Source: Planctomycetota bacterium (GTDB lineage Bacteria; Planctomycetota; PLA2; JAEUHO01). Taken from it: a stretch of 64,000 bases of DNA. Shown here in pieces: positions 1-64,000 of the stretch. The notes below the pieces were generated by a model. The model saw nothing but the letters and a program-made list of their open reading frames with translations. It searched no databases and was not told the origin of the DNA. The position numbers and the translations under genes are program-made. Each line of letters opens with the position of its first letter. The stretch's first letter is position 1. The stretch lies in assembly GCA_029259775.1 (NCBI GenBank), contig JAJDEN010000005.1, positions 62,001 to 126,000 of the forward strand, given 5' to 3'.

Positions 1-36
1 GCCCCGCTCGGCCCGCTGATTGCGTAGGATCAGGGC

Positions 37-2502
37 ATGACCACCTCATGCCGCCTCGTGCTCGCAGTCTGCCTTTCGTTCCTCACCCTGCTGGGAGGGC
101 CGGCCGCGGCAGATGAGAAGGAGCCCAAGGCGGCCGCGTTCCTGCCTCACACGCCCAAGGCGTGGCTCGGGATCGCTCCCGTGGATCATCGCTCCCGTCG
201 GCCCATCAACCCCGACCAGATATTCTCCCGCCACATGGTCGACCCGGAGTCTGCCCCGCCGCGCGAGGGTGCCGAGGTCACCGGCGAGCGCGAGGCGCCG
301 CAGACATGGCAGGCCATCCAGGCGGATGACCAGGGCCAGGTGAAAGGCAAGATCGCGTGGGCCTACACGAAAGTCGACGCGCCGCGGGGCATGATTGCGA
401 TGGCGTGGCTCAAGAGCGGCGGCACGCTGTTCATCAACGGTACGCCGTACGTCGGCGCGATCTACGGGGACCGCTTCGAGGTGCCGGTGCGCTTGGAGAA
501 GGGCACCAACCACGTCTACGTGCGCGGCGTGCGGGGGGCGTTCACGCTGACGTTCTCCAAGCCGCCTGCGCGCGTGTTCCTGGCGCCGTTCCGTAGGACG
601 ACGCCGGACGTCGTCGCCGGCGAGGGGCTCGACACGGTCGCGGCCGTGCTGCTCGTCAACGCGCAAGACAGTCTGCTCGAGTCGTTCCGCTGCAAGATCG
701 ACGGCAACGAGTGGCTCCAGGGAACGCCGTCGCCCACCAGCATGCAGGTGGCCCCACTCAGCATGGTGCAGGTGCACCTGCCGCTGAAGACCAAGCCCGG
801 CAAGGTCGCACCGAAGGAGACGGGCAACGTCGAGATCGGCGTCACCATCGAGGGCGTCGGTACCGCGCTGGTCCCGCTGCAGATCCGCAAGCGCGACAAG
901 GCCGTCGTGCGGACGTTCGTTTCCAAGATCGACGACTCGGTCCAGCGCTATGGCATGCGTGAACCCCTCTCGGGGGCCGGGAAACAGCCGACGATGGGCC
1001 TGGTGCTGTCGCTCCACGGTGCCGGGGTCAATCCGCGTGGGCAGGCCAACGCCTACGGTCGCAAGAAGGACTTCTGGTTGTTCGCGGCGACCAATCGCGA
1101 TCGTTTTGGATTCGACTGGCAGGACTGGGGTCGCCTCGACGCCTACGAGGTGCTCGAAGAGGGCTTGCGCATCAGCGGCGTGCCGCGGGAGCGCGTCTAC
1201 CTCACTGGGCACTCCATGGGCGGACACGGCACGTGGCATCTGGGTGCGAACGATCCGGACGGCTTCGCGGCCATCGCACCCAGCGCCGGCTGGATCAGCT
1301 TCGACACCTACCCGGGACCGCGCCGGAAGGGCGAGTTGACCAGCATCTGGCATGCCGCCGACGGCGCGTCCTTGACGCGCAAGCTGATCGGCAACCTGAA
1401 GCAGCTGCCCACGTTCATCGTGCACGGCATGAAGGATGACAACGTCCCCTGGGCCCAGGCCCAGGAGATGGAAGCCCTGCTGACCAAGGCCGGCGCGCCG
1501 CCCAAGACGCATTATGAGAAGGACAAGAAGCACTGGTGGGATGGCTACCCCGAGCCGGGCGCTCAGTGCGTCGACTGGCCCGGCATCTTCAAGCTGTTCC
1601 GCAAGCACACCATCGCCAAGGCGCCCACGAAGATCAGCTTCAGCACCGTCGACCCCAGCGTCGATTCGCAGCATCACTGGATCTCGGTGCAACAGGTCCT
1701 CCGCTACGGGGAGAGGGCCTTCGTCGATGCGACGTGGGACCCGAAGACGGGCAAACTCGACATCACGACGAACAACGTGGGCATTCTGTATCTCGATCTG
1801 CCCGGCCCCTGCAAGCGCCTCTCGATCGATGCCTCGAGCCAGACCTTCGACGAGCCGATCACGGGGAAGCGGCGCTGGCAGCGCCGGGGCGAGACCTGGT
1901 CGGAGCTGCGCAGGGCCTACGCGGGCAAGACACCGACGGCGGGCGGCCCGTTCAAGCGCGCGTTCACGAACCGCTTCGTCATGGTGTACGGCACGACCGG
2001 AGAAGAAGACGAGCAGAAGGCCCTGCTGGAGCAGGCGCGCTTCGATGCCCAGCGTTGGATGTACCGCGGCAACGGCCAAGCGATCCTCCTCTCGGATACC
2101 GCCTTCCTCGACAACGATGGCCGCCTCGGCTTGGCAACACGAAACACGATCGTCTACGGCAACCGGGACACGAACGCGGCCTACAAGATGCTGGCCCGCG
2201 GGACGCCGGTCGTGCGCGGAGCCGTGCATCACGGTGCCCTCCGACGCGGCGAGGACATCGGTGCCTGCTACGTCGGACCGGGGCCTCGCCCCGGCACCCT
2301 CGTCGGCTTCTGCGCCTCCACCGGCGTAACGGGCGCGCGTTTGGGCTTCTCGCTGATGAAGTTCATTTCCGGCGCAGGCTGGCCCGACTTCGTGTTCTTC
2401 AACGAGGACATCCTGGACGACGGCGACGGTGGCGTATTCGAGGCCGGCTGGTACGACAGCCGCTGGGTCATCCAGAAGGGCAGTTTCTTACGCGAAGAGT
2501 GA
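37..2502 (+). CDS. Secreted alpha/beta hydrolase (PHB depolymerase / prolyl-oligopeptidase-like esterase)
   Basis: 821-aa ORF; N-terminal signal peptide MTTSCRLVLAVCLSFLTLLGGPAAA; nucleophile elbow TGHSMGGHGTWHLG; later HGMKDDNVPW acid region and KHWWDGYPEP. Confidence 0.85.
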   Translation: MTTSCRLVLAVCLSFLTLLGGPAAADEKEPKAAAFLPHTPKAWLGIAPVDHRSRRPINPDQIFSRHMVDPESAPPREGAEVTGEREAPQTWQAIQADDQGQVKGKIAWAYTKVDAPRGMIAMAWLKSGGTLFINGTPYVGAIYGDRFEVPVRLEKGTNHVYVRGVRGAFTLTFSKPPARVFLAPFRRTTPDVVAGEGLDTVAAVLLVNAQDSLLESFRCKIDGNEWLQGTPSPTSMQVAPLSMVQVHLPLKTKPGKVAPKETGNVEIGVTIEGVGTALVPLQIRKRDKAVVRTFVSKIDDSVQRYGMREPLSGAGKQPTMGLVLSLHGAGVNPRGQANAYGRKKDFWLFAATNRDRFGFDWQDWGRLDAYEVLEEGLRISGVPRERVYLTGHSMGGHGTWHLGANDPDGFAAIAPSAGWISFDTYPGPRRKGELTSIWHAADGASLTRKLIGNLKQLPTFIVHGMKDDNVPWAQAQEMEALLTKAGAPPKTHYEKDKKHWWDGYPEPGAQCVDWPGIFKLFRKHTIAKAPTKISFSTVDPSVDSQHHWISVQQVLRYGERAFVDATWDPKTGKLDITTNNVGILYLDLPGPCKRLSIDASSQTFDEPITGKRRWQRRGETWSELRRAYAGKTPTAGGPFKRAFTNRFVMVYGTTGEEDEQKALLEQARFDAQRWMYRGNGQAILLSDTAFLDNDGRLGLATRNTIVYGNRDTNAAYKMLARGTPVVRGAVHHGALRRGEDIGACYVGPGPRPGTLVGFCASTGVTGARLGFSLMKFISGAGWPDFVFFNEDILDDGDGGVFEAGWYDSRWVIQKGSFLREE

Positions 2503-2546
2503 CGTCTCCGCGAAGAGTGATCGGCTACGCCTCGATGTGGGATCTG

Positions 2547-3308
2547 CTACGCCTCGGCGACGACGTTCGCGATCAACGGCAGGAGATCCCCCGCCTTGCC
2601 CCGCAGGGACCACCGCACGTGCTCGCTGAGCTGCGTCGGCTCGGGATTCACCTCCACGGTCAACCGGCCGCGCCCGGCCGCTTCGAGCACGGGCTGCACG
2701 ATGTAGGGGAAGATCGCTGTCGTGCCCGCCACGATCACGAGGTCCGGGACGTCCTCGAGCAACTCGTGGTGCAGCCGTAGGATCTTCTCTTCCGGGAGCA
2801 TCTCACCAAACAGCACGGCGTCAGGTCGCAGGATGCCGTCGCAGGCCTGACAACGCGGCGTGTTGCGTAGCGCTCGCACCTCGGCAGGCGTGAACCGTCC
2901 GCGCTCGTCGCAGGCTAGGCAGCGCGTGTCGAGGACGTCCCCGTGGATATCGATGACGTTGCGGCTGCCGGCCAACCGGTGCAAGCCGTCCACGTTCTGG
3001 GTCAGCAGGACGAAGCGCGGCAGGCTCTGCTCGAGAAGCACAATGGCTTCATGCGCCGCGTTCGGTGCCGCGTCGACCGCGCGGCGGGCGAGCTCGCTCA
3101 CGACGCGCCACGTCCGGCCGGGGTCGGCCCGGAGCGTGGCGGCGCTCAGGGCCTCGACGGTCGCGTCGCCCTCGGCCTCGTCGTCATAGATCCCTCCCTG
3201 GCCGCGGTAGGTCTGGATGCCGGACTCCGCGGAGACGCCCGCGCCGGTGATCACCCCCACCGAGCTGACGTTGCCCAGCGCGTCCACGAGATCGTCCGGC
3301 AGGCGCAT
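2547..3308 (-). CDS. Sir2 family NAD-dependent protein deacylase
   Basis: 253 aa; GAGVSAESGIQTYRG, TQNVDGLH, HG, Zn-type CLAC...CQAC, VEVNPEP. Overlaps the upstream dehydrogenase by ATGA. Confidence 0.92.
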   Translation of the reverse strand: MRLPDDLVDALGNVSSVGVITGAGVSAESGIQTYRGQGGIYDDEAEGDATVEALSAATLRADPGRTWRVVSELARRAVDAAPNAAHEAIVLLEQSLPRFVLLTQNVDGLHRLAGSRNVIDIHGDVLDTRCLACDERGRFTPAEVRALRNTPRCQACDGILRPDAVLFGEMLPEEKILRLHHELLEDVPDLVIVAGTTAIFPYIVQPVLEAAGRGRLTVEVNPEPTQLSEHVRWSLRGKAGDLLPLIANVVAEA

Positions 3309-4312
3309 CAGTAGCCCGCGTCCAGATCCACGCGGTTGGGGATCTCCGCGCCGTCGGCGGCCGCCAGCAGGAGGCGCGCGAGCGCCCGCGCCCTGGCCGG
3401 CTCGTTCTGGTGCGTGAGCCCCGCGCGGTGAGGACTGAGCACGACGTTCTCCAGCTCGTGGAAGGGGAAGGCGGACGGCAAGGTGGCCGCTCGCTCGGCC
3501 TCGGCCTTGGGATACTCGTACCAGACGTCGAGCCCCGCCCCGGCAAGCCGCCCTTCGGCGAGCGCCTCGTAGAGTGCTTGCTCCTCGATCAGCGGCCCCC
3601 GGCCCACGTTCACGACGTACGCACTCGGCTTCAGCGAGCGCACGGCGACGGCGTCGAGGATGTTCGTGGTCGCTTGCGTGAGCGGCAGACAGACGATCAC
3701 GGCGTCGGCATCCGGCAAGATGCGCGAGAGCGCGGCCGGCGGCGCGAGCTCGACCGGACCGTGCCGATCCCCCTCCGCCGCATGCCGCCGGACGGCCGTG
3801 ACCCGCATGCCGAGGGAGCGGCAGCTGTGGGCGACACGCTGGCCGATCGCACCGTAGCCCAGCACGACGGCATGGCCGCCTGCTAGCGTTCTCGTCTCTG
3901 GCTCCGCCCAGCGCCGGCGCCAGTCCCCGCCGCGAAGCTCCTGGTCGTGGGGCACGATCAGCTTGGCGGCGGCCAGCAGGAGAGCCAGGGCCAGCTCGGC
4001 GGTCGACGCCGCATTGTGATGCAGGTTGTGGACCGAGAGATCCTCGCGCCCTTGCAAGCGAAGGCGCGTCGCGCCCGGCAACCCCGCATAGGGGATGAAC
4101 ACATGGCGCAATGCCGGGCAGGCCGCGAGCTGCTCGTCGGACGGTACGCCTCGGACCAGGGCATCGACCCGGGCTCCCGGCGGCAGCGACGCCGCGACGA
4201 GCAGCTCGACACGATCATCGAGGGCCCGTCGCAGGTGGCCGTGGAACGCGGCATCCTCTTCGGACGCCCCTTCGGATCCATCGTCGGACGGCAGCCAGGC
4301 TACGTAGCTCAC
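3308..4312 (-). CDS. D-isomer-specific 2-hydroxyacid dehydrogenase family protein
   Basis: 334 aa; VVLGYGAIGQRVAHSCRSLGMRVTAVRR NAD-binding motif, VNVGRGPLIEEQALYEAL, SPHRAG. Confidence 0.9.
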   Translation of the reverse strand: MSYVAWLPSDDGSEGASEEDAAFHGHLRRALDDRVELLVAASLPPGARVDALVRGVPSDEQLAACPALRHVFIPYAGLPGATRLRLQGREDLSVHNLHHNAASTAELALALLLAAAKLIVPHDQELRGGDWRRRWAEPETRTLAGGHAVVLGYGAIGQRVAHSCRSLGMRVTAVRRHAAEGDRHGPVELAPPAALSRILPDADAVIVCLPLTQATTNILDAVAVRSLKPSAYVVNVGRGPLIEEQALYEALAEGRLAGAGLDVWYEYPKAEAERAATLPSAFPFHELENVVLSPHRAGLTHQNEPARARALARLLLAAADGAEIPNRVDLDAGY

Positions 4313-4321
4313 GCGGTGAGC

Positions 4322-6019
4322 CTACGCGACGTCGTCCTTGCCGGGGCCGCCCTTCTTCTTCGAGCCGCCCGGCTTCGCGTCACCACGCGTCGCGGTGCCG
4401 TCGGTGGCGTCGTCGGACATCTTCTTGGCAACGGCCTCGTCTACGAGCTTGCCGAAGAACTCCGGCATCTCGACGCCGCCGATGTCACGCATCATGTGCA
4501 GCATCGGGGGCAGCGACCCGGCCATGCTGGAGAGGAAGTTCGCCGTCGAGCTTCCGCCCTGGCCACCTCCGCCGCCACCGGCGCCGTCCCAGACCACGAC
4601 CTTGTCGAACTTGATGTTCGAGATCGCCTTCGCCGCGTTCTCGGAGAGGGCCTCGAGCTGCTCGAGCATGAGCATCTGGAACGCTGCCTGCGGTGTCTCG
4701 CAGGCACGCACGATCTCGCCGAAGCCCTGCCCCTTCTTGGCCAGGATCTCGTACTGACCGCGCGCCTCGGCTTCGAGCTTGGCGAAGATGGCCTTCGCTT
4801 CACCCTCGGCCTCGATGCGCCGGCGCTCGGCCTCCGCTTCGGCGTCCACGATGATGCGCGCCTTCTGGGCGATGGCCGGGGCGACGAGGTCGGCCCTCTT
4901 CTCTTCCTCGACCTTGAGGGCTTCGGCCTTCGCGGCCTTGGCCTGCGCTACGTACTGCGCCTCGAGTACGTCCGCCTCAGCGACGCGCTTCTTCGTTTCA
5001 CCGATCTGGTAGGCCTGGGCGCGCTCGACCTGCAGCGTGGCCTCGGCCTGCGCGATCAGGGCCTTGGACTCGTTCTCGCCCTGCACGGCCTTCGCGTCGG
5101 CATCGGCGACGCGCACGCGCTTCTCGCGGTTGGCGTCGGCGATCTGGGAGTCACGCTGGAACTCGGCGGTCTGCTCGCCGATCTTCGTCTCCTTGTCGAG
5201 CACGGCGACCTGGACCAAGCGTTCCCGGTCGGCTGCCTTGGTGCCGATGTCGCGTTCCTTGTGCGCCTCGGCGACCTGCACATCCTTGAGGCGGTTGGCG
5301 TTCGCCACGCCGACGGCACCCTTCTTTTCCTGGTCGGCCACGTCGATCTCAGCCTGCTGGATCGCGGTCGATGCGGCCTTGCGTCCGATCGCCTCGATGT
5401 AGCCGGACTCGTCCGTGATGTCCGTGATGTTCACGTTGATGAGGACCAGGCCGATCTTCTTGAGCTCGGGCTCGAGCGAGCTCTGGATGCGATCGAGGAA
5501 GGAGTCACGGTCCCGGTTGATCTCCTCGATCTTCATGGACGCGATCACCTGGCGCAGCTGGCCGAAGATGATGTCGCGCGCCTGCGCCTGGATGTCCTGC
5601 TCGCGAAGACCGAGCAGACGGATGGCCGCGTTGTTCATGAACGAGGGCTCGGTGCCAATGGCGACCGTGAAGATCGAGGGCACGTTCACGCGGATGTTCT
5701 CGATCGAGAGCGCGCCACGCAGGGGGATCTCGATCTGCAGCGGTTCGAGGTCCAGGTAGTCGTAGTCCTGGAATAGCGGGATGATGAACGCCGCGCCGCC
5801 GTGGACGCACTTGCTTGCGCCGCCTCCGCCAACCTTGCCGTACACGACGAGGACCTTGTTCGACGGACAGCGCTTGTAACGCTTGATCAGCAGGATGATC
5901 GTGCTGAACACGAAGAGGATCGCAAACATGACCAGGAGGACCATGGGGTCTCCGAAGTCGAGTTTGCCGAGAACCGAACCGAAGAAGTGCGTCACGTAGA
6001 GTCCTTCCATTCCAAACAT
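4322..6019 (-). CDS. Flotillin-family (SPFH domain) protein
   Basis: 565 aa; N-terminal TM, SPFH region (IPLRGALSIENIRVNVPSIFTVAIG), long Ala/Glu-rich coiled coil (EAEAERRRIEAEGEAKAIFAKLEAEARGQYEILAKKGQGF), Gly-rich C-terminus. Confidence 0.92.
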   Translation of the reverse strand: MFGMEGLYVTHFFGSVLGKLDFGDPMVLLVMFAILFVFSTIILLIKRYKRCPSNKVLVVYGKVGGGGASKCVHGGAAFIIPLFQDYDYLDLEPLQIEIPLRGALSIENIRVNVPSIFTVAIGTEPSFMNNAAIRLLGLREQDIQAQARDIIFGQLRQVIASMKIEEINRDRDSFLDRIQSSLEPELKKIGLVLINVNITDITDESGYIEAIGRKAASTAIQQAEIDVADQEKKGAVGVANANRLKDVQVAEAHKERDIGTKAADRERLVQVAVLDKETKIGEQTAEFQRDSQIADANREKRVRVADADAKAVQGENESKALIAQAEATLQVERAQAYQIGETKKRVAEADVLEAQYVAQAKAAKAEALKVEEEKRADLVAPAIAQKARIIVDAEAEAERRRIEAEGEAKAIFAKLEAEARGQYEILAKKGQGFGEIVRACETPQAAFQMLMLEQLEALSENAAKAISNIKFDKVVVWDGAGGGGGGQGGSSTANFLSSMAGSLPPMLHMMRDIGGVEMPEFFGKLVDEAVAKKMSDDATDGTATRGDAKPGGSKKKGGPGKDDVA

Positions 6020-6045
6020 GTTCGTTGCCGCTCCGTGCCGCGAGG

Positions 6046-6621
6046 TCAGGCAGGCACGACCTTGAGCGTCTCACCACTGGCGACGTCGATGATCTTGACG
6101 ACCTTGCCGGTGCCGATGGCTTCGCCGTCGGTGATGGCCGGCAGCTCGACCGTACGACCTTGGATCTCGACCGTCACCTTGCCGCGGCCTTCACCGCCGC
6201 CGGGGATGCGGAGATAGACCTCACCCTGATGTCCGATCGCGTTGCGGATCACGAGCGAGCCCGACGCACCCAGGTTGTAGAGCGCGCGCATCATGTAGGC
6301 GACGATGATCATGGCGACGAGGCCGGCCACACCCGCGATGGCGATGCGATTGAACGAGGACATGTCGGACTTCTCGAGCGAAAGGCCCGTGAGACCGAAG
6401 ATGCCTCCGAACGCGACCAGCGTCTTGAACGACAGGATGCCGAAGAAAATGTTGCCCTGCGTCCCATGAGCCGGGTCGCCGTCGATGCCGGCATCGACGG
6501 CGGTGTCCGGCGACATGTCCATGTCGTGATCGCCGCCCAAGCCGATGACCTGAAGGATCACCTGGATGACGAGCAAGGTGCAGCCGATGAGGGCCGCCCA
6601 GAAATAGACTGCGTGCTCCAT
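6046..6621 (-). CDS. NfeD/YqiJ-like membrane protein with OB-fold, flotillin partner
   Basis: Likely start MEHAVYFWAALIGCTLLVIQ inside the longer ORF 6046..7161; several TM segments, then IGHQGEVYLRIPGGGEGRGKVTVEIQGRTVELPA (OB-fold-like). Adjacent to flotillin. Confidence 0.8.
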   Translation of the reverse strand: MEHAVYFWAALIGCTLLVIQVILQVIGLGGDHDMDMSPDTAVDAGIDGDPAHGTQGNIFFGILSFKTLVAFGGIFGLTGLSLEKSDMSSFNRIAIAGVAGLVAMIIVAYMMRALYNLGASGSLVIRNAIGHQGEVYLRIPGGGEGRGKVTVEIQGRTVELPAITDGEAIGTGKVVKIIDVASGETLKVVPA

Positions 6622-6836
6622 GCAGGTTGTCTCCCGTGGATCTCGCAGCCTCAAGTTCCGTGCCGCGGACCCACAACCGCGGGAAGAGCCCGATTGTGCC
6701 GCCCTGGCCGACCCCGCGCAAGGCCGCCCGGACTGTGCGCGTGTCCTCGCGCGCTGCAAGCTTCGTTCAGGGCAGAACGTTCCGTTCAGTGCGCGCCGGC
6801 GGCGATCTCTCGGCGTTTCGGGTCCACACGGGCCTG

Positions 6837-8090
6837 CTAGCCGCCTTTGGCCTCCAGCCGCTCGATGGCGGCCTCCACGGCCGCGCGAATCGTCTCGTCC
6901 TCGTGGGCTCGCAGGCGCTTCAGCGCGGGGAGAGCTCTCGCACCTTCCGTGCCCATGCGCGCCAGGGTGCGCGCCGCGATCCGTAGGGCCGCCTGGTCCT
7001 CGCCCCCCAACGAGGCAATGAGTACGTCCAGCGCGGGTTCCAAGGCGTGCTCCACTTCCCAGAGTTTCTGCGCCGCCATCGTGCGAACCACGGGGTCCTC
7101 GTGGACCAGCGCACGCTCGAGCGCGGAAAAGGCCGGCTTGCCCATGCGCCGCAAGGCCCACAAGAGCGCCGGGACCCTGCGCCCCTCGGCATGCCGGAGC
7201 GCGGCCTCGATCAGCGGCAGCGCAGGCGCGCCGATGCTGCCCAGCGCGGTGGAAGCCTGCCCACGTACCAGCGCCCGCTCATCCCCCAGCAAGGCCAGGA
7301 TCGCGGGAACCTCCGGGGCGGCTCGCGCCCCGGCACTGCCGAGCGCCATCACCGCGTACATCACGACTTCGGTCACCGGGTCCTGCAGCGCGCGTGCGAG
7401 TTGGGGACGCAAGCGGTCGATCGTCGCGTCGTCGAGACGCTCCTGGAACTCGATCTGGGCCAGCCCGTAGGCGCCCGCGTTGCGGGTCGGTCCGTCGTCG
7501 TCACCCAGCGCGCGCTCGAACAGAGGTACGAGCTCGAGCCGTCGGCTCGTGCGGCGGGCCAGCGTGCGCAGCGCCCCAGCCCGTACGGCCGCCTCCGGGT
7601 CGCCCGCGGCTTGCTCGAGCGCGGCCTCCACGCGGGGGAAGTGATCGGGACCGAGGTACGCGCACGCCTCGGCCGCCGTGCGACGAACCTGCGCGATGTC
7701 AGACGCCAGCCCGAGTGCGAACGCCTCAGCCAAGGGAGGGTCGCTCGGGCCGTAGCGGGCCACGGCCAGCAGCCCGCCCCACTGGATCCCCCAGTCCGTG
7801 TGCCGAAGCGCCTGCAGGATCACAGGCCGCGGGGAGGCCTCCACCCGCGCCAGGACCTGATCGACGAGGCCGCGCGCCGTGATCTCAGCATCGGGGCCCG
7901 CCCCGAGGCCGCGCAAGCGCGGTCCGAGGTCGTCGAAGGGGCCGGCGTGCGGGCTGTTCCCGGACCCCGGAGGCGACCCAGCATGCGGATCCCCCGGGTT
8001 CACCTTGGACGCCGTGCCTTCGGCGAAGAAGAACAGCGCCGAGACCCCCGCGAACAAGAGTCCGAGGAGCACCAACGAGCGGCGGCTCAT
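6837..8090 (-). CDS. HEAT-repeat protein with N-terminal membrane anchor/signal
   Basis: Likely start MSRRSLVLLGLLFAGVSALFFFA; multiple HEAT/PBS-lyase-type helical repeats (DPEAAVRAGALRTLARR, DEALVRGQASTALGSIG). Start overlaps the AAA gene stop (ATGA). Confidence 0.85.
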   Translation of the reverse strand: MSRRSLVLLGLLFAGVSALFFFAEGTASKVNPGDPHAGSPPGSGNSPHAGPFDDLGPRLRGLGAGPDAEITARGLVDQVLARVEASPRPVILQALRHTDWGIQWGGLLAVARYGPSDPPLAEAFALGLASDIAQVRRTAAEACAYLGPDHFPRVEAALEQAAGDPEAAVRAGALRTLARRTSRRLELVPLFERALGDDDGPTRNAGAYGLAQIEFQERLDDATIDRLRPQLARALQDPVTEVVMYAVMALGSAGARAAPEVPAILALLGDERALVRGQASTALGSIGAPALPLIEAALRHAEGRRVPALLWALRRMGKPAFSALERALVHEDPVVRTMAAQKLWEVEHALEPALDVLIASLGGEDQAALRIAARTLARMGTEGARALPALKRLRAHEDETIRAAVEAAIERLEAKGG

Positions 8091-9586
8091 GCTCCGTCTC
8101 CGTCGCCCGCTGGCACCGCGCGGCCGTGCGCCCATGCCCGCAGCGCATCCACGCTCTCACGCCGGGTGACCGCCAAGGGGCGCGTCGACGCGATCTCCGT
8201 CAGGAGGACCTCCGTCGTCAGCTGCTTGCCTACGGCGAACGCCGCATACAGGCCGGCGACGATCACCTGCTCGATCTCGGCGCCACTGAAGTCCTTGCTA
8301 GCGGCTGCGAGCGCCGCGGTATCGAAGTCCTCCGGGGCGCGATCACGGCGGGCCAGATGTACGTCGAAGATCGCGCGGCGCTCCCCCGACGTGGGCAGAT
8401 CGACGAAGAAGATCTCGTCGAAGCGGCCCTTGCGCATGAGTTCGGGAGGCAGCTGCGACACATCGTTGCACGTCGCGACGAGGAACACGGGCGACGTCCG
8501 GTCCTGCAGCCAGCCCAGCAACCTACCGAAGATGCGGCGCGAGAGGCCACCGTCGGAGTCGGCGCTGCCTGCGTAGGCGAAGGCCTTCTCGATCTCATCC
8601 ACCATGAGCACACAAGGCGCCATGTGCTCTGCCGTGCGCAGGGCGCGCTCGAGGTTCTTGTCCGACTCTCCGATGAACTTGTCGTAGATGCGGCCCGCTT
8701 CGAGGCGCAGCAGGGGCAGCCGCCAATCGTGGGCGATCGCCTTGGCCACGAGGCTCTTGCCGCAGCCCTGCACGCCGAGGAGCATCAACCCCTTCGGAGG
8801 CGGCAGGCCAAACTCCTTGGCCTCACGACCGTACGCGTGGCGACGGCGGAGCAGCCACTGCTTCAGGTTGCCCAGGCCGCCGACATCCTCCAGGGAGACG
8901 TCGACCGGTACGTACTCGAGGACGCCGCCTTCTTGCAACATGCGACGCTTCATCTCGAGCACGCCCTCGATGTCCTCGCCCGAGAGAATCAGGTCGTCTG
9001 CCACGCAGCGCTTGAGAGCGCGTTCGGCCTCGGCCCATGTCAGCCCCTTGAGGGTCTCGATGAGCCGATCGAAGCCTGCCTCATCGAGGGCGACCTGGAC
9101 CGGAGCGGCCACGGAGAAGTCGTGGATGACGCGCCGCGCGAGCGTGTGCAGCTCGTCTTGCGTCGGGTGCGGCAGGCGCCACGAGGCACAGAGGGGCCGT
9201 AGCGCTGGAGGGAGTTCGATGTCGGGGCCCGAGATCACGATCGTCCGCCGATCGCCATCGAAATGCCGGGCGAGGTCGAGGATGCGCCGCTGGGTCTCCG
9301 CGTCGTTCACCCACTGCTGGAGGTCGCGAAAGAGGAACAGGGCCTCGCGCTGCATGCGGACCGCGGCATCGAACGCCTGCTCGAGGCTCTTGCCGCGGTT
9401 GAGCGCGTTCATGGATCCCGATCGGCGGAGGCCCCGCGTGAGGGTCCAGACATAGAGCGGCATGTCGAGTTTGCGGGCCGCCCGGGCCAGCAGTTCCTCG
9501 ATGCGCTCCTCGTCCACGCCATGCACCGCGATCAGCGGGAGCCGCGACCGGATCAGGAGCTCCAGTTCCGTTTGCGCGTCGATCAT
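8087..9586 (-). CDS. AAA+ ATPase (Ycf46/FtsH-type AAA module)
   Basis: 499 aa; GVQGCGKSLVAKAIA Walker A, VLMVDEIEKAF Walker B, SRRIFGRLLGWLQ, RKGRFDEIFFVDLP. Confidence 0.9.
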   Translation of the reverse strand: MIDAQTELELLIRSRLPLIAVHGVDEERIEELLARAARKLDMPLYVWTLTRGLRRSGSMNALNRGKSLEQAFDAAVRMQREALFLFRDLQQWVNDAETQRRILDLARHFDGDRRTIVISGPDIELPPALRPLCASWRLPHPTQDELHTLARRVIHDFSVAAPVQVALDEAGFDRLIETLKGLTWAEAERALKRCVADDLILSGEDIEGVLEMKRRMLQEGGVLEYVPVDVSLEDVGGLGNLKQWLLRRRHAYGREAKEFGLPPPKGLMLLGVQGCGKSLVAKAIAHDWRLPLLRLEAGRIYDKFIGESDKNLERALRTAEHMAPCVLMVDEIEKAFAYAGSADSDGGLSRRIFGRLLGWLQDRTSPVFLVATCNDVSQLPPELMRKGRFDEIFFVDLPTSGERRAIFDVHLARRDRAPEDFDTAALAAASKDFSGAEIEQVIVAGLYAAFAVGKQLTTEVLLTEIASTRPLAVTRRESVDALRAWAHGRAVPAGDGDGA

Positions 9587-9645
9587 GGGGCGCCGCCTTG
9601 CATCGGCGTCACTCTACCCCCCGAACCCGCCTGGCGGCCTGCCTC

Positions 9646-11235
9646 CTAGCCCGCACGGCAGAAGGTCTCCGCCGAAGCCAACTCCCAGTCGGTGCGGTAG
9701 GGCGCAGGCACGCTCTCCCCGAGCAGCGCGCCCTCGGGCAGGTAGTGGTAGATCTGGCTGTAGTTGAGCGAGCTGAGGGCATCCACGCGGCGCCAGACGT
9801 GGCGCGGCGCGATGTCTTCCGGAGCCTCGAGCCCGGCCGCCCCGAGCAACTCCTGGAAGCTGTGCATCGTCTCGCGGTGGTAGTTGTGCACGCGGGACGC
9901 CTTGTCACTGACGACGAGCCCCCTCACCAGGCCCGCATCCTGGGTCGCCACGCCCACGGGGCAGTGGTTCGAGTTGCAACGGCGCGCCTGGATGCAGCCG
10001 AGCGCGAACATGAACGCGCGCGCGGAAGCACACAGGTCGGCCCCCATGGCCATCGCCCGGAGCATGTGGAAGCCCGTGATGATCTTGCCGGTCGCGATGA
10101 TCTTGATCTTGTCGCGCAGCCCGCAACCGACCAGGGCGTTGTGCACGAAGACAACGCCCTCGCGCATGGGCCAGCCCACCGAGTTGCTGAACTCGAACGG
10201 TGCGGCGCCCGTGCCCCCCTCGCCGCCATCTACGGCGATGAAGTCCGGCGTGATGCCCGTCTCCAGCATGGCCTTGCAGATGCTGAAGATCTCGACGCGG
10301 TCCCCAACGCAGAGCTTGAAGCCAACGGGCTTGCCACCTGACAACTTCCGCAACTCGGCCACGAAGGCGACAAGACCCAGAGGTGTGTCGAACGCCCTGT
10401 GGCTGGGGGGCGAATCGACGCGCATGCCGGCGGGCACACCGCGGATCGCGGCGATCTCCTCCGTCACCTTGCGCGCCGGCAGGATGCCGCCGTGCCCCGG
10501 CTTCGCCCCTTGGCTCAGTTTCAGCTCGATCATCTTCACGCTATCCAGCGCGGCCAACGCCTGGAAACGCTCCGGCGAGAAGCCCCCGTCCGGCGCGCGG
10601 CAGCCGAAGTACCCCGTACCGAACTGGAAGATCAGGTCCCCGCCCGCCGCGAGGTGGTACGGGCTGATGCCGCCTTCGCCCGTGTTCTGGGCGAAGGCGC
10701 CCGCCTTGGCGCCGCCGTTGAGTGCCGCGATGGCGGCACTGCTGAGCGAGCCGAAGCTCATCGCCGAGACGTTGAGGTAGGACGCGTCGTAGGGTTGCGT
10801 GCAGTCGGGCCCGCCCACCCGCACGCGCGGGATCTCCTTGGAGGGGCCGCGCGCGGCCAAGGAGTGGTTCATCCACTCATAGCCGACCCGGTACACATCG
10901 TTCTGCGTCCCGAAGGGCAGGGAGTCGAGGACGCCCTTGGCGCGCTGGTAGGCCACGGCGCGAAACTCGCGGTTGAACGGGGCGCCGTCCGTATTGGATT
11001 CGATGAAGTACTGCTGGATCTCTGGCCGGATCGCCTCGAACGCGTACCGGAACCGACCGATCAGCGGCCAGTTCCGGAGGACCGCGTGGCGCGTCTGAAG
11101 CGTATCGCGAACGCCCAAGGCCACGAGGGGGACGAGCAGGACGAAGATCCACAGCGCATGCCGCCACGACAGCGACCACGCAGCGACGCTCGCGAGCAGC
11201 AGGAACGAGACGATGTAGAACCAGCGACGGAACAT
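9646..11235 (-). CDS. FMN-binding glutamate synthase family protein (GltB-like, membrane-anchored)
   Basis: 529 aa; two N-terminal TM helices; NVSAMSFGSLSSAAIAALNGGAK, VDGGEGGTGAAPFEF, CIQARRCNSNHCPVGVATQD. Confidence 0.92.
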   Translation of the reverse strand: MFRRWFYIVSFLLLASVAAWSLSWRHALWIFVLLVPLVALGVRDTLQTRHAVLRNWPLIGRFRYAFEAIRPEIQQYFIESNTDGAPFNREFRAVAYQRAKGVLDSLPFGTQNDVYRVGYEWMNHSLAARGPSKEIPRVRVGGPDCTQPYDASYLNVSAMSFGSLSSAAIAALNGGAKAGAFAQNTGEGGISPYHLAAGGDLIFQFGTGYFGCRAPDGGFSPERFQALAALDSVKMIELKLSQGAKPGHGGILPARKVTEEIAAIRGVPAGMRVDSPPSHRAFDTPLGLVAFVAELRKLSGGKPVGFKLCVGDRVEIFSICKAMLETGITPDFIAVDGGEGGTGAAPFEFSNSVGWPMREGVVFVHNALVGCGLRDKIKIIATGKIITGFHMLRAMAMGADLCASARAFMFALGCIQARRCNSNHCPVGVATQDAGLVRGLVVSDKASRVHNYHRETMHSFQELLGAAGLEAPEDIAPRHVWRRVDALSSLNYSQIYHYLPEGALLGESVPAPYRTDWELASAETFCRAG

Positions 11236-11306
11236 GCCTACCTCCGGACGGCGCCAGGGTACACGGTCACGGCGGAAGTCAGCGCCTGCCCTGCTACCTT
11301 GACAGC

Positions 11307-12254
11307 ATGACGTCTCGTGGCGCGCACATCTTGCTCCTGCTTCTCATGGCAGCTTCGATCGCCCTGCACGATGGCGCGGGTGCCGATGCCGCGCCGCCCC
11401 CCACGGCTCCCCCTCGGGCAGGCCCGCCGGCGCCTGCGACGAGCGCGACCCTGCGCATCGCCACCTTCAACGCCTGGCTGATCCCCATCGTGTCGAAGGA
11501 CCGCGGCGCGCGCCTCGCACGGATGCCCTCCGCCCTCACGGCCCTGGACATCGACGTCCTGTGCTTGCAGGAGGTCTGGTTCGGCACGGATCAGTCACGC
11601 CTGCTGCGGGCCCTGCGCACCACCTACCCGCATGTCCTTCGCGGTGGCGGCGGCCTCATGATCTTCTCCAAGCTGAAAATCGTCGACAGCACGTGGGTCG
11701 CCTTCCCACGCTACCCCGGGCTCTCCCTGGCCGAGCAGCTCGCGGGCAAGGGGTTGCTCGAGGCCATCGTCGAGACGCCGGCGGGCAGGATTCGGGTGGT
11801 GACGAGCCATCTCGCGCTGGCCTTCGGTCCCGGCAACCCGCGCACGAAACAGTTGGCCTTCCTGCTGCGGCGCCTGGCCAAGCAGCGCGATCTGCCCCTC
11901 GTGCTCGCCGCCGATCTCAACACGTGGCCCGTGGATCAAGGTCGGCTCGCGCCGGACTACATGCGGCTTCTCCAAGCGGGCTTCCTCGACGTCAAGGCCC
12001 CGCGTCGCGATGCGCTGGGCCGCTACCACCCAGGCTCGCCCACACGCATCGGCTGGCCGCGACCGGCCCGGAAGCCCACGACGGGGTGGTACCCGGACCA
12101 CGTGCTCTATCGCGCAGGCACGGCGGGCAAGCTCGCGCTCACGAGCTTCCGTTTCGCCTTGGACGAGCGCGGCACGGCCCTCTCCGACCACAACCTGCTC
12201 TGTGCGAAGCTGAAGCTCACCGCGTTGCCTCGCGTCCGAACGTCGGCCCGCTGA
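11307..12254 (+). CDS. Secreted endonuclease/exonuclease/phosphatase family protein
   Basis: 315 aa; signal peptide; IATFNAWLIP, LCLQEVW, ADLNTWP, SDHNLL motifs. Confidence 0.88.
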   Translation: MTSRGAHILLLLLMAASIALHDGAGADAAPPPTAPPRAGPPAPATSATLRIATFNAWLIPIVSKDRGARLARMPSALTALDIDVLCLQEVWFGTDQSRLLRALRTTYPHVLRGGGGLMIFSKLKIVDSTWVAFPRYPGLSLAEQLAGKGLLEAIVETPAGRIRVVTSHLALAFGPGNPRTKQLAFLLRRLAKQRDLPLVLAADLNTWPVDQGRLAPDYMRLLQAGFLDVKAPRRDALGRYHPGSPTRIGWPRPARKPTTGWYPDHVLYRAGTAGKLALTSFRFALDERGTALSDHNLLCAKLKLTALPRVRTSAR

Positions 12255-12997
12255 TGGAGATCCGGATCGAGAGTTTCGAGCGCATCGTCTTCTTCACGGG
12301 TGCGGGTCTGTCGGCCGAGAGCGGCCTGCCCACCTACCGCGGTGCGGGCGGGATCTGGGGCTCGTATGCCTACGAGGACTACGCCTGCCAGCGCGCCTTC
12401 GATCGCGACCCGGGCAAGGTGTGGGACTTCCACGACGAGCGACGACGCGTCATGGGCGCGGCCCAGCCATCCCAGGCGCACACCTTGATCGCCGCCGTCC
12501 AGCAACGCCTGCCCGCGACGCGGATCGTCACCCAGAACATCGATGGCCTGCACCAACGCGCCGGCGCCTCGGCCGTCACGGAGCTTCACGGCAGCGTCTG
12601 GCGCGTGCGCTGTGCGTGCCATGGCGGCGCTCGGGCGAACCATGAGGTGCCGATCGCTCCGCGTACCTGCCCCGCCTGTGGCGCGTGGCTGCGACCGGAC
12701 ATCGTCTGGTTCGAGGATGCGATGCCGCCGGCCCCGATCGAGGCGGCCATGGAAACCTTGGCCGCCTGCGACCTGCTTGTCTCGGTCGGCACGTCCGGGG
12801 TCGTCTATCCCGCCGCGCAACTACCCCAGATCGCTCAGCAGGCAGGCGCCCTCTGCATCGAGATCAACCCGGAGTCGACAGCCGTCTCCGGGGGCTACGC
12901 CCTCCACATGCGCACGACGGCCTCCGCCGGCCTGGCCCAGCTGTGGCCTAGCCTGGCCGAGGGGCACGGTGTGGCTGAGGATCAGTCGGCGAGGTAG
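12254..12997 (+). CDS. Sir2 family NAD-dependent deacylase (CobB/SIRT5-like, second sirtuin)
   Basis: Start MEIRIESFERIVFFTGAGLSAESGLPTYRGAGG overlaps the previous stop (ATGA); TQNIDGLHQRAG, ELHGS, C-x-C / CPAC, INPES. Confidence 0.92.
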   Translation: MEIRIESFERIVFFTGAGLSAESGLPTYRGAGGIWGSYAYEDYACQRAFDRDPGKVWDFHDERRRVMGAAQPSQAHTLIAAVQQRLPATRIVTQNIDGLHQRAGASAVTELHGSVWRVRCACHGGARANHEVPIAPRTCPACGAWLRPDIVWFEDAMPPAPIEAAMETLAACDLLVSVGTSGVVYPAAQLPQIAQQAGALCIEINPESTAVSGGYALHMRTTASAGLAQLWPSLAEGHGVAEDQSAR

Positions 12998-14151
12998 CGA
13001 TGCGCGACGCCGGCGAGCATGCGCGCACCGATGGGCAGCGCGCCCTCGTCGATGTCGAAGAACGGGGAGTGATGCGGGTGCACCTTGCCCGCTTGCTCGT
13101 TGCGCGAGCCGACGAAGAAGTAGCAGCCCGGGACCAGCGCGAGGATCTCCGCGAAGTCCTCGCCGCCCAACGTGCGCTGGACGACGATGTTCTCCGGGCC
13201 CACGACCTCGCGAGCCACCTCACGCACGAGTTCCGCCATCGCGGGGTCGTTCACGGTGGGACGCATCAAGCGCTCCAGCTCGATCTCGGCCGTACACCCG
13301 AAGCCCTTCGCGGTTGACGTCGCCACGCGTTCGATGTGGCCGGGCAGTTCCCGCCATACGTTGTCATCGAAACTGCGCGCCGTGCCCCGGAGCTCCACCT
13401 GATCCGGAATGATGTTGAAGGCCTCGCCGCCATGGATCGCTCCGATGGTGACGACGGCGGCTTGCAGCGGATCGACGTTGCGCGCGACGATCTGCTGCAG
13501 GGCGGTCACGATGTGCGCCGCCGCCAGCACGGGGTCACGCGTCTCCTGGGGCATCGCGCCATGGCCACCCGTGCCGCGCACGATCACGGTGAACTCATCG
13601 ACCGCCGCCATGAAGGGCCCGTCCACGATGGCGACCTTGCCCACCTCCAGGTGGTTCCACAGGTGGATGCCGAAGGCGGCATCGACCTTCGGGTCCTTGA
13701 GTACGCCGTCCTCGATCATGGCGACCGCACCGTTGCCGCCCTCCTCCGCCGGCTGGAACATGAGCTTGATCGTTCCGCGGGCCGGCGGCGCGGCGCGCTT
13801 GAGCATGCGCGCGGCGGTCAGGGCCATCGCCGTGTGTCCATCGTGGCCACAGGCGTGCATGATGCCGGCGTTCTGCGAGACATACGGGACGTCGTTCTGT
13901 TCCTGCAGGGGCAGCGCATCCATGTCGGCCCGCAGGATCACGCAGCGCCCGGACGCCTCCCCGTCGAGCAAGGCTGTGACCCCCGTCCGTCCCACACCCG
14001 TGCGGGGTTCGTAGCCGAGCCCCTCCAAGCGTTCGCTGACCAGGGCCGCCGTGCGGTCCTCCTCGTAGCGCAACTCCGGGTGGGCGTGGATGTCCCGGCG
14101 GGTGCTCACGAGCTCTTCGATCTCGGTCTCGGTGGGCATCAGATCGGTCAT
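12982..14151 (-). CDS. M20 family amidohydrolase (hippurate/N-acyl-amino acid hydrolase type)
   Basis: Start MTDLMPTETEIEELV; HAHPELRYEEDRTA, RADMDALP, MHACGHDGHTAM, AEEGGNGA, GGEDFAE. Confidence 0.92.
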   Translation of the reverse strand: MTDLMPTETEIEELVSTRRDIHAHPELRYEEDRTAALVSERLEGLGYEPRTGVGRTGVTALLDGEASGRCVILRADMDALPLQEQNDVPYVSQNAGIMHACGHDGHTAMALTAARMLKRAAPPARGTIKLMFQPAEEGGNGAVAMIEDGVLKDPKVDAAFGIHLWNHLEVGKVAIVDGPFMAAVDEFTVIVRGTGGHGAMPQETRDPVLAAAHIVTALQQIVARNVDPLQAAVVTIGAIHGGEAFNIIPDQVELRGTARSFDDNVWRELPGHIERVATSTAKGFGCTAEIELERLMRPTVNDPAMAELVREVAREVVGPENIVVQRTLGGEDFAEILALVPGCYFFVGSRNEQAGKVHPHHSPFFDIDEGALPIGARMLAGVAHRYLAD

Positions 14152-14290
14152 GGCGTTGCTCCCGGCCCCCGCAGGAGGGCCATGTTGGGGGCTCTGGGGG
14201 GCGACGGCGCAGGATAGCCCCGACGGGCCGTCCTTGAAGCGCGACATTTCGCCGTCGCGGGGGTATCAGCGAGCAATCCGGGAGACGCTC

Positions 14291-15208
14291 ATGTCCGCAC
14301 GATACCTCGTTTGGGCCGCGCTCGTCCGCGCGGCCGTGATGACGGCCCTTCTGCTGGCCCCTCTGCTGGCCTTCGTAGGCGCCCCTGCGCTGGTCTGGGC
14401 GGAGGACGCCCCGAGCCCGGACACCAAGCGCGTCGACACGGAGAGCAGGAGTGCGAAGGAGCAGGCCGCGGAGCTGCTCGCCGCCTTCAAGGACAAGGAC
14501 CCCTCCGTCAAGGTAAGGGCCATCGAGGCCGCCGAGGCTTTGCAGCATGCGTCGCTGGTCACGCCCCTCGTCAAGCTGCTCGGTGACAAGGAACTGGGCG
14601 TACGCCTCGCGGCCATCGACGCCCTGGCGAAGCGCTCCGACCAGGCCGATCGCAAGAAGGCCGGCGCCGGGATGGCCGCACGCCTGAAGCGGCTCTCGAA
14701 GGGCAAGGCCGACAACGAGGAGCTGCTCGCGGTGATCAAGGCCACGGGCGAGCTCGGCCAGGTGTCGGGCATCAAGCCGCTCTTGGATCCGATCAAGCTC
14801 GACATGGAAATGGCCGAGGTGAACGCGCGGATCAGTGCAGCGGCTGACATCCCCCACGCGGACACCGTCGAGGCGCTCATCGACTTCCTCGCCCTGGGGC
14901 GCCGCGGCGGACGCGGGTCGCACCGCAACGCCGCGCACAAGGCGCTCGTGACGTTGACGGGCGCGAACCCCAAGGACCATCGTTCCGCGGGCAAGGACGC
15001 TGACCGCTGGCGCGCTTGGTGGAAGGACAACAAGAAGACCTTCGACTTCGAGGCTCTGCAGCAGGCGCGGCAGGAAGCCGCTGCCCAGAAAGCCGAGAAG
15101 GCCGAGCGCAAGAAGAAGGCCCGCGAGGACCGGAAGAAGAAGCAGCGAGAGAAGACGAAGAAGAAGCCGTCCAAGCCGGCGCCGAAGAAGCCGCCGGCCA
15201 TCGACTGA
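14291..15208 (+). CDS. Secreted HEAT-repeat protein with Lys-rich C-terminal tail
   Basis: Start MSARYLVWAALVRAAVMTALLLAPLLAFVGAPALVWAE; HEAT-like repeats (DPSVKVRAIEAAEAL, DKELGVRLAAIDALAKR); tail KKKAREDRKKKQREKTKKKPSKPAPKKPPAID. Confidence 0.8.
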   Translation: MSARYLVWAALVRAAVMTALLLAPLLAFVGAPALVWAEDAPSPDTKRVDTESRSAKEQAAELLAAFKDKDPSVKVRAIEAAEALQHASLVTPLVKLLGDKELGVRLAAIDALAKRSDQADRKKAGAGMAARLKRLSKGKADNEELLAVIKATGELGQVSGIKPLLDPIKLDMEMAEVNARISAAADIPHADTVEALIDFLALGRRGGRGSHRNAAHKALVTLTGANPKDHRSAGKDADRWRAWWKDNKKTFDFEALQQARQEAAAQKAEKAERKKKAREDRKKKQREKTKKKPSKPAPKKPPAID

Positions 15209-15225
15209 GGCACGTTCCTTCCTAG

Positions 15226-15789
15226 CTAGTCGCCCTGCATCTGACGACCGAGAATCTCATAGAGCACGGCGCTGGCGCACGTCGCGACGTTGAGGCTGTT
15301 CGTGATCCCCCGGACGGGCAGCTCCACGATCGTGTCCGCCAGGCTGACGAGCTCGTCACGGACGCCGCGCCGCTCGTGACCGAAGACGAGCACGGTCTTC
15401 GTGCCGTACGCGGCAGTGCGCCACGAGGTCGTACCCTCCCCCTGCTCGAGAACGGCCACGGTCCACCCCTCGCGCTGCAGCCGCCGCACCTCGGTGACGG
15501 GATCGTCGATGTGGCGCCACGGCAGCACATCGAGGCTGCCGCCGACGCCTGTCTTGCGGATCCGGTTCGTCGCATGCTCGCTTACCCCGGGGTACGCGGT
15601 GATGCCCGTGAGCCAGAGCGCTTCCACATTCAGGCAGTCGCACAGGCGGAACATGAGCCCGACATTGACGGCCGACCGGATGTCGTCGAGCACGACGATC
15701 ACCGGCAGACGCGTGGCGTCGCGCTCGGCCTGGGAAGGACGTGTCCCTACGAGCTCGTCCGTCGAGTGGCGGCGGAAGGGCGCGGTCAT
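15226..15789 (-). CDS. TrmH/SpoU family RNA methyltransferase
   Basis: 187 aa; VVLDDIRSAVNVGLMFRLCDCLNVEALWLTGIT, VFGHERRGVRDELVSLADTIVELPVRGITNSLNVATCASAVLYE. Confidence 0.92.
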   Translation of the reverse strand: MTAPFRRHSTDELVGTRPSQAERDATRLPVIVVLDDIRSAVNVGLMFRLCDCLNVEALWLTGITAYPGVSEHATNRIRKTGVGGSLDVLPWRHIDDPVTEVRRLQREGWTVAVLEQGEGTTSWRTAAYGTKTVLVFGHERRGVRDELVSLADTIVELPVRGITNSLNVATCASAVLYEILGRQMQGD

Positions 15790-16364
15790 GCCTTCCCCTC
15801 GGCCCTGTCACGGTCTTCCGCTGGACTCCAGGGGAAGATCACCCACCGATCCGTGGCCAGACGAGAGGCAACCCACACACCCTGGCCGTCTGCGGCGGAG
15901 GCATCATCAGGACGCCACCCGAGACCGAACCGCTGGGGCAGGGCCTGCTGCGTCTCGCGCATCACCAGGGCCGCACGGTGGGCCTCGGGATAGAGGCCCG
16001 CCAGGAAGCGCAGCGTCTCCCCCGAGTCCACGATCTCATCTACGAGGAGGGTCCGGTTGCCGTCGCCGCTGGGCCCGGCACGGGAAGGCGCGGCCCCGAT
16101 CAGCGTGGGCTGCGGGAGTTTCGTCCCCCCGTCGTAGAGACGCACCTGCACACTCTCGATGCGCTTGACGCCCAGATGCGTCGCGACGAGTACGGCGGGC
16201 ACGAGTCCGCCGCGCGCGATACCGACGACGCGATCGAACGCCGCAACACCGCAGACCGCGGGAAGTCGAGCCGCCAGGTCGCGCGACCATGCGTCCACGT
16301 CCTGCCAGGTAACGGTGTTGCGGTGCGTCATCTCGAACGGGACGATACCAAACAGGTTCTGCAT
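15786..16364 (-). CDS. Phosphoribosyltransferase family protein
   Basis: DRVVGIARGGLVPAVLVATHLG and PRPP-loop-like TLLVDEIVDSGETLRFL. Start probably MQNLFGIVPFEMTHRN. Overlaps the methyltransferase start (ATGA). Confidence 0.82.
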   Translation of the reverse strand: MQNLFGIVPFEMTHRNTVTWQDVDAWSRDLAARLPAVCGVAAFDRVVGIARGGLVPAVLVATHLGVKRIESVQVRLYDGGTKLPQPTLIGAAPSRAGPSGDGNRTLLVDEIVDSGETLRFLAGLYPEAHRAALVMRETQQALPQRFGLGWRPDDASAADGQGVWVASRLATDRWVIFPWSPAEDRDRAEGKA

Positions 16365-16410
16365 GTGGGCTTTGCCGTGCACTCCTGGCGGAAGTACCTT
16401 GGTCCATGGC

Positions 16411-16956
16411 ATGGGGACGCCGACAGCGCACACTCCTGATCTTGCCGTGTTTGCGTACGGCACCCTGAAGCAGGGCTTTCACAACCACGCGCACTACTGC
16501 CGTGGCGTGAAACAGGTCCTGCCCGCCTCTACGTGGGGACGGCTCTATCTCTGGGAGCCTGGTGTTCCCATCATGGATGTTCCTCGCGAACGGGTCGAGA
16601 TCGTAGGGTCGCAGAATGGCCCTGGAGATCTCGATGCCGCGGCAGGCTTGGTCGGACGGCAAAGGAAGCCTCCTTCGATGCGCATGGGACCCCAGCGCCG
16701 ATGGCGCAAGATCGCAGGCGAGCTCCTGATCTTCCCGGACGCCAAGCCCCGTTTGGCCATATTGGACGCCCTGGAGGGATTCAGCCCGCGTGCGGGCAAG
16801 CGTGGGTACGAGCGCGTCCTGATGCCGGTTCGCGTGCTGCCCTCTCCCTACGCGCCCAAGGGCACTCGACTCGCCTGGACGTACGTCCTCCCCCAGGACG
16901 AGCCCCCTCCCAGCCAGCCGCTGGACCTGATCGACTGGCAACCGGGGCGGGCATGA
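16411..16956 (+). CDS. Gamma-glutamylcyclotransferase-like (AIG2/GGCT fold) protein
   Basis: Start MGTPTAHTPDLAVFAYGTLKQGFHNHAHY; VFAYGTLKxGxxN signature; DALEGFSP; AWTYVLP. Confidence 0.82.
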   Translation: MGTPTAHTPDLAVFAYGTLKQGFHNHAHYCRGVKQVLPASTWGRLYLWEPGVPIMDVPRERVEIVGSQNGPGDLDAAAGLVGRQRKPPSMRMGPQRRWRKIAGELLIFPDAKPRLAILDALEGFSPRAGKRGYERVLMPVRVLPSPYAPKGTRLAWTYVLPQDEPPPSQPLDLIDWQPGRA

Positions 16957-17954
16957 GCGGACGGGAGCCCATGCAGATCCTGCGCCGCGGCGCGATCGTG
17001 GCCTCTGCCCTGGGCCCCACCTGCACGCACGTACAGGCGTCCAAGCGGCCGCGGCCGGCGTCCACGAGCCATGCCCCGCCGCCGGCCTACTACGAGGCGG
17101 GTGGCCCCCTGCCGGCCCCGATTTCCATCGCCGGTGTCGAGGCGCGAGCGGACGTCGTCGTGGAGCGCATTCTTCTGCCCCCGCGTCTCATGGCGGGGCT
17201 CGAGGCGATTCCGCGTGCGACCGACCCCATCGAGATCGTGTTCTTCCGGCCTTCCAGCCCGGTCCGGACACCGCGCCCGCTGGTGTTGATGTCTCCCATC
17301 CTCGGGAACACGAACCTCTTGGTGGACACGTTCGCCCGGGGTTTCGCGCGCCGCGGATGGACGGGTGCCATCGTGCAGCGCAAGGAACTTGCCTTTCACC
17401 CCGAGGCGTCCATGGAACAGGCCGAGGACGAGGTGCGCTTGGTGGTCATGCGCAGCCGGCAGGCGCTCGACTGGCTTATTGCTCGTGACGACATCGACCC
17501 GGCCCGCGTCGGCACCTTCGGCATCAGCGCCGGCTCGATCGTGAGCAGCATGCTGGCTGGAGCCGACGATCGACTGGCGTGCCACCTCTGGATGCTCGCG
17601 GGCGGCCCCCTCTCCGATGTCATGGTCGATACGGTCGAGGAGCGCTTTCGCGGGTACGCTCGGGCGGTGATCGCGCGCTCACGCAAGTCGCGTGACGAGT
17701 TACGGATGATCCTCCGCGACACGATTCTCACGGACCCGATCCGCCTGGCGACCCACGTTGATCGCGACAAGGTCATGCTGGTCCTGGCACGCTTCGATCG
17801 CTCGGTCCCCTACCGCTACGGACTGGCCCTTTGGCGTGCGTTGGGCAAGCCGGAGCGCGTGGTCTGCCCCTTCGGCCACTACACGACGTTCCTGCTGCTC
17901 CCCTGGCTCCGCACCCGCGCCTTCCAGTTCTTTGCCCGCCACTTCGACGGGTAG
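16953..17954 (+). CDS. Alpha/beta hydrolase family protein
   Basis: Start MSGREPMQILRRGAIVASALG overlapping the previous stop; PLVLMSPILGNT, GTFGISAGSIVSSMLA (G-x-S-x-G), FDRSVPYRYG, FGHYTTFL. Confidence 0.78.
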   Translation: MSGREPMQILRRGAIVASALGPTCTHVQASKRPRPASTSHAPPPAYYEAGGPLPAPISIAGVEARADVVVERILLPPRLMAGLEAIPRATDPIEIVFFRPSSPVRTPRPLVLMSPILGNTNLLVDTFARGFARRGWTGAIVQRKELAFHPEASMEQAEDEVRLVVMRSRQALDWLIARDDIDPARVGTFGISAGSIVSSMLAGADDRLACHLWMLAGGPLSDVMVDTVEERFRGYARAVIARSRKSRDELRMILRDTILTDPIRLATHVDRDKVMLVLARFDRSVPYRYGLALWRALGKPERVVCPFGHYTTFLLLPWLRTRAFQFFARHFDG

Positions 17955-18300
17955 CCAAAGGACCGGACGGCCCGATCACCTGCTATGCGACCACCTGGGA
18001 CCCGCGCCTCATGGCGGCCGCAGGCTTGCGTGAGACGGGCGTCGTGCTGGTCCTGGGGCTGCGTGGCCATCGAGCGCCGGTTGGGCCTGAGCAACGCGAG
18101 GGCCCTGCCTGAGGGTGGGCGCGGCGGCATCCAAGCGGGCTCAGCGTGCATCCGGGGGGCGTTGTAGCCGCCGCGGTGCCCGGCGCTTGACGCTATCGGC
18201 CGGCTGCGCGGTGGAAACGTTCAACGCGGCGTGGGGCGTGACGCGACGGAGCGCGCTCTCTCGGGCCCCACCTCGGACCGGTCCCGCGCAGACCGGCCGC

Positions 18301-18345
18301 AAAAAAAAGGCGTGCGCGGCCGGCGTAGGGAGTCCGACCGCGCAC
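18301..18345 (-). terminator. Rho-independent terminator of the giant secreted-protein gene
   Basis: On the minus strand: GTGCGCGGtCGG-ACTCCCTACG-CCGgCCGCGCAC-GCC-TTTTTTTT; 12-bp stem with one G-U pair followed by 8 T, 90 bp downstream of the stop at 18435. Confidence 0.85.
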
Positions 18346-18434
18346 AGGTGTTCTCCGCCCCCGGGGGACCGGCAGTGGAGAGATCTTGTTGGTGAAGCCG
18401 TCTGGCTTGGGCCTTCTGGCGGAGAGGTCGAGCG

Positions 18435-21400
18435 CTAGCTCTTGCCTGACTTGTTCGAGCTGCCGCCGGACTTACCGGACTTGCCGCTCGAGCCACCGGA
18501 CTTGCCCGACTTGTTCGAGCTACCACCCGACTTGCCCGACTTGCCACTGGAGCCGCCTGACTTGCCGGACTTCCCGCTGGAACCACCCGACTTGCCACTC
18601 TTGCCCGACTTGCCGCCGCCCGAGCAGATCACGCCGTTCTCGACGCTCCTGCCCGAGACGACCACGAACGGACCGAAGACCGCGCCCGGCCCGATGGGCT
18701 GGCTGCAGCTGGTGTGGAGATCGACCTGGTCGCCGTTCCACTTGATCCAGATGTTCTTGCTCATCTTGCCGCCGTTGCCGTTGCCCGTGAAGGTGAACTC
18801 GTCACCCTTCGCAAGCGCGCCCTGGAAGAGCACGTCATCGTCGTCGTTGATGACCATGACCACCTGGACCGCGTCGCCGGTGTAGCTCATGGTGAGCTCA
18901 GTCACGCCGCCCTTGCAGGGCTTGCACTCTTCCTTGGGCTCGCAGCACTCGCGGCAGCCAGGATCGACCTGGCCGTTCGCGCCCATGCTGTTGCAGAACG
19001 CGCCGCCCTTCTTGCTGGCGCCACCGAGGACCGTGAAGTTGCCCCACACCGTGCCCGGGCTCACGTCCTGCGAGCAGCTCGTGTGAATCTTCACGTCCAG
19101 ACGGCCGTCGATGAAGACCTCCTCCGGCACCTTGTCATCGGCCTTCGCACCCTCGTAGGTGAAGGTGCCACCCGGCTGCACGAGGCCGTCGAAGACCTCC
19201 TTGCCGCTCTTGCCGACGGTGATCTGAGCGGGCTGAGCGCCGTCGTAACGCAGTGTCAGGGACGTCACGCCACCCTTGCACTCGCCACAGTCCTGCGGGG
19301 GCGGGCAGTCGCAGTTGCAACGGCACCAGTCCTTGAAGCACCAGATCTCGACGATGCCGAACTTGTCGGTCGTGTCGCACTCGGCGATGTCCCAGTCGAT
19401 CTCGGCGCGCGTGACACCAAGCTCACAGGGGAACTCGACCGGCTTGCAGACGGTCTTCTCGCACTCCTTGGGCTCAGGCTTGCAGGTGCACTTGTTCCAG
19501 TCGTTGTCGCAGCGGTTGCAGCAGGTGTCGGACTTGCCGGACTTCCCGGAGCTGCCCGACTTGCCGCTCGAACCACCGGACTTGCCGCTCTTGCCGGAGC
19601 TGCCCGACTTGCCGCTCGAACCACCGGACTTGCCGGACTTGCCCGAGCTGCCACCCGACTTGTTCCAGGTGTTGTTCCAGCCGCTCTTGCCGGACTTGCC
19701 GGAGCTACCGGACTTGCCCGACTTGTCGCTCGAGCCACCGGACTTGCCCGACTTGTCGCTCGAGCCACCGGACTTGCCCGACTTGTCGCTCGAGCCACCG
19801 GACTTGCCGGACTTGCCGCTCGAACCACCGGACTTGCCCGACTTGCCATCCGGGCAGTCCTGGAGCTCACCGTTGTCACGGCTCATGCCGGCGACGACCA
19901 CGAAGGGGCCGAAGCGCGTGCCGGGACCGATGGGCTTGCTGCAGCTGGTGTGGATGTCCACCTGCTTGCAGTCGGTGCGCGACGTGGGATCGCAGGGCTC
20001 CGGCGTGGGGCCGGACTTGCCCGACTTGCCGGAGCTGCCCGACTTGCCGCTCGAACCACCGGACTTGCCCGACTTGCCGGAGCTGCCCGACTTGCCGCTC
20101 GATCCACCGGACTTGCCCGACTTGCCCGACGAGCCGCCGCTCTTGCCCCAGGTGTTGCGCCAGCCGCTCTTGCCGGACTTGCCGCTCGAACCACCGGACT
20201 TGCCGGACTTGCCGCTCGAACCACCGGACTTGCCCGACTTGCCGGAGCTGCCCGACTTGCCGCTCGATCCACCGGACTTGCCCGACTTGTCGCTCGAACC
20301 ACCGGACTTGCCGGACTTGTCGCTCGAACCGCCAGACTTGCCGGACTTGCCGGAGCTGCCCGACTTACCCGACTTGGGATCGTCCGGGTCCGTCTCGCAC
20401 AGCACGCCGCCCTTGAGGCTGCGGCCGGTGACGACGGTGTAGTCACCGAAGCTCAGGCCGGGACCGATGGGCTTGCTGCAGCTGGTGTGGATCGCGACGC
20501 TGCCGTTCGGGCCGTTGACCGTGATCTCGGTACCCATCGTGCCGCCGTCGCCGGAGCCCGTGAAGCTGAACTCCGCACCGGCCGCGACGTTGGCGTCGAA
20601 GATCGCGCCGCCCTTCTTCTCGGTGACGCGGATCCGACCCGCCGGGCCGTCATTGCGCATCGTCAAGGCCGTGACCTTGCCGTCGCACTCGCTGCAGTCC
20701 TCAGGCGGGCAATCCGTCGTGACCGTCTCGCAGTCGTACTTGATCCAGATGTTCGTACCCATCTTGCCGTCGTCACCGGCACCGGCGAACGTGAAGTCCT
20801 CACCCGGAGCGACGTCGCCCTGGTAGAGGACGTTGCCGTCCTTGTCGGTGATCATGACCGTCGTCACGTCCATGCCTTCGTAGCGCATGGTCAGCTGGGT
20901 GACCCCGCCCTTGCAGGGCTCGCACTCCTCCGGCGGGCACTCGACGGGGACCGTCTCGCAGGTCACGCAACCGGGGATCGCCCCCGGGTGCATCACCTCG
21001 GCGCGGAAGATCTCGCAGACCTCGTGAGTCTCGCCACCGAGCGTGACACGGACCAGGTGCTTGTCGTTGCCGAAGTTGTTGGCGTCGAAGCGCGTACCCT
21101 CCGCCGTGAGGCGGACGGTCACGGTCGCGATGCCGCCGTCGACCTCGACCTTGTCGATGCGAACCACACCGCCGATGCCATCGATACCGCCGAACACGTC
21201 GCCCATGAACTGGGCGTCAGCCTCGTCCACGAGGTCGTTGCCGTCGCAGTCCATGTACATGCGAGCGTTGACGTCGATCTGGCCGGGGTTCGCGCCCACG
21301 AAGAAGCGCGTCTGCATGATGACCTCATGCAGCTTGCCCTCGCAGCAGCCCTCTCGCGGGCAGCAGCAGAAGCCGAACTTCACGCTCTGGTCCCCGCAGA

Positions 21401-24400
21401 CCTCGGTGTCGAAGGACACGGTGCGCGTGAGCATGGTCCCCTTCGAGGCCTCGCAGTCACGCAGCTCGGGCTGATCCGGATCGATCGTGATCCGGTAGTC
21501 GCCGGGCGACACGTCGTCGAGGCAGACTTCGCCGTTGGCCCCCGTGAACAGGTTCCAGGTATCGCCACCGATCTTCTCGATGCGGACGGCCACGAACTCG
21601 ACGCGAGCGTCAACGCCCTCGTCCAGCTCACCGTCGCAGGCCGGCGCGTCTTCCTTGAAGACCGTGACACACAGCTTCTGGACGCACGTGACACAAAGCG
21701 GGAAGTCCTGATGCACGACGTCCTCGCCGACATCGACGTCGGGCGTGAGCACGACCTGCCCGAAGTAGACGAGTCCATCGAGGATGGCGATCGTCTGGGC
21801 GTCCGTTGTGCTGATCTTCACCTCGTACGCGCCCGTCGGAATGTTCGCGAAAGCGTAGTTGCCCTCCGCGTCCGTCGTCATGTCGGCCGTGAAGCCGAGC
21901 GCGTCGCCAGCTGTACCCGTCAGCTCGACGAGAACGTTGGGCAGCGGGGTGTCGATCACGACGTCGAACACGCCGTCACAGAACTCCAGGGGCGACTTCC
22001 AGACCTTGCCGCTCAGGCTCTGCGTGCAGTGACCGAAGTCGATGCGCTCCTCGCCACCAAGCTCGAGGTTCGTGTTCTGGGCGCGCGGGGTCGCACCCTC
22101 GTTGAGGGTGATGTTCTGGGCGATCCACGTGCCGGGCAGCGGGTCGAGGATCTCGACCGTGTAGTCACCCGGGATCAGACCCGTGAACTCGTAGAAGCCG
22201 TTCGCGTCCGACGTCGTCGTGCGCGGGTTGGGCAGCGCGAGGCCGTCCGGACCTGTGAGACGGATGGTGGCGCCGTCGACCGGAATGTCGACGCCCTGCT
22301 CCCAGACTCCGTCGCAGTCCTGACCCGGCTTGTCCTGGAAGACGTAGCCGTTCAGCTTCTGGATGCAGTGACCGAAGTCGATCCGCTCCTGGCCCTGCAG
22401 GGGCAACGTGACCGGGTTGACCCTGGGCGTCTGGGCCACGTTCAGCACGAGACCGAGCTGGATCCACTTGTTCGGAAGCGGGTCGAGGATCTCGACGACG
22501 TAGCTGCCGGGCGGCAGTCCGCCGAACTCGTAGAAGCCCAGGGCGTTGGTGGTCGTCGTGCGCGGGTTCGGGTTGGGCAGGATCGCGGGACCCGTCAGGC
22601 GGATCGTCGCGCCGTCGACCGGGATGTCGTCGGCCGTCTGGTAGACGCCGTCGCAATCCTGATCCTCGTTGTCCTGGAACACGAAGCCGTAGATGCGACC
22701 CAGGCAGAGGGCCGCGAAGTTGACGTCCATCTCGATGTCACCACGCGCGCAGTCCAGCGGGACCGACGAGGGGGACGGAGGCGTCAGCGGCGGCATCTTC
22801 GAGGTGAACTCGCTCTCGACGACCGAGATCGTGTAGCTGCCGGGAACCAGGTTGACGAAGGAGTAGCGGCCGAGGGCATCCGTCGTCTGGGACGGGGCCA
22901 CCGGGCCGTTCGGACCCGTTGCGTTGACGGTGTAACCGGAGAGGCGTGCCTCACCGGGGTCCAGCTCGTTGTTCAGGTTCTCGTCGCAGTACACGACGCC
23001 GTGGATCTCGCACTTGCGGCAGTCGACGCGGAAGTCGACGTTTTTCTGATCCGGGGGCAGCGTGACATCGACGGACGAAGGCGACAGGAACGTGAAACAA
23101 CCAGGCGGGGTGCCCGCGGGCTCCGATGTGCGGACGGCGTAGTCGCCCGGGCGCAGGCTCGGGAACATGTAGGTGCCATCGGCTCCCGTGGTCGTCGTGT
23201 CGACGACGACGCCGGCCTGGAGCAGATCCACGGTCCAGCCGACGAGCGGGTCGTCGATGCCAGCGTCGTAGTTGCTGTCGAAGACGGGCTTCTCGCACCA
23301 GACACGACCGCAGAGGTCGTTCTCGCACACGAAGCCGTAGTCGCAGCTATCCACGGCACCTGTAGCCGCGTCGATGGTGATCGTCTTCACCTCTTCGCAG
23401 TTCGGGTTCAGCGGGAAGGGCACCTGAGCCGGCGGGAAGACGAACGTGAGCTCGTAGGTCCCGAAAGGCAGATCGAGGAAGCAGAACCGCGTGTCGGGGG
23501 CCGTCACCGTCTGAAGGCGTGCACCGAGGGGATCCGGCACTCCACCCACGAGGGGTACGAGCACAAGCTGGATCACCGTGCCGGCGGGCAGCGGGCGATC
23601 GGCCACGGCGTCATACAGGCAGTCGCCGCCGTCCTCGCAGTACACGTCGCCACAGATCTGCGTCTTGCAGATGTAGCCGAAGTCGCAGTCGTCCACGTCC
23701 AGGTTCTGGCCGCTGATCGTGACCTCCTTGGTCGCGAGGCAACTGGGCGCGATCATCGGAAGATCAGGGCCGGCGCCGGCCGCCTTCGAGACCGTCAGCT
23801 GGTAGACACCGAGCGGAAGGTCCTCGAAGCAGTAGCGTGTGACGGGAGCCGTCAGCGTCATGGTCTGGGCCGTGCCGGCGGGGTTCGTCGGCGTCAGCGT
23901 CACGGTGTAGGAGGTGCCGGCCGGGAGCGGCTCGTCCGTCCCGATCGGATCGGGCTCGTAGAGGCAGTCACCATCCGTCTCGCAGTACACGTCGCCGCAG
24001 ACACTGCCCTTGCAGTTGAAGCCGAAGTCACAGTCCTCGATCGAGCCCGTGGCGGGATCGACAGCGAGTTCCTTGATGTCCTCGCAACCAGGTGCCAGCG
24101 GGAACGAACCGGTCGAGGCCGGCGTGTAGAGGAACGTGAGCAGGTAGTCGCCGAACGGGACCGGATCGAAGCAGTAGCGCGTTGCGGGCGCGACGACCGT
24201 CTGCGTCAGGGTGCCCGTCGGATCCGGGAGGCCGTTCACGACGGGCGTGAGGACCAGGTCGACGATCGTGCCTACGGGAAGCGGCAGGTCACCGAGCTGC
24301 GGCTCGTACTTGCAGTTGCCGGTCTCGCTGCAGTACACGTCGCCACAGATGCGCGTGGTGCAGACGAAGCCGAAGTCGCAGTCGCTGGCCTTCGGCGTCT

Positions 24401-26513
24401 CCGAGTCGAGAGTGACCATCTTCGTCGCCGAGCAGGCGCCCCAGAGCTCGAGCTCCGGCGTGATGAAGATGTAGCTCACGACGTAGTCGCCGAACTCGAG
24501 GCCTGGGATCATCCACGCGGTGTCGGGTGCGGTGACCTCGGTCTCGACCGGCGTACCGGGACCCATCGCCGTCATCGGCGTCACGATGACGCGGATGCGG
24601 GTGCCGTCGGGCAGCGGCTCGTCCTGGCCGATCGGGTCGGGCGAGAACTCACACACGTCGGGGGTGTTCGTGCAGAACACGTCGCCACAGATGGAACCCG
24701 TGCAGTTGATCGGGATCTGGACCTCGGGGCAGTCGACCGAGCCCTCACGGCTGGTCAGACCAACCTCGATGATCCGCGGAAGCGTATCGCAGCCCGTCTG
24801 CATGGGCAGCGGGAAGGCGGGGTCGAGATCGACGCTGTAGCAGCCGGCCGGGATGTCCGCCGGGCCGTAGACACCATTGCTGTCGGTCGGGACGGTGAAC
24901 ACGTACCCGCCGGCCAGGGGCAGGCGCGTGTCGCAGTCGACCTCGGTGAACGTCACGTCGACGACGCCACCGCCAAGGGGAATCGCCAGCTCGCCCTGAT
25001 CGCGCTCGCAGTTGGCGTTGTCGTCACAGAAGACGTCGACCTTGACCTTCGGCGTGGGCGTCGTGCCCACGGGCACGCTGAAGCGCATGAAGACGAAGTT
25101 GGCCATGTCGAGGCCTTCCCAGCGCAGGCACCAGAGGCCCGGGTCGCCGAGGAGGGTTGCCTGATCGAGGCCGTTCATCTTGAAGGGGTCGCCAATCGGG
25201 GCCAGCCCAGCTTGCTGGGCGGCGGTGATCGACGGGTGGCCGCCGAACCCGGCCTGCGCCGAGGCGAACGGGGGATTGGCCGGCGTCGCCGTGGTCGTGT
25301 TGTGGCCCGGGAACCCACCGATCGGGAACAAGGCCCAGGAGACGGCTTCGCCAACGATTCGATTGCTGCCGATGCAGCCGCTCGTGTCGCCGATGTCGCG
25401 CTTGCCGTCGCAGAGCAGGTCGTTCGGGCGGATGTAACGCGGGACGTTCTCGGGCGGAATACCTGTGAGCTGGGCGCCCGTCAGGAACTCCGTGGGACCG
25501 AGCTGAACGGCTGCGTTCCAGTCGGCGTCGGCGTCGAAGAAGTTGATGTTGCCGGGGCACGCCTGCGTGCTGTGGATGTGGAAGTTGAACTCGCCGTCGT
25601 AGTAGTAGCCGTCCTGCTGATCCTCACTGCTGATGCGCACGAAGGGATCGTTCGTCTCGGCGCAACCGACGGCGGGCGCGCCCTCACAGCGCACACGCTC
25701 GTCAATGACGCCGCCGGCGAAGCCGAGGACGCCGCCGACCGGGACGAGGTAGGTGCCGTTGAACGCGATCTTGTATCCGGCGCGCTCGCGACCGGTGAAC
25801 GAGCTGACGTTGCGCGGCACGGTGAGCGGGTCGCCGCCTTCATTGCCGGCCGTCGGCGAGGGGCGCAGACGCGCGCGGAAGACGGCGCGGAAGCGGCCGT
25901 CAGGAAGCTGGAGGCCCAAGGCCGTGGCGTCCGTCGTGCTCATGTCCAGCAGCTCGCACCAGACGTCGTCCGTACCCGGCCTCGGGTCGCTCTCGGCGTC
26001 GGCGGGATCGATGGGGTCGTTGTAGTCCCGGTAGGCGGACGTCACGAGGACGGGCGCCGGATCGTTCGTGAAGTCGTTGTCGAACAGGACGACGTCCGTG
26101 TCCACCATCACACCGGCGACCATCGTCTTGGGGGCGAAGACCTCGTAGATGATGTCGGGCGCCTTGTCCACCAGCAGCATGTCGACGCGCTGATCCCAGT
26201 TGCCGATGCTGTTCGCATCAAACAGGGCGATCCGGACGCGGTCGTCTTCGGGGTTGCGCGGGTAGGTCAGGGTGAGGGTGGTCACCTGTCCCGCACCGGC
26301 GAACTGGCCCAGGCCGTTGTTCGACAGACCGTCCAGGACGACGAACTTCGCGGTCCGATCCAGCCGGTCCGGCAGGCCTTCCCAGGCATCGCCCTGGATG
26401 GTGCCGTCGGACAGCCAAGCCTCGTCGGGCTGGGCGTAGACGGCACTCGGGGCGGTACCGAGCAGAGCCGTCAGGGCGGCGAACAGGGCGACAATCAGAA
26501 GACGCTGGAACAT
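18435..26513 (-). CDS. Giant secreted multi-domain protein: SdrD_B/Cna-B-like repeats, dockerin-like segment, repeated 'IHTSCSKPIGPG' modules and Ser-Gly-Lys tracts
   Basis: Signal peptide MFQRLLIVALFAALTALLGTAPSAVYAQ; RBS-like GGAG upstream; repeats such as ICGDVYCETDGDCLYEPDPIGTDEPLPAGT and GYVFQDKPGQDCDGVWEQGVDIPVDGATIRLTGP; three KSGKSGGSSGKSG tracts. The track start (26522) is a GTG; the ATG at 26513 fits better. Confidence 0.93.
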   Translation of the reverse strand: MFQRLLIVALFAALTALLGTAPSAVYAQPDEAWLSDGTIQGDAWEGLPDRLDRTAKFVVLDGLSNNGLGQFAGAGQVTTLTLTYPRNPEDDRVRIALFDANSIGNWDQRVDMLLVDKAPDIIYEVFAPKTMVAGVMVDTDVVLFDNDFTNDPAPVLVTSAYRDYNDPIDPADAESDPRPGTDDVWCELLDMSTTDATALGLQLPDGRFRAVFRARLRPSPTAGNEGGDPLTVPRNVSSFTGRERAGYKIAFNGTYLVPVGGVLGFAGGVIDERVRCEGAPAVGCAETNDPFVRISSEDQQDGYYYDGEFNFHIHSTQACPGNINFFDADADWNAAVQLGPTEFLTGAQLTGIPPENVPRYIRPNDLLCDGKRDIGDTSGCIGSNRIVGEAVSWALFPIGGFPGHNTTTATPANPPFASAQAGFGGHPSITAAQQAGLAPIGDPFKMNGLDQATLLGDPGLWCLRWEGLDMANFVFMRFSVPVGTTPTPKVKVDVFCDDNANCERDQGELAIPLGGGVVDVTFTEVDCDTRLPLAGGYVFTVPTDSNGVYGPADIPAGCYSVDLDPAFPLPMQTGCDTLPRIIEVGLTSREGSVDCPEVQIPINCTGSICGDVFCTNTPDVCEFSPDPIGQDEPLPDGTRIRVIVTPMTAMGPGTPVETEVTAPDTAWMIPGLEFGDYVVSYIFITPELELWGACSATKMVTLDSETPKASDCDFGFVCTTRICGDVYCSETGNCKYEPQLGDLPLPVGTIVDLVLTPVVNGLPDPTGTLTQTVVAPATRYCFDPVPFGDYLLTFLYTPASTGSFPLAPGCEDIKELAVDPATGSIEDCDFGFNCKGSVCGDVYCETDGDCLYEPDPIGTDEPLPAGTSYTVTLTPTNPAGTAQTMTLTAPVTRYCFEDLPLGVYQLTVSKAAGAGPDLPMIAPSCLATKEVTISGQNLDVDDCDFGYICKTQICGDVYCEDGGDCLYDAVADRPLPAGTVIQLVLVPLVGGVPDPLGARLQTVTAPDTRFCFLDLPFGTYELTFVFPPAQVPFPLNPNCEEVKTITIDAATGAVDSCDYGFVCENDLCGRVWCEKPVFDSNYDAGIDDPLVGWTVDLLQAGVVVDTTTTGADGTYMFPSLRPGDYAVRTSEPAGTPPGCFTFLSPSSVDVTLPPDQKNVDFRVDCRKCEIHGVVYCDENLNNELDPGEARLSGYTVNATGPNGPVAPSQTTDALGRYSFVNLVPGSYTISVVESEFTSKMPPLTPPSPSSVPLDCARGDIEMDVNFAALCLGRIYGFVFQDNEDQDCDGVYQTADDIPVDGATIRLTGPAILPNPNPRTTTTNALGFYEFGGLPPGSYVVEILDPLPNKWIQLGLVLNVAQTPRVNPVTLPLQGQERIDFGHCIQKLNGYVFQDKPGQDCDGVWEQGVDIPVDGATIRLTGPDGLALPNPRTTTSDANGFYEFTGLIPGDYTVEILDPLPGTWIAQNITLNEGATPRAQNTNLELGGEERIDFGHCTQSLSGKVWKSPLEFCDGVFDVVIDTPLPNVLVELTGTAGDALGFTADMTTDAEGNYAFANIPTGAYEVKISTTDAQTIAILDGLVYFGQVVLTPDVDVGEDVVHQDFPLCVTCVQKLCVTVFKEDAPACDGELDEGVDARVEFVAVRIEKIGGDTWNLFTGANGEVCLDDVSPGDYRITIDPDQPELRDCEASKGTMLTRTVSFDTEVCGDQSVKFGFCCCPREGCCEGKLHEVIMQTRFFVGANPGQIDVNARMYMDCDGNDLVDEADAQFMGDVFGGIDGIGGVVRIDKVEVDGGIATVTVRLTAEGTRFDANNFGNDKHLVRVTLGGETHEVCEIFRAEVMHPGAIPGCVTCETVPVECPPEECEPCKGGVTQLTMRYEGMDVTTVMITDKDGNVLYQGDVAPGEDFTFAGAGDDGKMGTNIWIKYDCETVTTDCPPEDCSECDGKVTALTMRNDGPAGRIRVTEKKGGAIFDANVAAGAEFSFTGSGDGGTMGTEITVNGPNGSVAIHTSCSKPIGPGLSFGDYTVVTGRSLKGGVLCETDPDDPKSGKSGSSGKSGKSGGSSDKSGKSGGSSDKSGKSGGSSGKSGSSGKSGKSGGSSGKSGKSGGSSGKSGKSGWRNTWGKSGGSSGKSGKSGGSSGKSGSSGKSGKSGGSSGKSGSSGKSGKSGPTPEPCDPTSRTDCKQVDIHTSCSKPIGPGTRFGPFVVVAGMSRDNGELQDCPDGKSGKSGGSSGKSGKSGGSSDKSGKSGGSSDKSGKSGGSSDKSGKSGSSGKSGKSGWNNTWNKSGGSSGKSGKSGGSSGKSGSSGKSGKSGGSSGKSGSSGKSGKSDTCCNRCDNDWNKCTCKPEPKECEKTVCKPVEFPCELGVTRAEIDWDIAECDTTDKFGIVEIWCFKDWCRCNCDCPPPQDCGECKGGVTSLTLRYDGAQPAQITVGKSGKEVFDGLVQPGGTFTYEGAKADDKVPEEVFIDGRLDVKIHTSCSQDVSPGTVWGNFTVLGGASKKGGAFCNSMGANGQVDPGCRECCEPKEECKPCKGGVTELTMSYTGDAVQVVMVINDDDDVLFQGALAKGDEFTFTGNGNGGKMSKNIWIKWNGDQVDLHTSCSQPIGPGAVFGPFVVVSGRSVENGVICSGGGKSGKSGKSGGSSGKSGKSGGSSGKSGKSGGSSNKSGKSGGSSGKSGKSGGSSNKSGKS
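18438..18618 (-). repeat. SGK tract 1 (C-terminal): tandem repeats encoding KSGKSGGSS
   Basis: Plus strand shows repeated 'gacttgcccgacttg(c/t)(c)gctcgagccacc'-type units; encodes GGGKSGKSGKSGGSSGKSGKSGGSS...GGSSNKSGKS-stop. Confidence 0.9.
19525..19850 (-). repeat. SGK tract 2, including an exact 30-bp tandem triplication
   Basis: The unit gacttgcccgacttgtcgctcgagccaccg is identical at 19711-19740, 19741-19770 and 19771-19800, then a diverged copy at 19801-19830. Interrupted by a GWNNTWNK insert. Confidence 0.93.
20014..20382 (-). repeat. SGK tract 3
   Basis: Same 30-bp-type units. Interrupted by GWRNTWGK; the protein sequence following the insert (KSGGSSGKSGKSGGSSGKSGSSGKSGKSGGSSGKSGSSGKSGKS) matches that of tract 2. 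Confidence 0.92.
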
Positions 26514-26679
26514 TTGTCTCACTCCACGGGGGAGAAGTGCGTACGAACAAGAGCAGCCCTACCGGGAGCACGCTCGACCACGCCAAGAGCATGAGGGATG
26601 CCGAACGTCCCGTCCGCACCCACATTGGCGTAAGTCATTAATCTTGAATGAGTTGTGATTTCGACGTGGCGCGCGGCGA

Positions 26680-26702
26680 GATGCCGGATGTTCTCTTTTT
26701 TG
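26680..26702 (-). promoter_or_regulatory. AT-rich shared upstream element (AAAAAAGAGAACATCCGGCATC)
   Basis: Minus-strand copy upstream of the giant gene; matches AAAAAGAGAACAAGCGGCAATGCC upstream of 37714. Confidence 0.4.
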
Positions 26703-26837
26703 GCCGCATGTTCACGCTGCGCAACAAGGTAGGTGCCCGTTCGCACCCGGGCAAGGAACGAAGCCGGCGCGCGGGCGACGATTCGGCTCCGAGCCGGAAA
26801 GGCCGATTCCACGGCCTCTGGGGTCCCAGGCACCGGC

Positions 26838-26879
26838 AAAAACGACGAGGCGCCCGGGGTCTCCCACGGGCGCCTCGTC
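26838..26879 (-). terminator. Rho-independent terminator of the repeat lipoprotein gene at 26972
   Basis: Minus strand GACGAGGCGCCCG-TGGGAGACCC-CGGGCGCCTCGTC-G-TTTTT; perfect 13-bp stem plus T-run. Confidence 0.88.
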
Positions 26880-26971
26880 AGAGGATCAGTCAGGCTACGA
26901 GGCGCGCCGGTTGCCTCTCGGCGGGCGTTGCCTCTCGGCGGGCGCTGCCTCGGGGGCGTTGCTGTTCGCCC

Positions 26972-28054
26972 CTACTTCTCACCCTTGCCCGCAAGGGTCG
27001 TGCTCTCGGAGTCGCGTGCGAGTTCCTCGCCTGCCTCCGTCTGCACGGACGCTACGGCCTGGACGAAGGCCGTCGGAGGCACGCTGATGACCTTGGCCAG
27101 GATGTACATCTTCACCTCCTGGTCGAGGCTGAGCTTGAACACCGTGCTCGTGGCCTCGCGGCCCGCACCTTCGATGGAGAGACCGGCGCCCTGGCCCGAG
27201 ATGAACTCGAGCTGCTCGGGCAGCTGGAACTTCACACGGATCGTGGGGAAGGCCTCGCTGCCGACGTCGCTGCGGACGGTCAGGTCGTAGCGCACGACCT
27301 GGCCGATCTCGAAGACACCGGCGGGACTGCCATCGGGATCGCTGTCAACCATCTCGACCTCGAGGGCCGGGAGCGTCTCGACGGGGACCTCGCACGTGTC
27401 GTTGCGGCGCCAGACCCAGCGGCCGGGCTGCACACAGACGGTCTCCCGGACCATCTTGTACTCGGCGGGCACACACTCCTTGCGGCACGTGGCGGGGTGA
27501 ATGAGGAAGCGTTCCTCGAGCATCTTGTACTTGGCGGGCGTGTACTCCACGCGCTTCGTAGGCGGCTGCAGGCAGACGGCCTTGCAGTCCTCGCGCCACA
27601 CCGGCGGGCAGTCCTGCTTGACCCAACACTCCTTGCAGGGGTCGTCGGAGCACTTGACGCGCTTGTAGGTGGACCGTGCGGGGCGGACGAGCACGTCCTC
27701 CTTCTTCGTGGTCCAGACACCGGGCTTCGTCACCTCGTTGAGCTTGGCCGGCGCGATGCAGACCAGCTTGGGACGGGTGCCGTACTCGGCCGGGATCTTG
27801 ATCGTCCGCGTGCCGGCCGGACGTGCCAGGACCCGCTTCTCGACCTCCTTGGAGACCGGCGGCTGCCAGACGCGGCACCAGGCCTCACCCGCCTTGGCTT
27901 CCGGCGGGCGATCGCCAGCGGGCTCAGGGGCATCCACCGTAGCGCACGGGGGCTCGCAAGAGGGCGCGCCGGCACCTCCAGTGCGAACGCCGGAGCAACC
28001 GACGAGCAGCGCAATCGACAGGCACAGGGCGATCCAGGGCGTGAATCGGGGCAT
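26972..28054 (-). CDS. Cys-rich repeat lipoprotein with 'PAxYxx..VxVxPA' ~22-aa repeats and C-terminal DUF11/OmcB-like beta domain
   Basis: Lipobox LLVGC; repeats PAEYGTRPKLVCIAPAKLNEVTK, PAKYKMLEERFLIHPATCRKECV, PAEYKMVRETVCVQPGRWVWRRND; C-terminus GVFEIGQVVRYDLTVRSDVGSEAFPTIRVKFQLPEQLEFISG. Confidence 0.85.
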   Translation of the reverse strand: MPRFTPWIALCLSIALLVGCSGVRTGGAGAPSCEPPCATVDAPEPAGDRPPEAKAGEAWCRVWQPPVSKEVEKRVLARPAGTRTIKIPAEYGTRPKLVCIAPAKLNEVTKPGVWTTKKEDVLVRPARSTYKRVKCSDDPCKECWVKQDCPPVWREDCKAVCLQPPTKRVEYTPAKYKMLEERFLIHPATCRKECVPAEYKMVRETVCVQPGRWVWRRNDTCEVPVETLPALEVEMVDSDPDGSPAGVFEIGQVVRYDLTVRSDVGSEAFPTIRVKFQLPEQLEFISGQGAGLSIEGAGREATSTVFKLSLDQEVKMYILAKVISVPPTAFVQAVASVQTEAGEELARDSESTTLAGKGEK

Positions 28055-28282
28055 CGGGCAGTCCTCCCAGAACTGGACGGAAGACTACCACCCTGCCGTC
28101 GGAACCGACTAGCGCGAAAGGGGTTCCGTGAACACGAGCCGAGCCGGAATTCGCGCGTCCGTTTCGACGCGGGCCCGTCCGTCATCACCCTGTCATGGTG
28201 CGTCTTCGGAGCGCATCCGTCGGGCCGCCTCCGTGGGAGGAGAGCTCCCGCGCCCCGAGGCGCGAGCCGCGCCGTCGGCGGG

Positions 28283-29218
28283 CTAGTCGCCCTTCTTGGA
28301 CGAGCCGGCGCGCGACTCGAAGTTCTGTGCGAGCGTCTTGGCGCGTGCCTCCAGGGACGTGCCCTTGAAGGCGGCGAGGATGCCGCGGTACTCCTGACGT
28401 GCCGCCGCCGTCTTGCCCTGCTTGTGCCAGGCCTCGGCGCGATCGACGCGATTCTGAAGCTTCCGACCAGCGATCGTGGTCAGGCGCGTGATGGCGCTGC
28501 GGACATCGGCCGTCACGCCGGGGGTGCGCCCCACGGCCTCGGCGGCGCGCAGGGCCGTGCCGTAGTCGCGGCCGTAGACCGCGTCGCGGGCCTTCTTCAA
28601 GACCGCCGGGACGGGCCCGAGTTCCGCGAGACGCCAGCGCCCCAGCTCCGTCTCGATGACACGGTTCGAAAGCGAGTTGCTCGCCTTGACCCGACCGTCG
28701 ATGCCGATGACGTAGAAACCGGGCCGGCGTCCCCCGCCGTAGCGGTTGGCCAGGGCCCCGGTCGGATCTCGCGCGACAGGGAAGGTCCAGCCGTGCTTGG
28801 CCATGGAAGGTGTCACTTCCTTCAGCGGAAAGCGGTGGCAGATGGAGATGACCTGCAGGCCGGACTGGCTCGAGCGCTCGTGCAGGGCCTGCAGCTTCGG
28901 CAGCTCACGCTTGCAGTGCGGGCAGTCCCGGAGCCAGAACGCCAAGACGACGACGCTCTTGTTGCGCAGCGAGGAGAGCTTCGTCCCCGCCTTGAGGCCG
29001 AGGGCCGTCTCGGCGAACACGAGGTCGGGCGCGACGCGGCCATTGAGGTCACGCCAGCTCTTGGCAGCTTCGGCGTCGCCCGCTCGCCCGGCAGGCGCTA
29101 CAAGCAGGGCTCCTACCGCCAGCAGCGCGACGAGCGCGGCGCGCGCCCAGGCTCGGGAGGCGCGACGGCGGCCCCTCGGTGTGGGCACGATCGGGGTGGA
29201 CACGATCGGGGTGGGCAT
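28283..29218 (-). CDS. Thioredoxin-fold (AhpC/TSA, TlpA-like) secreted protein with CPHC active-site motif
   Basis: VVVLAFWLRDCPHCKRELPKLQAL, ICHRFPL, GRRPGFYVIGIDGRV; N-terminal hydrophobic segment; helical C-terminal region. Confidence 0.82.
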   Translation of the reverse strand: MPTPIVSTPIVPTPRGRRRASRAWARAALVALLAVGALLVAPAGRAGDAEAAKSWRDLNGRVAPDLVFAETALGLKAGTKLSSLRNKSVVVLAFWLRDCPHCKRELPKLQALHERSSQSGLQVISICHRFPLKEVTPSMAKHGWTFPVARDPTGALANRYGGGRRPGFYVIGIDGRVKASNSLSNRVIETELGRWRLAELGPVPAVLKKARDAVYGRDYGTALRAAEAVGRTPGVTADVRSAITRLTTIAGRKLQNRVDRAEAWHKQGKTAAARQEYRGILAAFKGTSLEARAKTLAQNFESRAGSSKKGD

Positions 29219-29287
29219 GGGTGGCCTCCTGCGTGCGCTCCGGAGCTACACCTTTCACGGTTGAGGGGCACATTGTAGAGGGCCGGG

Positions 29288-30784
29288 TCACCCTTCCGTC
29301 GGCTTCCTCGCGGCTTCCGACTGCCGACCTCGGCCGACCTGGACGTAGCGGAGCACGTGCGGGTGCAGCAGGGCGAAGATCGTGACGATCTCGAGCCGTC
29401 CCAACCACATGCTGAGGGTCAGCAGGATCTTCCCGACGGGGCTGAAGAAGGCATAGCTGCCCATCGGCCCGGCGTCGCCGAAGGCGGGCCCCACGTTGCC
29501 GAAACAGGCCAGACTCGCAGACATGCCCGTCGTGAAGTCCAGTCCGGGCTCCACGATCACCAGGAGCAGCCCCAGCACGACGTACCCCACGAGGTAGAGG
29601 ATCACCAGCGTGACGACGGACCGGATGACGGGAGCGCTGATCTTGCGCGTGCGGTAGCGCAGCGGAATCACCGCATTGGGATGCAGCACCTGGGTCATCT
29701 CGCGCCGCAGGAACTTCAGGCAGAGGATGTAGCGGATGACCTTGGGCCCCCCGCAGGCCGAGCCGGCGCAGCCCCCCACCAGCATCACGATCACGAGGAT
29801 CGCCTTCATGGCGTAGGACCACTCCACTTCGAAGTCCACGCTGGCATAGCCGGTCGACGACGTGAGGCTGCTCACCTGGAACGAGCCCGCCCGCAGATTG
29901 TCGATGTTGGTCACGCCCCCGGGGAGCATGAAGGCCAGGGCGAGCGCGGCAACGGCCATGACGCCGAGGTAGACGAGGAACTCCCCGTCGCGGAAGAACG
30001 CCGTGAGACGCCCCGAGAAGAAGCGCCACTGCAGCGGGAAGCTGGTCCCCGAGAGCACCATGAAGATGACGAAGATCCACTCCGCACGCGGGTTGGCGAA
30101 CCCCTCGATGGAGCGCGGGTTCGGCGAGAAGCCGCCCGCGGACATGGTCGTCAGTGCGTGCACGATGCCGTCGAAGAGGCCGAAGCCCGTTGTCATCAAC
30201 AGCGCGGCCAGCAGGGCCGTGAGGCCGATGTAGAGCACCCAGAGCTTGCGGGCGGCGCCGCGGATCTGGGGACTGATGCCCTCGCCGGTGCTGATCGAGG
30301 CCTCGGCAAAGAAGAGCTGTCGTCCGGCAATCCCCAGGCGGGGCAGGATGACGACGAACAGCGCGATGACGCCCAGCCCCCCAAACCATTGCGTCATGGA
30401 GCGCCATAGGAAGAACGCATCGTCGTAGGCCGAGAAGTCCGTGAGGATCGTCGCGCCCGTGGTCGTCAGGCCCGAGATCGACTCGAAGATGGCGTCGATG
30501 GGCGAGAGTCCCGCGAACACATAGGGAATCGCGCTGAAGAGCCCGACGACGAGCCACGTACCCGCGACGATCGCCATCGCCTCCGCGCGCCAGAGCACCG
30601 GCGCACGCTTGAACCAGCGGGAGAAGAACCAGCCCACGCCGGCACTCGCGGCCAGGGCCACGGCGAAGTGGCCTGCGACGTTGTAGTTCCCCTGGAAGAA
30701 CGCCAGCCCGAGAGGCGGCAGGAAGGCCGGCGCGAACAGGAGGAGCAGGTGGCCGATGACGCCGAAGACGAGGGAGAGGCGCAC
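29288..30784 (-). CDS. trkH: TrkH family potassium uptake protein
   Basis: 498 aa; GLTTTGATILTDF, TALTTMSAGGFSPNPRSI, SLTSSTGYASVDFEVEW, FGNVGPAFG. GTG start directly after the TrkA stop. Confidence 0.92.
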   Translation of the reverse strand: MRLSLVFGVIGHLLLLFAPAFLPPLGLAFFQGNYNVAGHFAVALAASAGVGWFFSRWFKRAPVLWRAEAMAIVAGTWLVVGLFSAIPYVFAGLSPIDAIFESISGLTTTGATILTDFSAYDDAFFLWRSMTQWFGGLGVIALFVVILPRLGIAGRQLFFAEASISTGEGISPQIRGAARKLWVLYIGLTALLAALLMTTGFGLFDGIVHALTTMSAGGFSPNPRSIEGFANPRAEWIFVIFMVLSGTSFPLQWRFFSGRLTAFFRDGEFLVYLGVMAVAALALAFMLPGGVTNIDNLRAGSFQVSSLTSSTGYASVDFEVEWSYAMKAILVIVMLVGGCAGSACGGPKVIRYILCLKFLRREMTQVLHPNAVIPLRYRTRKISAPVIRSVVTLVILYLVGYVVLGLLLVIVEPGLDFTTGMSASLACFGNVGPAFGDAGPMGSYAFFSPVGKILLTLSMWLGRLEIVTIFALLHPHVLRYVQVGRGRQSEAARKPTEG

Positions 30785-32158
30785 TTACGCGGGCTCCGGA
30801 TCCGCCAGCGTGCGCAGACGGTTGAGGAAGAAGTCACGCACGTCTGCTTCCTGATCACGCATGCAGAAGACCAGCAGGTGATCGCCCGCCTCCACGGCAT
30901 CGCTTCCGCGCGGGATGATGACGTTCCCCTCGCGCAGGATGGCGCCGATGATGCCGAAGAGACCGGACTTCATGTTCAGGATCGGCACGCGCGGATGGTC
31001 GTCGGGCAGCACCAACTCGATGACCTCGGCGTCGCCGTGCTCCAACTCGGCCAGAAGCTCCGCCTTCGCGACGTCGACCATGCGCAGCACGGATCGCACC
31101 GCGGCGCCGCGCGCAGAGCGCACCACATCGATCCCTACCTTCTCGAAGAGACGCTCGTTCGACAGGTGATCGGCCCGCGTCACGATGCGATCCACACCCA
31201 GGCTCTTGGCGAGCAGGGATACGAGCAGGTTCTTCTCGTCGTTGCTCGTGACCGCGATGAGTACAGGCGACTCGCCGACGCGTTCCGACTCGAGCAAGTC
31301 GAGATCGCCGCCGTCCCCGTGCAGGACGAGGCCCTTCAAGTCGGGCGCGATCTCCTCCGCGCGCTTGCGGTTCGACTCGATGAGTTTCACGTTCCAGCCT
31401 GCGTCCTCGAGTCCACGCGCCACGGCGAAACCGACGGTGCCCCCACCGACGACCGTCGCGTCGTGCGGATGCCGGGCCGTCGGGCGGACGCGCAGGTGGC
31501 GCGCGAGCAGCCGATTGATGCCCGCCAAGCTGCCCATGCTCGTGATCTTGTCACCCGGCTGGAAGTGCGTCTCGCCGTTGGGGACGAACACCTCCTCGCC
31601 GCGCCGCGCCATGACGAGGACGACGCCGGGGGGTACCCCGACCTCCTTGAGCGGCCCCCTCGACAGCGGAGCCCCCTCTTCCACCGCGTAGCGCAGTAGA
31701 TGCACGCGTCCGCCGGCGAAGACCTGCACGTCCAGCGCGCCCTCCACGGCGACGATGCGCAGGATCTCCGTGGCCAGTTGCTTCGACGGGCGCACGACGT
31801 CGTCGATCCCAAGGCTCTGGGCCATGGCCGCGGCATCTTCGCCGGGCAGCTGCAGGTCCGGTCGGCTGAGGAAGCAGACGCTGCGCGCCGCGCCCAGGCG
31901 CTTGGCGCTGACGCAGGCCACGAGGTTGCGCTCATCGACCGGGGAACACCCGACGAAGATGTCCGCTTCGGCGGCCTTCGCCTGGCGCAGCACGGGCGGG
32001 GACGTCACGGAGCCGATCACACGCTCGGCGTCCATACGCGCCAAGCGGTTCTCGTCGGCCGCTGATTCCGGGCACACGAGGATCACCTCGTGGTCCAGCA
32101 TGAGGGCTTCGACAAGTCGGAACGCGACCTCGTCTTCGCCGCCGATCAGGATGCGCAT
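30785..32158 (-). CDS. trkA: Trk system potassium transporter TrkA
   Basis: 457 aa; two RCK-type modules (MRILIGGEDEVAFRLVEALMLDHEVILV; DATVVGGGTVGFAVARGLEDAGWNVKLIESNRKRAEEIA). Confidence 0.92.
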   Translation of the reverse strand: MRILIGGEDEVAFRLVEALMLDHEVILVCPESAADENRLARMDAERVIGSVTSPPVLRQAKAAEADIFVGCSPVDERNLVACVSAKRLGAARSVCFLSRPDLQLPGEDAAAMAQSLGIDDVVRPSKQLATEILRIVAVEGALDVQVFAGGRVHLLRYAVEEGAPLSRGPLKEVGVPPGVVLVMARRGEEVFVPNGETHFQPGDKITSMGSLAGINRLLARHLRVRPTARHPHDATVVGGGTVGFAVARGLEDAGWNVKLIESNRKRAEEIAPDLKGLVLHGDGGDLDLLESERVGESPVLIAVTSNDEKNLLVSLLAKSLGVDRIVTRADHLSNERLFEKVGIDVVRSARGAAVRSVLRMVDVAKAELLAELEHGDAEVIELVLPDDHPRVPILNMKSGLFGIIGAILREGNVIIPRGSDAVEAGDHLLVFCMRDQEADVRDFFLNRLRTLADPEPA

Positions 32159-32218
32159 GCGCCCCCACTCCTACGGAATGGCGCGCATTCTACCCGCCTC
32201 CACCAGCTGGTCCCCGCC

Positions 32219-33043
32219 CTACCTGGGCCGAGACCCGCCTGCGCGACGTTCCTCGGCGAGGACGCGCGGTATGAGCCGTGCGATGCGCTCCGCGCGCGCC
32301 TGCGGCTCGGGGTGGGTTGAGAGCATCTCAGGCTCACGAGCCCCCCCGCGTGCAGCCATGCGTTCCCAGAGTCGGACCGCCTCGTGCGGGTTGAAGCCGG
32401 CCCGCACCATCAGCCGGAGACCGATGGCATCCGCTTCGTCTTCGTGCAGCCGAGAGTAGGGCAGCAGGATGCCAACTTCTGTTCCGAGGCCCAGCGCAGC
32501 CATGGCCGGTCCCTGGATGCCCGGCTCGGCCCCCCCGAGCGCCCGGCCGATCACCTCAAGCGCGCCTTGCGTCACCATCTGCTGGCTCACACGTTCCGCG
32601 CCGTGACGGGCCATGGCGTGCGCGATCTCGTGCCCCATGACGGCCGCCAAGCCGTGCTCGTTCTGCGTGACCTTGAGAATGCCTGTGTAGATGGCGATCT
32701 TGCCCCCGGGGAGGCAGAAGGCGTTCAGGGTGTCGTCGTCGTGAACGAGCTTGAACTCCCAGGTGTAGGTCTTGCCGGACACCGCCGCCAGCCGGCGTCC
32801 GACGCGCTCGATCATCTGGGCCCGGGCCGTACCGGTCTCGATCGGCTTGCCCTTGAGGATCGCACCGTAGGCCTGGAGGCCCATGCGCAGTTCGTCGCTC
32901 TCGCTGATCAAGCGCAGCTGGGAGCGCTCGCTGTACGGCACGCTCCCACAGCCGATGGCCACGGCGAACGTGGCGGCGGCCACCAGACCCGCCAGCCCCG
33001 AGACGACGCGGCGGGCACGCCGGCTCCTGCAGCACGCGGCCAT
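32219..33043 (-). CDS. M48 family metalloprotease (periplasmic/lipoprotein)
   Basis: GHEIAHAMARHGAERVSQQM (HExxH), SRLHEDEADAIGLRLMVRAGF, LSTHPEPQARAERI. Confidence 0.92.
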   Translation of the reverse strand: MAACCRSRRARRVVSGLAGLVAAATFAVAIGCGSVPYSERSQLRLISESDELRMGLQAYGAILKGKPIETGTARAQMIERVGRRLAAVSGKTYTWEFKLVHDDDTLNAFCLPGGKIAIYTGILKVTQNEHGLAAVMGHEIAHAMARHGAERVSQQMVTQGALEVIGRALGGAEPGIQGPAMAALGLGTEVGILLPYSRLHEDEADAIGLRLMVRAGFNPHEAVRLWERMAARGGAREPEMLSTHPEPQARAERIARLIPRVLAEERRAGGSRPR

Positions 33044-33055
33044 CGCTGGACGTCC

Positions 33056-35125
33056 CTAGCCGGCCTGCTCGGCCGCCGCCAAGCAGCCGCGCGCGACGGC
33101 CGCAACGTTGTCGGCGGTGAAGCCGAACTTCACCATCAGGTCGCCTGCCGGGGCCGACGCGCCGAAGCGGTCCATGGTCACGAGGGCGCCGTTCGGCCCG
33201 ACCCAGCGGTGCCAGCCCAGGGAACAGCCCGCCTCGATGCCGACGCGGACGTCACACCCACCGAACACGGCCTCGCGTTCCGCGGCGTCACGCGCCTCGA
33301 AGCGCTCCCAGCAGGGCATCGAGACCACGCGCGCAGCCACGCCCTCATTCTGGAGGAGGTCGGCGGCACCCATCGCGGCGGCGACTTCGCTGCCGGTGGC
33401 GAGCAGGCATACGTCCGGGTGGACGCCGCCTTCGCGAAGGACGTAGGCGCCGTCGGTGGTCCCGGACGCGTCGCCGAACGTGCCGCGATCGAAGACCGGG
33501 ACGCCCTGCCGCGTCAGGCAGAGAGCTGTGGGTCCATTCGACAAGAGCGCGGCACGCCACGCCTCGGCCGTCTCGGCCGCGTCGGCCGGGCGGAAGACCT
33601 GCAGCCCCGGGATCGACCGGAGCGCCGCAAGGTGCTCGACGGGCTGATGCGTGGGCCCGTCCTCGCCGACGCCGATCGAATCGTGTGTGAACACGTAGAT
33701 CACCGGGATCTGCATCAACGCGGCGAGGCGGATGCTCGGTCGCATGTAGTCGCTGAAGACCAGGAAGGTCCCGCAGTAGGGTCGCAGGCCGCCGTGCAGC
33801 GCCATGCCGTTGCAGATCGCGCCCATGCCATGCTCGCGCACGCCGAAGTGGATCGTGCGTCCGCTGTAGTCATCTCTCGTGACGTTTGCGGAGCCGGGCA
33901 GCGTCGTGTTGTTCGAGCCCGCGAGGTCCGCCGAGCCTCCGATAAGCTGCGGCACGAGATCGCCGAGGCCCGCCAGGACCTTGCCCGATGCCTTGCGCGT
34001 CGCCATGGACGTGCCGGCTTCAAACGCCGGAAGACCCGCCTCCCAGCCCTCGGGCAGGATGCCGCACATGCTGTTCTCGAACGCCAGGACCGCGTCCGGC
34101 TGACTGGCCCTCAGGGCCTCGATCGAAGCCTCCCAGGCCGCCCGGGCGTCGCCGCCACGGCGCCCCGCAGCCGCCATGTGCTCGCGAACGTCCGCCGGAA
34201 TCTCGAAGGTCGCGTCTTCAGGCCAGCCGAGGGCCTTCTTGGTGAGTCGGACCTCGGCGCCGTCGATCGCACCATGGGCGGCCGAGGTGTCCTGCTTGTT
34301 CGGACTGCCGTCGCCGATGTGCGTGCGACAGCAAACGAGGGTCGGTTTGCTCCTCTCGGCACGCGCCGTCTCAGCCGCCGTCACGTAGGCGTCGATGCCT
34401 TCGGATACGTCCACGTGCAGCACGTTCCAGCCGTAGCTGGCGAAACGCTGCGCGACGTCCTCGCTGAACGAGATATCCGTCGTGCCGTCGATCGTGATGC
34501 GGTTGTCGTCCCAAAACACGCAGAGCTTGTTGAGTCCCAGGTGGCCCGCAAGGCTCGCGGCCTCCGAGGCGACGCCCTCCATGAGGTCGCCGTCACTGGC
34601 CATGACCCAGGTGCGATGATCGACGAGCGTGCACGCATCGCTGTCCTGGAAGGAGTTGTGGCGAGCCGCGAGCAGACGCTCGGCGAGCGCCATGCCGACG
34701 CCATTGCCGACACCCTGGCCCAGCGGTCCGGTGGTGGTCTCGACGCCGGGCACCTCGCCGTACTCGGGATGGCCCGCCGCAGGGCTTCCGAGTTGACGGA
34801 AGTTGCGGATGTCGTCGAGCGCGAGGTCGTAGCCCGTGAGATGCAGCATCGCGTACTGCAACATCGAGGCGTGGCCGCACGAGAGAACGAAGCGATCGCG
34901 ATCCGCCCACGTGGGAGCAGCGCTGTCGTACTTCATGACCCGCGTCCACAGCGCGTACGCCAGCGGCGCGAGGCCCATCGGCGTCCCGGTGTGACCCGAG
35001 TTGGCCGCCTCGACCGCGTCCATCGCCAACATCTTGACGGTGTTCACTGTGCGTCGCGCGAGATCTGCCCCGTCCTCCGTCACATCGCCTCCTGCCGTGG
35101 TGGGCTTCGAGATCGCTTCCGTCAT
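33056..35125 (-). CDS. tkt: Transketolase
   Basis: 689 aa; NSGHTGTPMGLAPLAYALWTRVMKYD, SCGHASMLQYAMLHLTGYDL, GPLGQGVGNGVGMALAERLL, DGDLMEGVASEAASLAGHLGL, THDSIGVGEDGPTHQPVEHLAALR. Confidence 0.97.
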   Translation of the reverse strand: MTEAISKPTTAGGDVTEDGADLARRTVNTVKMLAMDAVEAANSGHTGTPMGLAPLAYALWTRVMKYDSAAPTWADRDRFVLSCGHASMLQYAMLHLTGYDLALDDIRNFRQLGSPAAGHPEYGEVPGVETTTGPLGQGVGNGVGMALAERLLAARHNSFQDSDACTLVDHRTWVMASDGDLMEGVASEAASLAGHLGLNKLCVFWDDNRITIDGTTDISFSEDVAQRFASYGWNVLHVDVSEGIDAYVTAAETARAERSKPTLVCCRTHIGDGSPNKQDTSAAHGAIDGAEVRLTKKALGWPEDATFEIPADVREHMAAAGRRGGDARAAWEASIEALRASQPDAVLAFENSMCGILPEGWEAGLPAFEAGTSMATRKASGKVLAGLGDLVPQLIGGSADLAGSNNTTLPGSANVTRDDYSGRTIHFGVREHGMGAICNGMALHGGLRPYCGTFLVFSDYMRPSIRLAALMQIPVIYVFTHDSIGVGEDGPTHQPVEHLAALRSIPGLQVFRPADAAETAEAWRAALLSNGPTALCLTRQGVPVFDRGTFGDASGTTDGAYVLREGGVHPDVCLLATGSEVAAAMGAADLLQNEGVAARVVSMPCWERFEARDAAEREAVFGGCDVRVGIEAGCSLGWHRWVGPNGALVTMDRFGASAPAGDLMVKFGFTADNVAAVARGCLAAAEQAG

Positions 35126-35212
35126 GCCTGCCGCTCCCTCGGGCCAGAGGGGCCCGTCCGGCGGGATTCTAGCCGGGGCGTCCCACGGCCTCCGCGCCCC
35201 GTCCGAGACGGT

Positions 35213-36628
35213 TCAGCGACCGTCCTTCGGCGCGCCTGCTCCGCCCGTCACAGGAGGCATCATCGGGATGAAGGGCTTGCGCGTCGATCGCTTCAGGAAG
35301 AGCAGCGCGAAGCACGTCTGCGTGATCACCGACTCCGTGGCGTCCACGGGGCGCTCGGTGTCGTCCGGCTCCTTCCAGCCGCCCCCCTTCTCCTGGGCGC
35401 CCAGGAGATGCTCGCCGCCCTCGCGGTACCAGTCATGGCGTCCGATCCAACGCGTCCCGACCTTCAAGCCGGCACGTTCCAGGCCGTAGAGGAAGTAGTA
35501 GTGCCACATCGAGGCGCCGCCAGGCGTCGGGTTCTCCGCCACAGACCAGTTCTCGGAGAGCCACGCGAGGCCTCCGAGCAGACCGCGGTCGATGCGCCCC
35601 CTCGTTTTCGCGTCGAGCTTCTTCAAGATCCAGAGGTGCTCCTTGCACATGGCCAAACAGGTCACCCCGGCAGCCGTCATCGACCCCGTGGGCAACTCGG
35701 TCTCGCCCGGGAGGTACGTCCAGCCGCGCGCGAGCGTCTGCCCAACCTCGGTGAAGCGCGGCGGCTTCTCGATCCCGGGCTCCCAGGCCTCGTTCTCCAT
35801 CCAGATGGGCGTGTCGAGGCCGTCCTTCTCCTGCTGGGCCAGGACGTAGTCCGCGGCCTTCTGCCACGTCGTCGCGGGAGCGCGGATACCGCACCGCGCC
35901 GCCGCATCGAGCGCGAGCAGTGCGTATTGGGTGTTGCTGAGGTCGGTGTCGCCGTCGGGCGCCCCCAGCGGATTGCCCGGGTAGCGCCAGCCGCCCGACG
36001 TCACCTGGTTCTTGATGATGAACTTCACCATCTCCTCGATCCACTTGCGGATCGACGCCGGGTACTTGCACTTGAGCGGCTTCGGCGGCGTGACGTTGCC
36101 GTAGCGATCCTTCTTGGCCACCTGCTCCTTCTCGGCGCCAGGGTTGTAGAGCGCATCCAGCGCCATGACGAGCGTCGCGGCCACGTAGATGGTCAGCCTG
36201 CCTTTGCCCTTGAGGTCCAGGCCTCCCTTGCCCGAATAGTGCGAGCGGCAGAAGTTGATGGCCTTGGTGACACCCTTGTCCTTCGCGGTCTTGCCGCAGT
36301 GCGCCAACGTCAGGACCACCAGCGCGTTGACGCCCGGCTCCATGATGTTGTAGGTGTTCTTCGGCAGGTCCTCGCTGAAGCCGGGGAAGCTGCCGTCCTT
36401 GCGCTGCTGCTTCGCGAGCCACACCCCGCCGCGCTCGATGGCCTTGTTCACCCGGTCATCGAAGTCGGCCTTCGCCGCGGCCATCTTGCGTTTCGCGGCC
36501 TCGATCCTGGCCTTGCGCTCCGCCGGTTCGAGCTTCTTGCCCTCGTCCGCTTGCGCGGGCGTCAGCGCGCCGCTGAGCAGCAGCAGCCACGCAACCAACA
36601 GCAGCATCCTCGGGATCGGTACGCGCAT
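35213..36628 (-). CDS. Secreted prenyltransferase/squalene-cyclase-like alpha/alpha-barrel repeat protein
   Basis: Start MRVPIPRMLLLVAWLLLLSGALTPAQA; repeats such as GGVWLAKQQRKDGSFPG, GLDTPIWMENEAW, EGGEHLLGAQEKGGGWKEPDDTERPVDATESVITQTCFALLFLKRSTRKPF; no DxDD catalytic motif seen. Confidence 0.82.
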   Translation of the reverse strand: MRVPIPRMLLLVAWLLLLSGALTPAQADEGKKLEPAERKARIEAAKRKMAAAKADFDDRVNKAIERGGVWLAKQQRKDGSFPGFSEDLPKNTYNIMEPGVNALVVLTLAHCGKTAKDKGVTKAINFCRSHYSGKGGLDLKGKGRLTIYVAATLVMALDALYNPGAEKEQVAKKDRYGNVTPPKPLKCKYPASIRKWIEEMVKFIIKNQVTSGGWRYPGNPLGAPDGDTDLSNTQYALLALDAAARCGIRAPATTWQKAADYVLAQQEKDGLDTPIWMENEAWEPGIEKPPRFTEVGQTLARGWTYLPGETELPTGSMTAAGVTCLAMCKEHLWILKKLDAKTRGRIDRGLLGGLAWLSENWSVAENPTPGGASMWHYYFLYGLERAGLKVGTRWIGRHDWYREGGEHLLGAQEKGGGWKEPDDTERPVDATESVITQTCFALLFLKRSTRKPFIPMMPPVTGGAGAPKDGR

Positions 36629-36740
36629 GAGCGGCCTCCACCTGCACCCTACGCGGGAGGGGCGGCGCGACTCAACGACCGAGCGCCCCGCCAGGCCGCG
36701 AGACCGGCCTGGGCCAAGGATCTTCGCGCGCCACAACGAG

Positions 36741-36775
36741 AACGGGCCCGGCTCTCCTTGGAGAGCCGGGCCCGA
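36741..36775 (-). terminator. Hairpin terminator of the repeat lipoprotein gene at 36827
   Basis: Perfect 15-bp inverted repeat CGGGCCCGGCTCTCC-TT-GGAGAGCCGGGCCCG (36743-36757/36760-36774), followed on the minus strand by TTCTCGTTG. Confidence 0.75.
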
Positions 36776-36826
36776 CGGTTGGTTCGCCTTGCGGCTGGTT
36801 CGCCTTGCAGCTACGAACGGGGCGGG

Positions 36827-37714
36827 CTACTTGCCGGCGGGCGCGTCGCCCAGGTCGTTGCCGTCCGCGCCTTCGTCAGCGTCGGGAGCCGCGTCGCCGT
36901 CATCCGGAGACTCGTCAGAGGGAGCGTCGTCAGAGGGAGCGTCGTCGCCATTCTCGGACGGCACGTCGCAGGCGTCGTTCTTGCGCCAGACCCACTTGGC
37001 GGGCGCCGTGCAGCGCTTCCTCGTGACCATCTTGTAGGTGGCCTCGACGGGCGTGCACTTCCACTCGCCCGGCTTGACCATGACCTTCTCCGTGACCGTC
37101 TTGTAGGTCGGGGGAATGGTCTCGGTGCGGCAGGTCGCGGCCTTGATCAGGACGCGGCGCTCGACATCCCGGAACTGGGCGGGAATCTCGACGAGCTTCC
37201 AGCAGTCGCCCTGCTTCTCGCCCTCCTGGAGATCACCTGACTCGCAGGGGATCTTCTTCCAGACGGTGCGGGCCGGGCACGTCTGCACGCGATCGGACTC
37301 CGTGCCGTACTCGGCGGGCGTGTTGATCTTCCTCGAGCGAGCGGGGCTGCTGCAGACCTTGCGCTCCTGCTCCTCGTAGACCGGCTCGATCCACTGACGG
37401 TTCGTCGAAGCGGGCGTCACCAAGACGCGCTCCTCGTACTCCTCGAACTGGGCGGGCACCTGGACGCGGCACCAGGCCTCACCGGCCTGGGCAGCTTCGG
37501 GCAGACCGTTCGGCCGCGGCGCGTCGGCCTTGGCGCACGGGTCGCAGGGCGAGGGTGCATCGCACGGCGACGGGGTGTCACAGGGCGAGAGATCGATATC
37601 GATGTTGCACGGGTTCAGATCGATGTTGCACGGATTGAGATCCACGCCACAGCAACCGGCCAGTGAAACGATGAGCGCCACGGCGCTCAGTGTGATGGTG
37701 ACTCGACGAGTCAT
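36827..37714 (-). CDS. Cys-rich repeat lipoprotein, paralogue of 26972..28054, with acidic C-terminal tail
   Basis: Start MTRRVTITLSAVALIVSLAGCCGVDL (lipobox LAGC); repeats PAQFRDVERRVLIKAATCRTETI, PPTYKTVTEKVMVKPGEWKCTPV, EATYKMVTRKRCTAPAKWVWRKND; tail DDAPSDDAPSDESPDDGDAAPDADEG. Confidence 0.85.
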   Translation of the reverse strand: MTRRVTITLSAVALIVSLAGCCGVDLNPCNIDLNPCNIDIDLSPCDTPSPCDAPSPCDPCAKADAPRPNGLPEAAQAGEAWCRVQVPAQFEEYEERVLVTPASTNRQWIEPVYEEQERKVCSSPARSRKINTPAEYGTESDRVQTCPARTVWKKIPCESGDLQEGEKQGDCWKLVEIPAQFRDVERRVLIKAATCRTETIPPTYKTVTEKVMVKPGEWKCTPVEATYKMVTRKRCTAPAKWVWRKNDACDVPSENGDDAPSDDAPSDESPDDGDAAPDADEGADGNDLGDAPAGK

Positions 37715-37820
37715 CTGTCTACCCTCCCGGAGGTTGGAACAGTCCGCAGTCCCGCGTCCCGGCAGGCAGGACGGTGGACCACGTGATGCTTTGAGAACTG
37801 GCGACGAGTCTACCGAGTCG

Positions 37821-37846
37821 GCATTGCCGCTTGTTCTCTTTTTCTT
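37821..37846 (-). promoter_or_regulatory. AT-rich shared upstream element (GAAAAAGAGAACAAGCGGCAATGCC)
   Basis: Minus-strand copy about 120-130 bp upstream of the repeat lipoprotein start at 37714. Confidence 0.4.
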
Positions 37847-38062
37847 GATCGACGTAGTTCGGATCTCGGCCCGAACGACCACGCAACCCGAATGGTGCGC
37901 GTCTGCGCGCAGAATCGGCGCCCACGGGGTGCTACTTGACCTCGGGTCCGATTCGTTCTGTCACTGTTCGGTCATTCCGGGCCACCCTCCGAGTCCCCCT
38001 TGCTCGCCCCGACCGAGCCCCGGGTACGCTGACCCGCCGTAGGGCTGCGGAGCAAGAAACAC

Positions 38063-38338
38063 ATGGATCAGGTTGCGCTTCGCCTGGAGGGCAACGCGGG
38101 TTGGACGTACCTCGGCGGGAACGACGAGGCGCGCAAGCCTCTCGAGGTCATCCTCCGCGCTTTCGACTGCGATGTCGAGTTCGCGGTGGGCGAGGCCGGT
38201 CCCGCCGGGAGCGGGGACACAGGCGTCCCGATGGGCGAGCCCGTGACCGTGCCTGTAGGTGAGGGGCGCCGCCTGGCGGGCAAACACTTCTTCGCCCGCG
38301 CCGCGAGTTCGTGCCGCGTCAGCTACCGCGGGATCTGA
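38063..38338 (+). CDS. Small conserved-looking hypothetical protein (91 aa)
   Basis: MDQVALRLEGNAGWTYLGGNDEARKPLEVILRAFDCDVEFAVGEAG...LAGKHFFARAASSCRVSYRGI; stops 1 bp before the TolC-like start; coherent composition. Confidence 0.6.
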   Translation: MDQVALRLEGNAGWTYLGGNDEARKPLEVILRAFDCDVEFAVGEAGPAGSGDTGVPMGEPVTVPVGEGRRLAGKHFFARAASSCRVSYRGI

Positions 38339-38339
38339 C

Positions 38340-40292
38340 ATGCACCGTCTGGCGCCGATCCTGTTGCTCTTGCTGACCGCCGCGCTCACGGCCCCCGCCT
38401 GCCAGCGCTTCACCAAGGAGGGCGCGGACGAAGAGGTCTACGGCCTCCTCGGTGCGCGCCGAGCCGAGGTCGAGCAGCTTCAAGGCACCCTCGACATCGA
38501 ATCGCGCGAGCGCCTGGCCCATGCGCTGCGCGACCGGACGACCTTCCAGATCACCCTGCGGGACGCCTTGGAACTCGGCACGGTCGGCTCCCGCGACTAC
38601 CGCCGCCAGCGCGAGGTCGTCTACCTCGCCGCGCTCGATCTCACGCGCGCCCTGAACGAGTTCAACCCCCTGTGGAACGCTGACGGCAGCGTGGACTACC
38701 GCGTGGATGAGGACGGCTCGCAGATCGACGCGGACTTCGGCGTAACGCTGCGGCGCGCGTTCCAGCGCGGCGGTGGACTCGTCGTGAGCCTCACGAACAG
38801 CTTCCTGCGGGATCTCACCGGCAATCCGCTCCGCACGGCGCAGAGTGTCCTGACTGCCGACGTCGTGCTCCCGTTGCTGCGTGGCTCGGGCGAGCTCGTG
38901 GCGCGCGAGAACCTGACGCAGGCCGAGCGCAACGTCCTCTACAGCTTGCGTTCCTACGCGCGCTTTCAGCAGGAGTTCACCGTCGACATCGCGACGCGCT
39001 TCTACCGCGCCCTGCAGTCGCGCGACGGCTGGAAGAACGCCGAGTCGCGCTACGACAACTTGAAGCTGCTCGTCGCGGAGCAAAGCGAAAAGGCGAACGC
39101 GGGGCGCCTGCCCAAGTTCCAGGTCGACCAGGTCGAACAGGACCTGCTCGAGTCCGACGACGCGCGCCAACGCGCGCGCAACCAGTACGAGACGTCCGTG
39201 GACAGGCTCAAGCTCGACCTGGGCATTCCCGTCGGCGTCGACGTGAAGCTCGACGACAGCGACCTGGACGCGCTTCGCAAGGCCGGGCCCCAGGCGGTCG
39301 AGCAGACGCGGGCCGAAGGGCTGCGCCTCGCGGCGCTGCGGCGCCTGGATCTGCGTTCGGAGTTCGACCGTGAGGTCGACGCGAGGCGGCGTGTGCTGGT
39401 GTCCCGCGACGCGCTGCGTGCCGGCATCGATCTCCGGGTCGGCGGCGATCTCCGTACGCCTGGCGAGCAGCCGCTCGACTTCGGGAGTGCGGATGCGTCT
39501 GGCAACCTGGGGCTCGACATCGACCTGCCGCTCGAGCGAACGAACGAGCGCAACGCCTATCGCCGAGCCTTGATCGACGCCGGCCGCGCCAAGCGTGACC
39601 GCGAGCGCTTCGAGGACACCGTGGCCTTCGAAGTGCGTGACGCCTACCGGACCCTGGCCCAGGCCGCTCGGAGCTACGAGATCCAGGAAGTCAGCCTCAA
39701 GCTCGCCGAGCGGCGCGTGGAGAGCACGCAGCTGCTCCTGGAGTTGGGCACGGCCCAGACGCGGGATCGGCTCGAGGCCGAAGACGCCCTCGTGCGAGCG
39801 CGCAATGCGCTGACCGCCTCCCTCGTCGATCACGCCCTGGCGCGGCTGGGGCTGGAGCGCGACGTGGGCATCCTCCGCGTCGACGCCCAGGGCATGTGGC
39901 ATGCCGTCCCCAAGGACGGCACCGCCCCTTCGAGCGCCGAGACAGCCGGAACACCGACCCCCCGCGCCGTCGTCCAACCGACGGTGGACGCGGGCCTCCC
40001 GGCCCCTCTCGTCCGCGGGGCAGGGCGTCCTGTCAGCCGGAATGGCCGGGCGAGCGGAGCGGCCCAGGCCCCCGCTCGAGCCATGACCTCTCCCCCGCCT
40101 GCCGTGCTGGCGCCCGCCCGGAAGATCCCCGCTGTGAAGATCCCGCCCCGCATCGCCCGGCCGCGAACGGCCGACGACGGGAACCTGCCTCCGCCGCAGG
40201 TCATCCCACGCCGGTCCGGTACGGTAGGCCCTGCCGCAGAGGGCAACAGCACAGGAAGCAGCAACACAGGAAGCAGCAACTCAGGAAGATGA
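38340..40292 (+). CDS. TolC family outer-membrane efflux protein
   Basis: Lipoprotein-type signal MHRLAPILLLLLTAALTAPAC; long alternating helical repeats with paired OEP-like halves; Pro/Ser/Asn-rich C-terminal tail. Confidence 0.88.
   Translation: MHRLAPILLLLLTAALTAPACQRFTKEGADEEVYGLLGARRAEVEQLQGTLDIESRERLAHALRDRTTFQITLRDALELGTVGSRDYRRQREVVYLAALDLTRALNEFNPLWNADGSVDYRVDEDGSQIDADFGVTLRRAFQRGGGLVVSLTNSFLRDLTGNPLRTAQSVLTADVVLPLLRGSGELVARENLTQAERNVLYSLRSYARFQQEFTVDIATRFYRALQSRDGWKNAESRYDNLKLLVAEQSEKANAGRLPKFQVDQVEQDLLESDDARQRARNQYETSVDRLKLDLGIPVGVDVKLDDSDLDALRKAGPQAVEQTRAEGLRLAALRRLDLRSEFDREVDARRRVLVSRDALRAGIDLRVGGDLRTPGEQPLDFGSADASGNLGLDIDLPLERTNERNAYRRALIDAGRAKRDRERFEDTVAFEVRDAYRTLAQAARSYEIQEVSLKLAERRVESTQLLLELGTAQTRDRLEAEDALVRARNALTASLVDHALARLGLERDVGILRVDAQGMWHAVPKDGTAPSSAETAGTPTPRAVVQPTVDAGLPAPLVRGAGRPVSRNGRASGAAQAPARAMTSPPPAVLAPARKIPAVKIPPRIARPRTADDGNLPPPQVIPRRSGTVGPAAEGNSTGSSNTGSSNSGR
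40251..40288 (+). repeat. 15-bp tandem repeat (acaggaagcagcaac x2 + partial) at the TolC/MacA junction
   Basis: 40251-40265 and 40266-40280 are identical; partial tcaggaag at 40281-40288 abuts the downstream ATG. Confidence 0.9.
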
Positions 40293-42220
40293 TCATCGCC
40301 TCCCCCATCCACCGACGCGGCCGCGCACGTGGCAACGCCCGCTTCGCCGTGACCACGATCCTCGTCCTGGGCCTGGTGCTCGCGGCCATCTGGTACGGCT
40401 TCTTCCGTAGCGACACGGACTCGAGCGCCGACGTCCCTCTGACCGCGCCTCTCTCGCGCGGGCCGCTGCGCGTGACCGTCAGCGAGTCGGGCAACCTCGA
40501 GTCGCTGCAGTCCAACAACATCGTCAACACCGTCGAAGGACGGACGACGATCGACTACATCATCCCCGAGGGCACCATCCTGACGCCGAAGGACGTGCTC
40601 GACGGCACCGTGCTCGTGCGCTTGAACGGCGCGGCGCTCGAGGAGAAGCGCGTGCGTCAGGAGATCGAGGTCTCGGGCGCCCGGGACTCCCAAGCCAATG
40701 CACAGACGGGACTCGAAATCCAGCTGCAGCAGAACGCCTCCGACCTGCGCAAAGCCGACCTCGACGTCCGTTTTGCCAAGCTCGATCTCGAGCGCTACGT
40801 GGGCAAGCCGTTTGCCAGGCAGTTGCTCACAGCGTACGGACCGGCGGCCACCTCCACGCAGCCGACATCGAACGAAGGTGGCGTGCCCGCCGCCGGCCAT
40901 GGCGGCAGCCTCGAGGCGACGAAGCTGCGGCGTCTCATTTCACGGCTGCTCGACTCCGAGGCGCTCGAGGGCGAAGCCCTGCAGCGCATCCGCGGCCTGA
41001 AAAGCGACATTCAACTGGCCGACGAAGAGCACCGCCGTTCCTCCGAGAAGGTGAAGCACTCCGTCCGCCTCGAGGCGAAGGGCTACGTCAGCCGGGAGGA
41101 CCTCGAGGCCGACAAGCTCGCGCTCGAACGCCGGGAAATCGAGAAGCAGCGCACACGCACGGCGCGCGACCAGTTCGTGGCCTACGACTTCCCCAAGGAG
41201 CTCGAGAAGCTCATCTCGGGCGTGGTCGAAGCCAAGGATCGCCGCTCGCGCGTTGCCAAGAAGGCCAAGGCCAACGAAGCGCAGAAGCGCTCGGCCGTGC
41301 GCTCGCGCGAGAAGCAGTTGGAGCTCAAGAAGCTGCGCCTCGACGGTCTCGTCGAACAGGAGCGCGGCCTCGTCATCACGGCCACCGTGCCAGGGCTTGT
41401 CGTCTACTCCTCCAGCGGCTCGGGCCATCGACGCCGCAACGACGAGCGCATCGACGAGGGCTCGTCCGTCCGCCAGGGGCAGACGCTCATCAAGATCCCC
41501 GACCCGAACAGCCTCGGTGTCATCACCAAGGTGCACGAGAGTGCGATCCGCAACCTCAAGGAGGGTCAGGAGGCCCACGTCGAGGTGGACGCCCTGCCCG
41601 GCTCGCGCCTCCCGGCTCGCGTGGACCTCGTCAAGCGCATGCCCGACGCGGCATCGTGGTGGGACAACCCTGATCTGAAGGTCTATCACACCGAACTGCA
41701 GCTCCTCGGCGGCCACCCCACGCTCAAGCCCGGCATGAGCGCGCAGGTCGAGATCCTCGTCACGACCCTCGAGGACGTGATCGCGGTGCCTGTCCAGTCT
41801 GTTGCGGGCACCGCGGACAAGCCCGCCGTCTTCGTCTGGTCGCCGGACGGGGTCGAGCGGCGCGAGGTCGTTCTTGGCATGGCCTCGGAGCACTACATCG
41901 AGATCCAGTCGGGCGTGAACGTCGGTGAGCGACTCCTGCTCGACCCCCCGCGCGAAGAGCGCAAGGCAAGCGGCGAGCCCGAGAACGGGCGTGACGCCGA
42001 GAGCGAGACGGGCAGCTCGGCCGCGTCCAAGAAGAAGGGTAGGCCTTCCTCCACGGGCACGTCGGACGCGAAGAAGCGCGGCGGCGATGCGTCCAAGCGG
42101 CGCAGCAAGGGGACGTCCAAGAAGGGCTCAGCGAACGGCAGCTACACCGGCAAGCGAGGAGCCAAGGGCGCCCCCGCCGGCGGGACGAGCAAGAACGGGA
42201 GCCGCGGCAACGACCAATGA
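40289..42220 (+). CDS. Efflux RND/MacA-type periplasmic adaptor (HlyD family) with basic low-complexity tail
   Basis: Start MIIASPIHRRGRARGNARFAVTTILVLGLVLAAIWYGFF overlaps the TolC stop; long coiled coil; VQSVAGTADKPAVFVWSPDGVERREVVLGMASEHYIEIQSGVNVGERLLLDPP; Lys/Ser/Gly-rich tail. Confidence 0.88.
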   Translation: MIIASPIHRRGRARGNARFAVTTILVLGLVLAAIWYGFFRSDTDSSADVPLTAPLSRGPLRVTVSESGNLESLQSNNIVNTVEGRTTIDYIIPEGTILTPKDVLDGTVLVRLNGAALEEKRVRQEIEVSGARDSQANAQTGLEIQLQQNASDLRKADLDVRFAKLDLERYVGKPFARQLLTAYGPAATSTQPTSNEGGVPAAGHGGSLEATKLRRLISRLLDSEALEGEALQRIRGLKSDIQLADEEHRRSSEKVKHSVRLEAKGYVSREDLEADKLALERREIEKQRTRTARDQFVAYDFPKELEKLISGVVEAKDRRSRVAKKAKANEAQKRSAVRSREKQLELKKLRLDGLVEQERGLVITATVPGLVVYSSSGSGHRRRNDERIDEGSSVRQGQTLIKIPDPNSLGVITKVHESAIRNLKEGQEAHVEVDALPGSRLPARVDLVKRMPDAASWWDNPDLKVYHTELQLLGGHPTLKPGMSAQVEILVTTLEDVIAVPVQSVAGTADKPAVFVWSPDGVERREVVLGMASEHYIEIQSGVNVGERLLLDPPREERKASGEPENGRDAESETGSSAASKKKGRPSSTGTSDAKKRGGDASKRRSKGTSKKGSANGSYTGKRGAKGAPAGGTSKNGSRGNDQ

Positions 42221-42933
42221 CAGCGGTTGCCGAGCTACGGGGCGCCTCGCGCGTCTACCAGATGGGCAGCACGGAGGTGCGCGCTCTTGACCACGTGGAT
42301 CTCGTCTTCCAGCAAGGCGAGTACGCCGCGATCATGGGCGCATCGGGTTCCGGGAAGAGCACCATGCTCAACATCCTGGGTTGCCTGGACCGGCCCACGG
42401 CGGGTCAATACCTGCTCGGTGGGCGTGACGTATCGGGCCTGGACGACGACGAACTCTCGCGGGAGCGCAACGAGCGCCTGGGGTTCGTCTTCCAGGCCTA
42501 CAACCTGATCCCCCACCTGACCGTGCTCGAGAACATCGAAGTGCCGATGGAGTACGCCGAAGTGGCGCACGCCGTGGCGCGTGAACGCGCCACGAGCCTC
42601 GCCGTGCGCATGGGCCTGGGCGATCGCCTCCATCACCGGCCCACCGAGCTCTCCGGCGGCCAGCAGCAGCGTGTGGCCATCGCCCGCTCGCTCGCCAACG
42701 ACCCCATGGTCCTCCTGGCCGACGAGCCGACAGGCAACCTGGACTCCAAGACGGGCGCCGAGATCCTCGGCCTGTTGGACGAGCTCAATGACGCCGGCCG
42801 AACCCTCATCGTGGTGACGCACGATCCGCTGGTCGCCGCCCGGGCGCATCGCACCGTGACGATGCACGACGGCAAGATCGCGCGCGTCGAACTCCGCGCC
42901 GGCAACGCCCCCGCCGGAGGGGGCCCGGCATGA
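42217..42933 (+). CDS. ABC transporter ATP-binding protein (MacB/LolD type)
   Basis: [65 protein letters not shown]. Confidence 0.97.
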
Positions 42934-42943
42934 GGTGGCTCGC

Positions 42944-44218
<1,275 letters not shown>

Positions 44219-44220
44219 CC

Positions 44221-44685
44221 TCAGTCGTCGGGCACGGCGTGGACCCGGACGCGCGCCGTGGGCGGCGCGCCCTCGTGCGCCATGGCCATGGGAACGGGCT
44301 CGATCCGCAGGACGTAGGCACCCTCACGTGCAAGCACCAGCCGCCGCGCCAGGAGCCCCGCCGCCGGCACCGTGATGACGTGCTCCGGCTCACCGGGTTC
44401 GTAGACCGGCTCAGGTCGCATCGCGACGAAGACGGGGCTGATGCTGACGTGGACCTCCTGAGTGCCGCCCTCCGGCAGGTCGATCGTGAGCACGACCGGA
44501 CCGCCCGAGCGGCTCGTGAAGGCATACGTCGTACCCTCCGACCGAAGGCGCAGATCGGCGTCCAGCAAGACGATCTCGGCCGGGGCTGGCGAAGCCCCCA
44601 GCTTGCCCCAGATCGATGCGCCAATGGCTCCGAACATCAGCCCGATCGCCAGCCCCAGGAAGATCAGCTTGCCGTGAACCGTCAT
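44221..44685 (-). CDS. Hypothetical membrane-anchored protein
   Basis: MTVHGKLIFLGLAIGLMFGAIGASIWGKLG then a ~120-aa beta-rich domain; convergent with the permease gene. Confidence 0.6.
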   Translation of the reverse strand: MTVHGKLIFLGLAIGLMFGAIGASIWGKLGASPAPAEIVLLDADLRLRSEGTTYAFTSRSGGPVVLTIDLPEGGTQEVHVSISPVFVAMRPEPVYEPGEPEHVITVPAAGLLARRLVLAREGAYVLRIEPVPMAMAHEGAPPTARVRVHAVPDD

Positions 44686-44713
44686 ATGCCTCCGTCTCGG
44701 CGTGAGCAACGCG

Positions 44714-46411
44714 TCACTTCGGCAACGTAATCCAGAGCAGCAGCAGATCGCGTGTGGTCGGTCCCCGTCCGAGGATCGAGCGATCGAAGCGGAACGTCAG
44801 GATCGGCTTGCGCGCCAGTTCGTTGAAGGTCGCGCCCGGCAGCTCGTGCTTCAGACCGCGACGCGGCGCTCCGTCACGCTTGCCGGGCGCATCGAAGCGG
44901 TGCTGCGGGACCAGGACGAATGCCGTCTTCGCCTCGCCCATGGCGGCGCGCAACTCCTCCGCGCTCGCTGCCTTGGCCGTGCGGCGTCCGAGATAGAAGT
45001 TCATGCTGTGGATCGAGACGCGGTAGATGACCACCGGCTCAGGTTGCGTCTTGTCCTGGCGGAGCGCCACGTGGGCCGCGAAGAGGGGCACGGGCCGGAA
45101 ACGGGCCAGCGCGGGGAACGACAGGGCTACGGACGCTTGGACGCAGAGCACCAGCGCCATGGCCCCCACCGTCACGTGCCGGCCTGCGCCCTTCCACCCC
45201 GCCACGAGGAACGGCACCGCGAAGAGGGCGAAGATGCCCAACGGCCACCAGATCTCGGGCCTCAGGCGCGGCTCGTTCTTGCCGAGCAGAAAGAGCATCA
45301 GCGCGCCACCGACGCAGCCGACGAAGCAGCCAAACGCTGCGAGCTGCACGCCCTTGCGATGCGCCCCGGCCCACACCGCCTGGACGAGCGGGGCGATCGC
45401 CACGGCGATGAACGGGTAGATTGGCAGCATGTAGACGTTGCGCTTGCCGACGGAGAGGGAGAAGAAGGCGATCGTCCAGAGGATCACGGCCCAGGGGAGC
45501 AGCGCTTCCGGCCGGCGGTCCTTCGCCCGCCACGCGAGCCAGCCCGCAAACGGCAGGACCGTGATCCACGGCTGCGCGTCCCCGACCAGCACGCGCACGT
45601 AGAACAGCGGACCGCGCTCGCCGATGTCGCCCATCACACGCCGGAACGTGTAGTGGCCGAAATGCTTCTCGAAGAACAGGTCCTCGAAGCGGATGCCCAT
45701 GTAGACGAACCACGGCGCGCCGAGGAGGACGATCCAGAGCAAGGATCGCCAGGGTTTGAGCTCCGCCCAGCGACCGCGCGGTCGTCCCAGCAGCCATGCG
45801 AAGAACAACGCGCCCGCGTAGAGCACGAGGATCACGGGGCCCTTGGCGACCCAGCCGAACCCGATCAGCGCATGGCCGAGGAACATGGAGCGGCACTTGA
45901 TCTGGCCCCCGACGCTGGGCAGCGCCAACGCGAAGCCCCAGGTGAGCAGCGCCGTCATGTAGACGTCGCCGGAGAGCTGCCGGCTGAACAACCAGAACTT
46001 CGGTGTCGCCGCGAGCACGATCGCGGCCCACATGCCGATGCGGCGTCCCCCCAGCGACCGCCCGAGGCGAAAGGTCGCCAGCAGGATCAACAGGGCGGCG
46101 ATCGCCATCGGCAGCCGCTCGGACCAAGCGCTCACGCCGAAGACCACGTAGAAGGGCACGGTCACCCAGGTCGACAGCGGCGGGTGCGCCCAATACGTCT
46201 CGCCGTTCCACGTGGGGGCGAAGAAGTCACCCTCGTCCCACTCGAGCACCTCCTTGGGCGGCTCGGCATACAGCGGCTCGTTCGCATCCCAGAGCGGAGG
46301 CGTGCCCAGGTTCATGAAGTAGGGCAGCGCGACCAGAGCCAGGATCAGGACCAGCAGGCCCCGGGACGGACGTGAATCGTCGAACGTCGTGACCTGCACG
46401 CTGCCTCGCAC
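44714..46411 (-). CDS. Glycosyltransferase family 39 (ArnT/PMT-like) membrane protein
   Basis: DANEPLYAEPPKEVLEWDEGDFFAPTWNGETYWAHPPLSTWV motif followed by multiple TM helices. Confidence 0.9.
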   Translation of the reverse strand: MRGSVQVTTFDDSRPSRGLLVLILALVALPYFMNLGTPPLWDANEPLYAEPPKEVLEWDEGDFFAPTWNGETYWAHPPLSTWVTVPFYVVFGVSAWSERLPMAIAALLILLATFRLGRSLGGRRIGMWAAIVLAATPKFWLFSRQLSGDVYMTALLTWGFALALPSVGGQIKCRSMFLGHALIGFGWVAKGPVILVLYAGALFFAWLLGRPRGRWAELKPWRSLLWIVLLGAPWFVYMGIRFEDLFFEKHFGHYTFRRVMGDIGERGPLFYVRVLVGDAQPWITVLPFAGWLAWRAKDRRPEALLPWAVILWTIAFFSLSVGKRNVYMLPIYPFIAVAIAPLVQAVWAGAHRKGVQLAAFGCFVGCVGGALMLFLLGKNEPRLRPEIWWPLGIFALFAVPFLVAGWKGAGRHVTVGAMALVLCVQASVALSFPALARFRPVPLFAAHVALRQDKTQPEPVVIYRVSIHSMNFYLGRRTAKAASAEELRAAMGEAKTAFVLVPQHRFDAPGKRDGAPRRGLKHELPGATFNELARKPILTFRFDRSILGRGPTTRDLLLLWITLPK

Positions 46412-46437
46412 CCTCGTGGACCAACCCCGGCGTGAGT

Positions 46438-48195
46438 CTACCCGTCGCGCGGCTTCCAGACGCTGTCTGGGTTGCGCAGCAGGTAGGAACCTAGGCGCAT
46501 GAGCGGGAGGCCGCTCTGGCGGAAGGCGCGGACCGCGTCCGCCGGGCTGTGCGCGATCGGTTCTTCGTGCAGGTTGAACGAGGTGTTGATGATCGCAGGC
46601 CGTCCCGTCGCCTCCGCCACCTGCGCCAGGAGGGCGTGCAGCTCAGGGTCCTCCTCCGCGCGCACCGTCTGGGGGCGGGCCGTGCCGTCCAGGTGCACGG
46701 CCGCGGGGCAACGCTCCCGGAACCAGGGCGTCGCGGGGAGCGCCACGGTCATGAAGCGCGTCGCGGCCTCGGCCACGTCGAAGGTCGCGAACGCGCGGGC
46801 TCCGTCCTCGTGCCTCAGAAGCGGCGCAAACGGCATGAACTCCTCGCGCCGCAGCGCCGCGTTGAGCGTGTCCGTGATGGCGGGATCGTCCACCGGTGCC
46901 AGCACCGAGCGGTGGCCGAGGGCGCGCGGGCCGAACTCCATGGCCCCCACGTACCGCACGCAGGGTTGCCCCTGGGCCAGGGCCCTGGCGAGTGTTGCAT
47001 CCGGGTTTCCGGAGGCGTCCCGGCTCCCGCCCGCTCGCTCCGCCGCCTGCGCGATCTCCGCATCGCTTGGCGTGGGCCCGAGCAGCGCCGTCGGGAGCGC
47101 CACAGGCGGTTGATCGCTGACGTGCAGGGCCGCGCCGGCGGCCAGACCGCCGTCGCCCATGTGCGGGAACACGTGCAGCCGCTCGACCTCGGGCAGCCCG
47201 GCCAGCAACCCGTTCACCGTGACGTTCGCGAACACGCCCCCCGCCAGCGCAAGTTGCCGGAGGCCCGTCTCGCGGAGCCAGCCCTCGATCGCCGGGACCA
47301 AGACGCTCTCCGTGCCGTGCTGCAGCCACGCCGCGACGTCCTCACGCCGGAGGTCCTCGAGGACACGCAGGCGCTTCATGGCTACGAGGCCCCACGATCC
47401 GTCGTAGCGCAGCGTGCCGCCCTCCCAGCGGAAGGGGTAGCGCATCGCCACGGCCGTCCGGTCGCCGCGCGCGGCCAGCCCCAACACCTTGCCCTCGTGA
47501 CGGCCCGGTCGGAAGCCGAGGCGCTTCGTCACGTAGGAGTAGAACGCTCCGACGCTCTGCTTCACGCCGATCTCGTGCAGCAGCTCGAGCGGCCGCCCCG
47601 GCACGGCACGATGCACGGTCAGGCTTCGGCCATCCCCATGCGCGTCGGCCGTCACGACGAGCCAGCTGCCGTCGCCGGACGTGCGCCATGCGCTCTCGGC
47701 ATGGGCTACGTGATGATCGACGAAGGTGAGCTCGCGCTCCTTGAGTCCGCGCGGCAGCGCGCGCCGGAGCCACGATGCCGCCATGCGACCCTCCGCCTTG
47801 CCGAGCCCCTGGTCGCTGCGCGCGCGCGTCAGCGAGAGGCGGTAGCGAACAAGATCGCCGATGCGGTCCACGGGATGCCACGGCCGATCGAAGCAGATGC
47901 CGAGCGACGGGCCGTACATGCGCTGCAGCGGACGAAACACGCGCGTGGCCAGGGTCGGCGTCGCCTTGCCCCCCACCGCCACGGCGTCGACGGCACCGAC
48001 CTCGAGGCCGGCTGTCGCCAACACGGCAGCGATGCTGCGCTTGGGCCAGCCACCCTGCAGCTTCACCCGCGTGAAGCGCTCCTCGTTCGCCGCCGCGAGG
48101 ATACGCCCGCCCCGGACGAGCGCGGCGCCTGCGTCATGCAGGCCATCCACGATCCCGAGCACGACGCTCTCGGACGCAAGACGCACGGACGCCAA
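46438..48195 (-). CDS. Carbamoyltransferase (NodU/CmcH family)
   Basis: 585 aa; GLHDAGAALVRGGRILAAANEERFTRVK, DHHVAHAESAW, GGVFANVTVNGLLAG, MEFGPRALGHRSVLA, NTSFNLHEEPIAHSPADAVRAF. Confidence 0.96.
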   Translation of the reverse strand: MASVRLASESVVLGIVDGLHDAGAALVRGGRILAAANEERFTRVKLQGGWPKRSIAAVLATAGLEVGAVDAVAVGGKATPTLATRVFRPLQRMYGPSLGICFDRPWHPVDRIGDLVRYRLSLTRARSDQGLGKAEGRMAASWLRRALPRGLKERELTFVDHHVAHAESAWRTSGDGSWLVVTADAHGDGRSLTVHRAVPGRPLELLHEIGVKQSVGAFYSYVTKRLGFRPGRHEGKVLGLAARGDRTAVAMRYPFRWEGGTLRYDGSWGLVAMKRLRVLEDLRREDVAAWLQHGTESVLVPAIEGWLRETGLRQLALAGGVFANVTVNGLLAGLPEVERLHVFPHMGDGGLAAGAALHVSDQPPVALPTALLGPTPSDAEIAQAAERAGGSRDASGNPDATLARALAQGQPCVRYVGAMEFGPRALGHRSVLAPVDDPAITDTLNAALRREEFMPFAPLLRHEDGARAFATFDVAEAATRFMTVALPATPWFRERCPAAVHLDGTARPQTVRAEEDPELHALLAQVAEATGRPAIINTSFNLHEEPIAHSPADAVRAFRQSGLPLMRLGSYLLRNPDSVWKPRDG

Positions 48196-48198
48196 GCC

Positions 48199-49065
48199 CT
48201 AGCCGTCCCGGAGCGGTCCGGCGGGCACGCGGCTCGGCCGCGGCACCGTGCTGCTCGGGCTACTCGTGCTGGTCGGGCTACTCGTGCTGCTCGGGCTCAC
48301 GAGGGGCGTACGGCCGGATCGATGACGCCAACGCACCGTCGCAAGCTCCCGCAACGCGCTGAAGACGTCCCGCCCCAGGCGCACGGCCGACACCTCGCCG
48401 TCGTACCACCGGACGGGCATCTCGCGGATCTCGAGGCCCGCGCGCTGGGCGAGGTAGAGGATCTCGGCATCGAAGCCCCACCGTGCAGCCCGGGACGCCG
48501 CGAACAACTGCCGTCCGGCATCGCGACGGAACGCCTTGAAGCCGCAGGTCACATCGGCCACGTCCAGGCCAAGCCACCAGCAGGTGAGCCGGCGGTAGCC
48601 ACGCCCCAACGAGCGACGGACGAGACCCTGGCGCTTGCGCACTTCGGCACCCGGCACGTTGCGGCAACCCACGACGATGTCAGCGCCCTCCGCTCGCAGC
48701 CGGAGTGCCGCGTCGACGTGGGTGAGATCGACCGCGAGGTCGGCGTCGAGGAACAAGACGGTCGCGCCCCGGGCTACGGCCATCCCGGCCTGGAGGGCCG
48801 CGCCCTTGCCGACGTTGGTGGCCAAGGTGAGTACGCGGCCGGCAGGCAGGCGCGCGGCGGCCGTGGCCAGGCGGTCCGGCGTCGCGTCTGTGCTGCCGTC
48901 GTCCACGAACAGGACCTCGAGATGGAGGTCGGGGCGCTCGGCGGCCCACGCTTCGGCCGCATCGGCAAAGCGGTCGATCCGGACCCCCTCCTGGAAGCAG
49001 GGAACCAGGATTGTCAGGTCGGGTGCGGCACCGGTCATCGCGCACCAGCAGACGGGCAAGCGCAC
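48199..49065 (-). CDS. Family 2 glycosyltransferase (dolichyl-phosphate-sugar synthase-like)
   Basis: LTILVPCFQEGVRIDRFADA, VLFVDDGSTDATPDRL, NVGKGAALQAGMAVARGATVLFLDADLAVD, CGFKAFRRDA. Confidence 0.93.
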   Translation of the reverse strand: MRLPVCWCAMTGAAPDLTILVPCFQEGVRIDRFADAAEAWAAERPDLHLEVLFVDDGSTDATPDRLATAAARLPAGRVLTLATNVGKGAALQAGMAVARGATVLFLDADLAVDLTHVDAALRLRAEGADIVVGCRNVPGAEVRKRQGLVRRSLGRGYRRLTCWWLGLDVADVTCGFKAFRRDAGRQLFAASRAARWGFDAEILYLAQRAGLEIREMPVRWYDGEVSAVRLGRDVFSALRELATVRWRHRSGRTPLVSPSSTSSPTSTSSPSSTVPRPSRVPAGPLRDG

Positions 49066-49087
49066 GGATAGGCAAACGATTTGCCCA

Positions 49088-50950
49088 TCAGTTGCCTCCG
49101 CTCGCGCTCTTGGGGTGGTTCAACAGAAGGAAGAGGTCCGTGCGCCCGCCCCCACCCAGGGGTCCGGCCAGCATCGTGCCCCCCAGTTGGGCGACCTCGC
49201 CCCAGCGACAAACGACGAGCACGGCGGTCGTGCCGGACCACAGGCGCTCGAACTGGGCACTCGTGAGCACGCCGCCGTCGGCAGCGCGGGCCACGGGATC
49301 GAGCTTCTCGCCGCCCGCGGCCTCCCACGCGCGCCGCGCGTAGGGATTCACGATCTCCCGCTGCTCCCAGTCCTCCGGCGTACCGCCCGCGATCCAGAGG
49401 CGCGGTCCGCCGTAGAATTCGAGCCCCTGCGGGTAGCGCTTGAGGACGACGAGCAGATCGGCCTTCTCCGCGTGGCGGTGCAGCTCGTCCGCCAGTGCGT
49501 GCGAGGACCCGATGCGGTCGATGCGGGCGAGGCTCCAATCGACGAGCCACCAGCCACAGGCCACGCAGGCAATCAGGATGCCGGCGCGGACCACGTCGCG
49601 CGTCGCACGGGCCCAGGCGAGGAGTCCTCCCACCACGAGGACGCCGGCGAGAATCAACGGCAGGCCACCCGGTGCCCACCGCGACGCCTGCATGTCGGTC
49701 GGAAGGCGCCCGGTAGAGAACGGGAACACCAGACCGGCGAGCAGGAGCACGCCGACGACGACCATGCCGATGCCGACGACGAGGGGCAGCCAGCGGGGCT
49801 GCCACGCCCTGCGGTGCAACAGACCGTCCAGGCGAGCGCCCGCGAGAACGAACAGCGGCGCGGCGGCAGGCAGAAGGTAGTTGAGCAGCTTGCGCGTCGA
49901 GATGCTGTAGAGGACGAAGGCCGTGAGGAACCAGAGCCACGCGATCCGGCCTGCACGCACGCGGCGCTTCCCGCCGACCTCGAGCTGACGCGGCAGCGCC
50001 GCGTCCCACGAGTACGGGGCCCAGGGGCTGCAGGCGGCGAGACCCAGCAGGGGGCGCCCTAGGCGCCCGCCCTTGGTCACGCGTGCAAAACCGCCCCACG
50101 CCAACGGCGTCCATGGGGCGAGGTACATCAGCACGATCGGCACGTAGAACCAGAACGGGTGAAACGCGCGGTGATCCCCGGTACTGAAGCGTCCTAGGTG
50201 CTCGTAGCTGATGAAGTGCCAGATCCAACCGGGTTGGGCGCGCTCGACGAGCACGTACCAGGGCGCCGCAATGGCGAACGCGATGCCCCACGCGAGCGGG
50301 GAGAAGGCGGTTCGCGCCACACGACGAAAGGGCACGCCCGCCGCCGTCCATGCCATGGCCACGAGAAACGCGACCGCACCGACGAGAGGCCCCTTGATGA
50401 GCAGGCCGCAGCCCACCGCGATGCCAAGCAACACCCGCGGCCAGCGACCGCCGTCGCGCACGCCGATCCAGCCGGCATAGAGCGCGGTGGCTATGGCTGC
50501 CGCGAGTGGCATGTCCATCTGGGGTCCGACGCGCGAGCCGATGATGCCTGCGGCGCTCGTGGCGGCCAGCAACGCGGCCCACCAGGCCTTGCGCTCGTGT
50601 CCCGTCCAGGCCCGCGCGAGCAGGAAGATCATCAGCGCCCAGATGGCACCGGCGAGCAGGGTCGGCAGCCGGGCGAAGAACTCGCTTCGGCCCAGGACCT
50701 GCGTCGGTGCGGCCTGAACCCAGTACACGAGCGGCGGCTTGTCCATGAACGGCATGCCGTCGAGATGCGGGACGACCCAGTCGCCGCTTGTCACCATGTT
50801 CACGGCGACGCTGGCGTAGCGCCCTTCATCGGCGTCGTAGAGATCGCGCTGCCACGCAAAGAGCGACAGGCTCAGGAACGCGAGCAAGAACACCAGCAGC
50901 GCCGCCCGTCGCGGCGGCGTCCTTCCTGTAGATGCCATCGGCCCGTCCAT
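49088..50950 (-). CDS. Glycosyltransferase family 39 (ArnT-like) membrane protein
   Basis: Start MDGPMASTGRTPPRRAALLVFLLAFLSLSLFAWQRDLYDADEGRYASVAVNMVTSGDWVVPHLDGMPFMDKPPLVYW; multi-TM. Confidence 0.92.
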   Translation of the reverse strand: MDGPMASTGRTPPRRAALLVFLLAFLSLSLFAWQRDLYDADEGRYASVAVNMVTSGDWVVPHLDGMPFMDKPPLVYWVQAAPTQVLGRSEFFARLPTLLAGAIWALMIFLLARAWTGHERKAWWAALLAATSAAGIIGSRVGPQMDMPLAAAIATALYAGWIGVRDGGRWPRVLLGIAVGCGLLIKGPLVGAVAFLVAMAWTAAGVPFRRVARTAFSPLAWGIAFAIAAPWYVLVERAQPGWIWHFISYEHLGRFSTGDHRAFHPFWFYVPIVLMYLAPWTPLAWGGFARVTKGGRLGRPLLGLAACSPWAPYSWDAALPRQLEVGGKRRVRAGRIAWLWFLTAFVLYSISTRKLLNYLLPAAAPLFVLAGARLDGLLHRRAWQPRWLPLVVGIGMVVVGVLLLAGLVFPFSTGRLPTDMQASRWAPGGLPLILAGVLVVGGLLAWARATRDVVRAGILIACVACGWWLVDWSLARIDRIGSSHALADELHRHAEKADLLVVLKRYPQGLEFYGGPRLWIAGGTPEDWEQREIVNPYARRAWEAAGGEKLDPVARAADGGVLTSAQFERLWSGTTAVLVVCRWGEVAQLGGTMLAGPLGGGGRTDLFLLLNHPKSASGGN

Positions 50951-51064
50951 GGCGCAGACGGTACCGGAAGGTCCGCGCGGTCCCACGGGGGAACCCCGGC
51001 ACCGAAGCATGCGTCTGATTCCCTCCGGGTAGGATCCGCACCCTCTCGGAAGAAGGAGGTCCTC

Positions 51065-53635
51065 GTGGCCGGCGGCAGTGTCCCTCAGAAACGTGTCCCC
51101 CAGCGATACGACCCCAAGAACATCGAGACCAAGTGGCAGGACCGCTGGGAGGCAGCTGCTGCGTTCCAGGTCCAGGACGACGACGCTCGCCAGAAGGAGT
51201 ACGTCCTCGACATGTTCCCCTACCCCTCCGGGGAAGGGCTCCACCTCGGCCACGTCGAGAACTACACGATCTCCGATGTCGTGGCCCGCTACGGCCGCCA
51301 CCAGGGGCACAACGTGCTCCACCCGATGGGCTGGGACGCCTTCGGCCTCCCTGCCGAGCAGTACGCGATCGAGCACCAGATCCATCCGCGCGACGCCGTC
51401 TCGAAGAACGTCGAGGTCTTCGCGGGGCAGATGAAGCGCCTGGGCTGGTCCTACGACTGGTCACGCGAGATCAACAGCACGGATCCCGACTACTACAAGT
51501 GGACCCAGTGGATCTTCCTGAAGCTCTACGACCGCGGCTTGGCCTACGTGGCTGAGGTGCCGGTCAACTGGTGCGAGGGGCTTGGGACCGTGCTGGCCAA
51601 CGAAGAGGTCATCGACGGCAAGAGCGAGCGCGGCGGCTTCCCGGTCGTCCGCAAGCCCATGCGGCAGTGGCTGCTCAAGATCACCGAGTACGCCGAACGC
51701 CTCCTGGCCGACCTGGAAGGGCTCGACTGGCCCGAGCACATCAAGCAGATGCAGCGCGAGTGGATCGGCCGCTCGGAAGGCGCCGACGTTACGTTCCGTC
51801 TTGGCATCACGGACGCCGACGGCGACGAGTTCACGGTGTTCACGACGCGCCCCGACACGCTCTTTGGCGCGACCTTCTGTGTCTTGGCCCCGGAGCACCC
51901 GCTGGTCGCCAAGATCACGACGGACGACCAGCGCGCCGCCGTGGATGCGTACGTCGCCAAGACGGCGCGCCGATCCGAGCGCGACCGCATGGCCGACGTG
52001 AAGACCGAGTCCGGGGTGTTCACGGGCGCGTACGCGACGAACCCCGTCCAGGGCGACCAGATCCCGATCTGGATCGCCGACTACGTTCTCATGGGCTACG
52101 GCACGGGAGCCATCATGGCCGTTCCCGGCGGCGACCAGCGCGACTGGGAGTTCGCCGCGAACTTCGACCTGCCCATCATCCGCACGGTACAGCCCCCCGA
52201 GGACTTCGAGGGCGAGGCTTGGGCGGGCGAGGGTCTTGCGATCAACAGCGGCTTCCTGGACGGGCTCGAGGTACCCGAGGCCAAGGCCAAGATGATCGCC
52301 TGGCTCGAGGAGCAAGGTGTCGGCGCCTCGCGCGTCACCTACCGCCTGCGCGACTGGCTGTTTTCACGCCAGCGCTACTGGGGCGAGCCCTTCCCCATCG
52401 TGCTGGACGCGGACGGCAAGCCTACGACCCTCCCCGAAGACGCCCTGCCGCTGACACTGCCCGAGGTCGAGAGCTACAAGCCCACGGGCACGGGCGAGAG
52501 TCCGCTGGCCGCCATCGAGGACTGGGTGAACACCACCCATCCGGTGACGGGTGAGCCCGCCAAGCGCGAGACGAACACCATGCCCCAGTGGGCCGGCTCG
52601 TGCTGGTACTACCTGCGCTTCATCGATCCCAGCAACCCGGATGTGTTCGTCGACGCGGCGAAGGAGAAGCACTGGATGCCCGTCGACTGCTACGTCGGTG
52701 GCGCCGAGCACGCCGTGCTGCACCTGCTGTACGCGCGCTTCTGGCACAAGGTGCTCTTTGACATCGGGCTGGTCTCGACCTTGGAGCCGTTCCAGAAGCT
52801 GGTCAACCAGGGCATGATCCTGGCGCCTTCCTACCGCGTCAGCGAAGAGGACAAGACCTATCTCGCCAAGGACGCGCTCGAGTTCCGCGAGAACACCGCC
52901 TTCATCAAGGCCACGGGGGAGCCCGCCTTCTCGATCGTCGAGAAGATGGGCAAGTCCAAGAAGAACGTGGTCAATCCGGATGACATCATCCAGGTCTACG
53001 GCGCCGACACGCTGCGGCTCTACATCCTGTTCATGGGCCCGCCGGTGGCGGACAAGCTCTGGGATGACTCCGGTATCCAGGGCGTGCACCGCTTCCTGAA
53101 CAAGGCGTGGCGCTTGATCATGGGCGACGAACGGCAAACGGCCCGCGCTCGCTCCACCGAGCCGGCGTCCGGCGACGCGCGACATGCCTTGCACACGGCG
53201 ATCGCCGGCACGACGAAGGACATGGACGCGCTTGGCTACAACACGGCCATCAGCAAGCTGATGGTCTTGCTCAACACGATGGCCGATCTGGATCCCGTCC
53301 CCGAGGACATGCTGGACGCCTTCCTGCGCATGCTCGCGCCGTTCGCGCCGCACGTGGTCGAAGAGATGTGGGAAGCCACGGGGCGCGAGGGCTTGGCTTC
53401 GCTCGCCGCCTGGCCGACCTACGACGAAGAGGCGCTCAAGACCGACGCCGAGGAGTACGCGGTGCAGGTCAACGGCAAGGTGCGGGGCAAGCTCGTGATC
53501 GGGGCCGAGAGCAGTGACGAGGAGATCCTCGTGGCAGCCCGCGCGCTGGAAAATGTTGCGGCCAACATCGACGGCAAACAGCTCGTCAAGCAGATGGTCG
53601 TCCGCGGCCGGATCGTCGTGCTGGTTGCCAAGTAG
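51065..53635 (+). CDS. leuS: Leucyl-tRNA synthetase
   Basis: GTG start (VAGGSVPQKRVPQRYDPKNIETKWQDRWE) after a GGAGG RBS; FPYPSGEGLHLGHVENYTISDVVARY, HPMGWDAFGLPAEQYAIE, MGKSKKNVVNPDDIIQVYGADTLRLY (KMSKS variant). Confidence 0.98.
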   Translation: MAGGSVPQKRVPQRYDPKNIETKWQDRWEAAAAFQVQDDDARQKEYVLDMFPYPSGEGLHLGHVENYTISDVVARYGRHQGHNVLHPMGWDAFGLPAEQYAIEHQIHPRDAVSKNVEVFAGQMKRLGWSYDWSREINSTDPDYYKWTQWIFLKLYDRGLAYVAEVPVNWCEGLGTVLANEEVIDGKSERGGFPVVRKPMRQWLLKITEYAERLLADLEGLDWPEHIKQMQREWIGRSEGADVTFRLGITDADGDEFTVFTTRPDTLFGATFCVLAPEHPLVAKITTDDQRAAVDAYVAKTARRSERDRMADVKTESGVFTGAYATNPVQGDQIPIWIADYVLMGYGTGAIMAVPGGDQRDWEFAANFDLPIIRTVQPPEDFEGEAWAGEGLAINSGFLDGLEVPEAKAKMIAWLEEQGVGASRVTYRLRDWLFSRQRYWGEPFPIVLDADGKPTTLPEDALPLTLPEVESYKPTGTGESPLAAIEDWVNTTHPVTGEPAKRETNTMPQWAGSCWYYLRFIDPSNPDVFVDAAKEKHWMPVDCYVGGAEHAVLHLLYARFWHKVLFDIGLVSTLEPFQKLVNQGMILAPSYRVSEEDKTYLAKDALEFRENTAFIKATGEPAFSIVEKMGKSKKNVVNPDDIIQVYGADTLRLYILFMGPPVADKLWDDSGIQGVHRFLNKAWRLIMGDERQTARARSTEPASGDARHALHTAIAGTTKDMDALGYNTAISKLMVLLNTMADLDPVPEDMLDAFLRMLAPFAPHVVEEMWEATGREGLASLAAWPTYDEEALKTDAEEYAVQVNGKVRGKLVIGAESSDEEILVAARALENVAANIDGKQLVKQMVVRGRIVVLVAK

Positions 53636-53720
53636 ACCCGGCCGCTACGCAGATCCGGATAGTACCTGGATCCCGCGCCGGTTCGCCGCGCGCCCGACGG
53701 GGGCGCGTCCTACGTCCAGC

Positions 53721-56700
53721 CTACTTCTTGGGCGCATCCGGTTGCTTGGGTGCGTCCGGCTTGGCCGGGTCTGCCTTCGGTGCGTCCTCCGGTGCGTCCT
53801 TGGGCGCATCTTTGGCGTCGTCCTTCGGAGCATCCTCCGGACCAGCCTTCGGCGCGTCCTTGGCCCCATCCTTCGGCGCATCCTTGGCCGCATCCTCGGG
53901 CGCATCCTTCGCCGCATCCTCGGGCGCATCCTTGGGCGCATCCTTGGGCGCATCGACGTCAGCAGCGAGTTCCGTCTCATCGGGGGTCACGCAGATGCCA
54001 TGCAGCGCACCCTCGTGGCCTTGCGCCCGAGCCGCGTGCGCCTTGGTCTTGCCCTTGCCCCACATCCAGAAACCGCCCTTGGCGTCGCCGGCGAAGATCC
54101 AGAGCCCATCGGCGCTGGTCTCGACGCACGTGAGTGCGCCTGCGTTGGGCGCGGCGTACGTTGCACCGGCGCTCAGGTCCTTCGTGTTGATCGCCAACAC
54201 GCCGTCCTTGGTCGTTGCGTAGAGCGTGGCGCCATCCGGAGAGAGAGCCAAGGCGGACGCTGCCGCAGGCAGGTTGTCCAGGCGCCCGGCGGGCTTGCCC
54301 GTGGCGTCGAATGCAGCGATCGTGCTGTCGCGGCCTGCCGCGAAGACGCGCGAGCCGTCCGCCGCGACCGCGAGAGCGATGACCGGGGCGCCGTAGACCA
54401 TCGAGTTGACCTCGGTGCCCTTCGTGGCGTCCCAGACGATGATGATGTTGTCATCACCGCCGGAGTAGGCGCGGTTCACGTCCTCGGACGTCGCGACACA
54501 CAGGACACTGCCCTTGTGCCCGAGCAACTCGGTGAGCTTGCGTGTGGCGATGTCGACCTGGACGACCTTCTTGGTGTCGCCCAAGGCCAGGTAGGCGAAC
54601 TGGCTGTCGTCGTCGATGGCCAGATCCTGGGCTGCGGCCTCGAGCTTGACCTCGGCGACCGCTTGGCCGTTGGACGCCTTCCAGATCCGCAGGGTACGGT
54701 CCTCGCTGCCGCTGAGGACATGCGACTCGTCCGGCGAGAGTGCGATGCAACGGACGGCGTTGCCGTGACCGTTCATGAGACTCGGCTTCGCCGCCTGGCC
54801 TGTCGCCACCTTGTCGACGGCCCAGATGCGTAGGGTCTTGTCCTGGCCCGCCGTGAAGGCACGCATGCCCTCAGGCGGCTGCATGGCAGGCGCCGCGGCG
54901 TCCTCGGTCCCGCCCTTCGACGGGTCCGCCTTCTTCGCATCACCCTTCTTCGGGTCGTCCTTGGAAGGCACCTCCGGCCTCGAACCAGCGATCTCGTAGA
55001 TGAGGATGCCATGCCCACCGAGGCGGTCGGTCCCGATCAGGCGGCCAGGCAGTTGCGCGTCCGCCGACAACGAGCTCAGCCTCACGCCGTCGCCGGGACT
55101 GGCGAAAGCGGCCCATGCGGGTGCCTCCCCTTCCGGCTTCTCGGCTGTCTCATGGACGTAGCGGCTCTTCAGGGCACGGCCCGTGATCTCGTAGCCGGCC
55201 GCGGCACCGCCATCACCGGTCAACTGCAGGACGATGCGGGTATCGGTCTGGTCGGCCGTCACCGTGTGGACGTGCGCCGCCATCTCGGGGTGCCGGGGCT
55301 CCTTCGGGGTGACGTCCACCCAGACGGGCGCGGTTGTGAGCTTCTTGCCCGCCTTGGGGTCGATGTACGGCCGCACGAGCAAGCCGCGGCGGTTCGCACA
55401 GTAGAGGATGAGTCCCGACGACGTGTCGATCTCGACGCAGGCGGCGCGGTTCCAGTACGCCTTCGTGCGGCGCTCATCGGGCTTGGCGTTCTTGCTCAGC
55501 CGGAGGCCCTCGGTGATGTCGGCCCACGTCGCGCCGCCGTCCCACGTCTCGAAGACACCACCGTTGGCGTCCTTCGGATCCCACGTCTCATAGGTGCTGC
55601 GTGCCGCGACGACGATGTGGTTCTCGTTGCCGGCGTCGACCGACATCGCGGCCGCCCAGGTGTCGGAGGAGGAGGAGATCCCCTTGTGCGGCTTGGCGGC
55701 GGACCAGGTCTTTCCATCGTCCTCGGACGTGTAGAGCATCCCGTCGCGATCGGTGAGAATGCGCAAGGTTCCGGACTTGCCCTCGGCGGCCGCGCCGCGA
55801 TGCACGCCGACGACGAGCGTCTCGGCGTCGACATCCAACGAGCCGTCGGCCGGCGGGAACAGGGTCTGCCAGGTCGCTCCGTCGTCGGCGCTGCGCGACA
55901 GCGTGCGCCCCGTGGCGAGCCAGCTGTGGTCCGCCGTGTCCGGCACGAGCATCCCGGCTACGTGACCAAGCATGCCCACGGGCGTCCAGGTCTCGGCGCG
56001 GTCTACGCTGCGGTAGACGATGCCGCCGTCACTGATCGCGAGGTGCCTGCCCTCGCGTGCCGGATGCACCGCAACGGCCGCCATCGGAACGGTGGTGCTC
56101 GGGAGCCTCTTCGTCTCGCCGTCGTCGTTGTGATCGTCAGGTGCAACGACTTGCGTGAACGTCTTGCCCGCGTCTGTCGAGACGTGCAGGCCCGTCACGT
56201 GCGAGGTGAGGTAGATCTTCTTCTTGTCGCGCGGATGGACGTAGATCTCGCTGATGAACGCCTTGCGATAGCCGGAATCCGGATCGCCGGGAGCTTCCTT
56301 GGTCGCGCCGAAGGCGCCGCCGAACGGCGCCCACTTGGCGTGCGAGGAATCCTCACTCACTTCGATGCCGCGGTCAGCCCAAATGGCCCAGAGGCGCTTC
56401 TTGTTGTGCGGATCCACGAAGACGCCGATGGCGTCTCCGCTGCGCAGCGGCTTGCTGTCCCACTTCTTCCCGGCGCTCTTCGAGCGCCAGACGCCACGCG
56501 CGTCCGCGAGGAAGAGGCTCTTGCCACTCATCTGGCTGACCCCGCGGATGTCGTGGATATCGACCCCGCCCGGATCTACCCGCTTGAACTTGCGGCCGCG
56601 GTCGTCGCTGTAGAACACGCCGCGCCGACCGGCCACGGTCACGACCTTGTCGGTCTTGGGATCCATGCGCACGAAGTACGTGTCGTTGCCCAGCCCGGAC

Positions 56701-57476
56701 TTCGCCAGGGCCGTGCCTGCGATTTCCTTCCAGCTCTTCCCGCCGTTGGTGGACTCGAACAGGCCGCCATTGTGGTCGCCGTCGTTCCGCGTGCCCACGA
56801 GGAGACGCACGCTCTTCTTGGCGTCGACCTGAACCTCCCAGCTGAGATGGGTGCTCTTGAGCTTGGTCCAGCTCAGGGAGGCCAGGGCGCCGCTGGTGAT
56901 GTTGCTCCAGCTCTCGCCACCGTCGCTCGAGCGGTAGATCTGTCCGTCGATCACGCAGTAGAGGATCGACGAGTCCCGCGGATCGAGGCTGATGCGCACC
57001 TGGCTGCGCGGCCCGGGACGGTCCTTCTCGGAGATGCCCTTGAGCATGGGGCGCCATGTCTTGCCGCCGTCCTCGCTCCGTGCCGGACCCAAACCGTGGA
57101 CGTGGGCCCACAGGAGTCGGGACTTCTTCGGGTGGATGCGCAGGCCGCTCAGGCCTTGAACCTGCAGCCCCTTGTTGACGCCGACGCGCCAGGCGGCGAC
57201 CGCCGCCTTTTCCGGCTTCGAGGCCTCCTTCTCTTCGGCGCGCGCGGCGCCGGGCAGAGCGAGGATCGGGGCGACCACCAGCGCGGCAAACAGGAGGGCC
57301 CCAAGCACCCCCGAGGCGGGCACCTCCGAAGCGGACACGCGTGCGGCCGGAGAGCGATCGCCAGGATCGAGTCTGCGGTCCGCGGCGCCGAGGAGTTCCC
57401 CACGCAGGCCCTCTTCCCTGGAGAGCTTCTGCTCCTGAGAGAGTTGCCGTGCACGTCGCCAGTACCTGAGAGCCAT
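53721..57476 (-). CDS. Secreted BNR/sortilin-like plus WD40-like beta-propeller protein with Ala-Pro-Lys-Asp/Glu repeat tail
   Basis: Repeated VDPRDSSILYCVIDGQIYRSSDGGESWSNIT (BNR-type) and HVLSGSEDRTLRIWKASNGQAVAEVK (WD40-type); C-terminus DAPKDAPKDAPEDAAKDAPEDAAKDAPKDG.... Confidence 0.88.
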   Translation of the reverse strand: MALRYWRRARQLSQEQKLSREEGLRGELLGAADRRLDPGDRSPAARVSASEVPASGVLGALLFAALVVAPILALPGAARAEEKEASKPEKAAVAAWRVGVNKGLQVQGLSGLRIHPKKSRLLWAHVHGLGPARSEDGGKTWRPMLKGISEKDRPGPRSQVRISLDPRDSSILYCVIDGQIYRSSDGGESWSNITSGALASLSWTKLKSTHLSWEVQVDAKKSVRLLVGTRNDGDHNGGLFESTNGGKSWKEIAGTALAKSGLGNDTYFVRMDPKTDKVVTVAGRRGVFYSDDRGRKFKRVDPGGVDIHDIRGVSQMSGKSLFLADARGVWRSKSAGKKWDSKPLRSGDAIGVFVDPHNKKRLWAIWADRGIEVSEDSSHAKWAPFGGAFGATKEAPGDPDSGYRKAFISEIYVHPRDKKKIYLTSHVTGLHVSTDAGKTFTQVVAPDDHNDDGETKRLPSTTVPMAAVAVHPAREGRHLAISDGGIVYRSVDRAETWTPVGMLGHVAGMLVPDTADHSWLATGRTLSRSADDGATWQTLFPPADGSLDVDAETLVVGVHRGAAAEGKSGTLRILTDRDGMLYTSEDDGKTWSAAKPHKGISSSSDTWAAAMSVDAGNENHIVVAARSTYETWDPKDANGGVFETWDGGATWADITEGLRLSKNAKPDERRTKAYWNRAACVEIDTSSGLILYCANRRGLLVRPYIDPKAGKKLTTAPVWVDVTPKEPRHPEMAAHVHTVTADQTDTRIVLQLTGDGGAAAGYEITGRALKSRYVHETAEKPEGEAPAWAAFASPGDGVRLSSLSADAQLPGRLIGTDRLGGHGILIYEIAGSRPEVPSKDDPKKGDAKKADPSKGGTEDAAAPAMQPPEGMRAFTAGQDKTLRIWAVDKVATGQAAKPSLMNGHGNAVRCIALSPDESHVLSGSEDRTLRIWKASNGQAVAEVKLEAAAQDLAIDDDSQFAYLALGDTKKVVQVDIATRKLTELLGHKGSVLCVATSEDVNRAYSGGDDNIIIVWDATKGTEVNSMVYGAPVIALAVAADGSRVFAAGRDSTIAAFDATGKPAGRLDNLPAAASALALSPDGATLYATTKDGVLAINTKDLSAGATYAAPNAGALTCVETSADGLWIFAGDAKGGFWMWGKGKTKAHAARAQGHEGALHGICVTPDETELAADVDAPKDAPKDAPEDAAKDAPEDAAKDAPKDGAKDAPKAGPEDAPKDDAKDAPKDAPEDAPKADPAKPDAPKQPDAPKK
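53724..53965 (-). repeat. Short tandem repeats coding (D/E)-A-(P/A)-K tail
   Basis: Plus strand repeats of 'gcatccttgggcgcatcctt(c/g)g'-type 12-24 bp units; protein DAPKDAPKDAPEDAAKDAPEDAAKDAPKDGAKDAPKAGPEDAPKDDAKDAPKDAPEDAPK. Confidence 0.85.
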
Positions 57477-57626
57477 GCGGACTCCTTTCCGCTGCTGCCT
57501 TGGTCGGGGCGCCGGAATCACCGAAAGATGAGAATAGCAAAGGGGTTGGGGCGCCGCCACAGGTGCGTGGTGTTGCCACTCAGCGTGGCCTCAGCAAGCC
57601 ACACCCTCAGCCCGCCGAGCCCGTGC

Positions 57627-58769
57627 TCAGCGCTTGGGCCGCCGCTTGGCCCGGGGGCGCTTGGAGCGCGAGACCGCGGCGGCCGTCCGGGCGCCCTTGG
57701 TCCCCACGCCGGAGGAGCCCGAACCGGTCCCAGACCCTGGACGCGGCCTGAGCCGCGGGCGGCCTCCACTGCTGGCGCTCCCGCCACCGGCCTCGAGCAC
57801 GCTGTCGAGGAAACCAGCCATGCCGGCCCGAATCTCCGGCGGCGAGAGGACTTCAGCCTGGGCCCCGTAGCGCGCCACGTGCGTGTAGAGCCAGCGCGGC
57901 CGGCCAGGGGCCATCTTGAAGGTCTTCACGACCCCCCCGTCGGGCTGCTCCTGGAGGAACTTCTTCTCGGTCTCCTCGCGGATCCGGGCTGCCAGGACGG
58001 CATCGAAGCGCACCTTCACCGAGAGATCGCCAGGGCGCGGACGGTAGAGATCATCGCGGCGGTAGCTCTCGGCGGTGAACTCATCCGGTACCTCGTAGCC
58101 CTCGTCCGGGAGCAGGACGGCCGAACGCAGCCGGTCCACGCGGAAGGAGGCCATGTGGTCACGGAGTCGGTCGTGGGCGATCACGTACCAGTGGCCACGA
58201 TGGTCCACGAGCCCGTAGGGCTCGATCGTGCGCTCGGTGACGTCGTCGCGGCTCGCCGTGTAGTACACGACGCGCATCGCGATATTGCGGGACATGGCCT
58301 CCTTGATGAGGCAAATCGTCTCCGTGACGAGATCCGAGGGGGGCGTACCCGCCACGTTTTCGTCGAAGGCCTTCAGCGCGCGGCGATCCGGCCCGCCGAG
58401 CAGGTCCCGAAGCTTGCGGCGCAGGCGGGGCGCGGCATCCCCGAAGGCCGGAAGCGTGCCCCCTGACACGCTTCGGAGCGCAAGATCGATCGCCAGCGCC
58501 TCCTGCAGCGTGAGGTGGACCGGGCGATTCAGGTGCTCCGCGAAGCGAATGCTCACGGCGTCGCCGTGGATCGAGAACACGAGGTAGTTGTGCGGGAGGT
58601 ACGGCGGGACGCCGCACATCGTCAGCACCTCGGTGATGTCCGCCCAGATCTCGGTGTCGCGCACGCCAAAGATCGACGCCAGTTCGGGGATACGAATGCC
58701 CGGCCGGGCCCGAATGAGAGGAATCATCGCGAGGCAGCGACGAATACGATCACGTGCGACGGTGGACAT
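57627..58769 (-). CDS. WYL-domain transcriptional regulator
   Basis: Start MSTVARDRIRRCLAMIPLIRARPGIRIPELASIFGVRDTEIWADITEVLTMCG; WYL-type core REDDVTERTIEPYGLVDHRGHWYVIAHDRLRDHMASFRVDRLRSA. The longer ORF upstream part is out-of-frame artefact. Confidence 0.85.
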   Translation of the reverse strand: MSTVARDRIRRCLAMIPLIRARPGIRIPELASIFGVRDTEIWADITEVLTMCGVPPYLPHNYLVFSIHGDAVSIRFAEHLNRPVHLTLQEALAIDLALRSVSGGTLPAFGDAAPRLRRKLRDLLGGPDRRALKAFDENVAGTPPSDLVTETICLIKEAMSRNIAMRVVYYTASRDDVTERTIEPYGLVDHRGHWYVIAHDRLRDHMASFRVDRLRSAVLLPDEGYEVPDEFTAESYRRDDLYRPRPGDLSVKVRFDAVLAARIREETEKKFLQEQPDGGVVKTFKMAPGRPRWLYTHVARYGAQAEVLSPPEIRAGMAGFLDSVLEAGGGSASSGGRPRLRPRPGSGTGSGSSGVGTKGARTAAAVSRSKRPRAKRRPKR

Positions 58770-58854
58770 GCGGCGTGATTCTACGACGTGGGCTGCGCGG
58801 AGCAACGGCCAGCTTGAGAATGTGTGCGCGTGAACGTCTCGACGGACGGGCGCA

Positions 58855-60204
58855 TCAGCGTGGCTCGAGAATCGACCACGCCCGCGGCGCCGACACGAGC
58901 TCGCGCAGGTGGCGCCGGAGGCCCGCTGCGGTGGCGGATCGCAGGGCATCCACGGCGGCGCCGGGCTCCACCCCTTCCAGGGCGAGAGCGAGCATCCAGT
59001 GCGCCGTCGACTCGGGCTGGTTGAAGACGCGCAGGTGGCGACCGATGAAGCGCCGGCGACAGCGTTCGACCTCCGCGTCCGTCGGCCCGTCGCGGGCCGC
59101 TGCCCGCAGCGCCGCGAGCAGCGCCTTGCGATACGGCTCGATCTGGTCGACCTCGGCCGAGACGAGCCCGAAGGCGTAGTCGTGCTCGGCCTCGTAGCCG
59201 CCCGACAGCGAGTCGTCCACGAGGCCCTGGTGGTAGAGCGGAGCCTGGATCCGCCCGCCGTCGCCGAACAGGATCTCGAACAGGATCGCGCCCTGGATCC
59301 GGCGTCGGACGCGCCCCTGGGGGCCACGCCCCGGGCGGTCCTTGAGTCCCAGCAGGACCTGAGGACGGCTGATGGAGAGCTTCGTCCGGACTTCGCGCTG
59401 GGCGACGCCCTTCGGCTCCTCGGCAGCCCTGCGGCGATTGTGGTGGCCGCGGCGGCGCGTGCCGGTCACCTGATCCACGAGCGCCAGGACGCGTGCGGGA
59501 TCCACGTCGCCTGAGACCGTCAGCACCATGTTGGCGGGGCTGTAGTAGGCCGCGTGCGTACGCTGGAGGATGGCAGGATCGATCGGGGCGATGCTCGCGG
59601 CCGTGCCGCCGATGTCGATGCGCACCGGATGGCGGCGGTAGAGAGCCTGCAGCAGCCCGAAGTAGCCTCGCCAGCCGGCGTCGTCCTCGTACATGGCCAG
59701 CTCCTGGCCGATGATGCCCTTCTCGCGCTCCACGCCCGGATCGTCGGCGTGGATGTCGTCCATCGTCTCCAGCAGGGTGATGAGATTCTCCTCGAAGCGC
59801 GAGGTGGCCGAGAAGAGGTAGCTCGTGTGGGTGAAGGTCGTGAAGGCATTGGCGGAGGCGCCACGCGCCGCGTAGAGGTCGAAGACGTCCCCCTCGGGCG
59901 TCTGGAACATCTTGTGCTCCAGGAAGTGCGCGATCCCGTCCGGGAGTTCCTCCCCGTCAGGCAGATGGGTATCCATGCTGCCGTAGCGCGTCGTCATCAT
60001 CGCGTAGGACTTGCGGTAGCCCGGCATCGGGGCAACCCAGACTTCGACGCCCGATCGGGCACGCGCGCGGACCACGCGCCGCTTCGTCAGCGGCTCGACG
60101 AGGGTCTTGAAGCCTGCGGGGGCACGGCCTGCCCGCTTCGCCACCCGCTTGCTGGGCTTGCCCTTCGGCTGCTTCTGGGGCGACACGTTGGTCGTGGGCA
60201 TCAC
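58855..60204 (-). CDS. M16 family metallopeptidase (catalytic member, HFLEH)
   Basis: GIAHFLEHKMFQTPEGDVFDLYAARGASANAFTTFTHTSYLFSAT; HxxEH zinc motif. Confidence 0.92.
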   Translation of the reverse strand: MMPTTNVSPQKQPKGKPSKRVAKRAGRAPAGFKTLVEPLTKRRVVRARARSGVEVWVAPMPGYRKSYAMMTTRYGSMDTHLPDGEELPDGIAHFLEHKMFQTPEGDVFDLYAARGASANAFTTFTHTSYLFSATSRFEENLITLLETMDDIHADDPGVEREKGIIGQELAMYEDDAGWRGYFGLLQALYRRHPVRIDIGGTAASIAPIDPAILQRTHAAYYSPANMVLTVSGDVDPARVLALVDQVTGTRRRGHHNRRRAAEEPKGVAQREVRTKLSISRPQVLLGLKDRPGRGPQGRVRRRIQGAILFEILFGDGGRIQAPLYHQGLVDDSLSGGYEAEHDYAFGLVSAEVDQIEPYRKALLAALRAAARDGPTDAEVERCRRRFIGRHLRVFNQPESTAHWMLALALEGVEPGAAVDALRSATAAGLRRHLRELVSAPRAWSILEPR

Positions 60205-61511
60205 GCTCCCTCGGGGCGAAGGTAGAAGGTCGTGTCGAGCGCCAGGCGGCTGCCCACCCGGCGCACGGCGGCCGGCGTCACGCGCCGCACCTGGTCGAGG
60301 TAGGCGTCCGGGGATTCATGCAGACCGAGCGCCATGCGTTCCTGCAGCCAGCCGACCATCGCCCGCGGACTGTCCCGGAGCGCGTCGATCCGGTGCGCGA
60401 CATCCTTGCGGTAGGCGTCGAGCGCGCTCGCTTCGAGCGCACCGCCGGCCACCTCGCGGGCCAGCTTGAGGATCAGACGACGCGCCGCAGGCTCGTTCGC
60501 CGCGTCGACACCTGTTTGCACAAGCATGAGGCCCTTGGGCCGATGCCACCCGGCGGAGGCGTAGTAGCAGAGGCCATGCTCCTCCCGCACGACCCGAAAG
60601 AGCCGCCCGTAGCTCCCGCCTCCCAGCACGCCCGCCAGCGTCTCGGCGGCCACGCCTGGCGCCGTGCCACCGCGGATCGGCGCTCGGAAGCCGAACACGA
60701 GCTTGCCCTGGGTGACGGCATCGTCCTTGACGATGCGCCGCGGGCGGGCACGCGCGGCCCGAACCGAACCCACCGGCGGCACGCCGCGCATGCGTGTTGC
60801 GCGGCCGCTCCAGAGCAGGTGCTTCCGGATGGCGGCCGTCGCGTCGCGCAGACCCAGGTCCCCTACCAGGAAGATCTCGATCGGCGAGCGGCGGATGAGG
60901 TCCCTGTGCAGCGTCGCCAGGTCGACCGCGCTCACGCCGGCCACGTCGGCCTCGCGGCCCTGCGCGTCCAGACCGTACGGCTCGTTCCGGCAGACGGAGG
61001 CCAGGCAGCTCCGGAGAGCGAAACCAGCCTTGTCGTTGGTCATCCCACGCAGCCCGCGAATGTGGTTCACCTTCTCGCGCTCGACGATGTCGGGGTCGAG
61101 CGCCTCCGCGCCGCCCACGGTGGTGCGAAGGGGATCGCTCCAAACCTCGCGCAGCAGCTCCAGCCCCTGGGCCAGCATGCGCCCGGCGCGCGGTACGTGG
61201 GCGGTGGGCCAGTCCAGCGCCCCCACGAGCAGTTGGCGATCCCCTAGCTTGCCGACGCCTACATGCAGCGCGGCCCCGTAGAGGTCGCCCAGCCTGTGGC
61301 CGAGGGCCTCGCGCGTCGGATGGCGCCGCGTTGCGGACTGCAGGACCTGGGCGAGGATCGCGGTCGAGGTCGCTTCCGCGCCGAGGTCGCGATGCAGCGC
61401 GACACGGCAGTACGACGTCGTGAACCGGTTCGTCCGTAGGAGATGGAGCCGAACTCCAGGCGCGATCGTCCGTGTCACCGGAACGTCGCGTGCGCGCGTC
61501 GCTGTTGCCAT
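60201..61511 (-). CDS. M16 family peptidase-like protein (non-catalytic partner)
   Basis: Start MATATRARDVPVTRTIAPGVRLHLLRTNRFTTSYCRVALH; M16 fold but no HxxEH; VVREEHGLCYYASAGW. Overlaps the catalytic gene start (TGATG). Confidence 0.9.
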   Translation of the reverse strand: MATATRARDVPVTRTIAPGVRLHLLRTNRFTTSYCRVALHRDLGAEATSTAILAQVLQSATRRHPTREALGHRLGDLYGAALHVGVGKLGDRQLLVGALDWPTAHVPRAGRMLAQGLELLREVWSDPLRTTVGGAEALDPDIVEREKVNHIRGLRGMTNDKAGFALRSCLASVCRNEPYGLDAQGREADVAGVSAVDLATLHRDLIRRSPIEIFLVGDLGLRDATAAIRKHLLWSGRATRMRGVPPVGSVRAARARPRRIVKDDAVTQGKLVFGFRAPIRGGTAPGVAAETLAGVLGGGSYGRLFRVVREEHGLCYYASAGWHRPKGLMLVQTGVDAANEPAARRLILKLAREVAGGALEASALDAYRKDVAHRIDALRDSPRAMVGWLQERMALGLHESPDAYLDQVRRVTPAAVRRVGSRLALDTTFYLRPEGA

Positions 61512-61554
61512 CGTCGCTTTCGGCCTCCTGGGACGCATGTATGCTCGCACGGTC

Positions 61555-61578
61555 GGAGCTCGTTTTAGAACAAGCTCC
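61555..61578. promoter_or_regulatory. Inverted repeat in the divergent promoter region between the M16 pair and the LolA-like cluster
   Basis: ggagctcgtt-ttag-aacaagctcc, 10-bp arms with one mismatch, between start codons at 61511(-) and 61619(+). Confidence 0.4.
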
Positions 61579-61618
61579 TAGGAGTGAAGCTCGTGGAGAG
61601 CAACTCGTGGAGTGCAAT

Positions 61619-62578
61619 GTGAACACGCTTCGACCGCTACGCTCGTCCCGTTCCCATCGTTTCCGGCGCGGGCTCGCCCTCGCGCTGGGCTTCGGCTTCG
61701 CCATCGCGCTTGTGTGCGGCCGTCCGGCGGTGACCGAGGCCCGCGGCGGGGCGGCCGGGGCCAAGCCGAAGGCGCCAGCCAAGGCTCCCCAGCTCACGCC
61801 CAACCAGAAGTTCGGCGCCCAGTTGTTCGACCAGTGCATCTGGTACGTGAGCCAGGGACAGACCGCGATCCCGCGCACGAAGGACTTCCACATCTCCGTC
61901 ATCGCCGAACTCGATCTCGATACCACGAAGCACCGGGGCCCGATGCGCCTCTGGTGGCGCACGCCGGACAAGTTCCGCCAGGAGCTGACGACCAACAAGC
62001 GCACGACCACGAAGATCCTCAACGGCAACTTCATGTGGATCGTGCACCCGAACGGCACGACCCAGCGCATGCACGGCACGCCGGAGGGCGCTCGCGCCAT
62101 TCGGCAGCTCAAGGAAGACCGCACGCGCATGGGCGACCTGGCCCAGTTCATTACGCTGCAAGGGCTCAAGGGCCGCGGCGTGACGTTCGACTTCCAAGGC
62201 GAGAAGAAGGGGGACGGGGACTACGAGGGCCAGTGGCTCAAGGTCACGCGCCGCGCCCCCGGAGCGACGACGATGCACTTCTGGCTGGCCTTCGACAAGG
62301 CAGCCAACGGTGGCTACGTCGCCAAGTGGCCCGGCATCGTCCGCATCGACGGCGTGGCCAGCCAGCGCATCCCGACGGAGGACTTCATCCTCCGCTCGTG
62401 GACGGCGAGCAGCGCTGATGCCCGTCGCAAGTTCCGCTACCCCAAGACCATCACGGCCTACTCCCGGGTGGGCAACGAGCGGCCGGTGCGCTTCCTACGC
62501 GCGAACGTGCAAGCCATCAAGCTGAACATCGGCATTCCCGAGACGCAGTTCCGGCCGCCGGCGCCGAAGCGCCGGTAG
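61619..62578 (+). CDS. LolA-like outer-membrane lipoprotein carrier fold protein, paralogue 1
   Basis: Probable GTG start (VNTLRPLRSSRSHRFRRGLALALGFGFAIALVCG signal); MRLWWRTPDKFRQELTTNKRTTTKILNGNFMWIVHPNGTTQ. Confidence 0.8.
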   Translation: MNTLRPLRSSRSHRFRRGLALALGFGFAIALVCGRPAVTEARGGAAGAKPKAPAKAPQLTPNQKFGAQLFDQCIWYVSQGQTAIPRTKDFHISVIAELDLDTTKHRGPMRLWWRTPDKFRQELTTNKRTTTKILNGNFMWIVHPNGTTQRMHGTPEGARAIRQLKEDRTRMGDLAQFITLQGLKGRGVTFDFQGEKKGDGDYEGQWLKVTRRAPGATTMHFWLAFDKAANGGYVAKWPGIVRIDGVASQRIPTEDFILRSWTASSADARRKFRYPKTITAYSRVGNERPVRFLRANVQAIKLNIGIPETQFRPPAPKRR

Positions 62579-63604
62579 ATGCGCCGCTCCCTGGCAGCTC
62601 TCGCCGCACTCTGCGCCCTGGCTTGCGTCCTCGACGTGTTCGACGTCCCCGCGGCCCATGCAGTCTTCGCGGACGAGGTGCCAGCGAAAGTGCCGCCGGC
62701 CTCTCCCGGGAGCGCCGCGACCAAGGAACGGGCCGCCCAGAAGAAGGCGGCACCGTCGCAGGGGCGTGTCTGGTTTGCAGAAGCCGCCGCCTGGGTGCGC
62801 GGCGACGACCTCGACCGGAGCGCCGTCCGGCACGTCCACGTGGATCTGCTCAACGTGACGATGTCAGGTGCGACCGGCAAGCACGACGGCAACTTCCGGA
62901 TCTGGCTGCAGCTCCCGAAGCGCGTCCGCCTCGAGACGCGCGAGATGGGCAACACCCCGCTCACCGAGCGTCAGGTCAAGGTCCTCGACGGCGAGCAGAT
63001 GTGGATCCACACGAAGGTCGGAGGCTGGGCTCGTCAGCATGCGACCGGTAGTGAGGGCATGCGAGCCATCCGCCAGATGCAGAAGGATCGCGATGACTTC
63101 GCGAAGCTGACGCGCTTCCTGACGCTGCGTGACCTCGCCGGCCCCGGCGTCCGTTTCACCGACGCCCAGCAGGTCTCGTTTGCCTCCGGACATCTCAAGG
63201 GGGCCTGGATGAAGGTACGCCGCATCGCGCCCGGCGGAGGACGCATGGCCTTCCTGTTCGCGGGCCGGAAGGACGCACAGGGCTCCTGGCACGCCACCGC
63301 GCCCCACGCTGTCCTGGTGCCCGCGAACGCGCAGGCCGGTACGCCGGTCGAGCACTACGTCCTGAACGGCTGGCGCCGCGTCGGCAAACGCAACCTCCCG
63401 AGGCGCGTCCAGCGCTTCACGCAGTCTCCGAAGGCGAAGCTGCAGGACGGGACGAGCAAGAACGGCCACTTCGTGCGGACCCTGCTCGCGCACCCGATCG
63501 CGTTGCGCCTCAATACGCCGGCCCCCAAGGGCACGTTCGCCGCGGGGTTCCCAGCCCTGGTTGGGGAGACCACGAAGGCCCCGGCCGTGCCGAAGGAACG
63601 CTGA
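62579..63604 (+). CDS. LolA-like fold protein, paralogue 2
   Basis: ATG directly abuts the previous stop; signal peptide; FRIWLQLPKRVRLETREM...VKVLDGEQMWIHTKVGGWARQHATGSEGMRAIRQMQKDRDDFAKL aligns to paralogue 1. Confidence 0.8.
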   Translation: MRRSLAALAALCALACVLDVFDVPAAHAVFADEVPAKVPPASPGSAATKERAAQKKAAPSQGRVWFAEAAAWVRGDDLDRSAVRHVHVDLLNVTMSGATGKHDGNFRIWLQLPKRVRLETREMGNTPLTERQVKVLDGEQMWIHTKVGGWARQHATGSEGMRAIRQMQKDRDDFAKLTRFLTLRDLAGPGVRFTDAQQVSFASGHLKGAWMKVRRIAPGGGRMAFLFAGRKDAQGSWHATAPHAVLVPANAQAGTPVEHYVLNGWRRVGKRNLPRRVQRFTQSPKAKLQDGTSKNGHFVRTLLAHPIALRLNTPAPKGTFAAGFPALVGETTKAPAVPKER

Positions 63605-63675
63605 TTTCGACCCTCAACCCCGCCGCAGTGGGAAAGTGCGACTGCTGCGTGACCGACCCCTGGTAGTGGGAGCCC

Positions 63676-64000
63676 ATGAACATGCGCCGACTTGCCGCCA
63701 CGACCCTCTCCGCCCTCTCGCTCGCCCTCGCGGCCAGCCTGCTGCTCGCTCCGGAGCCGGCCGACGCCCGCGGCGGGGCGGCCGCTCCGAAGCCCGCCCG
63801 CCCCGATCCGCGCAAGGGGCCCACCTACTTCGACCAAGCCATCCACTGGGTCAACGACGGCAAGGCCGGTATCCACAAGGTCAGTGACTTCTTTGCCGAT
63901 CTGGCCAACGTGAAGTTCAACATCGACGGCAACAAGCACGAGGGGTACATGCGCCTCTGGCTGAAGACGCCGAAGAAGTACCGCGTCGAGCTGCGGCCGG
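63676..64000 (+). CDS. LolA-like fold protein, paralogue 3 (5' part, truncated by window edge)
   Basis: Read by hand: MNMRRLAATTLSALSLALAASLLLAPEPADARGGAAAPKPARPDPRKGPTYFDQAIHWVNDGKAGIHKVSDFFADLANVKFNIDGNKHEGYMRLWLKTPKKYRVELRP; no stop before the window end. Confidence 0.75.
   Translation, partial: MNMRRLAATTLSALSLALAASLLLAPEPADARGGAAAPKPARPDPRKGPTYFDQAIHWVNDGKAGIHKVSDFFADLANVKFNIDGNKHEGYMRLWLKTPKKYRVELRP

Follow-up and report, generated by a model that had tools for sequence, protein, structure and literature searches.

Tethers of the Lpp/OprI, Pal, and OmpA types join the outer membrane to peptidoglycan. We propose the same job for the protein family described here, although its spacer is a predicted beta repeat and not a coiled coil or single domain; some of its members have OmpA domains, and some have coiled-coil N termini that weakly resemble Lpp/OprI. 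The YTV proteins of planctomycete cell walls are likewise secreted and built of short, Tyr/Val/Cys-rich repeats with an interruption in the middle, but their unit has 16 residues (YTVxxPVxET), whereas ours is a 23-residue PA repeat. DUF11 domains occur widely in surface proteins and bring chlamydial OmcB into the comparison: one of our two proteins ends in a borderline DUF11 match, but the other has none, nor does the repeat region itself match DUF11. Borrelia OspA is a lipoprotein with a single-layer beta-sheet. It resembles our proteins in its lipid anchor and in the open meander sheet predicted for them, but there is no sequence relation, and Foldseek returned no PDB match to the repeat sheet at an E value of ≤0.001. 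Closest of all are unnamed proteins of Marinobacter, Neptuniibacter, Acidobacteria bacterium Mor1, Saprospiraceae, and others, which have the same 23-aa repeat and the same order of parts up to a terminal WR..C. They differ in having a C-terminal PG_binding_1 domain (PF01471), in some cases with OmpA as well, a Cys content near 1.4%, and in many cases a larger number of repeats; both domains are missing from our pair, whose Cys content is more than four times as high.

The window (the whole 64,000-nucleotide stretch analyzed, from an uncultured planctomycete) encodes this pair, P0002 and P0003, in two open frames that lie where a sequence-only reading had placed them, on the minus strand, which that reading left unstated (Table 1). 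It had taken them for paralogous lipoproteins, and we agree: BLASTP aligns them over 204 aa at 37% identity (E value of 1e-36), and their export signals and lipobox motifs (LLVGC in P0002 and SLAGC in P0003, read from the translations) mark both as predicted bacterial lipoproteins. A Cys/Pro linker connects the lipobox signal to a GEAWCRV entry in each. In P0002 the entry is followed by three repeats, a Cys insertion (CSDDPCKECW), three more repeats, and WVWRRNDTC; in P0003 the repeats are split three and three by the insertion CESGDLQEGEKQGDCW. The entry and the end motif WVWR[RK]ND[TA]C[ED]VP are common to both translations, as the earlier reading had said.

Table 1. Repeat lipoproteins, their parts, their neighbors, and further family members in the same genome (positions refer to the window unless a contig of genome G000 is named)
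Feature	Position	Strand	Basis or remark
P0002, repeat lipoprotein, 360 aa, DUF11-like C-terminal domain	26972..28054	-	Open frame and translation
P0002 repeat core, about residues 55-226	27377..27892	-	Top lag 23; alignment with distant relatives
P0002 DUF11-like C-terminal domain, residues 228-360	26975..27373	-	DUF11 score, orthologues, likeness to C30 protein
P0003, repeat lipoprotein, 295 aa, acidic Asp/Pro/Ser tail ending DLGDAPAGK	36827..37714	-	Translation
P0003 repeat core, residues 77-254, six 23-aa repeats	36953..37486	-	Lag-23 score; AlphaFold2 strands
TlpA-like redoxin with CPHC motif, directly upstream of P0002	28283..29218	-	AhpC-TSA and Redoxin above cutoff
Squalene-hopene-cyclase-like protein adjoining P0003	35213..36736	-	SQHop_cyclase_C; synteny
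SdrD_B/carboxypeptidase-regulatory-like protein, 2695 aa	18435-26522	-	Adjoins P0002
Repeat-family member L006, window's own genome	G000:C12 near 268975-269784		
Repeat-family member L164	G000:C33 2397-3128	+	Very divergent

The repeat itself stands, but its period is 23 residues and not the roughly 22 first suggested. None of 1000 shuffles reaches the lag-23 self-score of P0003 (0.342; shuffle maximum, -0.084), and the score of P0002 (-0.02) lies near the top of its 1000 shuffles (99% point, -0.218; maximum, 0.000). Across the 80 public loci, the distance from one repeat start to the next is 23 in 647 cases and, next most often, 46 (55 cases). AlphaFold2 models of P0003 (from 39 sequences) and of an acidobacterial relative (from 30) both alternate between strands of 12 and 7 residues, with turns of two residues, usually Pro-Ala, between them, and the P0003 model has three long strands, the insertion, and three long strands, in keeping with the claim of six repeats interrupted after the third. 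The pLDDT is 82 to 90 in most repeat blocks of P0003 and 60 to 68 at the insertion; it is about 50 in two repeat stretches of the relative. We consider the predicted strand pattern credible and the overall shape of the models not credible, given pTM values of 0.29 (P0003) and 0.52 (the relative). On these models, the alternation of long and short strands would give a sheared, elongated sheet. The C-terminal helices of the relative match the peptidoglycan-binding domains of SltB3, SltB2, CtpB, and SleB by Foldseek. Matches to lysenin, aerolysin, and phage tail proteins were dismissed, as they cover long strands only, with E values of 0.001 or worse and a TM score of about 0.1.

Pfam, NCBIfam, PADLOC, and the PDB sequence set yielded no convincing match to the repeats of the window pair or its relatives; P0003 has no Pfam or NCBIfam match at all, and an Rfam search of the region gave none. 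The suggestion that the repeat may be undescribed thus fits its lack of a model in Pfam, NCBIfam, or the PDB sequence set. It is also without a description in the open-access literature searched, although such absence is weak evidence. That the repeat differs from YTV was borne out: we reject membership in that family (PF07639) because the window pair has no HMM match at E values up to 10, none of the 12 genomes of the organism's family has a match (genome G039 has 10), the profile-profile comparison gives an hhalign probability of 1.5%, and the periods differ. The repeat is new to the libraries searched; the kind of protein (envelope repeat protein, membrane-to-wall tether) is already known.

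The two tails truly differ after the shared end, and the description "swapped C-termini" is fair; the DUF11 label given to the P0002 tail is borderline. That tail scores 20.4 bits against DUF11 (PF01345), below the cutoff of 24.6, and two of seven P0002 orthologues match at E values of ≤0.01 (best, 8.9e-7). Over 99 aa it shares 36% identity with the final domain of a lipoprotein on contig C30 (L163, 2602-5076, plus strand), itself at 22.7 bits, and this resemblance identifies the tail as a shared module. The C30 lipoprotein has several DUF11-type domains and is unlinked to the window genes. P0002 has orthologues in genomes of the organism's family, and the P0003 orthologues L007 and L008 have the same C-terminal end as P0003. 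With the members on C12 and C33, the window's genome has at least four members. A tree of family members has three groups (P0003 type, P0002 type, and C12 type); the DUF11-tailed paralogues form one of them (support, 99/97), and the bases of the other two are more weakly supported. The DUF11-like tail was gained once, in one paralogue clade.

Relatives extend well beyond the planctomycetes. One scan of 84,980 species genomes, with a composite query, returned 163 relatives, and both tblastn and alignments to the window proteins confirmed them. The best 80 of the 163 belong to Bacteroidota (mostly Saprospiraceae), Acidobacteriota, Gamma- and Deltaproteobacteria, Campylobacterota, Krumholzibacteriota, Kiritimatiellae, and Planctomycetota, and a separate plasmid search added one distant alphaproteobacterial protein, on a Methylobacterium plasmid. 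Among Planctomycetota, family members turned up patchily in a profile search, in 43 of 392 genomes. A phage origin was rejected; searches of phage records and IMG/VR gave no relatives. Column by column, the window pair aligns with acidobacterial, proteobacterial, and Bacteroidota relatives in the same order (entry, repeats, Cys insertion, repeats, end), with GEAWC/GECYA at the entry, GDCW/GEIMC at the insertion, and EWRRNxxC/EWRxxLC at the end. In the reverse direction, an acidobacterial protein matches P0003 in the window's genome (E value of 2.7e-21); in 13 planctomycete genomes, matches are confined to its repeat part and none reach its peptidoglycan-binding domain. A lipobox motif is seen in eight planctomycete relatives from the genome scan, and many relatives, including nearly all from Bacteroidota, have an ordinary signal without one. 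Natural lengths start at about 6 repeats and exceed 40. Five Saprospiraceae proteins (L119, L131, L136, L141, and L142) are giants of about 1400 to 1712 aa with some 33 to 46 repeats, and OmpA-type domains are inserted between the repeats of these giant versions. In L143, from Neptuniibacter sp. PT1, the core is seemingly part-duplicated, with an extra Cys-bearing interruption.

The C-terminal domain divides these proteins. PG_binding_1 stands at the C terminus in 50 of 52 scanned relatives from outside the Planctomycetota (50 of all 60 scanned, the ten exceptions being eight planctomycete and two Bacteroidota proteins). It is found in none of 20 planctomycete proteins: the window's two, eight close ones, and ten more distant ones that belong to other families. 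This distribution, with an order of parts shared by many phyla, speaks against the earlier suggestion that the repeat is a unit from which planctomycete or PVC cell walls are built. Cys accounts for 6.47% of the repeat core in the window's family and 1.31 to 1.42% elsewhere, a more than fourfold difference, and the window's family has Cys-rich linkers in addition. Other planctomycete members without PG_binding_1 mostly have about 1 to 3% Cys, and two have 8 to 10%. As the domain is absent and Cys is low in most of them, we treat domain loss and Cys gain as separate events that are not tightly coupled. L047, a long version from another planctomycete family (genome G301), has 10% Cys, possibly an independent enrichment.

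On balance we think it probable that P0002 and P0003 are outer-membrane-anchored envelope spacers derived from an outer membrane-peptidoglycan tether. In each predicted repeat, a strand of 12 residues leads through a two-residue turn into one of 7 residues and on to another turn (usually PA), so that successive repeats would add up to one growing antiparallel sheet. The lipid would keep the N terminus in the outer membrane, and the sheet would project as a spacer whose far end, in most bacteria, would grip peptidoglycan through PG_binding_1. In the window's planctomycete family, this grip may have given way to cysteines, acting within one chain or between chains, and to different ends, namely, the DUF11-like domain of P0002 and the acidic tail of P0003. 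The neighboring redoxin may set the thiol state, and OmcB-style disulfide cross-linking of the window proteins is possible. The shared alignment columns, the reverse match, the distribution of PG_binding_1, the Cys enrichment, and the strand pattern in both models favor this reading, as do the OmpA domains of some Saprospiraceae versions, the redoxin-P0002 neighborhood, and the single DUF11-tailed group. The ordinary signals of many relatives, the low pTM for P0003, the loose coupling of domain loss to Cys gain, and the position of the redoxin in a conserved block of unrelated genes count against it.

Three other readings share part of this evidence. The proteins could polymerize through Cys into an insoluble outer-membrane layer, a disulfide-cross-linked coat like that of chlamydial OmcB or planctomycete YTV. 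The Cys content of the core and linkers, several lipoprotein paralogues per genome, the DUF11-like tail, and the redoxin would all suit such a coat. The redoxin adjoins the P0002-type gene in the window and in six other genomes, with CPxC kept in each. It lies, however, within a conserved block of unrelated genes (P0003, SQHop-like, transketolase, [M48], TrkA, TrkH, redoxin, P0002, and the giant SdrD_B-like protein), kept whole or in pieces across genera, so this neighborhood may mean little. The YTV match is absent, and mraY in the window's genome makes peptidoglycan probable in this cell; an organism without it was rejected on this ground. With OmpA-type domains also encoded there, the comparison with peptidoglycan-less walls is weakened and an OmcB-like picture of such a wall is not required. 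We regard the coat as unlikely.

The block also contains the starting point of a quite unlikely alternative, in which the pair would be exposed at the surface, as an adhesin or matrix protein, in company with the 2695-aa SdrD_B-like protein. A giant of this kind follows the P0002-type gene in two further syntenic stretches (L153 and L157), and DUF11 domains are generally known from surface proteins, but the PG_binding_1 and OmpA domains of the relatives put the repeat on the periplasmic side. The C-terminal half of the 2695-aa protein contains long low-complexity stretches of GGSSGKSGKSG, and a plus-strand open frame of 2626 aa runs antisense to its gene. We find it quite improbable that the proteins handle metals, with Cys and Tyr rungs binding copper, iron, or the like and the redoxin serving maturation. 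Regular Cys placement in relatives such as L019 and L047 (CVCPASC and VCCKPASC) would fit, but Cys positions differ among orthologues of one paralogue, canonical relatives have few Cys, and the neighbors include only a general TolC/HlyD pair and nothing metal specific.

A bolder form of the spacer reading, which we hold to be rather doubtful, is that a widespread and undescribed family of 23-aa beta-meander repeats makes long tethers from the outer membrane to peptidoglycan and that one planctomycete lineage turned it into a peptidoglycan-independent, disulfide-stapled envelope scaffold with interchangeable ends. The repeat occurs in at least seven major bacterial groups, has no Pfam or NCBIfam entry and no structurally solved relative, and is a candidate diderm-envelope spacer whose natural length variants would allow envelope spacing to be tested. 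The planctomycete version, with its wall-binding end lost and Cys gained, offers a natural experiment on a long-debated question, the rebuilding of the envelope, and the window pair may illustrate the remodeling of a tether between outer membrane and wall.
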